From an uncultured Bacilli bacterium (GTDB taxonomy: Bacteria > Bacillota_I > Bacilli_A > RF39 > UBA660): 44,140 nt of DNA. Each line of letters begins with the position of its first letter. The stretch's first letter is position 1. This document shows positions 1 to 44,140 of the stretch, piece by piece. The DNA is taken from NCBI GenBank assembly GCA_944358455.1, contig CALVRE010000039.1, forward strand, positions 1 through 44,140. Direction: 5' to 3'. A program made the translations under genes and the position numbers. Under the pieces are notes generated by a model. It was not told where the DNA came from, searched no databases, and was given only the letters and a program-made list of their open reading frames with translations.

Positions 1-79
1 TATTATCCACAATAATAATGCCATTCGAAATTCCTTTTACGGGAACAAAATCATTTGTTGTATTCCATTGATATATCAT
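1..79 (-). CDS. VirB4/TraC-like ATPase, N-terminal fragment
   Basis: An open frame begins at the ATG at 77-79 and runs off the left edge after 26 codons; an in-frame TAG directly upstream fixes the earliest possible start. The visible residues read N-D-F-V-P-V-K-G-I-S-N-G-I-I-I-V-D-N. This resembles the conserved opening of VirB4/TraC-type secretion ATPases, where a D-F-(V/I)-P-(V/I)-K-x-I-x-x-G motif precedes a hydrophobic strand. It overlaps the end of the PrgI-like gene by 29 bases, which suggests translational coupling. PrgI-like followed by VirB4-like is the usual pair in Gram-positive conjugation-type systems. The ATPase motifs lie outside the window, so the call rests on a short match plus neighbourhood. 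Confidence 0.55.
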   Translation of the reverse strand, partial: MIYQWNTTNDFVPVKGISNGIIIVDN

Positions 80-377
80 CTAGAAAACACCAGCCTTTCC
101 ACATATAATTTTGATTTCTGCTAAAAAAGAAATACATAGATATAATTAAAGTTAATGTATTGTGGTAGTTGGGAATTGGAAATACCAGAAAAGCAGCTAT
201 TCCTCCAGGTAAAACTTCCAATACTAAACCAGCGAGATTATCTGTTTGAAATAAAACAATAGCCAAAAAGCTTATAAAAAGTCCAATTCCTAATATAATA
301 ATATCACGCATATTAAACAAACCAAGAATTAACAATGATTTTTTTGAATTCGCTGGTATTAAATAATAATTATTCAT
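51..377 (-). CDS. PrgI/VirB3-like small membrane protein of a type IV secretion system
   Basis: The 108-aa protein has two hydrophobic segments at about residues 23-45 and 55-85 and a short aromatic C-terminus. It has no catalytic motif. Size, topology and position just before a VirB4-like start fit the PrgI/VirB3 inner-membrane subunit, which docks the VirB4 ATPase to the membrane channel. The start is preceded by an AGGGTG ribosome site at suitable spacing. It lies 73 bases after the VirB6-like gene and is probably co-transcribed with it. The family call depends partly on neighbours because these proteins are poorly conserved. Confidence 0.55.
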   Translation of the reverse strand: MNNYYLIPANSKKSLLILGLFNMRDIIILGIGLFISFLAIVLFQTDNLAGLVLEVLPGGIAAFLVFPIPNYHNTLTLIISMYFFFSRNQNYMWKGWCFLDDISMEYNK

Positions 378-450
378 CCTATCACACCCTTTTATTTTTC
401 TTCTTTTTTAAGATATAATCGCCTAATCTAAGTCTTCCTTTCATAACTAA

Positions 451-2337
451 TTATCTATTATTGTTTCCAGAAGAATTAGTATTATTTGGTTGATTCAAGC
501 CCCCTGCTATATTCTTTCCGGTTTCGTTAACCCTTCTTTCCACCGAGTTAATTGAGTTAATCAATGCTTCTGCTTCTTCTTTTACGGTAGCAATGCTTGG
601 TGCATTTTCATCTTTCGAAATTTGCTTTTGTAAATATTTGTCAATTGTATTAAGTTGTTCTCCATTTTCATCTTGAAATCTTCGCATAATTTCATCAATT
701 TGATCCTGTGGTGAAGCATCTAAGTTGTAATTCATTTCAACTTGTTTAATTTGATTACTTAATTTACTAATATCTGAATCTAAATTATTACTAGCTAAGG
801 CAACTTTATTATAAGTATCAGCTAACTGCCTTACATGCTCTTGCAACTGTTGATTATTAGGATTTTCTTTGAGTTCTTTTTGTGCATTTAACAACGCATC
901 TTCTACACGTTTTAAATCTAAGTCAATACTAATTTTTTCTTGTTGAATAATTGCTCTCTTACTTTTTAGTTCTTTCACATCATTACTTGCACTTTCTCTA
1001 AAAAGCTGTTTAAAAGGATTATAAGCACGCATTTTATTTCCTGTTGCATCTTCATAACCAGCTGCTCTACCAAGCGAAAAACCTTTCACCGGTGCACCTT
1101 TAATATCGGCTCCCATCATTGGCACTTTACCATCAACACTACTAAAACCAGCTGCTGCTCCTGATAAAGCTGCTCTTAAACGATTCCCAGTTTTATTATT
1201 ACGTAAACTCTCATAAGCTCCTCCGACCGCAGCTGCTGCTCTTGTGGTTGCAGCTCCAACCACTGGCACTGTTTGTATTTTCTTACGAATACTGAAGGTA
1301 AATCCTCCTTTAGGTTTAATTCCTAAAATATCATATATCAATTGTGGCAATTCTTTTGCGAACGTTAAAATACCACAGATAATCATCCATTGAGCCGTCA
1401 GACCAAAACTACTGTCACTTATCATTGTGATGAGGCCTTCTCCCGCCGTAAGTTCAGCGATGAAAAATACAGCAAAGAAAACAGCTCCTAATCGAATAAA
1501 CAAATCTAGATAGGTAGAACCACAAGTTTTTAACCAATTATTAAATACTTGATTACCCTTTTTCTCATCTATATATGAAAGAATTGGAACTGGCGCTATC
1601 ATAGCTAAAAATGCCAATTTTATCGAACGTACTGCAACATCGAACGTAAAAACAATAAATATCTTAGCAACATAAAATCCAACTATAGAAGACACTAAAA
1701 TACTATAGTCATAAGTATACTTGTTATTGAGTGTCCATCCAGGATTTTCTTTTTCTCTTACTTTATCTTCAAAGTCATATACCGAAATATTTGTAGTGGC
1801 AGGATCCTTACAAAACACTTCATCAGAATGACTATCACAATAGCCACTTGAATAATCAACCGGGTAGAAAAAAGATTTAAAAATAGTAATAGAGACTACC
1901 CGACCAGCATTATCATATGTTATTTGATTTTCTTCTTGATCTGTTTCCACTCCAAGAATCAAATTTCCTAAAATATTTTGCTCTAATACAGTTTTTTGAA
2001 AATCAAGTGCAAAATCAAAAATGGTAGGTACCAAAACTACTAATCCTAACGAAATAAAGATTCTAGTAACAATCTTCCCACCACCACTATTTTTATCGTT
2101 TGCTGTATCCGGATTAACAAACATTGTAAGAAGTGAAAATGCAACTTTAAACAACATAAAAATACCAATGAAAATATAAACACGCTGAATAAATTCATCA
2201 ACAGTACTTTGTCTGATAATGGTAATTCCTGCTACATCTTTTAATAAATTGTATGCAGCTTCAATCAGAACATAAATTATACTATCGATGAAGAAAAACA
2301 CTTCTCGAAATATATCTAAATACCATTCTGCAGTCAC
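451..2337 (-). CDS. VirB6/TrbL-like polytopic membrane protein with cytoplasmic coiled-coil tail
   Basis: The 628-aa protein begins with GTG behind a clear GAGGTGAG ribosome site. Hydrophobic segments lie near residues 13-30, 52-74, 90-112, 212-232, 238-256, 276-296 and 312-330. An extracytoplasmic stretch at about 113-210 holds a Cys pair (C167, C176). The segment around 212-296 (transmembrane, R-x-I-K, a proline break, then N-N-W-L) resembles VirB6/TrbL channel proteins of conjugative type IV secretion systems. Residues from about 345 to the end are hydrophilic: Ala/Gly-rich, then a heptad-like Glu/Lys/Leu region (about 440-540) and an Asn-rich end. It would form the membrane pore beneath the VirB4 ATPase. 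No relaxase or transfer gene is visible, so DNA transfer cannot be assumed. Confidence 0.6.
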   Translation of the reverse strand: MTAEWYLDIFREVFFFIDSIIYVLIEAAYNLLKDVAGITIIRQSTVDEFIQRVYIFIGIFMLFKVAFSLLTMFVNPDTANDKNSGGGKIVTRIFISLGLVVLVPTIFDFALDFQKTVLEQNILGNLILGVETDQEENQITYDNAGRVVSITIFKSFFYPVDYSSGYCDSHSDEVFCKDPATTNISVYDFEDKVREKENPGWTLNNKYTYDYSILVSSIVGFYVAKIFIVFTFDVAVRSIKLAFLAMIAPVPILSYIDEKKGNQVFNNWLKTCGSTYLDLFIRLGAVFFAVFFIAELTAGEGLITMISDSSFGLTAQWMIICGILTFAKELPQLIYDILGIKPKGGFTFSIRKKIQTVPVVGAATTRAAAAVGGAYESLRNNKTGNRLRAALSGAAAGFSSVDGKVPMMGADIKGAPVKGFSLGRAAGYEDATGNKMRAYNPFKQLFRESASNDVKELKSKRAIIQQEKISIDLDLKRVEDALLNAQKELKENPNNQQLQEHVRQLADTYNKVALASNNLDSDISKLSNQIKQVEMNYNLDASPQDQIDEIMRRFQDENGEQLNTIDKYLQKQISKDENAPSIATVKEEAEALINSINSVERRVNETGKNIAGGLNQPNNTNSSGNNNR

Positions 2338-2363
2338 GTTCTCACCTCTTTTTTATTGTTTTG

Positions 2364-3485
2364 TTATTCTATTATGCAAGACTCAATACCAAATAACCCA
2401 AGTACCAAATCAATTAATTGTGGTAACATAAATATAATAAAAATTATTATAATTCGAATTACTAATCTTTTAAAAGCTTTCTTTTGACCATCATTTTCAG
2501 CAGTTATAACGACTTTGGTGAAGTCAATCATAGTAAATATAGCTAATGTTCCCACCATAATATAGCAAATCAAATTAAATACTGTTTGAACTGTTGGTAA
2601 CATTTGTTCTAACAGACTACAATCCACATCTCCATAACCTTCTCCAGAGCTAATATCTGTGTAACATCCGTTATACTTTCTTTTACAAGTCTCTAACTCT
2701 GATAAATAGTCATTTTGACAAATACTGTCAGTTGTATCTCCCGTCTCTAAACATTCTTCATAATTAGTCTTAGCTTCTTCCTGACACATTTTGCAATACG
2801 AATCATTTGTATCAACCGATTCATATCTCTCTTCACACTCTTGACGACAACTATAAGATCCAATTGCATCTGAACAATTTTGAATGCATTCTTCAAAACT
2901 TCCGGCATCATCTTTATGCTCTACGAAAGCTTCACATTGGACGCATTGTTCATCATAGTTAGGATCAGATGCCGAAAGACTAAAATCATATCCTTCACAT
3001 CTTTGACATTTTTCCACTAAAGATTCATAATCATCTGATGGGCAATAAGTTTGAGCGACCAACCTATAAGACTCATATCGTCCAGTATCACACGATGCAG
3101 AACCCTCGTAATAAGTAGGAAAATGCCACTCTACATGTAAAGATGCGTTACAACTTTCATTATTCGAATCATTCTTCCCAGATCCAACTGCATAACAGCG
3201 AGCGTCAGGGTATGTTGCATTTTGGCCGTATTGAACACAGGAACTATACATATTGTTTATTTGATTCAATTCTTCTTTAATAACTCCAGAATAATCGCGA
3301 TTTGGATCACCAAGTTTACTAATATTCCCAAAATCAAAATTACATAATTCTTCCGCCGAATTAATTCTTGTATTATTTATTGCTACTTCCCACGTAAATG
3401 GGGTTTCTAATGCATTTACTTTTGTAATCGAAAGGAAGATTACAAAAAAACTGCAAAACAAATATTTCCATATTTTATTTTTCAT
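2364..3485 (-). CDS. Cysteine-rich secreted ectodomain fused to a VirB2-like pilin domain
   Basis: The start is placed at the ATG at 3483-3485, giving 373 aa, because a promoter -10 lies over the longer alternative ATG at 3518. The N-terminus is a signal peptide (Lys-rich, hydrophobic, ending near V-N-A). The ectodomain of about 280 residues contains some 21 Cys by eye, many as C-x-x-C or C-x-x-x-C (K-C-Q-R-C, Q-C-V-Q-C, Y-C-K-M-C, E-C-I-Q-N-C). The last 75 residues form two transmembrane helices around a basic loop with F-T-M-I-D-F-T-K-V-V, matching F-G-M-L-D-L-G-K-A-V in the VirB2-like protein at 3778-4122. It may be a decorated or tip pilin subunit. Function is inferred. Confidence 0.5.
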   Translation of the reverse strand: MKNKIWKYLFCSFFVIFLSITKVNALETPFTWEVAINNTRINSAEELCNFDFGNISKLGDPNRDYSGVIKEELNQINNMYSSCVQYGQNATYPDARCYAVGSGKNDSNNESCNASLHVEWHFPTYYEGSASCDTGRYESYRLVAQTYCPSDDYESLVEKCQRCEGYDFSLSASDPNYDEQCVQCEAFVEHKDDAGSFEECIQNCSDAIGSYSCRQECEERYESVDTNDSYCKMCQEEAKTNYEECLETGDTTDSICQNDYLSELETCKRKYNGCYTDISSGEGYGDVDCSLLEQMLPTVQTVFNLICYIMVGTLAIFTMIDFTKVVITAENDGQKKAFKRLVIRIIIIFIIFMLPQLIDLVLGLFGIESCIIE

Positions 3486-3516
3486 TTTATTACTCTCTTT
3501 AAAGACACACACATAC

Positions 3517-3525
3517 ATTATAACA
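3517..3525 (-). promoter_or_regulatory. Extended -10 promoter of the type IV secretion half-operon
   Basis: On the minus strand the sequence TGTTATAAT is a perfect extended -10 element (TATAAT at 3517-3522). No good -35 is seen 17 bases upstream, as is common for extended -10 promoters. Transcription would begin near 3510, giving a leader of about 25 bases to the ATG at 3485. Confidence 0.55.
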
Positions 3526-3687
3526 TAAAAAAAAACAAGAATAAAGTTTTATTATTTGAGTTTTGTTATTTTATAAAAAAAAATTAAAAACCTAATAAAT
3601 TTTATAACTATTATATTAATTTAATCATATTAAATCAACACTAAAAAATTAAAATTGTGATTTTTATCAATATTATCGACAAATATC

Positions 3688-3712
3688 AAAAAGAACAGAT
3701 TTTTATCTGTTC
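3688..3712 (-). terminator. Intrinsic terminator of the Tad/pilin operon
   Basis: Arms GAACAGAT (3693-3700) and ATCTGTTC (3705-3712) pair perfectly around a four-base loop. On the minus strand the stem is followed by five T (3688-3692). It lies 66 bases beyond the VirB2-like pilin stop. The remaining non-coding DNA from 3486 to 3777 is extremely AT-rich and shows only this terminator and the promoter at 3517-3525. Confidence 0.8.
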
Positions 3713-3777
3713 CTCAAGTATTAATGTTATTGACTTTTACATCTGTCAAAATTGTTTAACAATCAAAAAAATATAAA

Positions 3778-4122
3778 TTAGCAACTTCCATTATTTTGAA
3801 TGAAACAATCTAAACATTCAGTCATTGAATTATTGTCCTCACCTGTAGCATTTGCTAAAACGTTAACTATTAAAGTTACAATTGAAACAACGAAGAATAC
3901 AAGAGCAGCTGCAATAGCACGTTTCATAAACGTTTGTTGTCCTTTTTTGATTTCATCTTCTTTTTGAGCTGTTACTGCTTTTCCTAAGTCTAACATACCA
4001 AAAATGATAAGAAGGACAGGTACTACAAATTGAATAACTTTAACAATAATAGAAGTAACCGCTGGAAGCGCTTCTGGAATACTATCGATTCCGATTGCTC
4101 CTGCACAAGATAATATAAACAT
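3778..4122 (-). CDS. VirB2-like pilin subunit
   Basis: The 114-aa protein has a short N-terminus, a first transmembrane helix at about 24-43, a charged loop (44-68, with D-L-G-K-A-V and K-K-G-Q-Q-T-F-M-K-R) and a second helix at 69-90. It ends with an outer tail carrying C103, C106 and C114. Two helices around a basic cytoplasmic loop are the hallmark of VirB2/TrbC-type pilins of type IV secretion systems. It has a strong ribosome site (AAAGGGAGG) and its own near-consensus promoter, and is followed by a terminator, so it can be made in excess of its neighbours. The Cys-containing tail suggests disulfide-stabilised subunits. Whether it assembles a pilus is inferred. Confidence 0.6.
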   Translation of the reverse strand: MFILSCAGAIGIDSIPEALPAVTSIIVKVIQFVVPVLLIIFGMLDLGKAVTAQKEDEIKKGQQTFMKRAIAAALVFFVVSIVTLIVNVLANATGEDNNSMTECLDCFIQNNGSC

Positions 4123-4147
4123 AATTTAACCTCCCTTTAATACTATC

Positions 4148-4176
4148 ATCATACTTTATTTTTCAATATTTGTCAA
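4148..4176 (-). promoter_or_regulatory. Internal promoter of the VirB2-like pilin gene
   Basis: On the minus strand TTGACA (4171-4176, perfect -35) is separated by exactly 17 bases from TATGAT (4148-4153, 5/6 match to the -10). Transcription would start near 4141, about 20 bases before the pilin ATG. It sits in the 58-base gap after the TadZ-like gene. Confidence 0.8.
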
Positions 4177-4180
4177 TCTT

Positions 4181-5170
4181 TTACAAATTAAATAAACCTA
4201 AAAGCTTATTTTTCTTGGTATTTTCACCATTTGATTGACGTTCAAATCCCAATTTTAGTAAGAATGGATCCATCCCTTGAATATCTTTAGCACGTTCATC
4301 CAATGGTGGCATATTGTAAAACACCTTAATACGTGATTCATACTCGAAGTCCAATACATCTTTCGATGATAGAACACTTTGATTTAAAACGACTTTTTTA
4401 TCCTTATAAGAAGCTAAAGCTCTTGGATTGGATAACATTAATTTATTTAATTTTATCATCGATGGTTCCAACAAATAAATGACTTCGTGACAAATTGCTT
4501 GGGCGGCATTACTGTTATTCATATCGACTAAAATAATATCGCGATCGCTATACTTAGCAATTGTATTACCTAGCTGATCATTTGATGTGCTTTCCATGTC
4601 TTTGTCGCCAAAATACATGAAATCACGCTTGTCTACTTCGATAGCTGCAACTGTATAATTTTTTTGTAATTGCTTCTTCATCATATAAGTGAAAGTTGTC
4701 GCTCCAGCTCCAGCATTAATATTTTTAATTCCAATAATACGATTACCACTAGATGGCCCAAATTTTTCAACAACAACTTCTTTCACATCATCTAACTGAT
4801 GGTATTGTGCGACATCACGATAAGTATTGGGATTATTGTATAAATACATAATACCCTCAATGTTTTTCGTGAAATTATAAATTCCCATCGAAATTAATTT
4901 CGAAAGATAACTGGTCGATGAGCTTTCTTCTGAATCATCCAAAAGTAGAATCACTTTATCCATATCAAGTGAAATCGATAATTTTTGGAGAGTTTTGATA
5001 TCCTTATAGTTTTTTAAAGCAGTAATATCGAGAATCATACGTTGAAAATAGAAATTCTGAAAAGTTGAAATAATTTCATCAACACTAAATTCTCCATCCA
5101 TACGTTTAATAATATCGATGTTTAAATTTTGTAACATCGCACTATAACGATTCGCTATAATGACATTCAT
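4181..5170 (-). CDS. TadZ/CpaE-like pilus localisation protein (ParA/MinD fold, degenerate Walker A)
   Basis: The 329-aa protein has an N-terminal receiver-like domain (about 1-125) and a ParA/MinD-type ATPase domain (about 140-300). The two-domain arrangement is that of TadZ/CpaE, which positions Tad secretion machines in the cell. The phosphate loop reads N-I-N-A-G-A-G-A-T-T-F-T and lacks both the signature and the catalytic Lys of a ParA Walker A, so nucleotide hydrolysis is doubtful; degenerate loops are known in TadZ proteins. An I-I-L-V-D-M-N strand fits the Walker B position. It begins with ATG 15 bases after the preceding gene and has an AGAGGTG ribosome site. Confidence 0.7.
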   Translation of the reverse strand: MNVIIANRYSAMLQNLNIDIIKRMDGEFSVDEIISTFQNFYFQRMILDITALKNYKDIKTLQKLSISLDMDKVILLLDDSEESSSTSYLSKLISMGIYNFTKNIEGIMYLYNNPNTYRDVAQYHQLDDVKEVVVEKFGPSSGNRIIGIKNINAGAGATTFTYMMKKQLQKNYTVAAIEVDKRDFMYFGDKDMESTSNDQLGNTIAKYSDRDIILVDMNNSNAAQAICHEVIYLLEPSMIKLNKLMLSNPRALASYKDKKVVLNQSVLSSKDVLDFEYESRIKVFYNMPPLDERAKDIQGMDPFLLKLGFERQSNGENTKKNKLLGLFNL

Positions 5171-5185
5171 ATATCATATTCACCT

Positions 5186-5644
5186 CTAATCTTCAGTTGG
5201 AATTCCATTATCGACAACATGGTAGAATACCTTTGTTTGACCAGCAACTTGGAACTGTAAAACATTCGATAATAATGGAATATCTAAATACATATAAGTC
5301 ACAACACGATAATAATTACCCCTTGTGCTACTATATTCATAAATACAATAACGATAATTATAAGGATTATTCAAGGCACTTCTGCCATCAATAACAGGAC
5401 ATTGTTGATTATTCGTATTGACACGATAACCTGCTTCACGTAAGTATTCTTCTATTTCAGTATCGATACGATCGCGGTTATCTGCAATGTATCCATCCTC
5501 ATAATTTTCGATAATATCGACAATATGCGTTTTAATCTTAAAAGCTTTTGAATAATTAAGAGAGCTTAGAAAAACCGCAATCACTAAACTAATCAATACG
5601 ATCGCAATTGTAAAAATGGCACTATTGCCAATAGCTTCTTTCAT
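5186..5644 (-). CDS. TadE/TadF-like pseudopilin, paralogue of the next gene
   Basis: The 152-aa protein starts M-K-E-A-I-G, followed at once by a transmembrane helix (about 9-30) and an extracytoplasmic domain with two Cys (in Q-Q-C-P and Y-R-Y-C). This is the layout of TadE/TadF minor pseudopilins of Tad systems. It aligns along its whole length with the protein at 5689-6117: both have Y-S-K-A-F, G-Y-R-V-N-T, a C-P/C-x-Y pair and T-Y-(M/I)-Y-L-D-(I/L)-P. They are an old tandem duplication. No consensus prepilin cleavage site is visible. The ribosome site is AGAGGTG. Confidence 0.6.
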   Translation of the reverse strand: MKEAIGNSAIFTIAIVLISLVIAVFLSSLNYSKAFKIKTHIVDIIENYEDGYIADNRDRIDTEIEEYLREAGYRVNTNNQQCPVIDGRSALNNPYNYRYCIYEYSSTRGNYYRVVTYMYLDIPLLSNVLQFQVAGQTKVFYHVVDNGIPTED

Positions 5645-5688
5645 TCTTTCACCTCTTAATCATTAAAAAACTTTGAAAATCAAAGTTT

Positions 5689-6117
5689 TCATCCATTAAA
5701 TTGATAAATTCTTGCTGTTCTAGTATAAACGGGAACTTTCAATAATCGGCCAATAACCGGTAAATCTAAATAAATATAAGTTAGAACTCCGTAATTATAA
5801 TGACGGCTATCAATTTGATAATAATAAACACAATATTCATAACTATCTGTAACTTTGGTAACCGCTTCAGCACCTTCTCTTTCTGGGCAACTGAACCCTC
5901 CTGTATTAACTCGATAACCAAGAGTTTGTAACACATTGTTGATTTCAGTGTCCGATAATTCGTTATACCCCTCATATTTTTCCAGTGCATTTATAATCCT
6001 ACTATTGACACGGAAAGCCTTGGAGTAACTCATGGTTCCGGCTAGGAAGGCAAATATAACAACAATGAAAACAATAACAATATTATATAAGAATACACTT
6101 CCTATCCCTTCACGCAT
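5689..6117 (-). CDS. TadE/TadF-like pseudopilin
   Basis: The 142-aa protein starts M-R-E-G-I-G, then has a transmembrane helix (about 8-28) and an outer domain with two Cys (F-S-C-P and Y-E-Y-C). It is paralogous to the following gene, sharing Y-S-K-A-F, Y-E-G-Y, G-Y-R-V-N-T and T-Y-I-Y-L-D-L-P. In Tad systems such proteins are minor pseudopilins that prime or cap the pilus. A strong TAGGAGG ribosome site precedes the ATG, and the gene lies 32 bases after the Flp-like pilin. Confidence 0.6.
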   Translation of the reverse strand: MREGIGSVFLYNIVIVFIVVIFAFLAGTMSYSKAFRVNSRIINALEKYEGYNELSDTEINNVLQTLGYRVNTGGFSCPEREGAEAVTKVTDSYEYCVYYYQIDSRHYNYGVLTYIYLDLPVIGRLLKVPVYTRTARIYQFNG

Positions 6118-6149
6118 AAGTTACCTCCTAAATATTTAACGTCGCAAAA

Positions 6150-6347
6150 CTATTCTGTATCTGAACATTCGTCACTTGCGCCAACGCATCCACCATTCTC
6201 CCAAGTACCACCATTTTGAAGACAACAAGAACGTTTTTGCGTTGTATTCATGGCATTATTGATAAGTGGAGTCGCTACAGCAGCGATTACACCAATTAGA
6301 ATAATGGCAATAACTGTTAAGTTTGCTTCTCCAGCAGCTTCTTTCAT
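6150..6347 (-). CDS. Small Flp-like pilin with cysteine-rich C-terminus
   Basis: The 65-aa protein starts M-K-E-A-A-G-E, runs directly into a hydrophobic helix (about 10-28) and ends in a short polar tail with four Cys (C41, C42, C54, C61), including C-C-L-Q-N-G-G and N-G-G-C. Size and position between TadC and the TadE/F pair make it the best candidate for the major pilin. It lacks the usual long prepilin leader and the G-x-x-x-x-E cleavage signature. A strong promoter and an AAAGGTGG ribosome site precede it, consistent with high-level expression. Confidence 0.6.
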   Translation of the reverse strand: MKEAAGEANLTVIAIILIGVIAAVATPLINNAMNTTQKRSCCLQNGGTWENGGCVGASDECSDTE

Positions 6348-6384
6348 CTACTTCACCACCTTTATTTTTTATGTAATCATTTAT

Positions 6385-6413
6385 AGTATAACACGTTTTA
6401 GCTATTTTATCAA
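6385..6413 (-). promoter_or_regulatory. Internal promoter of the Flp-like pilin gene
   Basis: On the minus strand TTGATA (6408-6413) is 17 bases from an extended -10 TGTTATACT (TATACT at 6385-6390). The -35 lies just after the TadC stop codon. Start of transcription near 6378 gives a leader of about 31 bases. Confidence 0.8.
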
Positions 6414-6416
6414 TGA

Positions 6417-7199
6417 TTAGAGATTCATCATCATCATCATTGACATCAACATGAAAAGCATGATACCACCTCCGGTAACAAATAACATTACCATCGTTTT
6501 TTGTTCCATTTTTTCTAGACGTTCCTTATATTTTTGTTCACGTGATTTATTTTGTAATGTCGAAACGGTTCTAGAAAACATCATGAGTTGTTCTTGTTTA
6601 TTTTCTTGCGATCCCAATCCTAAGCGATAGAGTAAACGCATCATACGCATGGAATCACGAACTGGATATTCCGTTGCGAAATCCATATAAGGCTGTACGG
6701 ATGAATCTCCAGCCTCGATCTTTTCAACCAATCGTTGCAATCCCGCTTTAAAGATATCAGGTGCTGTATCAATCGAGCGACGCAATGCAACTGGAACGGT
6801 ATAATGTTGAATCAAAATCTCCAAACTTTTTAAATAGTATGGAAGCATCAAATTGATATGATGCAAATTAGCTTTATAATATCGATTCAACTGTGTATAT
6901 TGTAATTTGAATACTAAAAATCCGACAATCAACGAAAATAGAATCGTAATAAAGCTTAAATCGGATAAGAAGAAGAAAAATAAGGCAACAATGGCAGCAA
7001 GTGCATTTTGAATACGTCTACCAAACATTTTCTTAACATCCACTTGCGATCCATATTTTACTTCTAATAAAAACTTGTAATCATCTTCCATTAAGAAACG
7101 GAAATAAGGTTCTGTTTCTTCGATAAATTTATGAGAGTCCGCTGCTCCTGAATAAAAACATATAAAGATAACAATAATCGTAATTACTATAAACATCAT
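6417..7199 (-). CDS. tadC: TadC-like membrane platform protein
   Basis: The protein is 260 aa from the ATG at 7197-7199, one base after the TadB stop. A longer GTG start at 7211 is possible but abuts its ribosome site. It has transmembrane segments near the N-terminus, a hydrophobic pair in the first third (about 65-100), a cytoplasmic helical domain and a very hydrophobic Met-rich C-terminal helix. This is the single-repeat GspF/TadC form. With TadB it would form the membrane platform on which the CpaF ATPase works. The call combines topology, size and order tadA-tadB-tadC. Confidence 0.7.
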   Translation of the reverse strand: MMFIVITIIVIFICFYSGAADSHKFIEETEPYFRFLMEDDYKFLLEVKYGSQVDVKKMFGRRIQNALAAIVALFFFFLSDLSFITILFSLIVGFLVFKLQYTQLNRYYKANLHHINLMLPYYLKSLEILIQHYTVPVALRRSIDTAPDIFKAGLQRLVEKIEAGDSSVQPYMDFATEYPVRDSMRMMRLLYRLGLGSQENKQEQLMMFSRTVSTLQNKSREQKYKERLEKMEQKTMVMLFVTGGGIMLFMLMSMMMMMNL

Positions 7200-7200
7200 A

Positions 7201-8103
7201 TTATTCAGCACCTACATTCTCATTATAATATTTTTCCCCACTGAGCAAGAAGAATGTGTTGATGATGACAATTCCATGCAATAGTAATTGAACTAGTGGA
7301 TTATCTAACATTTGAATATAAGAATCAACACCTAGCAAGAACTGTACCAACATTACCATCAAATAGAGAACAATTCCGAACTGAAGAAACTTCTTATGGT
7401 ATGTAGCACGATCAATACGGTCACGATAAACATTTTCTACGAGCATATCGATATCAAGTGACATGTTTTCTAAGGATCCGGCGGAATCTTTTGCACCTTC
7501 ATTGGTAATTTGCAAAAATAATTGATGCATATTGCGGACGATATAATAATCATATTTATTATTCATATACTCAAGTGATTGATCGATCGTACCATTTTGA
7601 TATGCCATATCGATCATCATCTTTACATCGCTCTTGACAGGGTCTTCTAAAACTCCAGATTCATAAACTCCTTCTACAGCCTTTACAAATGATTGGGTCG
7701 TAGCAAATTCCATAATAACATTTGTCGTATATACTTGAATCTGTTCAAATATAAATTCACTGTAAATACGTTTACATCTTAAATATGTCAAGTATGGAAT
7801 CAGTGTTAAAGAAGCAAGCGAGTAAATAACGGATATAATCAAGTTATAAAAATATAAGTAAGATATTATGAAGGAAGCGACTGCAAATACGGTAACTTGA
7901 ATCGCATATTGTCTAGGTGTATATTCTTGACCTAATTCTTTTACTTTCTCTCTTACCGTTTTAAATGAATAAGGGGCGTACTTTTCATACAAAGTACCTG
8001 CCTGATTGGCAACATATTTGTAGACATTTTGTCCACTATTTTGGCGATAGATTACAACAAATATAATGATAAATGCGATTGAGCCAAAAATCAAAAATTC
8101 CAT
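7201..8103 (-). CDS. tadB: TadB-like membrane platform protein
   Basis: The 300-aa protein has an N-terminal helix (1-18), a hydrophobic pair at about 90-128, a cytoplasmic GspF-type helical domain (about 130-225, with A-K-D-S-A-G-S-L-E-N-M) and two C-terminal helices (about 240-290). The G-S-L-x-N motif is typical of T2SSF/TadB domains. It sits directly after the CpaF-like ATPase gene (14-base gap) behind an AAGGAGGGG ribosome site, as in Tad operons. Confidence 0.75.
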   Translation of the reverse strand: MEFLIFGSIAFIIIFVVIYRQNSGQNVYKYVANQAGTLYEKYAPYSFKTVREKVKELGQEYTPRQYAIQVTVFAVASFIISYLYFYNLIISVIYSLASLTLIPYLTYLRCKRIYSEFIFEQIQVYTTNVIMEFATTQSFVKAVEGVYESGVLEDPVKSDVKMMIDMAYQNGTIDQSLEYMNNKYDYYIVRNMHQLFLQITNEGAKDSAGSLENMSLDIDMLVENVYRDRIDRATYHKKFLQFGIVLYLMVMLVQFLLGVDSYIQMLDNPLVQLLLHGIVIINTFFLLSGEKYYNENVGAE

Positions 8104-8117
8104 ATTACCCCTCCTTT

Positions 8118-9494
8118 TTAATTAATATCTTCAAAATTTAAAGTTTCGACCTGAGTAGCCTGTCTCATGGGTTGTGGTGAAACAGATGGTTGCACTGATG
8201 GTCTGGGTGTTGCAACCGATTGTGCAGGAATTGGATTCCTTGACATCTGTCCTTGAACAGGAACTGAATTCACCGTCGTTTGTGTTGGTGTTGGAGTTGC
8301 CGAAACCACTCTTTTTTCTGGAACCGGATTTGATTGAGCAACCAGTCTTGATGTAGCAACAGTCTGTTTCATAGGCTCGGCTACAACATTTGGCTTATTC
8401 GCTACCTCAGATTCAGATTCTGTTTCATTTTCTGAAGATGGTCGATTCAATATTTCTTTTGGAAGTTCTACGCCTTGTCCTGCTAAATAATCAATTAAAT
8501 ATTTAGAAGGAGCATGATAAAATTCTTTTCCAAAAGTATCTTTTTTATAGATAACATTATATTTAGCGTCGTTATCTTCTGTTACATAGAACTCTGTAAC
8601 TTCTGCAATTTCACGTACGAATTTCTTTGTTACCTTATCTTGATATCCACGAACGTACACACCAAGTTGAACATATCGATAGATTGATTTTAAGAACTGA
8701 TCAATATCTTGATTCGTCTCTAACAAACTATACATACGATTTGGAATACTTGCTGCTTTATCGGCGTGAATAGTCGATAGAATATAGTGTCCAGATGAAA
8801 TCGCGTTACGCATTGACATAACAGCTTCGGCACTACGAACTTCGGATAATAAAATCCATTTAGGGTTTTGACGCATACAAGCAACTAAAATATCACTGTA
8901 ACTAGCAATATTGTTGGTTTTCATGGCGACAATATCACGATGTGGAAAAATACGGTCTAAGTGTAGTTCCAAAGTGTCTTCTACCGTGATGATTTTTTCA
9001 TTTTCCTTAATCTTAGAGCCTAAATACTTAATAAACTCCGTTTTCCCAGAACCGGTCTCTCCACATACGATAATATTACAATGTCCTTCGACACACTTAA
9101 TCAAGAAATCATGCACTTCCAAAGTAATGTACTTTTCTGCGATAATTTTATCTTTCTCTAAGCGAATCTTAGCTGGCGTTTTACGAATAACGACAGCAAT
9201 TCCATTACGAGCGATCGAATCATGAAGAAAGTTCAAACGCAACTCGGCACTTTCAGCATCGAGCATTGGATATGCCATATTAAATGTCTTTCCCATGACG
9301 TTCGCACATTGAAACGCTAACTTTTCCATAAAAGCATTGTTGATAGCTGGATTTTCGATACGATAAATTCCCTTGGATAACGTTTTCAAATGAATTTGAC
9401 CATTATTACTATAGGAAATATCAGTAATGTCATCATCTTCCAAATAAGGTTTTAATGGACCAAAATCAATTTGCGAGAACATATTATCATTCAT
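8118..9494 (-). CDS. cpaF: CpaF/TadA-type secretion ATPase with long disordered tail
   Basis: The 458-aa protein is a type II/IV secretion ATPase. Walker A is G-E-T-G-S-G-K-T at 145-152, followed by the acidic box E-D-T-L-E-L (172-177), the Walker B strand I-L-L-S-E-V-R (214-220) and the His box S-T-I-H-A-D (240-245). These motifs match CpaF/TadA, which powers Tad pilus assembly. Residues from about 351 to 458 are unusual: an acidic Ser/Glu stretch, then a Pro/Val/Gln/Thr/Ser-rich tail ending in E-T-L-N-F-E-D-I-N, absent from typical CpaF. The ribosome site AAGGAG overlaps the end of the preceding gene (2-base gap). Confidence 0.88.
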   Translation of the reverse strand: MNDNMFSQIDFGPLKPYLEDDDITDISYSNNGQIHLKTLSKGIYRIENPAINNAFMEKLAFQCANVMGKTFNMAYPMLDAESAELRLNFLHDSIARNGIAVVIRKTPAKIRLEKDKIIAEKYITLEVHDFLIKCVEGHCNIIVCGETGSGKTEFIKYLGSKIKENEKIITVEDTLELHLDRIFPHRDIVAMKTNNIASYSDILVACMRQNPKWILLSEVRSAEAVMSMRNAISSGHYILSTIHADKAASIPNRMYSLLETNQDIDQFLKSIYRYVQLGVYVRGYQDKVTKKFVREIAEVTEFYVTEDNDAKYNVIYKKDTFGKEFYHAPSKYLIDYLAGQGVELPKEILNRPSSENETESESEVANKPNVVAEPMKQTVATSRLVAQSNPVPEKRVVSATPTPTQTTVNSVPVQGQMSRNPIPAQSVATPRPSVQPSVSPQPMRQATQVETLNFEDIN

Positions 9495-9496
9495 AA

Positions 9497-10318
9497 TTAT
9501 TCTCCTTCTGAAACATTATTTTCGTTATTATTATTACTATTATCTTCAATCGGGATATTTACAGTCTTAGAGTTGATGAATTCTTGTAAATATTGTGTAC
9601 TTACTTGTGTACTTCCGCTCGTATCAACAGCTCCACCATGTGGCACTGGGAATATTTCAACAGAATAATCATTCATATATTGAGCTTTACGTAAAAGAAT
9701 ATGAATTTCTTCGCTTACCCCAAAGATTAAATAAGCAGGCGTACGAGTTTCTGAAGTATTTTCGAATACATCTTTTCCGCTACTATCTTTTACGGCAAGA
9801 ACTTCAATATTTTCAATCAATTTTCCTACCATAATTTGACCAGAGTCGTCTTCTGCTTTCATATAAAGATCGATCTTATTACCAGGGAAAATAGAATTTC
9901 CATAAGTAGATTCCATCGTTACTCTAAAGTTGTATGGAACCTCTCCTTCCTTCACTTGTGTAAATGAAGAATCTGGCAAATCATCAGCATCAATTAATAC
10001 ATCTTGATAAAACATACTTCCTTCTGGAATGACAGTATTTACATTCGAATATTTTCCTACAATCGATGCTTGATTACGAATGACATTCGAACTAACACCA
10101 ACAGCAGGAACAGAAATATAAGTAATCATATCACTTGTAATCAACTGTCTTGGTTGAATTGTTTGCTTTGCAACAGGAACTCTGACAGGAGATACTTGAC
10201 TATTGATTTGAGCATTGTAACCAAAATAGATAATAGCCATGATAAGAATTACCCCTAATATGGTAACAACATTCTTATTCTTGAAAAATCTTTTTACTGT
10301 AACAATAATATTATTCAT
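9497..10318 (-). CDS. cpaB: CpaB/RcpC-like SAF-domain protein
   Basis: The 273-aa protein has one N-terminal transmembrane helix (about 17-34) and a SAF-type domain (about 45-110, with V-P-V-A-K, R-Q-L-I-T-S-D-M-I and V-I-P-E-G-S-M-F) followed by the RcpC/CpaB region with N-K-I-D-L-Y. The last 25 residues are Asn/Glu-rich. CpaB proteins are extracytoplasmic Tad components; in organisms without an outer membrane they probably contact the cell wall or pilus base. It is tightly packed between the pseudopilin gene and cpaF. Confidence 0.78.
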   Translation of the reverse strand: MNNIIVTVKRFFKNKNVVTILGVILIMAIIYFGYNAQINSQVSPVRVPVAKQTIQPRQLITSDMITYISVPAVGVSSNVIRNQASIVGKYSNVNTVIPEGSMFYQDVLIDADDLPDSSFTQVKEGEVPYNFRVTMESTYGNSIFPGNKIDLYMKAEDDSGQIMVGKLIENIEVLAVKDSSGKDVFENTSETRTPAYLIFGVSEEIHILLRKAQYMNDYSVEIFPVPHGGAVDTSGSTQVSTQYLQEFINSKTVNIPIEDNSNNNNENNVSEGE

Positions 10319-10334
10319 TTTCTTCTTCCTTTCT

Positions 10335-10736
10335 TTAATATGGCGTTTCTAAAATAGCATCTAGTCTGTTTTCAATATCAAATTCCATAATTTCGTTTGT
10401 AACATTGCTCTGTTCCGTACTAGACACTTTTAGACTTACTTTAGGTGGCTCTTCGTTAACATCATAAATTTCGATAACGTATGTTCGAGATAAATTAGCA
10501 TTTTCTGCAAAACGACGAACGAAGTTTTCCACAAATTTTTCTCGATCGATGCGAACCGTTCCATCTTTACGATAAGAAGCTAAATCAAAGGCATCAATCA
10601 TGGCTGCTTCTGTTGTTTCTTTAAGCAAATTGTAATTATGTTCATCGGTATTGGTCAAACTTTGAAAGAAATAGATGAATGCAATTGCAACAACACCCAA
10701 TACGACGATGAGCACGCCCCAATAAGACTCCTTCAT
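10335..10736 (-). CDS. Small anchored pseudopilin-like protein of the Tad operon
   Basis: The 133-aa protein starts M-K-E-S, runs at once into a transmembrane helix (about 6-26) and has an outer domain of about 105 residues without Cys. The M-K-E opening followed by a helix is shared with the three pilin-like proteins at 5186, 5689 and 6150, so it is probably another substrate or minor pilin. I do not recognise the outer domain. The ribosome site AGGAAGTGAG is well placed; the gene lies 13 bases after the large adhesin gene. Confidence 0.5.
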   Translation of the reverse strand: MKESYWGVLIVVLGVVAIAFIYFFQSLTNTDEHNYNLLKETTEAAMIDAFDLASYRKDGTVRIDREKFVENFVRRFAENANLSRTYVIEIYDVNEEPPKVSLKVSSTEQSNVTNEIMEFDIENRLDAILETPY

Positions 10737-10749
10737 AAATTCTCACTTC

Positions 10750-13302
10750 CTATCCTTTATCTGCACACGACATAAAGTCGACTCTGCTTGCATTTGCACA
10801 AGTTCCTCCAAAATAAGTACTAAAATTGAAACTTGTACTTTCTGCCGTTACCGTTCCATGTATAAATTCACTCATACATCTAGTACCGGTTCCAGCATCA
10901 CAAACTAAATTAAAGTCTCCATAATCATCTACTAAACGATTATATCTTCTAATCTCTTTTATATTTGTAGGTGTAAGAGTAATCGTATAAAGTGGTTCTA
11001 AGTCATAAACCTCATCACCACTAACACCACGGTTATTGGTAATATAAGTATCCACTACACCTTCACCTGCCCAGTTAGCACCTGGTTCTCTTCCGTCCCC
11101 ATCGGTACTAGGGAATGCAACTTCCTCAGAACCTAACTTAATCGTACGATAAATAATATCGATTCCATTTGCTCTCAAACAATCTGTTCCCGTACAATTC
11201 TCACTTCCGCCTTCATCACAATAAGCAGGTTTATCTTCCCTTTCACATTCTCTTCCCTCAATATCATTCAAAATATTAATTGGACAACTATACTCTTTTG
11301 TTCCTGACGTATTTGTAAACTGATCAAAATGGGCAGTGCCGCTATTATTAATATGACCAATTCTAGAAAAATTTAAGCTAATATTATATCTTCCTGGGAT
11401 CATTGAAACACTAATTGGTATTACACTACCACCCAAGTCAATATAAGCACCACTTCCAGCTAGATCACTAGGCAACGTTGGTGTCACACTACCATCCACT
11501 TTCGATACATAACGATATAAACCATCCGGTAAAGTATAAGTAGCCGTTTTTTCCGTAATCGTTACCTTACTATCTACATCTACTTCATTAAACGTAATAC
11601 TTCCTGACTTTACACGGCTACAAGCAACATAGTTTCCACTACATTCATAATAATAAACTGTACTGGTTGATCCAGGTCGATCACTTGTTGCTACGCCACT
11701 CGTGTCATCTGGCTCACTACTTTTTAGTTCTCCCGTATAGCTATAATTAGGATCTGCAGTGTAACTAAAATTTATCTGTGGATTTAACTTGTAAGGTGTA
11801 TTCATGTTGGAACAATCGCGCATAGCCTGTTCCATTGCAATTCTTTGACTATCTAAACTCTTATAGGTATTTTCATAACTTGCGTTATAACCAGCCACAC
11901 TACCACAACCTTGATCAGTAAAAGTCCCTCCATTGTATCGATAAGTATTAACAATTAATGTTTCGGTATATTTGTAAACATTATCAAAGCATTGATTGCC
12001 TTCTGCCCAACCACGGTCACAAACCCAACATGCTACAGAATTACCCCATTCATCTTGACATGTTCCAAGTCGAGCAGCACCGACATATTCTCTCTCATAA
12101 ACATCACAGCCATTCCCTTTCTCGTTATTGGTGGTTGGAGTCACAACATTGTTGACTCGGGCATTTTCTTTTTGCCAAGCATCATATGCAGCTGGCATTT
12201 GATCAACAATGGCATTATAATCACTCAACCACTGCTCATAATTAATACCCCAATTAGTCGTTCCAGCCTCTTTGGTAGCACGACACTCACGAATTCCCGT
12301 AAAACTTACTGGTTCCCAAGTATTTCCCAATCCCGAGCTTCCTACGGTGAAATACTGTCCTGCTTGATAAACATTTCCAGATCCCGGAAAAATAGATGTC
12401 ACTGTCTCTCTACAATAAACTGGGCAATATTTTTTTGCCAAAGTAGATTGTCCTTCTAGAGCATACTTATCATTTTGAACGATACATTCCCAGCTTTCCG
12501 GATCAGAATAACGTGAAGAGACTTCACATACTCCAGCTATAATGGCATCTGGTTCAGGGCATTCATTAGCAGGAATATCAGAACATTGTTCTAGATATTC
12601 TTCATAGGTCACTTCTTTTCCGTCCTTACCATAATATTTACCATTCGCCTCATCAACACGACACATATTTGAATTTGAACAAGTATCACCGCCTGGATAT
12701 GCTGATACTAAATGTTGAGATCCTTCAGCAGTCCATTCGTAATAGGTTTTAGATGGTGTGGTAGCATTAATTTGACTAATAATATTGCTAATCCAATCAG
12801 TAGCATTGTCAAAATTTGTAGTATTTCGAATCATTTCACTTAAATCTGAATAGAGTGATTTTACACTATCACTAAGAACACTATTCCAATACCAATCGGC
12901 TATACTTGTTGCAGACATTCCCCATACATGCCCTTGTGCGATAGCATATTCAGCAGGACTGCTATGCCCATTTTCAATCCATGCTAACGCCTTAGCGACA
13001 GTAGAACTTGCTGATATAGCATTTCCTCTTTCGTAAACAAGATTACTATTTAACAATGTGTTAGGGTCATCACATAATGCATATGTACCACCAATCGTAA
13101 GTCCTCCAGTATAAAAGGTATGGCCATTGTAACCAATGGTATATGCACGGTTTCCACTAGTATTGACTAATCCACACTTTGTTCCTGTTTCTGCTGCCTT
13201 TACATTTAATAACGGTACGATAGTAATCGTCAAAAAAAGTGTTAAAGCAACTAGATATACCCCTTTTTCTTTCTTCCCTTTTTCTATCCATTTTGTCTTC
13301 AT
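10750..13302 (-). CDS. Large secreted cysteine-rich protein with putative thioester adhesin domain
   Basis: The 850-aa protein has a signal peptide (about 1-37) and no C-terminal anchor or sorting signal. Residues about 45-140 look like a Gram-positive thioester domain: T-Y-A-L-C-D-D-P with C77, then A-L-A-W-I-E-N-G-H, then A-I-A-Q-G-H-V-W with Q123. In known thioester domains such a Cys and Gln form an internal bond that attaches covalently to host surfaces. The rest is rich in Cys (29 in total by eye, an odd number that leaves C77 free of a disulfide), with C-x-x-C-type clusters and beta-rich stretches. Its place in the Tad operon suggests a pilus-associated or machine-exported adhesin. Confidence 0.65.
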   Translation of the reverse strand: MKTKWIEKGKKEKGVYLVALTLFLTITIVPLLNVKAAETGTKCGLVNTSGNRAYTIGYNGHTFYTGGLTIGGTYALCDDPNTLLNSNLVYERGNAISASSTVAKALAWIENGHSSPAEYAIAQGHVWGMSATSIADWYWNSVLSDSVKSLYSDLSEMIRNTTNFDNATDWISNIISQINATTPSKTYYEWTAEGSQHLVSAYPGGDTCSNSNMCRVDEANGKYYGKDGKEVTYEEYLEQCSDIPANECPEPDAIIAGVCEVSSRYSDPESWECIVQNDKYALEGQSTLAKKYCPVYCRETVTSIFPGSGNVYQAGQYFTVGSSGLGNTWEPVSFTGIRECRATKEAGTTNWGINYEQWLSDYNAIVDQMPAAYDAWQKENARVNNVVTPTTNNEKGNGCDVYEREYVGAARLGTCQDEWGNSVACWVCDRGWAEGNQCFDNVYKYTETLIVNTYRYNGGTFTDQGCGSVAGYNASYENTYKSLDSQRIAMEQAMRDCSNMNTPYKLNPQINFSYTADPNYSYTGELKSSEPDDTSGVATSDRPGSTSTVYYYECSGNYVACSRVKSGSITFNEVDVDSKVTITEKTATYTLPDGLYRYVSKVDGSVTPTLPSDLAGSGAYIDLGGSVIPISVSMIPGRYNISLNFSRIGHINNSGTAHFDQFTNTSGTKEYSCPINILNDIEGRECEREDKPAYCDEGGSENCTGTDCLRANGIDIIYRTIKLGSEEVAFPSTDGDGREPGANWAGEGVVDTYITNNRGVSGDEVYDLEPLYTITLTPTNIKEIRRYNRLVDDYGDFNLVCDAGTGTRCMSEFIHGTVTAESTSFNFSTYFGGTCANASRVDFMSCADKG

Positions 13303-13313
13303 ACTTCACCGCC

Positions 13314-13979
13314 TTAAAAACCAAATGTATCTTTCTTGCGATTGTAGTAGATAATATATCCACCGCCAAGAATGATCAATGGTAAAATAATGTAATAATA
13401 GTTGAGATAGAACTCTAATATATAAGGAATATCAGAACCGTCATCCTCTGTATTATCATCGACCGGTTCTTGATTTAAACTTTCTTTATAACGTGTCACT
13501 TGATTGATAAATGCTTCTCTTGTTAGCCCGTGATTAGACCATCTTTGACATAAACTATAATCTGGAATATCACTGCATACACTCTCTTGATAATAAGGAT
13601 TGTAAGTTGGCAAATTAACATATATTACAAATAATACTTCTTCAGTACAATCCGTAACACCAGTATAGACTTCGAATTGATAGGTTTGTCCATCTTGAAA
13701 ACCAGTTAATGTGAGTTCACTCATGTCTTTACTAGTATCTGGATAATAAAGAGTATTATTCGTAACATCCCTAATGATTAAATCTTTATAAAAATTAGCA
13801 AACGTAATGGTAAATACAGCATGTTCTCCTACTATCTCATAATCATAGCTTGTCGTAATATTTGCAGCAAGTGACTTCAATCTAGATGCTGTTTCATATG
13901 GACAATAATAAAGAGCATGAATATTAACTGGTACGACAGTTAAAATGAAAAGCAACAGTATTTTTATTATTCTTTTCAT
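13314..13979 (-). CDS. Small surface protein, C-terminally membrane-anchored, first gene of the Tad operon
   Basis: The start is placed at the ATG at 13977-13979 (221 aa), nine bases from a GGAGG ribosome site; an ATG nine bases earlier directly abuts that site. A signal peptide is followed by an outer domain of about 160 residues with four Cys and a beta-sandwich-like stretch (F-T-I-T-F-A-N-F-Y and Y-Q-F-E-V-Y-T-G). It ends in a Glu/Asp-rich linker, a transmembrane helix and a short basic tail (N-R-K-K). It may be a wall- or membrane-linked partner of the following adhesin. I do not recognise a named family. Confidence 0.55.
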   Translation of the reverse strand: MKRIIKILLLFILTVVPVNIHALYYCPYETASRLKSLAANITTSYDYEIVGEHAVFTITFANFYKDLIIRDVTNNTLYYPDTSKDMSELTLTGFQDGQTYQFEVYTGVTDCTEEVLFVIYVNLPTYNPYYQESVCSDIPDYSLCQRWSNHGLTREAFINQVTRYKESLNQEPVDDNTEDDGSDIPYILEFYLNYYYIILPLIILGGGYIIYYNRKKDTFGF

Positions 13980-14001
13980 CTCTACCATCCTCCATTATAA
14001 T

Positions 14002-14031
14002 ATTATAACATTATTATATTCTGAATTTAAA
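14002..14031 (-). promoter_or_regulatory. Promoter of the Tad/adhesin operon
   Basis: On the minus strand TTTAAA (14026-14031, 4/6 for -35) lies 18 bases from an extended -10 TGTTATAAT (TATAAT at 14002-14007). Transcription near 13995 gives a leader of about 15 bases containing the GGAGG at 13989-13993. No terminator separates it from the gene at 14053, so some readthrough from that gene is possible. Confidence 0.65.
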
Positions 14032-14052
14032 GAGTTTTTCGAAAACTTTACA

Positions 14053-15666
14053 TTATTTTAAAGAATAACGATAAGTTTTATTTCGGACTTTTAAAATAAG
14101 CGTAATTTTGTCTGCTTGTTCTACTTCTTTCAGTAATTCGATGTAATAAACATTCGTTTGAGGTTGGCGATTTGGAACGACTTCTTTTAAACGGATCGTC
14201 TGTGTTTTTACCTCTCCATTTAACTCATATTCTACGGTTCCGACCAAATTCATCAAGTCGTAAAAATCGTAAACGCCTGAAATCTGCACATCAGGATCAA
14301 GTTCCATATTCGCACTTATTTTTAATAATGTTTTATCATAAGTATTGTTGATACTAGGTCTCAGGTACTCGATCGATGAGTAACATTCATTCGTTCTAAC
14401 ACAAAAATTATAAGTATGAGCAAAAGAAGATGCGATTTCATAACCGGTTATCGTAATTTGTGAATCTTTCCATATACTATCTTTCAAATTGATTGTTTCA
14501 TTTGCTTTTATCTCATAACTTTGTTCGTTCTTATCTAGATTATAAGCATTAATGGCAACATGAATCGTACGTGGCTCTAGTGAAGAAGTCAAATTGCTAC
14601 TATCTTCGACACGAAAACTCATCTTGCTATTTAACAGATGATTAGGAACTTCATATACAAGTAAATAGTTGACATCTTCTTCCCTACTGATCGATTGATT
14701 ATCATAGGAGTTTCCTAGATCGATAAGACGATCGCGATAAGCGTTATTATGATAAAATTTATGTCCACCAACTTCTAAAGCAACCGTAGCTAAATCTAAT
14801 TTATAATCTTTCACCGTTTTTCTTTTCATATTCAAATTGACGATTACTAAACTCATACCTTCCGGAGCGATTGTCGCTCCTTTATAGTCTTTGGCCGTAA
14901 TATAAGTGTTATCGATTCGCATCGTAAAACGAGTCGTCGCAAAATAACTGCTGGCACCATAACTTTTGTTGTAGACAGTTTGATTCATAAAAACGAGAAA
15001 GCCAATCGTAACAAACGCAATGACGGCAATTAGATTAATCAAATATTTATTTTCAACATAAATATATTTGGCATAACGTAACGTTCTGCGAAAATCACGC
15101 TTGGTCTTATCCGTATCGATTTCTAGATTGACTTCAAATTCTTCACGGTCGGATTCTTCTACTTCGATCGCTTCTAAATCCTTGTTAAAATTAAACTTTT
15201 TGATATCGAAACCGGTCGCACGAACGGCTAATAAAATAACCTCGATCCATTCGGCAATAAAAATGGCCATGACAATGTCACGTACAGCACGGATGACACG
15301 AATATCGACTTGTCGTAATTCCATTGTCGTAACGGTATCATTCGCATAGACAAAGAGTACTACCGCAGCAACACAAACGATGATATTGACAATATAAAAA
15401 GTGATCGGCTTCTTCTTTGTAAACATCAAGCTAATGATAATAATCGATGCAATGATGCATAAAAAAGGCACGATAAACATCCAAACATCAAAAAGAGAAC
15501 TCGTTAAATCCTGTCCAATTACATTTTGTGTCACCGATAAATAGTCGTTAAAAAAGCTAAAAATAGCATTAGTTCGATAGATTAAATAACCTACCAAAAT
15601 CGTCATAATAAGATGAATCAATTTAAAATGTTTTGCTAAAAAGGCATACGGTTTACGTAATATCAT
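14053..15666 (-). CDS. Unrecognised polytopic membrane protein with large extracytoplasmic domain
   Basis: The start is taken at ATG 15664-15666 (537 aa), behind AGGGTGG; a GTG three codons earlier overlaps that site. Five hydrophobic segments lie near residues 14-33, 59-82, 88-108, 126-147 and 208-228. Between the fourth and fifth is an acidic cytoplasmic stretch. The last 310 residues are outside and beta-rich. Part of this (about 265-330, E-G-M-S-L-V-I-V-N-L-N-M then A-L-E-V-G-G-H-K-F-Y) resembles small immunoglobulin-like DUF4352-type domains. I do not recognise a function. A TATACT at 15695-15700 may be its -10. It is directly upstream of the Tad operon with no terminator between. Confidence 0.5.
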   Translation of the reverse strand: MILRKPYAFLAKHFKLIHLIMTILVGYLIYRTNAIFSFFNDYLSVTQNVIGQDLTSSLFDVWMFIVPFLCIIASIIIISLMFTKKKPITFYIVNIIVCVAAVVLFVYANDTVTTMELRQVDIRVIRAVRDIVMAIFIAEWIEVILLAVRATGFDIKKFNFNKDLEAIEVEESDREEFEVNLEIDTDKTKRDFRRTLRYAKYIYVENKYLINLIAVIAFVTIGFLVFMNQTVYNKSYGASSYFATTRFTMRIDNTYITAKDYKGATIAPEGMSLVIVNLNMKRKTVKDYKLDLATVALEVGGHKFYHNNAYRDRLIDLGNSYDNQSISREEDVNYLLVYEVPNHLLNSKMSFRVEDSSNLTSSLEPRTIHVAINAYNLDKNEQSYEIKANETINLKDSIWKDSQITITGYEIASSFAHTYNFCVRTNECYSSIEYLRPSINNTYDKTLLKISANMELDPDVQISGVYDFYDLMNLVGTVEYELNGEVKTQTIRLKEVVPNRQPQTNVYYIELLKEVEQADKITLILKVRNKTYRYSLK

Positions 15667-15758
15667 CTTATCCACCCTCTATTCTTATAGTTACAGTATA
15701 CCTTAATTTAGAATAAAAAAAAAGAAATTTTTGTAAATTCATATAAATTTTCACAAAG

Positions 15759-15785
15759 AAAAAAGGTAAAAAATTCTTTTTTACC
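15759..15785 (-). terminator. Intrinsic terminator after the histidine kinase gene
   Basis: Arms GGTAAAAAA (15765-15773) and TTTTTTACC (15777-15785) pair around TTC and overlap the stop codon. On the minus strand six T follow (15759-15764). Confidence 0.75.
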
Positions 15786-17622
15786 CTAAATATTTTTTTA
15801 TGATCGATTCAATATCCTGTTCAAAGTCTTCTTTAAACAAATAATCTTTAAATCCATCCTTCAAATAATGATCTTTAATAAAATCTTTTTTCTTGTCGAG
15901 CATGATAATCACTGGTGTATGAAATTTCTTTATTTTTTTCAACTCTTGCATAATCATATAGGCATTATCTGGCTTCATTTCATCATCCATGATGATGAGA
16001 TCGTATTTTTCTCCGGCCTTTACTTTATCAATACATTCTTTTCCAAGCAAAATGGCATCTATTTCTAAATAATCTCTTTTTAGCACTTGTTCCATTTTCG
16101 CTAGTTCAATGCTATCATCATCGACTAATAAAATATGCTTTTTAAGATTCAAGTCATCGCTATATTCTTCGATGTTATCTAATACGGTATCTTCTTTTTT
16201 GGCAACTACTCGTTGGTCGAGCATGACGATAAATTCCGATCCTTTCCCCAGTTCACTTTTGATATTCAGTGTACCACCAAGCATTTTGATGATTTTAACC
16301 ACAGCTGGCAAATCGACATCTAATTGGTTTAAACTATCCAATTCTTTTTCCGATAATTCTTCTTTCTGAGACAAAATGTCATTGATCTGTTCGATTCCCA
16401 TACCGATTCCAGAATCTTTTACTGATATAATTAAACGACAAACATCATAGCGTTCTATCGTATTGATATCGACGGAAACCATTCCTTTTTTCGTATATTG
16501 AAAGGCATTGTAAATAATGGATATGAGGACTTGTTTTAATTTAAGAGAATCACCATATAAATTTTCCGGCAACGATTTATCTACATTATAAAGAAAATGA
16601 AGATTCTTATCACCTAATTGATTTTGTGCTTTTCTCTTGATATCCTCAAATAATTTAGGTGCATGATAAGTAGTATTGAAAAGGCGAATATGATTCATAT
16701 CCATCGTGGAAATGTTCAAAACATTGTGAACCATAAAATATGCATTATTGGCACTTGTTTCAATGTGATTAAATAACGCTTCACGTCGTTTCACATCTTT
16801 CGTATTTTGATAATGTTTGACATCTTCCAAAATATTAGCAATTGGTTCTTTCACCTCTTGTGACATTTTAAATAAAAAGGTTGATTTATCATCGATCGAG
16901 TTTTGAACCAATTCACGATTTCGTAGCAACTCATTTACCATTTGCAAATCAGGGTTTTCAATCGTAAAATACATCAAAATGGTAACAAACGCAAAGACAG
17001 AGTTAATGATAATTAATCCTGGATTAATAGTTCTTAAAACAAAGACAAAAATCATTAATAAAATTAATACAAATAATGGATAATATTTTTTACTACTGAT
17101 ATTTTTAATGTTTTTACAAACACAAAAGATATCAAAAACGATACAAATTCCACCTACGATATAAAGCAAATTCGTCGCAGGCCCATAAGAATATAAATAA
17201 GTTCCATCATTATAATAATAAAGAGGCAAGAAGTTTACTAACGCAAGCATCATTACGTAAGCAATGATAATAAATAGCCAAATTTTTCGCTTATTTTTTT
17301 GAATTCGTTCATAAAAGGTAGGTTTTGATTGGAACGATACAAAGAAAATATAAACAGTAAACGTAAATTCCCAAGTTAGTAGATAAATCACAAATAATTT
17401 GTTAATAAAAGTATTTATGATGGTATAGAGTGGGGATACATCCATATTATATAGGAAATAGCAACATCCCAATTCTAATAACAAGCCAATTACATTGATG
17501 ATCATCATAAAACTATAAATACTATTCTCCGTATTCTTAATCTTCTTTTTCGAAAAATAAACGATTGAAATCATAATGCTATAAAGTAAACTACAACAAA
17601 TAGTAGTAATGCCTATTAACAT
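15781..17622 (-). CDS. Hybrid sensor histidine kinase lacking the phosphoacceptor histidine
   Basis: The start is the ATG at 17620-17622 (613 aa) behind AGAGGTG; an in-frame GTG three codons earlier overlaps that site. Numbers here count from that GTG. The first 225 residues hold about seven transmembrane helices. The dimerisation region reads F-K-M-S-Q-E-V-K-E-P, where Q258 replaces the usual His. The ATPase domain keeps N375 and the D-S-G-I-G box at 406-410, plus G-G-T-L-N-I-K-S-E-L-G-K-G. A C-terminal receiver keeps D504/D505, phospho-acceptor D549 and K600. It may act as a pseudokinase or phosphatase, or relay from a partner. It follows the acyl-CoA synthetase gene by 30 bases, probably in one operon. 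Confidence 0.8.
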   Translation of the reverse strand: MLIGITTICCSLLYSIMISIVYFSKKKIKNTENSIYSFMMIINVIGLLLELGCCYFLYNMDVSPLYTIINTFINKLFVIYLLTWEFTFTVYIFFVSFQSKPTFYERIQKNKRKIWLFIIIAYVMMLALVNFLPLYYYNDGTYLYSYGPATNLLYIVGGICIVFDIFCVCKNIKNISSKKYYPLFVLILLMIFVFVLRTINPGLIIINSVFAFVTILMYFTIENPDLQMVNELLRNRELVQNSIDDKSTFLFKMSQEVKEPIANILEDVKHYQNTKDVKRREALFNHIETSANNAYFMVHNVLNISTMDMNHIRLFNTTYHAPKLFEDIKRKAQNQLGDKNLHFLYNVDKSLPENLYGDSLKLKQVLISIIYNAFQYTKKGMVSVDINTIERYDVCRLIISVKDSGIGMGIEQINDILSQKEELSEKELDSLNQLDVDLPAVVKIIKMLGGTLNIKSELGKGSEFIVMLDQRVVAKKEDTVLDNIEEYSDDLNLKKHILLVDDDSIELAKMEQVLKRDYLEIDAILLGKECIDKVKAGEKYDLIIMDDEMKPDNAYMIMQELKKIKKFHTPVIIMLDKKKDFIKDHYLKDGFKDYLFKEDFEQDIESIIKKYLG

Positions 17623-17652
17623 CTTACACACCTCTTCTTTTTTTATTTATTA

Positions 17653-19509
17653 TTATAAATGTAATGTTTTCGTATACCCAGTTTGTAGAAGTTCTTTCTG
17701 CTTCTCGGCATCTTTTTTCTCTAATGTAAGATAGTCCACTTTCCCAATTGGCGTAAGTGGTAATGCGTTCTCGATTTCGTATTCAACGGGCTGAGCATAT
17801 TCTGCCAAATATTTTTCACATAAAACTTTTAGTTCTTCACAAACTTGATGTGTATTAAGACTAAAAGATTCATTTAACACAATATGAGCTTTTGGCAAAT
17901 TTCCTTGTGCGTGATCAAGATCACTGATACCAACCACCGAACAAGCCTTGACCGCTGGATGAGCGGTGATGACAGTCTCTACTTCACTTGGGAATACTTT
18001 GAATCCATCGTGACGAACGATCATTCTTTTCATACGATCGACAATAAATAATAAGCCATCTTCATTCATATAACCGATATCACCAGTATGTAACCAACAG
18101 CGTCCATCTTTATGAGGGCGAATCATATCTTTTGTCGCTTCCTCATTCTCATAATAGGAAAGCATGGTATTAGGACTAATAATACAAACTTCTCCACGTT
18201 CGCCATAAGATAGTTCTTCACCAGTTTTCGGATCAAAAATAGAAATCGTCGTATGCGGGAATGGTATTCCTACACTACCGATCGCATTCGCTTCATTCGA
18301 AGTACAAGCGGATACCGCTCCTGTTACCTCCGTTAATCCATAACCTTTGACAACTAGATAAGGGCATCCATGTTTTTGTAAATAACGGTTCGTATTACGT
18401 TCCAAATTTTCATCCATTTTATCACCACCAACGGTTGGTGCAATGATATAAGATAAATCGGAATTTAAATGTTTTTTCAAGCCTAACTTATGTAAAAATA
18501 GATCCAATGATGTATCTTCTAATTTTGGATGATCGATTAAAAATCCATAGTGGGAAGGTACTCCTGTCATATGATTTGGACGATATTTTACCATATAGTG
18601 TGCAAAATCTTTCGGATCGAACTGTGGAATTAAAATCACTTCCATACCACAAGCAAGTGGCAAATGAAGTCCATTTCCAACTCCATAAGCAATAAACGTT
18701 GGCATAATATTTAACCAATTATGAGAAGATTGAAAATCAAAACCAGCTTGAATACAATCGAATGCTGCTGCATTCAAATTATCATTTGATAACACGACCC
18801 CTTTTGATTCTCCTGTCGTTCCTCCTGTGTGAACAATAACCAGCGGTGTATTTTTAGCGTACTTTGGATATCTCTCAATTCCTTTATAATTTTTGCCTGA
18901 ATTTAGGAAATCATTCCATTTAATACATTCGCCAGATTTGGAATAATTTTTCTTTTTACTCTTCCATTCTTCTACAAACTCTTTGGCTTGATATCCCAGT
19001 TTCAATCCCATAGGAAGAGAATCAGCTGGCGATACTGTAACAATATTTTGAATATTTGTGTGCTCTTTCAAATTTTTTAATTTATCCGATGCTACATCGA
19101 TCGAAACAATGAGCTTGGAATTTGTCATTTTCACATATTCTTCAATTTGTTCTCTACTTTTTCTTGGATCGACCATATTGGCAACCGCACCAATTTTACT
19201 AAGCGCATAAATCATATAAACAGCCTCTGGTGTAGTAGGCATCATGATGGTAACATTATCTCCTTGTTTTACTCCATAACTAAGAAAAGCCTTGGCAGTA
19301 TCATCGATATTTTGAAAAAGTTCTCGATATGTAAAGGTTCGATCATAGTAACGCAACGCAACACGATCAAGATTATCTTTATTTTCCTCTTTTATATAAC
19401 CATATATCGTGTTTTCAGGTAACTTCGATACCAATGCCTCCTTCGTATAAAATTTTTCCCATGGTCTATCCATAGATGGATATCCCTTCTTCTTTACTTC
19501 TTGTTCCAT
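17653..19509 (-). CDS. AMP-forming acyl-CoA synthetase/ligase
   Basis: The start is at ATG 19507-19509 (618 aa), behind a strong AAAGGGGGA; the longer frame from 19566 has no such site. It belongs to the ANL superfamily, which activates carboxylates as adenylates. Motifs: H-T-G-G-T-T-G-E-S-K-G phosphate loop (about 227-237), G-Y-G-L-T-E-V-T-G, the G-D-I-G-Y and R-M-K-R-M-I-V-R-H-D-G-F-K-V hinge, and C-terminal P-L-T-P-I-G-K-V-D with the catalytic Lys. The substrate cannot be read from sequence; length fits a medium- or long-chain fatty acyl-CoA ligase. It is the first gene of an operon with the hybrid kinase and has a palindrome in its leader. Confidence 0.85.
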   Translation of the reverse strand: MEQEVKKKGYPSMDRPWEKFYTKEALVSKLPENTIYGYIKEENKDNLDRVALRYYDRTFTYRELFQNIDDTAKAFLSYGVKQGDNVTIMMPTTPEAVYMIYALSKIGAVANMVDPRKSREQIEEYVKMTNSKLIVSIDVASDKLKNLKEHTNIQNIVTVSPADSLPMGLKLGYQAKEFVEEWKSKKKNYSKSGECIKWNDFLNSGKNYKGIERYPKYAKNTPLVIVHTGGTTGESKGVVLSNDNLNAAAFDCIQAGFDFQSSHNWLNIMPTFIAYGVGNGLHLPLACGMEVILIPQFDPKDFAHYMVKYRPNHMTGVPSHYGFLIDHPKLEDTSLDLFLHKLGLKKHLNSDLSYIIAPTVGGDKMDENLERNTNRYLQKHGCPYLVVKGYGLTEVTGAVSACTSNEANAIGSVGIPFPHTTISIFDPKTGEELSYGERGEVCIISPNTMLSYYENEEATKDMIRPHKDGRCWLHTGDIGYMNEDGLLFIVDRMKRMIVRHDGFKVFPSEVETVITAHPAVKACSVVGISDLDHAQGNLPKAHIVLNESFSLNTHQVCEELKVLCEKYLAEYAQPVEYEIENALPLTPIGKVDYLTLEKKDAEKQKELLQTGYTKTLHL

Positions 19510-19570
19510 AATATATTCCCCCTTTGAGTAAAGATTTTTTATAGGTAGACAAGTATGCATTCTCATCTAT

Positions 19571-19586
19571 TTTTTGTACACAAAAA
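19571..19586. promoter_or_regulatory. Candidate operator in the acyl-CoA synthetase leader
   Basis: TTTTTGT (19571-19577) and ACAAAAA (19580-19586) form a perfect seven-base inverted repeat with a two-base centre. It lies between the promoter (-10 at 19606-19611) and the gene start, about 60-75 bases upstream of the ATG, where a bound repressor could block transcription. No regulator is identified in the window. Confidence 0.4.
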
Positions 19587-19605
19587 TCACCCTATTGATA
19601 AGGAA

Positions 19606-19614
19606 AGTATAACA
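19606..19614 (-). promoter_or_regulatory. Extended -10 promoter of acyl-CoA synthetase-kinase operon
   Basis: TGTTATACT on the minus strand is an extended -10 (TATACT at 19606-19611). No convincing -35 is present because that position falls in the ezrA terminator. Start near 19599 gives a leader of about 90 bases. Confidence 0.5.
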
Positions 19615-19623
19615 TTTTTAGAT

Positions 19624-19652
19624 AAAAAAATAAAGTGTTTTTCACTTTATTT
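19624..19652 (-). terminator. Intrinsic terminator of ezrA
   Basis: Arms AAATAAAGTG (19628-19637) and CACTTTATTT (19643-19652) pair perfectly around five T. The stem includes the ezrA stop codon, and seven T follow on the minus strand. Confidence 0.85.
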
Positions 19653-21365
19653 TTCATTGCCATATAAATTAAGTAACTTATCGTAGATGCCTGGTTCAAC
19701 ACGATTCAAACAATTGATCGTAAGTTCTAGTGACTTTTGATATTCCCCTTTATAAAATAGAATCTCAGAATATGTTAAATTTTTATCCAAGTCTTCTACC
19801 GAAGTACGATAACGATTACCATAAACGATCGCCATTTCCGCAAACATAGCCGTCTTCATCATTTCTTTCGTTGTTCCATACAATTTCAGTACCAAATCAC
19901 GAGCTGTATCGACACGCGTATTCAATACGCTGATCGTAATAGGTTTTTTATCAAGTTCACGTACAATTTCTTTAATTGCTGCCTGGGCTTCGTTCAATTC
20001 AACAAAGTAAGACTGCGGAATCACTGGTAAATTATATTCACGAATCTTATTTTTAGAGTCTTTTAAAATTGATTTTACTTCTTCTAATTGCTGACGAGCA
20101 CGTACTTCATCTTCTTTCATCGAACCAATCGCATCTAAAGAATTATCTAATCGATCTTCGATTGACGCCAATTTATTGACTAGTACTTCTACTTCTTTCG
20201 TCAATTTTGAATAAGCAAACGTATTGTTTCCCGTATGATTGATCAAAACTTTATAATCTCCATTTAAACTCTTTAGCTCTTCTCTAACTTCACTCAAAAG
20301 CGATAGATCATCATTGGAAAGATTATAAACCTTTTTAATATCGTCAATTTGCGCAAAAATATCAGCAATCAGACTATTCATTTTTTCAAGACGATTCTTA
20401 AGAGCAGCATTCGCTTCTTCATAGATTCCTCGATTTACTTTTTCTTTTTCAAAATCTGCAAATAGAGAATCGAAATAATCAAGTAATACTTTTAATTCAA
20501 ATAAACTATCTTCTAGGTTTAATACTTTTGCACGATCCAGAATATCACTTATTTTCTTATTTGCTTCATCGACGTTGTATTCGACATTCAAATAATCGAG
20601 AGGATACCCAGCTTTAGTCATAGCCTGATAAGTATCCGTAATTTCTTTCATACGCTTTGGCAAAATCGAATCTGCCATAAGAACAATGCCCGGTACTTCT
20701 TCGATTACGACACTCATGTGTTTTAACATTTCATCGATTGCTTTAATGATCTGCGTTACTTCGGTATAATCATTATTCTCCATCGCACGTTCAAAATCCT
20801 CAAAACGTTTGGCGATATTCTCAAATTGTAACGATACGGAACTAGCGATTTCTCCATATTCCTCTTTCGTATCCGTAAACTTTTGATAAAGTTCTCGATA
20901 AGTTGCTTTTAATTTCGTAATAATAGCACGATTACGTTCTTCACTCGTCGTAATTTCTTTAATTTCGTTTAATAAAAATTCAGATCCTTCACGCACTTTA
21001 TAAATTTCCATTTCCAGTTTGGCAATTTTATATAAAGTACTTTTATAATCCATTTTCGATAACGAATAATCTGCTTCTAACAGCATATCGGTAATCTTTG
21101 GAATTTGTTCTTTTTTGATTTCTGTTAAACGATCGTTCCATTCGTGATACATCGCTTCCAATTTATCGTTTTTCAAAAACGATTCGATTTTCGATAATTC
21201 TGGCATGATAGGAGCACTTTCGATCTGGTTTTTTTCGACCTCTAATTCTTCTAATCGTTTTTTATATTTCTTATTTTTATTCCCTTGAATTAAGTTTAAT
21301 GTTACGACGATTACGATAACAGACACAAAAAAGAGTGTCACAAAAATCAATGTTATACTATCCAT
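19647..21365 (-). CDS. ezrA: Septation ring formation regulator EzrA
   Basis: The 572-aa protein has one N-terminal transmembrane helix (about 5-25) followed by a long Lys/Glu/Leu-rich helical cytoplasmic region of spectrin-like repeats. Length, topology and the N-terminal pattern K-K-Y-K-K-R-L-E-E-L-E and H-E-W-N-D-R match EzrA. EzrA binds FtsZ at the membrane and limits extra Z-rings in low-GC Gram-positives. Its presence supports a Bacilli-type organism. It is monocistronic, divergent from rpsD, with an AGGTG ribosome site before ATG and its own terminator. Confidence 0.88.
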   Translation of the reverse strand: MDSITLIFVTLFFVSVIVIVVTLNLIQGNKNKKYKKRLEELEVEKNQIESAPIMPELSKIESFLKNDKLEAMYHEWNDRLTEIKKEQIPKITDMLLEADYSLSKMDYKSTLYKIAKLEMEIYKVREGSEFLLNEIKEITTSEERNRAIITKLKATYRELYQKFTDTKEEYGEIASSVSLQFENIAKRFEDFERAMENNDYTEVTQIIKAIDEMLKHMSVVIEEVPGIVLMADSILPKRMKEITDTYQAMTKAGYPLDYLNVEYNVDEANKKISDILDRAKVLNLEDSLFELKVLLDYFDSLFADFEKEKVNRGIYEEANAALKNRLEKMNSLIADIFAQIDDIKKVYNLSNDDLSLLSEVREELKSLNGDYKVLINHTGNNTFAYSKLTKEVEVLVNKLASIEDRLDNSLDAIGSMKEDEVRARQQLEEVKSILKDSKNKIREYNLPVIPQSYFVELNEAQAAIKEIVRELDKKPITISVLNTRVDTARDLVLKLYGTTKEMMKTAMFAEMAIVYGNRYRTSVEDLDKNLTYSEILFYKGEYQKSLELTINCLNRVEPGIYDKLLNLYGNEK

Positions 21366-21464
21366 CGTATCACCTCGCTATTATAATAATACCACAAAAT
21401 TCGACTTTTATCTCTATATTTTGTTTTTTTTTGAAAAAATAAAAGAAAGAAGTCCCGTTTGTTC

Positions 21465-21493
21465 TTGACTTATCAAGGATTACATAATATAAT
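21465..21493 (+). promoter_or_regulatory. rpsD promoter
   Basis: TTGACT (21465-21470) and TATAAT (21488-21493) are separated by exactly 17 bases. Start of transcription near 21500 leaves a leader of about 160 bases before rpsD. Confidence 0.85.
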
Positions 21494-21499
21494 TATAAC

Positions 21500-21645
21500 T
21501 GCGTATTGCTTGTAGCAGCGTTGTTTCTGAAAATAGTAACGTGTTTATTCCCAATTTTGGAATATTAGTAACTTTAGCTGCAAAGCGAAGATATGAAAAT
21601 AAACACCCTATTATTTGGCAGACAACCTCTTGTAATATGTAAATA
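21500..21645 (+). promoter_or_regulatory. Structured rpsD leader, candidate S4 autoregulatory element
   Basis: The non-coding leader has a perfect nine-base pairing, GTGTTTATT (21541-21549) with AATAAACAC (21598-21606). GCAGC at 21515-21519, outside that stem, is complementary to GCTGC at 21577-21581 inside its loop, which would make a pseudoknot. A smaller hairpin, ATTCC/GGAAT (21547-21562), partly competes with the stem. Ribosomal protein S4 represses its own mRNA through leader structures in Bacillus subtilis and, through a pseudoknot, in the E. coli alpha operon. Assignment here is by position and structure only. Confidence 0.5.
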
Positions 21646-21662
21646 TAAAAGGAGGATGAAAC

Positions 21663-22268
21663 ATGGCAAGATATACTGGATCAACTTATCGTAAAGCGAG
21701 AAGACTTGGTTTTTCTATTAGTGAAACTGGTAAAGAATTAGCAAAGAAACCTTATGCACCAGGACAACACGGACAAAGTCGTGGTAAGAAATTATCAAAC
21801 TATGGTGTTCAATTACAAGAAAAACAAAAACTTCGTTATATGTATGGATTAAACGAAAAACAATTCCATAAGACTTTCGTAGAAGCTGGTAAGTTAAAAG
21901 GTGTTCATGGTGAAAATTTCTTAAGATTACTAGAAAGTCGTTTATATAACTTAGTATATCGTATTGGTTTTGCAAATACGAGAAAAGCAGCTAGACAATT
22001 AGTAAATCATGGACATATTACGGTTAATGGTAAAAAAGTTGATATTCCATCTTATCGTTGTGTACCAGGTGATGTAATCGCAATTAAAGAACAATCAAAA
22101 GAACATCCTGCAGTGAAAGCAGCACTTGAAAATGTTCACAATCGTGTTGAATTTATCACTTACGATGAAAACAAGATGGCCGCTACTTATGTAAGATATC
22201 CTGAACGTAGTGAATTAAATGCTGATATCAACGAATCATTGATTATCGAATTCTATAACCGTTCATAA
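21663..22268 (+). CDS. rpsD: 30S ribosomal protein S4
   Basis: The 201-aa protein matches S4 throughout: the opening M-A-R-Y-T-G-S, P-G-Q-H-G, and the S4 RNA-binding domain with L-E-S-R-L-Y-N and [15 protein letters not shown]4 nucleates assembly of the 30S subunit body. The N-terminus lacks the zinc-binding Cys cluster, so this is the Cys-free form. A strong AAAGGAGG ribosome site lies 7 bases before ATG. The gene is monocistronic, between its own promoter/leader and a terminator. Its leader may be controlled by S4 itself. Confidence 0.97.
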
Positions 22269-22294
22269 AAAGAGATTGAAAAATCTCTTTTTTT
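22269..22294 (+). terminator. rpsD terminator, also usable from the opposite strand
   Basis: Arms AAAGAGATT (22269-22277) and AATCTCTTT (22282-22290) pair around GAAA and are followed by T to 22294. The minus-strand version ends in five T, so it can also serve the convergent ATP-grasp gene. Confidence 0.9.
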
Positions 22295-22295
22295 A

Positions 22296-23297
22296 TTATC
22301 TTTCGATATCCATATATTTTTGATAAGTAGGTAAAATGCCTACTTTTTCTTTATTCAAACTTGGCTTCATTTGGAATACACCAGGAAAACAATTTCCTTC
22401 TATCAATATTGCTTCATGATCGGTAATCGCGACATCCCATCCAATATAAGCAACCTCTGGTATTTCTAAAGCAGCTTTTTCTACTAGGACCTTTGCTTCT
22501 TCAAAATGTGGTACTTGAAATCCTACGATCTGTTTTTTAGTAATTGGATGTTTCCCATAATAATGATCGTCCTTATCGATCGCCGGTACTAATACTTGCC
22601 CTTTCTCATTCGTAAAAGTATACATTCCTCCTCCAGAGAAATTGTCGATCACACCACCATTGCCAATTTTCAAGAGACTTTGCAAAAGATATGCTTTCCC
22701 ATTTATAGAAAAAGTAAACATACGTAGTGTATTGACACTACCAGGGTATAGTTCTTGCAAGTTTTTATGTTGCTTGATTACTTCTTCGACCAAATACTGT
22801 TTGTTATTCTTTAATCGTTCATATAAAGTTCTCATATCAATCGAATCAACACTGATTTTTTCCACGCCAGTTCCACCATTTCCATCGACCGGTTTTGCAA
22901 TAATTTCTTCTTTTCCAATCAAAAACTGTTCGAATTCATCGACCGTTGCTTCCTTTAAGGAAATCCAATCTCGTTTCATATAATTGGAAAAACGTTTATT
23001 GAAGATGATTTTATCGTCAAATAAATACCAATAAGCTCGATCATTATATTTCTTTACGATCGCATTGTTGATTCCCCTCGTCAAAAAGGTCTTACGTTCT
23101 TCTTTCTTTAAATGGTAAAATTCAAATTCCTGATAATCATAGTAGCCAGCTTGATATCGAAACCCACAATAAATCATATCACAGAAAATCCATAAAAAAG
23201 ATTTATGTGCTTTCTTACTCACCTTTTTCGCAATCTTGATCATGTTACGATAATCCATGTGGATAATTCGTCCCCATACATATTTTAATTTTCTCAT
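22296..23297 (-). CDS. Sugar-transfer-associated ATP-grasp enzyme
   Basis: The start is placed at ATG 23295-23297 (333 aa); a GTG five codons upstream would be almost leaderless from the mapped promoter. The N-terminus is basic. The C-terminal two thirds is an ATP-grasp fold with I-I-A-K-P-V-D-G-N-G-G-T-G-V, Y-L-V-E-E-V-I, a N-T-L-R-M-F-T strand and the metal site A-I-L-I-E-G-N. This pattern matches the ATP-grasp family encoded near glycosyltransferases in cell-surface polysaccharide loci. It would ligate an amine or amino acid to a carboxylate, possibly on a surface sugar. No sugar genes are adjacent, so the substrate is unknown. Confidence 0.72.
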   Translation of the reverse strand: MRKLKYVWGRIIHMDYRNMIKIAKKVSKKAHKSFLWIFCDMIYCGFRYQAGYYDYQEFEFYHLKKEERKTFLTRGINNAIVKKYNDRAYWYLFDDKIIFNKRFSNYMKRDWISLKEATVDEFEQFLIGKEEIIAKPVDGNGGTGVEKISVDSIDMRTLYERLKNNKQYLVEEVIKQHKNLQELYPGSVNTLRMFTFSINGKAYLLQSLLKIGNGGVIDNFSGGGMYTFTNEKGQVLVPAIDKDDHYYGKHPITKKQIVGFQVPHFEEAKVLVEKAALEIPEVAYIGWDVAITDHEAILIEGNCFPGVFQMKPSLNKEKVGILPTYQKYMDIER

Positions 23298-23322
23298 ACT
23301 CTCACTACTCACTCTAAATATT

Positions 23323-23331
23323 ATTATAGCA
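23323..23331 (-). promoter_or_regulatory. Extended -10 promoter of the ATP-grasp gene
   Basis: TGCTATAAT on the minus strand, with TATAAT at 23323-23328. Start near 23316 gives a leader of about 19 bases to the ATG at 23297. Confidence 0.55.
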
Positions 23332-23343
23332 TGTAATCAAAAG

Positions 23344-23377
23344 AAAAAGTCACTATCTTTGCAAATAGTGACTTTTT
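23344..23377 (-). terminator. tyrS terminator
   Basis: Thirteen-base arms (AAAAAGTCACTAT at 23344-23356, complement at 23365-23377) enclose an eight-base loop. On the minus strand the stem ends in five T. It begins two bases after the tyrS stop. Confidence 0.88.
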
Positions 23378-23379
23378 GT

Positions 23380-24609
23380 CTAATTTTTAAACTTTCCTAC
23401 GTAATATTTCTTCTTTCCTCTTCTTACGACCACATATTTGGTATCGATGGCGTCTTCTTTACAAATGATATGCTCCAAATTCGTCACTTTTTTGCCATTG
23501 ATCATAATAGAACCGTTTGATACGAATTCTCTAGCCTCTCGTTTACTAGACGCTATATTGTAATGGACTAAGAAATCCACAATATTTTCTTCACTTTCGA
23601 TCATAAACTGTGGAAAAGTCTTCAAAGCAGTTTCAATCTCATGAGCAGTTAAATCTCCAATTTCACCGCTAAATAATACTTCACTAATATGAACAGCACG
23701 TTCATATTCTTCCCTACCATGCAAGAAGGTTACCACTTCACGAGCAAGCGCTTTATGAGCATTTCGAAGATGAGGATTTTCTTTATGATCACGTTCTAAT
23801 GCTTCGATTTCTTCTCTTGATAAGAAGGTAAATATCTTTAGATAATCGATGACCATTTCATCTTCGGCATTTAATAAATATTGATACATTTCATATGGAG
23901 ATGTTTTTTCTTTGGAAAGCCATAAAGCGTTTCCTTCACTCTTGCCGAATTTATTACCACTCTTATCGGTCACTAGCGGCATCGTAAAAGCATATGCCTC
24001 TTTTCCTGTTTTCTTACGAATTAGATCAACACCAGCCGTAATATTTCCCCATTGGTCTGAACCAGCTACTTGCATCGTGCAATTTTTCGTTTCATAAAGA
24101 TGTAAGAAATCCATTGCTTGTAACAGCATGTAAGAAAATTCCGTAAAGGTGATTCCAGTATCCATTCTTCTTCTGATAATATCTTTATCTAACATATAAT
24201 TAATATTGAAAAATTTGCCGTAATCTCTTAAAAAATCAAGTACATTCAAATCTTTCGTCCAATCATAGTTATTGACGACCTCAAAGCCAAATAATTCTTT
24301 TACTTGTTTCGTAAGTCCCTCAATATTATGTTCAATTTCTTCAATTGGCTTTATTTCACGTTCTGCGGTTGGTCTTGGATCACCAATTCTACCGGTTGCT
24401 CCGCCGATGAGTAAAAGAGGATGATGTCCACCTTCTTTTAAACGTTTTGATATTAAGAAACTAGAGAGATGTCCCAAATGTAGACTATCTCCGGTAGGAT
24501 CCGTTCCAATATAGAAAGTCATTCCACCTTCATTTAATTTTTGTTCTAATTCAGGACTTGTAATATCTTTAATTAATCCTCTCCACTTTAAATCTTCAAA
24601 TAATGTCAT
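23380..24609 (-). CDS. tyrS: Tyrosyl-tRNA synthetase
   Basis: The 409-aa class I synthetase charges tRNA-Tyr. The HIGH motif appears as H-L-G-H-L in the N-terminal Rossmann fold, after Y-I-G-T-D-P-T-G-D-S-L. The KMSKS loop is K-F-G-K-S. A C-terminal S4 RNA-binding domain includes S-S-K-R-E-A-R-E-F-V. Length is typical of bacterial TyrRS. It lies 12 bases after the dUTPase gene in a two-gene operon headed by a T-box leader, so expression should rise when uncharged tRNA-Tyr accumulates. A GAGGAGG ribosome site precedes the ATG. Confidence 0.97.
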   Translation of the reverse strand: MTLFEDLKWRGLIKDITSPELEQKLNEGGMTFYIGTDPTGDSLHLGHLSSFLISKRLKEGGHHPLLLIGGATGRIGDPRPTAEREIKPIEEIEHNIEGLTKQVKELFGFEVVNNYDWTKDLNVLDFLRDYGKFFNINYMLDKDIIRRRMDTGITFTEFSYMLLQAMDFLHLYETKNCTMQVAGSDQWGNITAGVDLIRKKTGKEAYAFTMPLVTDKSGNKFGKSEGNALWLSKEKTSPYEMYQYLLNAEDEMVIDYLKIFTFLSREEIEALERDHKENPHLRNAHKALAREVVTFLHGREEYERAVHISEVLFSGEIGDLTAHEIETALKTFPQFMIESEENIVDFLVHYNIASSKREAREFVSNGSIMINGKKVTNLEHIICKEDAIDTKYVVVRRGKKKYYVGKFKN

Positions 24610-24621
24610 GTTATTTCCTCC

Positions 24622-25107
24622 TCAATAATTACTTTCTAATCTCTCTTGGACAATTCCCATTTTACGAAAGCAAGCTTTTTTCATATCTTGATCCGTAAAT
24701 CCTAGACTGTGTCCAAGTACTAATACTTTACTTAAAATGGTTTCAATTTTAGATGCGGTATAATCATGTCGAAATTCTGACACTGATTGATACAATTCCA
24801 AAAACTGCAAATCGAGAGTGCGATACATAAGATCCGAAACCGTATTTTGAATATTAGCATGCAAATAATTGCAAAAACAAAGAACCATCGTCACCACATC
24901 TGCATATTCTTCCAATATGACTTCTTTTGGACTTGGACCTTTGACACTCCAATATTTAAAACATCTTGTTTCATTTGCCAATTCTCCAATTTCTACTAAT
25001 AAAGAAAGAATATTCTTATCTCGCATACTTTCTAAATTAGCACCATATTTATGAATAAACTCTATATCTAATTTTTTATTTTGTTCATACACTTCTTCTA
25101 ACCACAT
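24622..25107 (-). CDS. All-alpha dUTPase-like NTP pyrophosphohydrolase (MazG superfamily)
   Basis: The 161-aa protein has the metal-binding helices of dimeric dUTPases: L-L-V-E-I-G-E-L-A-N-E-T-R-C-F-K-Y-W followed by L-E-E-Y-A-D-V-V. The first motif with F-K-Y-W matches the dUTPase_2 family of low-GC Gram-positives, which hydrolyses dUTP to dUMP and pyrophosphate. A trimeric dUTPase is also encoded at 38069-38515, so this one may have another nucleotide as substrate. It is the first gene behind a T-box leader and is co-transcribed with tyrS, an unusual pairing. GAGGAGG precedes the ATG. Confidence 0.8.
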   Translation of the reverse strand: MWLEEVYEQNKKLDIEFIHKYGANLESMRDKNILSLLVEIGELANETRCFKYWSVKGPSPKEVILEEYADVVTMVLCFCNYLHANIQNTVSDLMYRTLDLQFLELYQSVSEFRHDYTASKIETILSKVLVLGHSLGFTDQDMKKACFRKMGIVQERLESNY

Positions 25108-25121
25108 ATGACCTCCTCAAA

Positions 25122-25322
25122 TAAAAAAGTCATGATAAATTTAAGGGCGAAAATCCGCGGTACCACCTTAATTCATCATGACTGATCTCTCTCTTTTAAC
25201 GCAAGAATACGGTTGAACTCCAAATGGGTAATTTCATTATTTCTCCTTGGTTCATTTTCACCATCCATGAACTCTCTTATTACCGAAAAAATAACTACTG
25301 ACATTCTTCTTCATTCAATAAT
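25122..25322 (-). promoter_or_regulatory. T-box leader, probably tyrosine-specific
   Basis: The minus strand contains the T-box core GGTGGTACCGCGG (within 25155-25169), which pairs with the CCA end of uncharged tRNA. Stem I has its base pairing AAGAAT/ATTCTT, an AGTA element, AGAGAG and an apical GTTCAT/ATGAAC hairpin. The specifier strand reads GAAATTACC; TAC is a Tyr codon and agrees with tyrS downstream, though strict alignment with glyQS-type spacing would place TTA there. The competing terminator pairs AGTCATGAT-side sequences across 25128-25183 and ends in six T (25123-25128). Confidence 0.92.
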
Positions 25323-25328
25323 GTAACA

Positions 25329-25357
25329 ACTATATCATATTCTATTTTTCTTGTCAA
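25329..25357 (-). promoter_or_regulatory. Promoter of the T-box/dUTPase/tyrS operon
   Basis: TTGACA (25352-25357) and TATAGT (25329-25334) with a 17-base spacer on the minus strand. Transcription starts near 25322, just beyond the rbfA stop codon; rbfA has no obvious terminator of its own. Confidence 0.82.
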
Positions 25358-25371
25358 TGAAATAGTACTAT

Positions 25372-25719
25372 TTACTCTTTTTCATCCTCATGGATTTCTT
25401 CGATGATCTTTTCGATATTTTGACCATAGGCAATCGATTCATCATAGACAAATTCTAATTCTGGTATATGTCGAATATCAACGCGATCAAAAAGTTTACT
25501 ACGAATAAACCCTTTGGCATTATTGAGAGCTTTTAAGGTCTCTTTTTTCTTACTTTCATCTAAAACCGTCACATAGACTTTCGCATAGCTTAAATCGCTT
25601 GCGACTTTACAATCCGTAACGGTTACAAAGTGAATATCTTTATCTTTTACTTCAGTTGCTAAAACATAGCTAATTTGTTCTACTAACATGTCGGAAATTC
25701 TTTCAATTTTTATATTCAT
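25372..25719 (-). CDS. rbfA: Ribosome-binding factor A
   Basis: The 115-aa protein has the KH-type RbfA pattern: an N-terminal R-I-S-D-M-L-V-E-Q-I-S, the strand F-V-T-V-T-D-C-K-V-A-S-D-L-S-Y-A-K-V-Y-V-T-V, the helix with L-N-N-A-K-G-F-I-R-S-K-L, and R-H-I-P-E-L-E-F-V-Y-D-E-S. RbfA matures the 5' end of 16S rRNA in the 30S subunit. It normally follows infB, as here, but infB ends in a terminator and rbfA has its own near-perfect promoter. The ribosome site is GAGGTG. Confidence 0.95.
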   Translation of the reverse strand: MNIKIERISDMLVEQISYVLATEVKDKDIHFVTVTDCKVASDLSYAKVYVTVLDESKKKETLKALNNAKGFIRSKLFDRVDIRHIPELEFVYDESIAYGQNIEKIIEEIHEDEKE

Positions 25720-25738
25720 TCTTTCACCTCATATTATT

Positions 25739-25767
25739 ATTATACCTTAGGATTCTTATTTTATCAA
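25739..25767 (-). promoter_or_regulatory. rbfA promoter
   Basis: TTGATA (25762-25767) and TATAAT (25739-25744) with a 17-base spacer on the minus strand; the start near 25732 leaves a 12-13-base leader. Confidence 0.82.
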
Positions 25768-25792
25768 TTCTATTTCAAGGAAACGAACATCG

Positions 25793-25820
25793 AAAAAGGC
25801 AGAACACTGTTCCTGCCTTT
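25793..25820 (-). terminator. infB operon terminator
   Basis: AAAGGCAG-side and CTGCCTTT-side sequences pair with one bulged base around a short AAC/GTT extension. On the minus strand the stem is followed by five T. Confidence 0.82.
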
Positions 25821-25827
25821 CGAATCA

Positions 25828-27942
25828 TTATTTTTTCACTTCTACCATTTCATAAGCTTCGATCGTATCGCCTACTTTAATATCACTGAAGTTTTCGATA
25901 GTAATTCCACATTCCAAGCCTTTTTTCACTTCTTTTACAGCATCTTTTTCTCTTTGTAGAGAGTTAATTTTACCATCATAAATAACAAGGCTATCACGAA
26001 TAATACGTGCTTGGGCATTATTTTTGATAACACCATCTGTTACATAAGATCCAGCAATGGTTCCTACTTTCGAGAATTTAAATAATTGTCTTACTTCAGC
26101 AGAACCAATAATTTGTTCCTCATATTCTGGATCCAACATACCACGCATTGCTGCTTCCATTTCCTCTACTGCTTTATAAATGATATTATAAAGTCTAATT
26201 TCAACACCATTTTCTTTCGCATAATCTTTAATATTATTAGAAGGTCGAACATTAAAACCAATAATCAAGGCATTCGATGCTTTCGCAAGTACGATATCAC
26301 TTTCCGTAATTGCACCAACACTACTACGAATGACATTGACTTTTACACCTTCGACATTGATTTTTTCTAAAGAGTTTTTAACAGCTTCGCTCGATCCATT
26401 GACATCAGCTTTGACAATCACGTTAATTTCTTTCACGCCTTCTTGAATTTTAGAGAACAAATCATCGAGTGTAACAGCATTCGTTTTACTATTCTCTCTT
26501 AAACGAGCTTGTGTTTTGCGTTCTTCACCAATGCTTCTTGCTTGTTTTTCCGTTTCAAAGGCCATGAATTTATCACCAGCCATAGGAGTATCGTTGATAC
26601 CCGTAATTTCGACTGGTTCACTAGGAAGTGCCTCCGTAATATCTTCGTTTTTATCATTTTTCATCGTACGAACTTTTCCATAAGCCGTTCCAACGACAAT
26701 TGGATCGCCTAGACGGAGGGTTCCATTTTGAATCAAAATCGTTACCACTGGTCCTAAGTGTTTATCGAGTCGTGATTCTACGACAGTTCCACTGGCATAA
26801 CGATTTGGATTTGCTTTATATTCTTGCATCTCAGAAATGAGTAGAATGTTTTCTAGTAATTCATCAATGCCTTCTCCTGTCACAGCTACAATTTTGTTAT
26901 ATAAAGTATCTCCGCCCCATTCATCTGGAGTAAGTCCCATTTCCGATAATTCGGTCATAATACGTTCTGGATTAGCACCCGGTTTATCCATTTTGTTGAT
27001 GGCAACGATAATCGGAACGCCGGCTGCTTTGGCATGATCGACTGCTTCCTTAGTCTGTGGCATGACACCATCATCGGCAGCTACAATAATGATAATAATA
27101 TCTGTTATTTTAGCTCCTCGTGCACGCATTTCCGTAAAAGCGGCATGTCCTGGTGTATCGATAAACGTGATTGGTTTTCCTTTGTAATTTACTTGATAGG
27201 CACTAATTGCTTGGGTAATCCCACCTGCTTCACTAGCTGCAACGTTCGATTTACGAATCGTATCGAGCAAAGTTGTTTTTCCATGATCAACATGTCCCAT
27301 AATCGTCACAACAGGAGCACGCTCTACCAAATCTTCGTCACGATCAATAATTTCGAATGCTTCAAAGTTCGTCACATCAGCTGTTTCTTCTCGCTTTAAT
27401 TCTTTCTTATAATCCGATACGATCAATTCGGCCTGTTCTTCTGTTACGACATTATTGACCGTTGCCATGATTCCCAATAAGAACAACTTCTTAATTACTT
27501 CCGCTGGTGTTACATGAAGTGCCTTTGCTAAATCACCAATCGTCATTCCCTCCCTATAAAGAATGACTTTGTCATGATCAATTGGAGCATTGGACATCAA
27601 TTTTTCTTTATTTTTATACATTTCTTTTTTCTTGTTTTGGAATTCTTTTTTACTATTCGCATTGGGAATCGGTTTCTTTTTGTTCTTTTGAGGTTTCAAA
27701 GTGTCTACTTTTATTTTTTCTTTACTGGTAATTTCTTCGGCAATATCCTCTAGTTCTTCTAACTCTTCCAGTTCTTCCTCTTCTTCCACTTCATTATTCA
27801 ACATAATGTCTAACTCTGTGATCATTTCATCATCTAGCAAATCATCCTCGTTTGTGATATCAAATCCCAATTCTTTCCCCATTGCTAGAATTTCTTCTAC
27901 TGTTTTATTTACGTCTTCTGCATACTCTCTTACAGACATCAT
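25828..27942 (-). CDS. infB: Translation initiation factor IF-2
   Basis: The 704-aa GTPase carries fMet-tRNA to the 30S subunit. The N-terminus has an IF2-N-like helix (1-45), a run of Glu and Leu (about 52-70), a Lys/Asn-rich linker, and a second IF2-N domain (about 125-180). The G domain has G-H-V-D-H-G-K-T-T (216-224), D-T-P-G-H, and N-K-M-D. Domains II to IV follow, with the usual [10 protein letters not shown] and the C-terminal fMet-tRNA-binding beta barrel. It is a short IF-2, typical of low-GC organisms. Two ATGs in tandem follow GAGGTG; the first is taken. It is the last gene of the nusA operon. Confidence 0.97.
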
Positions 27943-27956
27943 AAAATCACCTCTTT

Positions 27957-28397
27957 CTATATTGTCCTGATTTTAACTCCTACCTCTTGGAATAAATCCA
28001 TCGTTCTTTGATCAGGATAGGTACCATTTACCACCACTTCTTTAATTCCGGCATTGACGATCATTTTACCACACGTAAAACAAGGCGTAACCGTAATATA
28101 CATAATGGCTCCTTCCGTCGCAACGCCATTTTTGGCAGCTTGCAACAATGCATTTTGTTCCGCATGAACGGCTCTACAAATGTCTAATCGTTCCCCACTA
28201 GGGATGTTCATTTGTTTGCGAATACATCCTAATTTTTCACAATGTTCACTTTTACTTGGCGCACCATTATAACCTGTAGAAATAACAGCATTATTTTTGA
28301 CTAAAACAGCTCCCACCTGTCTACTCAAACAGGTGCTTCGTTTCGCTGCGAGATGCGCGATCTCCATAAAATATTCATCGAAACTTAGTCGATCCAT
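27957..28397 (-). CDS. comEB: dCMP deaminase-family protein (ComEB-like)
   Basis: The 146-aa protein has the zinc deaminase signature H-A-E-Q-N-A and P-C-F-T-C-G-K, plus the extra Cys/His region S-E-H-C-E-K-L-G-C-I typical of dCMP deaminases. It would convert dCMP to dUMP for thymidylate synthesis; in Bacillus subtilis the homologue ComEB sits in a competence operon. Here it is inside the nusA-infB operon, 14 bases before infB, at the place usually held by the L7Ae-type ylxQ. Two dUTPases elsewhere in the window also make dUMP. Confidence 0.9.
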   Translation of the reverse strand: MDRLSFDEYFMEIAHLAAKRSTCLSRQVGAVLVKNNAVISTGYNGAPSKSEHCEKLGCIRKQMNIPSGERLDICRAVHAEQNALLQAAKNGVATEGAIMYITVTPCFTCGKMIVNAGIKEVVVNGTYPDQRTMDLFQEVGVKIRTI

Positions 28398-28404
28398 ATA
28401 ACAC

Positions 28405-28665
28405 CTACTTTACTAACGCTTCTAATTCTTCGTAAATCGTATCTGGTATTTCTACTTCGAGCGTACGATTCAATATTTTTGTTTTTTTAGCTTTGGCAAT
28501 TACTTCATGATCAAGTTTTAAATAAGCTCCTCGTCCATTTTGTTTTCCCGTCATATCGACAATGACTTCATTTAGAGGGGTTCTCAAAACACGTACTAAT
28601 TCACTTTTCGGATATTTCTCACGTGTTACGACACATGTACGCATTGGTATCTTTTTTACTTTCAT
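28405..28665 (-). CDS. ylxR: YlxR/RnpM-family RNA-binding protein
   Basis: The 86-aa protein matches YlxR: R-T-C-V-V-T-R-E-K near the start, E-L-V-R-V-L-R, and G-K-Q-N-G-R-G-A-Y-L. In Bacillus subtilis the homologue was reported to bind and modulate RNase P (RnpM). The usual second Cys of the N-terminal motif is Thr here. The ATG lies one base after the nusA stop, so translation is coupled. Confidence 0.92.
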   Translation of the reverse strand: MKVKKIPMRTCVVTREKYPKSELVRVLRTPLNEVIVDMTGKQNGRGAYLKLDHEVIAKAKKTKILNRTLEVEIPDTIYEELEALVK

Positions 28666-28666
28666 A

Positions 28667-29872
28667 TTATCCCTCGATTAGGTTGATGCCATCTTCACGT
28701 GCTTGTTCATAAGTTTTGACATCGATTTTAAAATGCGTAAGACGAGCTGCTAGACGAACATTAAGTCCTTTTTTACCAATCGCCAGCGATAAATTATCTT
28801 GACTAACAACAACCATAGCTTCTTTCTTTTCTTCATCTAAAATCAAAACATGTAAATCTTTTGCTGGGCTTAAAGCATTAGCAATAAATTTCGCATTATC
28901 AGCATCATATGGTACAACATCGATTTTTTCATTTCCTAATTCTTTTAAAATATTGTTGATGCGCATTCCTTTTTCACCAATACAAGCACCTACCGGATCG
29001 ATATTAGGATTGATACTTTCGACCGCAACCTTACTTCTGACACCAGCCTCACGAGCAACACCATGAACGAGAATTAATCCTTCGTTGATTTCCGGAATCT
29101 CTAACTCAAATAAACGTTTTACAAAACCATAGTGAACACGAGAAAGTAAAATAACAGGTCCCTTTGAATTATTATCAACTTTAGTAATATATACTTTGAT
29201 ATTAGATCCCATTTTAATGGTCTCTCCAGGAATAATTTCTGTCTTTGGTAAAATCCCTTGAGCTTTTCCCAAATCGATATAATAATTACGAACATCTTCC
29301 ATCGCTACTAATCCAACTACTAATTCATCTTGTTTATCACTATACGTTTCCAATATGATATTTCGTTCTGCTTCACGAATCTTTTGAACGATTACTTGCT
29401 TTGCTGTAGCTGCAGCAACTCTTCCGAAATCTTTTGGTGTTACTTCTTCTTCGATCGTTTCTCCAATTTGAATATCTGGAACAATCTTTCTTGCTTCATC
29501 CAATGTCAAATGAATGCGAGAATCAAACATGATTTCTTTCATATCTTCAAAATCTTCATTATCAAGTTCATCTTGATGTTCTTCATAATATTTTTCTACT
29601 TCATCATAATTGATGCAACCATATTCATCAGGATCCTTCACTACCGTCTTATAAGATGTCACGGTAATTTCACCCGTATCCTTGTTAAATTTAACATGAG
29701 CATTTGGTAATCCATAGTTTTTCTTATATGCACTAGTAAGTGCAAGCTCCATTGCATCGTAAATATAATCTTCGTCGATTCCTTTTTCTTTTACTAAAGT
29801 ATCTAATGCTTTTTTAAATGCTTTTGGATCCATTCCATGTTCTTCTACTACTTCTTTTTTCTTCCTTGCCAT
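28667..29872 (-). CDS. nusA: Transcription termination/antitermination factor NusA
   Basis: Translation is placed at ATG 29870-29872 (401 aa), one base after the rimP stop; the frame is open for 11 more codons inside rimP. The order is an N-terminal RNA polymerase-binding domain (about 1-130), an S1 domain (about 135-205, with V-V-G-L-V) and two KH domains (about 205-350, with G-A-C-I-G-E-K-G-M-R-I and L-A-I-G-K-K-G-L-N-V-R-L-A). NusA modulates pausing and termination. The acidic C-terminal repeats of proteobacterial NusA are absent, as in other Gram-positives. Confidence 0.97.
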   Translation of the reverse strand: MARKKKEVVEEHGMDPKAFKKALDTLVKEKGIDEDYIYDAMELALTSAYKKNYGLPNAHVKFNKDTGEITVTSYKTVVKDPDEYGCINYDEVEKYYEEHQDELDNEDFEDMKEIMFDSRIHLTLDEARKIVPDIQIGETIEEEVTPKDFGRVAAATAKQVIVQKIREAERNIILETYSDKQDELVVGLVAMEDVRNYYIDLGKAQGILPKTEIIPGETIKMGSNIKVYITKVDNNSKGPVILLSRVHYGFVKRLFELEIPEINEGLILVHGVAREAGVRSKVAVESINPNIDPVGACIGEKGMRINNILKELGNEKIDVVPYDADNAKFIANALSPAKDLHVLILDEEKKEAMVVVSQDNLSLAIGKKGLNVRLAARLTHFKIDVKTYEQAREDGINLIEG

Positions 29873-29873
29873 A

Positions 29874-30125
29874 TTACTCACTACCTTTCTCTTTCGAACA
29901 TACATCTAGAATATAATTATCCGTCAAAAAATCCATCTTATCGACGATTGGATTAATCGCCTCTGTCACGCGTACACAATCATCTAAATCGATAAATCCT
30001 TCTTTGTCGATTTCGACGCGTAAATAATATACGCTACCTTCTTTTACGTAGGATACTTTATCTAGTACATACCCACATTTTTCGATTTCCGCTTCGATCA
30101 AAGCGCGTACTTTTTCTTCTATCAT
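29874..30125 (-). CDS. rimP: Short RimP-like ribosome maturation factor, N-terminal domain only
   Basis: The start is ATG 30123-30125 (83 aa), seven bases from GGAGG; the ATG four codons earlier contains that GGAGG. Residues match the RimP N-terminal alpha/beta domain: I-E-K-C-G-Y-V-L-D-K-V-S-Y, Y-Y-L-R-V-E-I-D, I-D-L-D-D-C-V-R-V-T-E-A-I-N and Y-I-L-D-V. RimP is normally about 150 aa and has an SH3-like C-terminal domain. Here the protein stops where the family has V-S-S-P-G, and nusA begins immediately, so no remnant of the second domain exists. Position at the head of the nusA operon supports the call. Confidence 0.85.
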   Translation of the reverse strand: MIEEKVRALIEAEIEKCGYVLDKVSYVKEGSVYYLRVEIDKEGFIDLDDCVRVTEAINPIVDKMDFLTDNYILDVCSKEKGSE

Positions 30126-30143
30126 CGTAACCTCCATCTACAG

Positions 30144-30169
30144 GAAAGAGTGGGATGTCCCACTCTTTC
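30144..30169 (-). promoter_or_regulatory. Perfect hairpin in the rimP-nusA leader
   Basis: Twelve-base arms (GAAAGAGTGGGA at 30144-30155 and its complement at 30158-30169) enclose two bases. It lies in the transcribed leader between the start near 30182 and the rimP ribosome site. It has no T-run on either strand, so it is not a standard terminator; a stability or attenuation role is possible. Confidence 0.5.
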
Positions 30170-30188
30170 TCTGTCTTTCACCGTTTAC

Positions 30189-30197
30189 ATTATATCA
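30189..30197 (-). promoter_or_regulatory. Promoter of the rimP-nusA-ylxR-comEB-infB operon
   Basis: On the minus strand TGATATAAT is an extended -10 (TATAAT at 30189-30194). A weak TTGGTA lies 19 bases upstream. The start near 30182 gives a leader of about 57 bases. Confidence 0.65.
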
Positions 30198-30245
30198 TAC
30201 ATTTCCTGATTTTTACCAACTTTTTCTTAATATTTCAAAAAAATT

Positions 30246-30254
30246 TGATATAAT
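30246..30254 (+). promoter_or_regulatory. Extended -10 promoter of the CPBP protease gene
   Basis: TGATATAAT with TATAAT at 30249-30254. It is back to back with the nusA operon promoter. The start near 30262 leaves about 15 bases to the ATG at 30277. Confidence 0.55.
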
Positions 30255-30276
30255 ATTAGATATGGAGATGACAAAT

Positions 30277-30984
30277 ATGAAAAATGATAAACGAAAAGAG
30301 ACAATAAAAAATGCAATCATGGGTCTATCTGCCTTTTTCATTTATATGATTTTATCAAATACTCAAGGACTTCCTTTTATCCTCTTAGGAATCGATACGG
30401 CTGATCTACCATTATTATTTCGAATTATCTATTTAATTATTTATCAATTATTGATGTTAGGAATTGTGGCTTTTATCTTCCGTGATCGTCTAAAACGTGA
30501 CTATGAAGATTTAAAGCAAAACCATCAAACTTATTTCAAGAAATACTTTAAATATTGGTTCTTAATTTTAATCCTTATGATGGCCAGCAACGTTCTGATT
30601 ACATTAGTGACGAACTCGAATATCGCAGCTAATGAAGAGATGATTCGTGAAAACTTCCAAGTATCCCCAATTTATGTTTTCATATCAGCAGTTTTGATCG
30701 CACCATTCTTAGAAGAATTAGTGTTACGTTTAGGATTCCGTTATATGTTTCCTTCTAAATGGTTATTCATTATTCTATCAGGATTTGTCTTTGGAGGACT
30801 TCACGTTTTCACGAGTGCTCAAACATTAGTTGAACTTTTATATATCATTCCTTATGGAATCCCTGGTTTGGTATTCGCTTACATTTTAGATGAAAGTGAC
30901 AACATCTTCGTTCCCATAGGACTTCATTTCGTCCATAATGGAATTCTAATGTCGTTACAATTCGTTCTTTACTTATTTCTTTAA
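30277..30984 (+). CDS. CPBP (CAAX-protease/bacteriocin-processing) family membrane protein
   Basis: The start is ATG 30277-30279 (235 aa), nine bases after GGAG; an ATG 15 bases earlier coincides with the predicted transcription start. The protein is polytopic with about six hydrophobic segments. The catalytic motifs of the CPBP family are present: L-E-E-L-V-L-R-L-G-F-R (EExxxR), F-G-G-L-H and a final H-F-V-H-N. These membrane glutamic proteases process prenylated proteins in eukaryotes; bacterial members serve in peptide maturation, immunity or are uncharacterised. Nothing nearby suggests a bacteriocin. Confidence 0.82.
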   Translation: MKNDKRKETIKNAIMGLSAFFIYMILSNTQGLPFILLGIDTADLPLLFRIIYLIIYQLLMLGIVAFIFRDRLKRDYEDLKQNHQTYFKKYFKYWFLILILMMASNVLITLVTNSNIAANEEMIRENFQVSPIYVFISAVLIAPFLEELVLRLGFRYMFPSKWLFIILSGFVFGGLHVFTSAQTLVELLYIIPYGIPGLVFAYILDESDNIFVPIGLHFVHNGILMSLQFVLYLFL

Positions 30985-31012
30985 AAAGAGTAACTCTACT
31001 CTTTTTCTTTTT
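30983..31012 (+). terminator. Terminator after the CPBP gene
   Basis: Arms AAAAAGAGTA (30983-30992) and TACTCTTTTT (30997-31006) pair perfectly and are followed by a T-rich stretch. Confidence 0.82.
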
Positions 31013-31054
31013 ACATTTCTTTCCACATCCATTCTATACAAACGAATCCTTTTT

Positions 31055-31063
31055 TGATACAAT
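31055..31063 (+). promoter_or_regulatory. Candidate extended -10 promoter of the phosphoesterase gene
   Basis: TGATACAAT (TACAAT at 31058-31063) precedes the ATG at 31079 by 15 bases, with GGTGAG between. Confidence 0.4.
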
Positions 31064-31078
31064 AAATATGGTGAGAAT

Positions 31079-32011
31079 ATGAAAAATGAAACAACGACAA
31101 AGGATGAAAAAAATTTCTCATGGTTGCATTTTCTCAAATATGGATTCGTCATTATCATCGTAATTGGTGGATTATTTCTATATAGTCATTTTATTGCAAC
31201 TCATGGATTAAAAATAAAAGAATATAAAATTGTAAGTTCTCAAATTACCGATACTTTTCATGGACTAAAAATAGTCCATTTCAGCGATATTCACTATGGA
31301 ATGACGACAACGGAAAAGGATCTCAACAATATTCAAGAGAAAATCAACAATCTAAATCCAGATATCGTTGTCTTTACAGGAGATCTATTCGATCAAGATA
31401 TCGAAATTAAGGAAGAAGATCAAGAGATATTAACAGAATTTTTAAAAGGAATCAATGCCAATATCAGCAAATATGCCATTACAGGAGAAGATGATTATTC
31501 CATCGCCAGTTATCCGATCATTCTCGAAAATGGTGGTTTTATCAATCTAGATGAAAAATATGATATGATCTATAACGAAAACTACGAATCGATTTTTATC
31601 GCTGGATTGAGTACCAATTTACAAGGAACCAAAAATGCCAAAGACAAACTGATTCCTGCAATCGAATATTTGAATAGTTTTACAGAGGTAGCTGATGAAA
31701 ATGGTAACATCACGAGTAACAATCAAAAACCAACTTATACCATCTTAATCATGCATGAACCAGATGACATTGATAGCATCGACTATGGAAAATTTGACTT
31801 AGTTTTGGCTGGCCATAATCACGGTGGTCAAATTAGACTTCCTCTAATCGGCGGCCTCTTACTACAAGATCATGCTAGTCATTATCGAAATGGCCATTAT
31901 ACTTTAAATAATACGGAATTTTATATTTCCAGCGGAATTGGTACTACTAAAATTCCATTTCGTCTCTGGAATCGTCCATCGATCAATTTTTACCGTTTAA
32001 CCAATCATTAA
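31079..32011 (+). CDS. YkuE-like membrane-anchored metallophosphoesterase with altered GNH motif
   Basis: The 310-aa protein has a cytoplasmic N-terminus, a transmembrane helix (about 22-38) and an outer calcineurin-like phosphoesterase domain. Metal-site motifs are D-I-H (D70, H72), G-D-L (D102), M-H-E (H226) and G-H-N-H (H246, H248), followed by G-G-Q-I-R-L-P, typical of YkuE-type enzymes. The central G-N-H-(D/E) motif, which supplies a metal ligand and the catalytic His, reads G-E-D-D at 136-139. Activity may therefore be changed. The gene is monocistronic, behind a GGTGAG ribosome site, and ends at a bidirectional terminator. Confidence 0.8.
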   Translation: MKNETTTKDEKNFSWLHFLKYGFVIIIVIGGLFLYSHFIATHGLKIKEYKIVSSQITDTFHGLKIVHFSDIHYGMTTTEKDLNNIQEKINNLNPDIVVFTGDLFDQDIEIKEEDQEILTEFLKGINANISKYAITGEDDYSIASYPIILENGGFINLDEKYDMIYNENYESIFIAGLSTNLQGTKNAKDKLIPAIEYLNSFTEVADENGNITSNNQKPTYTILIMHEPDDIDSIDYGKFDLVLAGHNHGGQIRLPLIGGLLLQDHASHYRNGHYTLNNTEFYISSGIGTTKIPFRLWNRPSINFYRLTNH

Positions 32012-32036
32012 AAGCACTTAATAAATAAGTGCTTTT
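32010..32036 (+). terminator. Bidirectional terminator between convergent genes
   Basis: Arms AAAAGCACTTA (32010-32020) and TAAGTGCTTTT (32026-32036) are perfect complements. They overlap the stop codons of both the phosphoesterase gene and the convergent gene at 32018-32548. Confidence 0.75.
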
Positions 32037-32548
32037 ACTTTATTTCGAACTTTTAAAATAGCTTGCTGGTTCGAATTCAAATTCTTAAACTTTTTTTGTT
32101 CAATTCCCTCTTCATCGATTTTATAATCGTAAAAGCCTAGTAACATTAAATTTTTACAAGCCGATTTTTTTAATGGTTGAGAATCAAAATAAGAATATTC
32201 CTGACAACACTTTTCCATAATTTCTTCAGGATTATCATATAATTCATAGGGATGTTTTTCAGCATAATAACGACTGATAATGTAAATTTTTAAATAATCA
32301 CTACGATTACGATCATCAATCTCAGGATTCAGTTTCTTTATTTCACGGTAAACAGGGATCGCATGAAGGATTAAATAAGCGAGTAATCGTTCATCTTGTA
32401 CTTTCAATTCCTGTTTCATCTCCAAATATAAAGCTTTCATATCATGTAATAGTTCTTTTCTTTTTTTCTTCAATTCTTTCGGAGAAAAGACTTCTGTTAA
32501 ATTGGCTTCTAAATAATCTTCGTTGGTCATTCCATATTGATATTTCAT
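32018..32548 (-). CDS. Unrecognised soluble helical protein
   Basis: The 176-aa protein has no signal peptide or transmembrane segment. It is rich in Lys, Glu, Tyr and Leu and should be mainly helical, with repeated E-L-K-K-K-R-K and Y-L-I-L-H-A-I-P-V-Y-R-E-I patches and a C-C pair in E-K-C-C-Q-E-Y. I know no family for it. It has a good AGGAG ribosome site and its own promoter (TTGCTA, 17 bases, TATAAT) inside the end of pncC, so it is a genuine expressed gene. No function is suggested by neighbours. Confidence 0.65.
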   Translation of the reverse strand: MKYQYGMTNEDYLEANLTEVFSPKELKKKRKELLHDMKALYLEMKQELKVQDERLLAYLILHAIPVYREIKKLNPEIDDRNRSDYLKIYIISRYYAEKHPYELYDNPEEIMEKCCQEYSYFDSQPLKKSACKNLMLLGFYDYKIDEEGIEQKKFKNLNSNQQAILKVRNKVKALIY

Positions 32549-32581
32549 GTATACACTCCTAGTTATGTCTTTTTTCGCTTT

Positions 32582-32610
32582 ATTATATCGGTATTAACTC
32601 AAAATAGCAA
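32582..32610 (-). promoter_or_regulatory. Promoter of the unrecognised gene at 32018
   Basis: TTGCTA (32605-32610) and TATAAT (32582-32587) are 17 bases apart on the minus strand; the -35 overlaps the end of pncC. Confidence 0.65.
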
Positions 32611-33073
32611 GCAAATCATCGATAATATATGAAATAATATATTCTTTATTTTCTTTTCTTGTTTGCATCGAGACTTTTAATTCTTTCGTAAGATAAGTAT
32701 TGCTCGATTTGCTATAAATCGCATAATAAACAACATCATCTTCGCCACTTGGATTTGCTGGATCTTCGATATTCATTTTCCCTGTTACTCCTACACCATA
32801 CGTACTCGTTGTAAAATCACTAATTGCTTTTGCCATCGCTCGAGCAACTTCCTTACTATACACCGTATAAGCATCAATCGTAGATTTTGGCACTCCCATT
32901 TTGATCTTATAACCATTTGAATAAGTGACAGCTCCAAAATGAAACACTTCGGAAACTCCGGGAATTGAGGTCAATGTATTGGCAAGACACCCTCCCGTAC
33001 AAGATTCCATCGTAGCAATTGTCTCTTTCCTTTCGATTAATTTATGAACGACTTGTTCCACTTTATCATTCAT
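32594..33073 (-). CDS. pncC: Nicotinamide-nucleotide amidohydrolase (CinA C-terminal type)
   Basis: The start is ATG 33071-33073 (159 aa), behind a strong AGAGGAGG; the frame is open further upstream inside nadE. It is the stand-alone CinA C-terminal domain: M-E-S-C-T-G-G-C-L-A, S-I-P-G-V-S-E-V-F-H-F-G-A-V-T-Y-S-N and G-V-T-G-K-M. PncC deamidates NMN to nicotinate mononucleotide, which re-enters NAD synthesis. It overlaps nadE by eight bases, so the two are translationally coupled and act in one pathway. Confidence 0.9.
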   Translation of the reverse strand: MNDKVEQVVHKLIERKETIATMESCTGGCLANTLTSIPGVSEVFHFGAVTYSNGYKIKMGVPKSTIDAYTVYSKEVARAMAKAISDFTTSTYGVGVTGKMNIEDPANPSGEDDVVYYAIYSKSSNTYLTKELKVSMQTRKENKEYIISYIIDDLLAILS

Positions 33074-33848
33074 TTTGATTCCTCCTCTGATAATAATTGT
33101 CGATCCACTTATGTTCATTACGACGATGATAAGATGCTATTTTAGTTTGTATTTCTGGATCTAGTAAAGTTGCATCTTCCATATATGTCGCAATATCTTT
33201 ATAGCGTAGTCCTAACTTCTCTTCATCCGTCATATGACTTAAACCATCACTTGGCTTCTTATATAGTATTTCTCTTGGAACTTCTAGATATTCTCCTATT
33301 TTAATGACTTCTTCAACTGTGTAATCTGCAAGTACAGCAATATCACTTACATTGTCACCACCCTTGGTAAAATATCCAACATATCGTTCTGACTTATTGG
33401 AGTTCCCAACCACTAAATATCCTTGCCCTTTCAACTGAGAAAAGAATGCTCCAATATAATAGCACGCAGCCATACGAAGTCTCGGCTTTAAATTAATATC
33501 ACTATCAACCAGCTCTGATTCATGTTGAATAAGTGCACCAAAACTATCATAAAAACCTTTTCGAAACACATCAAAAGTTTCCGTTAAATCAAAACGATAA
33601 AGAGGAAAATCATAATAAGAACTAATTCGCTTAGCATCTTTTTCATCCTGTTCATTGGAATGACATGGTAAAGCAACACCAATAACATTTTCTTTTCCAA
33701 GTGCCCGTGTAAATAAAGCTGCTGAAACAGCACTATCCTTACCACCGCTAATTCCAATTACAGCACCTTTCAAATGATATTTTTCGTAATAATCTCGAAT
33801 AAAACTCACAATATTTCTTACTTCTTTTGCTGCATCAAATGTTTTCAT
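33066..33848 (-). CDS. nadE: NAD synthetase, ammonia-dependent
   Basis: The 260-aa protein has the PP-loop G-I-S-G-G-K-D-S-A-V and later N-S-N-K-S-E-R, Y-F-T-K-G-G-D and K-K-P-S-D-G-L-S motifs of NadE. It amidates nicotinate adenine dinucleotide to NAD. There is no fused glutaminase domain, so ammonia is the nitrogen donor. The leader up to the next gene (33849-33942) is AT-rich with no clear promoter. Its stop overlaps the pncC start. Confidence 0.93.
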   Translation of the reverse strand: MKTFDAAKEVRNIVSFIRDYYEKYHLKGAVIGISGGKDSAVSAALFTRALGKENVIGVALPCHSNEQDEKDAKRISSYYDFPLYRFDLTETFDVFRKGFYDSFGALIQHESELVDSDINLKPRLRMAACYYIGAFFSQLKGQGYLVVGNSNKSERYVGYFTKGGDNVSDIAVLADYTVEEVIKIGEYLEVPREILYKKPSDGLSHMTDEEKLGLRYKDIATYMEDATLLDPEIQTKIASYHRRNEHKWIDNYYQRRNQNE

Positions 33849-33942
33849 GAAATTCGCTCTCTTTTCTATAAAATGATAATGTTATTCGCCTATCATTATT
33901 TCGTTATAAACACCTTTCTATCTTCTCTTTTTACATGAGAGA

Positions 33943-34974
33943 TTATAATACTTTGCGGTATCCCTCTTTTGTATAATATTTTGTCATAACTAAATAAACT
34001 GCTTCGATCATCAAATAATAAATAACTAGATCTCTCGCATCTTCATCTTCTCTTCCATTTAAACAATTGGATATTGTTCGTTTCTGTTTCTCGGTCAATG
34101 CAGTCAATCCTTGTGAGAGTATCTTTTTCCCTTCCAATACTTCTTCGCATAAGTTATTGACTGTATCAAACTTTGCTTTTAATTTTAATTCTTTCCCTAG
34201 TTTCGGATATGTTTGCTTCCTATAACTTTGAATAAACTGTCGATCGGCATCGCTCAGCTCTATGTATGTCTTCGGACCTTTTCTCAATATTTTTTTCATT
34301 TCCTCGTCCTCGCCTACATAAGTGAGAGTATCTTTTTCCTGTGTTTTTTTTGCTTCTTGTTCACGAAAGTTTTTAAGATATTTTTCCATTTCTCTATCTA
34401 TCTCTTCTGCTTCTTTTCTTCTTTGGTAAGCAACCTCTGGAATGTAAATACCACTTTGTTTTAAATTATAGTTCTTATAAAATTTGACAAATTGAATCAT
34501 AAGTTCTTGATTGGAAATTGTTATAAGTCTACCAGTAAACGGTATATACTCTTTTTCTGGCTTTTGAATATTATGATTTCCTAAATAATGAAATCCTTCT
34601 GGCACACTCCTTTTTTGTGTAATCCAAATAGCTACTCGATAAACGGATAACAAACCTAAATCATCCGGATAGAATGTGATTTCTCCTAACTTTTTTATTT
34701 CCTCTTTTCTTAATGGTTTAAATCGCTCTTCCCAAAGTACAAAGCTTGTTTGAATAAACTCTAAATCGTCAATTTCCTCTTTTGTCTTTGGCAAAGTATC
34801 ATCTTTTGTAATCTTAACATAAAAGATAGGTAAACCATGTACACGATATTCATAGTTATCAATCTTGACAAAGATTAAATAACGATTATTAAATTCTTCA
34901 TCTTCTAGTCCTTCTAGTTTCAAATAAAATGTGTCTCCTATTTCCCAGTTCCATGGATTGCTTTTATCTTTCAT
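33943..34974 (-). CDS. Unrecognised cytoplasmic protein with central charged coiled region
   Basis: The 343-aa protein has no signal peptide or membrane segment. The first 165 residues look like a beta-rich globular domain (F-Y-L-K-L-E-G, R-Y-L-I-F-V-K-I-D). Residues about 185-225 are a very charged helical stretch (R-R-K-E-A-E-E-I-D-R-E-M-E-K-Y-L-K). The last 110 residues look helical, with a Y-Y-L-M-I-E-A-V-Y-L-V-M segment. I know no family. It has a GAGGATG ribosome site and an extended -10 (TGTTATAAA, 34993-35001), so it is likely real and monocistronic. Confidence 0.6.
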   Translation of the reverse strand: MKDKSNPWNWEIGDTFYLKLEGLEDEEFNNRYLIFVKIDNYEYRVHGLPIFYVKITKDDTLPKTKEEIDDLEFIQTSFVLWEERFKPLRKEEIKKLGEITFYPDDLGLLSVYRVAIWITQKRSVPEGFHYLGNHNIQKPEKEYIPFTGRLITISNQELMIQFVKFYKNYNLKQSGIYIPEVAYQRRKEAEEIDREMEKYLKNFREQEAKKTQEKDTLTYVGEDEEMKKILRKGPKTYIELSDADRQFIQSYRKQTYPKLGKELKLKAKFDTVNNLCEEVLEGKKILSQGLTALTEKQKRTISNCLNGREDEDARDLVIYYLMIEAVYLVMTKYYTKEGYRKVL

Positions 34975-34992
34975 AAATCATCCTCTATTTCA

Positions 34993-35001
34993 TTTATAAC
35001 A
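34993..35001 (-). promoter_or_regulatory. Extended -10 promoter of the gene at 33943
   Basis: TGTTATAAA on the minus strand, directly after the pflA terminator and about 19 bases before the ATG at 34974. Confidence 0.45.
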
Positions 35002-35016
35002 TACCATATTTTCTTT

Positions 35017-35051
35017 AAAAAGAAAAGAGAAACACTATCGGTTCTCTTTTC
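35017..35051 (-). terminator. pflBA terminator
   Basis: GAAAAGAGAA-side (35022-35032) and TTCTCTTTTC-side (35042-35051) sequences pair, and five T follow on the minus strand (35017-35021). Confidence 0.8.
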
Positions 35052-35069
35052 ATAATTGAGGAATAAAGA

Positions 35070-35780
35070 TTAATCTTTACTCTTTAATAATGCTTGTAAC
35101 TCTTGCAAGCGTGTTGGATCCATCGCTTTCGTATTTTCTAAAGGATACGGAATTTTTAAATCATGATACTTTTCTTTTCCTAATTCATGATAAGGTAGAA
35201 GTTCGACTTTTTCCACATTGGGAATTTGTTTTATATATTGTTTTAATTTTAAGATATAATCTTCTGTATCATTGATTCCAGGAACGATTACTTGGCGTAA
35301 CCAAAGGGGTTTTTGCATTTTAATACATACATCTAGAAAATGATGAAACTCCTTCATCGTTGATCCTGTCATTTTTTTAAACCCTTCTTCGTCGATCGCT
35401 TTAATATCGAGAATGACAAGATCGGTATATTTTAAAATTTCTTCATAATCACCAAATCCAACACCGGCTGTATCTAAAGCAGTATGAAGATTACAAGTTT
35501 TCGCAAGGCGCAAACATTCTAACAAGAATTCTGGTTGAAGAAGTGGCTCTCCTCCTGAAAAGGTAAGACCACCTTCTTCTCCATAATAATTTTTATATTT
35601 TAGTACTTTCCTTATTAATTCATCAGGAGTCATAAGAAGTTTATCTTCCATTTTCCATGTTTCAGGATTATGACAAAATAAACATCTTAACTTACATCCT
35701 TGTAAAAAGACGACATAACGAATTCCGGGACCATCTACTAGTCCCATTGTTTCGATCGATGAAATACTACCCTTGATCAT
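35070..35780 (-). CDS. pflA: Pyruvate formate-lyase activating enzyme
   Basis: The 236-aa radical SAM protein has the cluster motif C-K-L-R-C-L-F-C and the GGEP-type S-G-G-E-P-L-L-Q. It makes the glycyl radical on PflB under anaerobic conditions. Length is that of the short PflA form with no extra ferredoxin-like insert. It overlaps the end of pflB by four bases (ATGA), so translation is coupled, and a terminator follows. Confidence 0.95.
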
Positions 35781-38002
35781 ACACGTTCATGGAAAGTACG
35801 GCTAATTACTTCTAATTGTTGTTCACGGCTAAGACGATTAAAATTAACCGCATAACCAGAAACACGAATTGTTAGAGTTGGATATTTCTCTGGGTGTTCC
35901 ATAGCATCTACTAACGTTTCACGATTGAACACATTAACATTAAGATGTTGTGCCCCCTGTTTAAAATAACCATCTAACAGACTTACTAAGTTTTGAATTC
36001 TTTCTTCTTCTGTATGTCCTAAAGCATTTGGAACAATGGAGAAAGTGTTAGATACTCCATCTTGGCAAATATCTTTATAAGGAATTTTCGCAACCGAATT
36101 TAATGATGCAAGTGCTCCACTTTCATCTCTTCCATGCATTGGATTAGCACCTGGCGCGAATGGCACTCCGGATGCTCTTCCATCTGGAGTTGCTCCCGTT
36201 TTCTTACCATATACGACATTTGATGTAATTGTTAAAATTGATAAGGTATGAATAGCATTACGATAAAGTGGATGTTTTTTTAATTCGTTTGAAAATTTTG
36301 TTACGAGATCGACAGCAATTTTGTCAACACGATCATCGTCGTTTCCATATTTTGGATAATCTCCTTCGATTTCAAAATCAATGGCAATACCATCTTCATC
36401 ACGAATCGGTTTTACTTTCGCATACTTAATTGCCGATAGTGAATCAACTGCAACTGATAATCCAGCTGCCCCAAAAGCCATCAAACGACCAACTTTCGTA
36501 TCATGAAGGGCCATTTGACCTCTTTCATATGCGTATTTATCGTGCATGTAGTGAATAATATTCATTGCATCTACATAAGTTTTCGCTACTTTCTCAAGCA
36601 TGATATCATATGCTTTTTTGACTTTATCATAATCCAATATTTCATCCGTAATTGGTTCAATTCCATCGACTACTTTGTCCTTCTTCATTTCATCAACACC
36701 ACCATTGATTGCATAAAGAAGAGCCTTCGCCAAATTGCAACGAGCTCCAAAGAACTGCATTTGCTTTCCTACTTTCATGGCTGATACACAACATGCGATC
36801 GCATAGTCATCGCCATAAATTGGTCTCATCAAGTCATCACTTTCGTATTGAAGAGCATCTGTTTTAATACTCATCATTGCACAGTACTTCTTGAAGTTCT
36901 CTGGTAGATCATTACTCCAAAGAACAGTCATGTTTGGCTCTGGTGCTGGTCCTAGATTCGTAAGAGTATGAAGATAGCGGAAAGAGTTTTTTGTGACTAA
37001 ACTTTTTCCATCTAAGCTCATACCACCAATCGATTCTGTAACCCAAGTTGGATCACCAGCAAAAAGTTCATTATATTCTGGTGTTCTAAGATGACGAGCA
37101 ATACGTAACTTAATGATGAATTGATCGATCAATTCTTGAGCCTCATCTTCTGTTAAATTCCCTTCTTCTAGATCTCTTTCGATATAAATATCTAAGAAAG
37201 TAGAGGTTCTCCCTAAACTCATAGCGGCTCCGTTATTTTCTTTGATGGCTGCTAAGTATCCAAAGTATAACCATTGAATCGCTTCTTTCGCATTCTCTGC
37301 CGGCTTACTAATATCAAATCCATAAGCAAGAGCCATTTGCTTCATTTCTTCTAAAGCTCGATATTGTTCACTTACTTCTTCGCGTAATTGAATAATATCA
37401 GGAGTGATTTCTCCAACTAAGTTATCCCAATCTTTTTTCTTTTCTGCCATCAAGTAATCGATTCCATATAACGCAATACGACGATAGTCTCCAATAATAC
37501 GTCCTCTACCATAAGCATCTGGTAATCCAGTGATCAACCCAGCATGACGAGCTTTCCTAATATCACTTGTATAAGCATCAAATACTCCTTGATTATGAGT
37601 TTTACGATAAAGATTGAAGTAATGATCTACTTCAGGATCTAATTCATATCCATATGATTTTAATGCACTATAAACCATACGAATTCCTCCATATGGATTT
37701 ACGATTCTCTTCAATGGTTCGTCTGTTTGTAATCCTACGATTACTTCATTTTCTTTATCGATATATCCAGGATCAAAAGCGTTGATTCCTGACATATGTT
37801 TTGTATCGACATCGAGAATGCCTCGTTTTAATTCTTCTTGTAACAAGGTTTGACATTTTGACCACACTTTTTCAGTCTTTTTACTAACACCGGCCAAAAA
37901 ATGATCATCGCCAGTATATTCTTTATAATTGTTCAGAATGAAATCGCGTACATCGATTCCTTCCTTCCATTTATTTCCTTTAAAATTTCTCCATGTTTCC
38001 AT
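35777..38002 (-). CDS. pflB: Formate C-acetyltransferase (pyruvate formate-lyase)
   Basis: The 741-aa glycyl radical enzyme converts pyruvate and CoA to acetyl-CoA and formate. The active-site pair is in I-A-C-C-V-S-A-M and the radical Gly is in R-V-S-G-Y-A-V near the C-terminus. Other PFL stretches include [13 protein letters not shown] and G-A-T-P-D-G-R. It indicates mixed-acid-type anaerobic sugar metabolism. An extended -10 promoter and AAAGGAGG precede it. Confidence 0.97.
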
Positions 38003-38029
38003 ATTATAGCCTCCTTTATAACAATATTT

Positions 38030-38038
38030 ATTATAGCA
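38030..38038 (-). promoter_or_regulatory. Extended -10 promoter of pflBA
   Basis: TGCTATAAT on the minus strand (TATAAT at 38030-38035); start near 38023. No terminator separates dut from pflB, so readthrough from the nrdDG-dut operon is possible. Confidence 0.55.
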
Positions 38039-38068
38039 TATCTCTAGTGGAAAGAAAACGGGATATTT

Positions 38069-38515
38069 TTACTTTCTACCAGTAGAGCCAAATCCCCCTG
38101 TTCCTCTTTCCGTTTCTCCTAATGTTTGTACTTCTTCAAAATCAGCTTGTAAGAACGGTGTAATGACAAGTTGAGCTATTCGTTCTTGTGGTTCGATTTG
38201 TTGTGAAGTCTTAGAATGATTGTGAAGCGCAACCATAATTTCGCCACGATAATCACTATCAATTACTCCTACTTTATTCGCTGGAGCGAGTCCTTTTTTA
38301 GTGGCAAGACCGCTTCTTGCATAGATAAGTCCAGCATATCCTTCTGGTATTTCCATGGCCAGCCCAGTCTTAACTAGTACGGTTTCTCCTGCTTCAATAT
38401 TCAAATTTTCTTCTAGACAGGCATATAAATCAGCTCCTGCCGAAAAAGCACTTCCATAAGTTGGCACAATTGCTTTTTCATTCAATTTTTTAAAACGAAC
38501 TATTTCTTTTAACAT
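38069..38515 (-). CDS. dut: Trimeric dUTP diphosphatase
   Basis: The start is ATG 38513-38515 (148 aa), overlapping the nrdG stop by seven bases; the upstream extension would need a TTG inside nrdG. All five motifs of homotrimeric dUTPases are visible: A-G-A-D-L-Y-A, R-S-G-L-A, G-V-I-D-S-D-Y-R-G-E-I, R-I-A-Q-L-V-I and R-G-T-G-G-F-G-S-T-G. It removes dUTP and supplies dUMP. Coupling to nrdDG places it with anaerobic dNTP synthesis. It is unrelated in fold to the MazG-type dUTPase at 24622. Confidence 0.96.
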   Translation of the reverse strand: MLKEIVRFKKLNEKAIVPTYGSAFSAGADLYACLEENLNIEAGETVLVKTGLAMEIPEGYAGLIYARSGLATKKGLAPANKVGVIDSDYRGEIMVALHNHSKTSQQIEPQERIAQLVITPFLQADFEEVQTLGETERGTGGFGSTGRK

Positions 38516-39048
38516 CCTTCTGTTATTCCTTCCCAAATGATTATTTTATTTTGTTTTAAACTTTGTTTGACATCGATCACACGTTGATTACTCGACCCTC
38601 GAAATTTCAAGTTAGGACTTTTTAAATTCATTTCAAATTTTCCATCGACTAAAACATCGAGATAAGAGACCAATTCTTTCGTATAGGAATACTTCTTCAT
38701 CATATCATCACAGATGTCACGATCAAATAAATATCCCGAATAAGCCCATATATCTTTCGTATCTCCATACACTTCATGAACTTTTCTAAGTAATGGCAGT
38801 AATCCTTCTTGATTCGATGGTTCGAATGGTTCTCCACCCAATAACGATAATCCACGAATATAAGATGGTCTCAAAGATTCGATAATTTGATTGATCGTAT
38901 CTTCTGTAAATGGTTTCCCATAATGAAAATCCCATGCCTCATGATTGAAACATCCTTTGCAATGATGGGTGCATCCACTTACAAACAAAGAGACACGTAC
39001 GCCAACACCATTGGCAATATCATAATTTTTAATATCTGCGTAATACAT
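38509..39048 (-). CDS. nrdG: Anaerobic ribonucleotide reductase activating protein
   Basis: The 179-aa radical SAM protein has C-T-H-H-C-K-G-C and S-L-L-G-G-E-P. It generates the glycyl radical on NrdD. It lies nine bases after nrdD and overlaps dut. The motif F-N-H-E-A-W-D following the cluster is typical of NrdG. Confidence 0.95.
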   Translation of the reverse strand: MYYADIKNYDIANGVGVRVSLFVSGCTHHCKGCFNHEAWDFHYGKPFTEDTINQIIESLRPSYIRGLSLLGGEPFEPSNQEGLLPLLRKVHEVYGDTKDIWAYSGYLFDRDICDDMMKKYSYTKELVSYLDVLVDGKFEMNLKSPNLKFRGSSNQRVIDVKQSLKQNKIIIWEGITEGC

Positions 39049-39057
39049 AAAAGCCTC

Positions 39058-41184
39058 CTAAAGATGAGTCACTCTAGCTTTAATTTCTTTTGTTTTTCCT
39101 ACATTCCAGAAATTTTCTCCTAAATATCCACAGGTCCTACGAGTTACGTTCATTTTATTTTTATCTTTATTGCCACATTGTGGACATTCCCATTCTAGTT
39201 GATCATTAATCTTGATTTCTCCATCGAAACCACAAACATGACAATAATCGCTCTTTGTATTAAATTCAGCATATTGAATATGGTCATAAATAAATTTGAC
39301 AACTTCTTCCATCGCTTCTAAATTATGTTTCATATTTGGAATTTCGACATAAGAAATGGCTCCTCCAGAAGAGATCTTTTGAAATTCACTTTCAAATTCC
39401 AACTTGTGGAAAGCATCGATATGTTCTCTTACATCGACATGATAAGAATTCGTATAGTATCCTTTATCCGTAACATCTGGAATATCTCCGAATTTTTCCT
39501 TATCGATTTTAGCAAAACGATAACACAAACTTTCCGCTGGTGTTCCATAAAGTCCAAAACCGATGCCTGTTTCTTTTTTCCAACGATCAGTCGTAGTTCT
39601 TAAATAATTCATAACTTTAAGAGCAAATGCTTTCCCTTTTTCCGTCGTATGAGATTCACCAGTCATGAGTTTGGTCATTTCATAGATTCCAATATATCCA
39701 AGTGAAATCGTCGAATATCCATCTTTTAATAAAGAATCGATTTTTTCACCAGACGCTAAACGGGCAATTGCCCCATAACGAAAATGAATGGGACTGATAT
39801 CAGCTGAAGTTCCCAAAAGAGCATAATGGCGACACATCAAAGCTTCATAACAGAGTTCCAAACGTTCTTCTAATAAATCAAAGAAAATGTTTTCATCTTG
39901 ATGAGCTAAAATCGCAATTTGGGGAAGATTGATACTGACGACACCTTGATTAAATCTTCCCTCCCATTTATAGTTTCCTTTGTCATCTTTCCATGGACTC
40001 AAGAAACTTCTGCATCCCATCGGACTGAAAACATTTCCTTCATAATTTTCACGCATTTTCTTGGCTGAAATATAATCAGGATACATTCTCTTAGAAGAGC
40101 ACTTTACTGCTAGTTTGGTAATATAATCGTATTTTCCACCTTTTAATGCATTGTGTTCATCTAGTACATAAATTAATTTAGGAAACGCTGGTGTAATATA
40201 AACGCCTTTTTCATTCTTAAATCCTTGTAAACGTTGTTTTAATATCTCTTCTATGATGAGAGCATTTTCTTCGATATAAGGATCATCTTCTTTTAAGTAT
40301 AAAAATAAAGTTACAAAAGGTGTTTGTCCATTCGTTGTCATAAGAGTATTGATTTGATATTGAATTGTTTGAACACCACTTGCAAGTTCTGATTGTAGGC
40401 GATCAGCGACAAGACTATCGATCATTTTTTTACTCAATTTTCCTTCGTATTTCGCTTTTAATTCTCTTTCGAATTTATCACGACTGCGACGTAGATATTT
40501 ACCTAAGTGACTAACATCTACCGATTGTCCTCCATATTGTCCGCTTGCTACGGCAGCAATAATTTGTGTCATAACAGTACATGCGACTTGAAAACTCTTC
40601 GGTGTTTCGATCAATTTACCATTCATGACAGTACCATTATCGAGCATATCACCAATATTGATCAAACAACAATTAAAAATTGGTTGTAAAAAATAATCGG
40701 CATCATGAAAATGAAGAATTCCATTTTCGTGTGCTTCGACAATCTTTTCTGGAAGCAAAATACGTTTTGTTAAATCTTTTGAAACTTCTCCGGCAATTAA
40801 ATCACGTTGCGTAGAAGCAATAATAGCATTTTTATTAGAATTTTCTTCCATTACTTCTTTATTCGTTTTACGAATGAGTCCCAAAATTGATTCATCTGTA
40901 GTATTCTGTTTACGAATCAAAGCACGTGTATAACGATAGACAATATATTCTTTCGCTAATTGATAATGTCCAATTTCCATTAATTTTTCTTCGATAATAT
41001 CTTGAATATCTTCCACTAAGATACGTTTTTTATTCAGTGATTCGATATATTCGATGATATCGTCGATCTCCCCCATCGTAGTTCTTTCTTTCGCGATTAC
41101 ATCACGATTGGCTTTGGTAATCGCTACTCTAATTTTCTCTCTTTCATATTCAACTATTTTTCCGTCTCTCTTGACAACTTTCAT
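39058..41184 (-). CDS. nrdD: Anaerobic (class III) ribonucleoside-triphosphate reductase
   Basis: The start is ATG 41182-41184 (708 aa), behind AGGGGAG. The N-terminus is an ATP-cone (V-V-K-R-D-G-K-I-V-E-Y-E). The glycyl-radical core includes H-D-A-D-Y, and G-C-R-S-F-L-S. Near the end is a zinc site (C-H-V-C-G and C-P-Q-C-G) followed by R-T-C-G-Y-L-G with the radical Gly. It reduces NTPs to dNTPs without oxygen, using formate as reductant in the best-known enzymes; Pfl next door produces formate. The promoter carries a palindrome centred at -41.5 beside a divergent Crp/Fnr-type gene. Confidence 0.96.
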   Translation of the reverse strand: MKVVKRDGKIVEYEREKIRVAITKANRDVIAKERTTMGEIDDIIEYIESLNKKRILVEDIQDIIEEKLMEIGHYQLAKEYIVYRYTRALIRKQNTTDESILGLIRKTNKEVMEENSNKNAIIASTQRDLIAGEVSKDLTKRILLPEKIVEAHENGILHFHDADYFLQPIFNCCLINIGDMLDNGTVMNGKLIETPKSFQVACTVMTQIIAAVASGQYGGQSVDVSHLGKYLRRSRDKFERELKAKYEGKLSKKMIDSLVADRLQSELASGVQTIQYQINTLMTTNGQTPFVTLFLYLKEDDPYIEENALIIEEILKQRLQGFKNEKGVYITPAFPKLIYVLDEHNALKGGKYDYITKLAVKCSSKRMYPDYISAKKMRENYEGNVFSPMGCRSFLSPWKDDKGNYKWEGRFNQGVVSINLPQIAILAHQDENIFFDLLEERLELCYEALMCRHYALLGTSADISPIHFRYGAIARLASGEKIDSLLKDGYSTISLGYIGIYEMTKLMTGESHTTEKGKAFALKVMNYLRTTTDRWKKETGIGFGLYGTPAESLCYRFAKIDKEKFGDIPDVTDKGYYTNSYHVDVREHIDAFHKLEFESEFQKISSGGAISYVEIPNMKHNLEAMEEVVKFIYDHIQYAEFNTKSDYCHVCGFDGEIKINDQLEWECPQCGNKDKNKMNVTRRTCGYLGENFWNVGKTKEIKARVTHL

Positions 41185-41212
41185 CTGTACATCTCCCCTA
41201 TTATATGGTTTT

Positions 41213-41241
41213 ATTATAAAACTTTTCGAAAAGGTTGTCTG
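41213..41241 (-). promoter_or_regulatory. nrdD promoter
   Basis: On the minus strand CAGACA (41236-41241, a poor -35) is 17 bases from TATAAT (41213-41218), giving a start near 41206. A weak -35 next to an activator-like site is typical of activator-dependent promoters. A second TATAAT (41200-41205) has no -35. Confidence 0.6.
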
Positions 41242-41255
41242 TTGCAATTGCAACA
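41240..41255. promoter_or_regulatory. Perfect Crp/Fnr-type palindrome in the nrdD-regulator intergenic region
   Basis: TGTTGCAATTGCAACA is a perfect 16-base palindrome with TGTTG-N6-CAACA, the size and layout of Crp/Fnr-family operators. Its centre (between 41247 and 41248) is at -41.5 from the predicted nrdD start, the class II activator position. It also covers the -35 (TTGCAA, 41248-41253) of the divergent regulator gene. Confidence 0.65.
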
Positions 41256-41276
41256 TTTCTGCTTTTTTGTTAAAAT
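41248..41276 (+). promoter_or_regulatory. Promoter of the Crp/Fnr-family regulator gene
   Basis: TTGCAA (41248-41253), a 17-base spacer and an extended -10 TGTTAAAAT (TAAAAT at 41271-41276). The start near 41283 leaves almost no leader before the first ATG at 41287. Confidence 0.5.
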
Positions 41277-41286
41277 TATTTTAGTG

Positions 41287-41922
41287 ATGTCCATGAAAGA
41301 AAAAATAGAACTTATCAACCATTTAAAATCGTTACTCCCAAAATGTGGGAGAATGCAAGTAAAAACGTTTCAAAAAGGCGATAACGTCATGACTTATCTA
41401 GCGAAAAGAAACCAAATATGCGTTGTTTTGAATGGGGTTGTCGACTTGGTACGTTACGATGCGAGTGGCAGTAAAGCGATCGTCGAGCGTTATCGTGAAA
41501 ATGATTTATTTGGAGAGGCTTTTCATCCTGTCGTAACCAATAACGAACTGTTTGTCGTTGCGAAAGAAAAAAGTGAGATTTTACAGTTTATCTATGATGA
41601 TTTAGAAGAAAAATGTAATAAGAATTGTAAAACTCACACTGTTTTATATAATGATTTGTTAAAATTGACCATATTAAAAACCATCGATCAAAATATTCGT
41701 ATCGAACTATTAACCAAAACAACGATTCGTGAAAAACTACTTTTTTACTTTTCTTATTTATCAATCAATAATTACGGTAAAGAATTTACGATTCCGTTTT
41801 CATTTACTGATTTATCTGATTATTTTAATGTTGATCGGAGTGCCTTAATGCGAGAATTAAAACATCTTAGTAGCGAGGGTTTTATCGAACGAAATGGTAA
41901 ATACATTAAATTATTATATTAA
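41287..41922 (+). CDS. Crp/Fnr-family transcriptional regulator
   Basis: The start is ATG 41287-41289 (211 aa) or the ATG two codons later; the frame is open upstream only by running through the operator. An N-terminal cyclic-nucleotide-binding-type beta barrel (about 20-105) contains Q-I-C-V-V-L-N-G-V-V-D-L and N-D-L-F-G-E. A long dimer helix and a winged helix-turn-helix (about 172-208) with F-T-D-L-S-D-Y-F-N-V-D-R-S-A-L-M-R-E-L follow. Four Cys (C20, C45, C110, C114) are present but not in the E. coli FNR spacing. Divergence from nrdD and the shared palindrome suggest it controls anaerobic dNTP synthesis and itself. Confidence 0.8.
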   Translation: MSMKEKIELINHLKSLLPKCGRMQVKTFQKGDNVMTYLAKRNQICVVLNGVVDLVRYDASGSKAIVERYRENDLFGEAFHPVVTNNELFVVAKEKSEILQFIYDDLEEKCNKNCKTHTVLYNDLLKLTILKTIDQNIRIELLTKTTIREKLLFYFSYLSINNYGKEFTIPFSFTDLSDYFNVDRSALMRELKHLSSEGFIERNGKYIKLLY

Positions 41923-41949
41923 AAAGGTTCAAGTAAACTTGAACCTTTT
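41922..41949. terminator. Bidirectional terminator between the regulator gene and ligA
   Basis: Arms AAAAGGTTCAAG (41922-41933) and CTTGAACCTTTT (41938-41949) are perfect complements around TAAA. The T-run is best on the minus strand, for ligA. Confidence 0.82.
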
Positions 41950-41951
41950 CC

Positions 41952-43949
<1,998 letters not shown>

Positions 43950-43957
43950 CTATTTTT

Positions 43958-43966
43958 ATTATATCA
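43958..43966 (-). promoter_or_regulatory. Extended -10 promoter of ligA
   Basis: TGATATAAT on the minus strand (TATAAT at 43958-43963); start near 43951, about 11 bases before the ATG. Confidence 0.55.
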
Positions 43967-43978
43967 TTTTCGTTGCAA

Positions 43979-44004
43979 AAAATCAGTAATGAGATACTGA
44001 TTTT
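43979..44004. other. Hairpin in the ligA-right gene intergenic region
   Basis: AAAATCAGTA (43979-43988) and TACTGATTTT (43995-44004) pair around six bases. On the minus strand two further T follow, and on the plus strand a T-rich tail follows. It looks like a terminator, but no gene in the window ends into it. It overlaps the region upstream of the ligA promoter. Confidence 0.4.
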
Positions 44005-44030
44005 ATTTCTTTTCGTTAATTTTCATTTGG

Positions 44031-44084
44031 AATTCCGTTTTTACAAAAAAAGCGGAATTAAGTCTGTTTATAGTATAATATAAT
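44031..44084 (+). promoter_or_regulatory. Inverted repeat and candidate -10 upstream of the right-edge gene
   Basis: AATTCCGTTTTT and AAAAAAGCGGAATT (44031-44059) form a stem with one bulge. It is followed by overlapping TATAAT elements at 44074-44079 and 44079-44084. No clear -35 is present. It may be an operator-plus-promoter for the gene starting at 44120. Confidence 0.35.
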
Positions 44085-44119
44085 GGATGTTTCTTTGTAG
44101 TGGGAAGGAGGAGAGAAAA

Positions 44120-44140
44120 ATGAAAAAATGGAAACATATG
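44120..44140 (+). CDS. Start of a further gene, truncated by the window edge
   Basis: ATG at 44120-44122 follows a strong AAGGAGGAG ribosome site. Seven codons are visible (M-K-K-W-K-H-M), a basic start that could be the beginning of a signal peptide or membrane protein. The product cannot be identified. Confidence 0.5.

Follow-up and report, generated by a model that had tools for sequence, protein, structure and literature searches.

The gene at positions 10,750-13,302 of the window (the whole 44,140-nucleotide stretch of DNA analysed here, assigned to an uncultured Bacilli bacterium) lies on the minus strand, as do all the features described below, and codes for a Cys-rich secreted protein of 850 amino acids with an ATG start and an N-terminal thioester-type head. 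This protein is probably a divergent, compact thioester domain (TED) adhesin, with a thioester between C77 and Q196 and a Cys-rich stalk, that works together with a Tad pilus system. At the sequence level the reading is built on the homology of the head to TEDs, the conservation of a Cys/Gln pair, the odd parity of the cysteines and the linkage of the gene to its neighbors, and from these we infer the adhesin function. TEDs are known mainly from sortase-anchored proteins of Gram-positive bacteria. If the reading is right, a TED that is encoded at a Tad locus, sits on a Cys-rich stalk and escapes the current family models would widen the range of covalent adhesion.

A Sec signal peptide is predicted at residues 1-36 (13,195-13,302), with cleavage between LLNVKA and AETG, called from a hydrophobic core and the AXA heuristic and not by a trained predictor. 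The thioester-type head comes next (residues 37-205; 12,688-13,194), delimited by head alignments and profile searches, and then a Cys-rich middle region without any family match (residues 206-567; 11,602-12,687), probably a disulfide-stabilised stalk. The remainder is a conserved C-terminal region (residues 569-850; 10,753-11,598), which relatives share whether or not they have a thioester-type head. The preliminary description had counted 29 Cys by eye and the number is exact (positions 43, 77, 208 and on to 846), all of them located past the predicted cleavage after residue 36. It had also reported that sorting signal and anchor are absent, in agreement with the C-terminus (...DFMSCADKG), where neither an LPxTG motif nor a transmembrane tail was found; two sortase-family matches are present in the genome of the window. 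Searches of the full protein against Pfam and NCBIfam gave no match, and neither did a PDB sequence search with the single protein. The isopeptide or ester domains that follow the head in TIE proteins were not found here, the Cys-rich region being in their place.

The homology of the head to proven TEDs is supported by a profile match to SaTIE-TED and by the retrieval of PF08341-matching proteins from the genomes of relatives. A profile of ten heads, in which the relatives are 14-20% identical to the head of the window, had SaTIE-TED as its sole significant match in the PDB (E 7e-5), spanning the Cys and QxxPhiW regions, and the next matches were unrelated Cas1 chains (E 0.19). An earlier profile of five heads had given one match among 177,635 PDB sequences, also SaTIE-TED (E 0.006). 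Run on 386 genomes of the family, the five-head profile retrieved in addition surface proteins poor in Cys, some of which end in sortase-type tails, and 7 of the 7 that were scanned match the Pfam TED family PF08341 above its cut-off. The Pfam model itself (gathering cut-off 22 bits) matched neither the protein nor any of the five heads, and searches with it of the window's own genome and of control genomes were equally without match. Judged from its sequence the head is very probably a thioester-type domain, though PF08341 is blind to these heads. The same had been proposed in the preliminary description, and the proposal is now backed by the PDB profile match, the retrieval of Pfam-TED proteins and the conservation of the Cys and the Gln. 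Predicted models of the head (alignment of 3 rows, pLDDT 43) and of the C-terminal region (10 rows, pLDDT 39) were both of low confidence, and VIA-align of the head model gave matches to unrelated proteins at noise level (best Z 4.0).

C77 (codon 13,072-13,074), the proposed thioester Cys, and Q196 (codon 12,715-12,717), the proposed thioester-forming Gln, are the only two residues invariant in the alignment of ten heads, as expected from the published rule that the bond-forming Cys and Gln of TEDs are universally conserved (PMC6194298). C77 (LCDD) fits the Cys motif [YFL]C-Phi-zeta except for the D after the Cys, and Q196 (SQHLV) fits the motif PhiQzetaPhiPhi, with YQRFI, YQNFV and KQNII in other heads. 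Between them the helical TQxxPhiW motif is found as AQ123GHVW127, with A replacing T. The spacing from Cys to Gln is 119 residues in the head of the window; in seven other heads it ranges from 99 to 133, and two more have 177. The residue numbers in the literature correspond to 129 for CpTIE, 152 for SfbI and 195 for BaTIE (PMC6194298, PMC4450167). The three motifs (Cys, QxxPhiW and the later Gln) also occur together in the heads of a subset of relatives, including members of the window's genus. As a pattern defined post hoc they turned up in 9 of 20,000 shuffled versions of the N-terminal region, and their conservation in relatives is stronger evidence than this shuffle test. Like PF08341 and the class I and II TEDs (SfbI, Cpa, BaTIE, SaTIE), the protein has a signal peptide followed by an N-terminal head with these three motifs and a profile match to SaTIE-TED. 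Unlike them, it goes undetected by PF08341, has D after the Cys and a spacing of 119, carries a Cys-rich region instead of an isopeptide or ester stalk and is without sorting signal.

The preliminary description had located C77 in TYALCDDP, Q123 in YAIAQGHVWGMS and the stretch ALAWIENGH between them, all of which are found at those places, and had taken C77 and Q123 as the bond pair, which is very probably wrong. Q123 (codon 12,934-12,936) is conserved in most heads, the one point in its favor, and it is the Gln of the helical motif (AQGHVW), which was dispensable for the bond in a tested TED (PMC4450167), the bond-forming Gln sitting in the later PhiQzetaPhiPhi motif (PMC4450167, PMC6194298). 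As Q123 belongs to the helical motif, and is probably not the bond-forming Gln, the sequence makes Q196, which is invariant with C77 across the ten heads, the likely better candidate. A C77-Q123 bond was consequently rejected, and we leave it hardly any probability. Since the Gln of the helical motif is dispensable, the distance between C77 and Q123 in a predicted structure, which had been offered as a means of refuting the thioester, tests the wrong pair.

Many genomes of the family conserve the C-terminal third of the protein: a search with the single sequence detected it in 58 of 193 and a profile in 227 of 386. The named matches to it come from uncultured Bacilli/Tenericutes genomes obtained from metagenomes. 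The N-terminal heads differ among these relatives on the common C-terminus. On the tree of the C-terminal region the TED label changes 5 times, at least 3 of them on well-supported branches, indicating that members have exchanged, acquired or lost heads while keeping a common base.

A fold of TED type could exist without a working thioester, with C77 either paired to another Cys, for example C43, or free, and with binding that is non-covalent. The head does have a second Cys, C43, the residue after C77 is D where the published motif wants a hydrophobic one, and the rest of the protein probably contains many disulfides. Against it, Q196 is invariant together with C77, and the equivalent of C43 is absent in several relatives. 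Furthermore, in two of them (L045 and L051) the head contains no Cys other than that of the motif, so that a disulfide within the head is impossible there. The parity of the cysteines points in the same direction. Among the 94 members for which a signal peptide was predicted the mature protein has an odd number of Cys in 11 of 12 TED-headed members versus 20 of 82 others (Fisher p 1.1e-5), a count that relies on heuristic signal-peptide cuts and on relatives that are not independent; classes were assigned by profile, blind to parity, and the pattern had been noticed by eye before the run. On the tree the association comes down to 3 independent contrasts, none of them contrary (p 0.25), and one relative of the same genus (L031) has an even number. 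The argument of the preliminary description that 29 Cys leave one unpaired is thus weak for one protein, and it gains from the association across the family. Taken together we consider a head without thioester unlikely. Six members with odd counts (L150, L151, L153, L157, L159 and L164) have heads that look TED-like by eye (e.g. YCLHPG, YCVDPG) and were missed by the profile; if the odd-count members of the group classed as lacking the head are truly TED-headed, the parity pattern would be stronger.

The location of the gene inside a Tad operon, as previously described, is supported. It is followed after 13 bp by a DUF5411 protein (10,335-10,736; PF17424, E 1.4e-55 in Pfam), a CpaB/RcpC-like protein (9,497-10,318; profile match to TIGR03177, E 1e-10, below its cut-off) and a TadA/VirB11-type secretion ATPase (8,118-9,494; profile match to T2SSE, E 2e-28). 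The other components were recognized by gene order, topology or eye and had no profile match: two TadB/TadC-like membrane proteins (7,201-8,103 and 6,417-7,211), a Flp-like pilin (6,150-6,347) and two TadE-like pseudopilins (5,689-6,117 and 5,186-5,644). In all 11 TED-headed relatives examined DUF5411 comes directly after the gene (gaps of -28 to 150 bp) and is itself followed by CpaB; among all members DUF5411 is next after the gene in 70 of 101. DUF5411 is hence a common neighbor of adhesin and CpaB, possibly a Tad component itself. Directly upstream, with a gap of 11 bp, there is a gene for a 224-aa protein (13,314-13,988) with a signal peptide and a C-terminal transmembrane segment (topology by eye), a candidate for a membrane partner or anchor of the adhesin. 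In 58 of 91 members a homologue of it lies no more than 400 bp upstream. The locus resembles the known Tad/Flp pilus loci in its CpaB and TadA-type ATPase and, by gene order, in its TadB/TadC, Flp and TadE-like genes. It differs from them in the presence of a large Cys-rich exported protein with a variable head and of DUF5411, and in its continuation into type IV secretion system (T4SS) genes in most relatives checked.

The close linkage of the gene to DUF5411 and CpaB, together with heads that change while the C-terminal region stays conserved, would also suit a part of the Tad or T4SS machine, for instance a cap at the pilus tip or an assembly factor, in which the thioester crosslinks to another machine component. 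We find this improbable: variable N-terminal heads on a constant base would be more typical of proteins that bind a target, and the characterised TEDs cited here act on a host protein or help in mating (PMC4450167, PMC8092201). A covalent adhesin acting with the Tad, and perhaps the T4SS, machinery is favored by the precedent of TIEpLS20, the product of gene 34 of the Bacillus subtilis plasmid pLS20, a sortase-independent TED adhesin that works in conjugation and shows that a transfer apparatus can make use of such an adhesin even when it has no sorting signal (PMC8092201). A mutant of its thioester Cys (C68S) was constructed and its conjugation assayed (PMC8092201). It is also the exception to the statement in the preliminary description that known members are sortase-anchored, which is true for most of them (PMC8092201). 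Like TIEpLS20, the protein of the window is very probably a TED protein encoded with a transfer apparatus and devoid of the sorting signal usual at the C-terminus of TIE proteins. TIEpLS20, however, is plasmid-borne and has a class II TED followed by CnaB domains, whereas the gene described here is chromosomal and linked to Tad genes and its product has a Cys-rich region. In a search of openly licensed papers we found none naming both a thioester domain and Tad pili.

If the protein is such an adhesin, an internal thioester would form between C77 and Q196 within the head (residues about 37-205), with Q123 and W127 placed in a supporting helix, and a surface amine or other nucleophile of the target would attack it, leaving the head covalently attached. 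The head would be borne on the long Cys-rich stalk, in which disulfides probably take the role that isopeptide domains usually have, and the stalk would carry the C-terminal region common across the family. The protein would probably act together with the Tad-type pilus system, as an adhesin at a tip or at the surface by which the cell or its secretion apparatus would hold on to a putative target. The points that we count against this adhesin are the missing PF08341 match, the D after C77, the low confidence of the head model (pLDDT 43), the 3 parity contrasts and the even count of L031.

Downstream of the Tad genes, on the same strand, positions 51-5,170 hold T4SS-like genes, and the contig ends there. 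The Tad genes run on in the same strand into T4SS-type genes in 5 of 7 relatives checked, and in the other two the T4SS genes are not adjacent. VirB4-like genes come after the Tad genes in five relatives (L174, L177, L178, L179 and L180), and in L180, which was scanned, there is also a VirD4-type gene (PF02534, E 1e-53). Of the 16 family genomes searched, 15 have the VirB4 of the locus at 76-86% identity, a conservation that suggests a Tad-T4SS composite as a core machine of the family rather than a recently acquired conjugative element, to which we gave less weight for this reason. The relaxase family PF03432 had matches over the cut-off in 2 of 12 genomes, which makes a link to conjugation tentative. 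More speculatively, and with rather less confidence than the adhesin itself, this could be a core chromosomal Tad and type IV secretion apparatus with interchangeable exported heads, some of them thioester harpoons that would fix the machine covalently to a target cell or surface ahead of transfer or attachment. The stretch at 51-5,170 includes a TadZ/AAA-like protein, a VirB2-like pilin (PF18895, E 0.006, below cut-off), a Cys-rich pilin-like protein of 384 aa, a TrbL/VirB6-like protein (NF045889, E 2e-5, below cut-off) and, by eye, a PrgI/VirB3-like protein.
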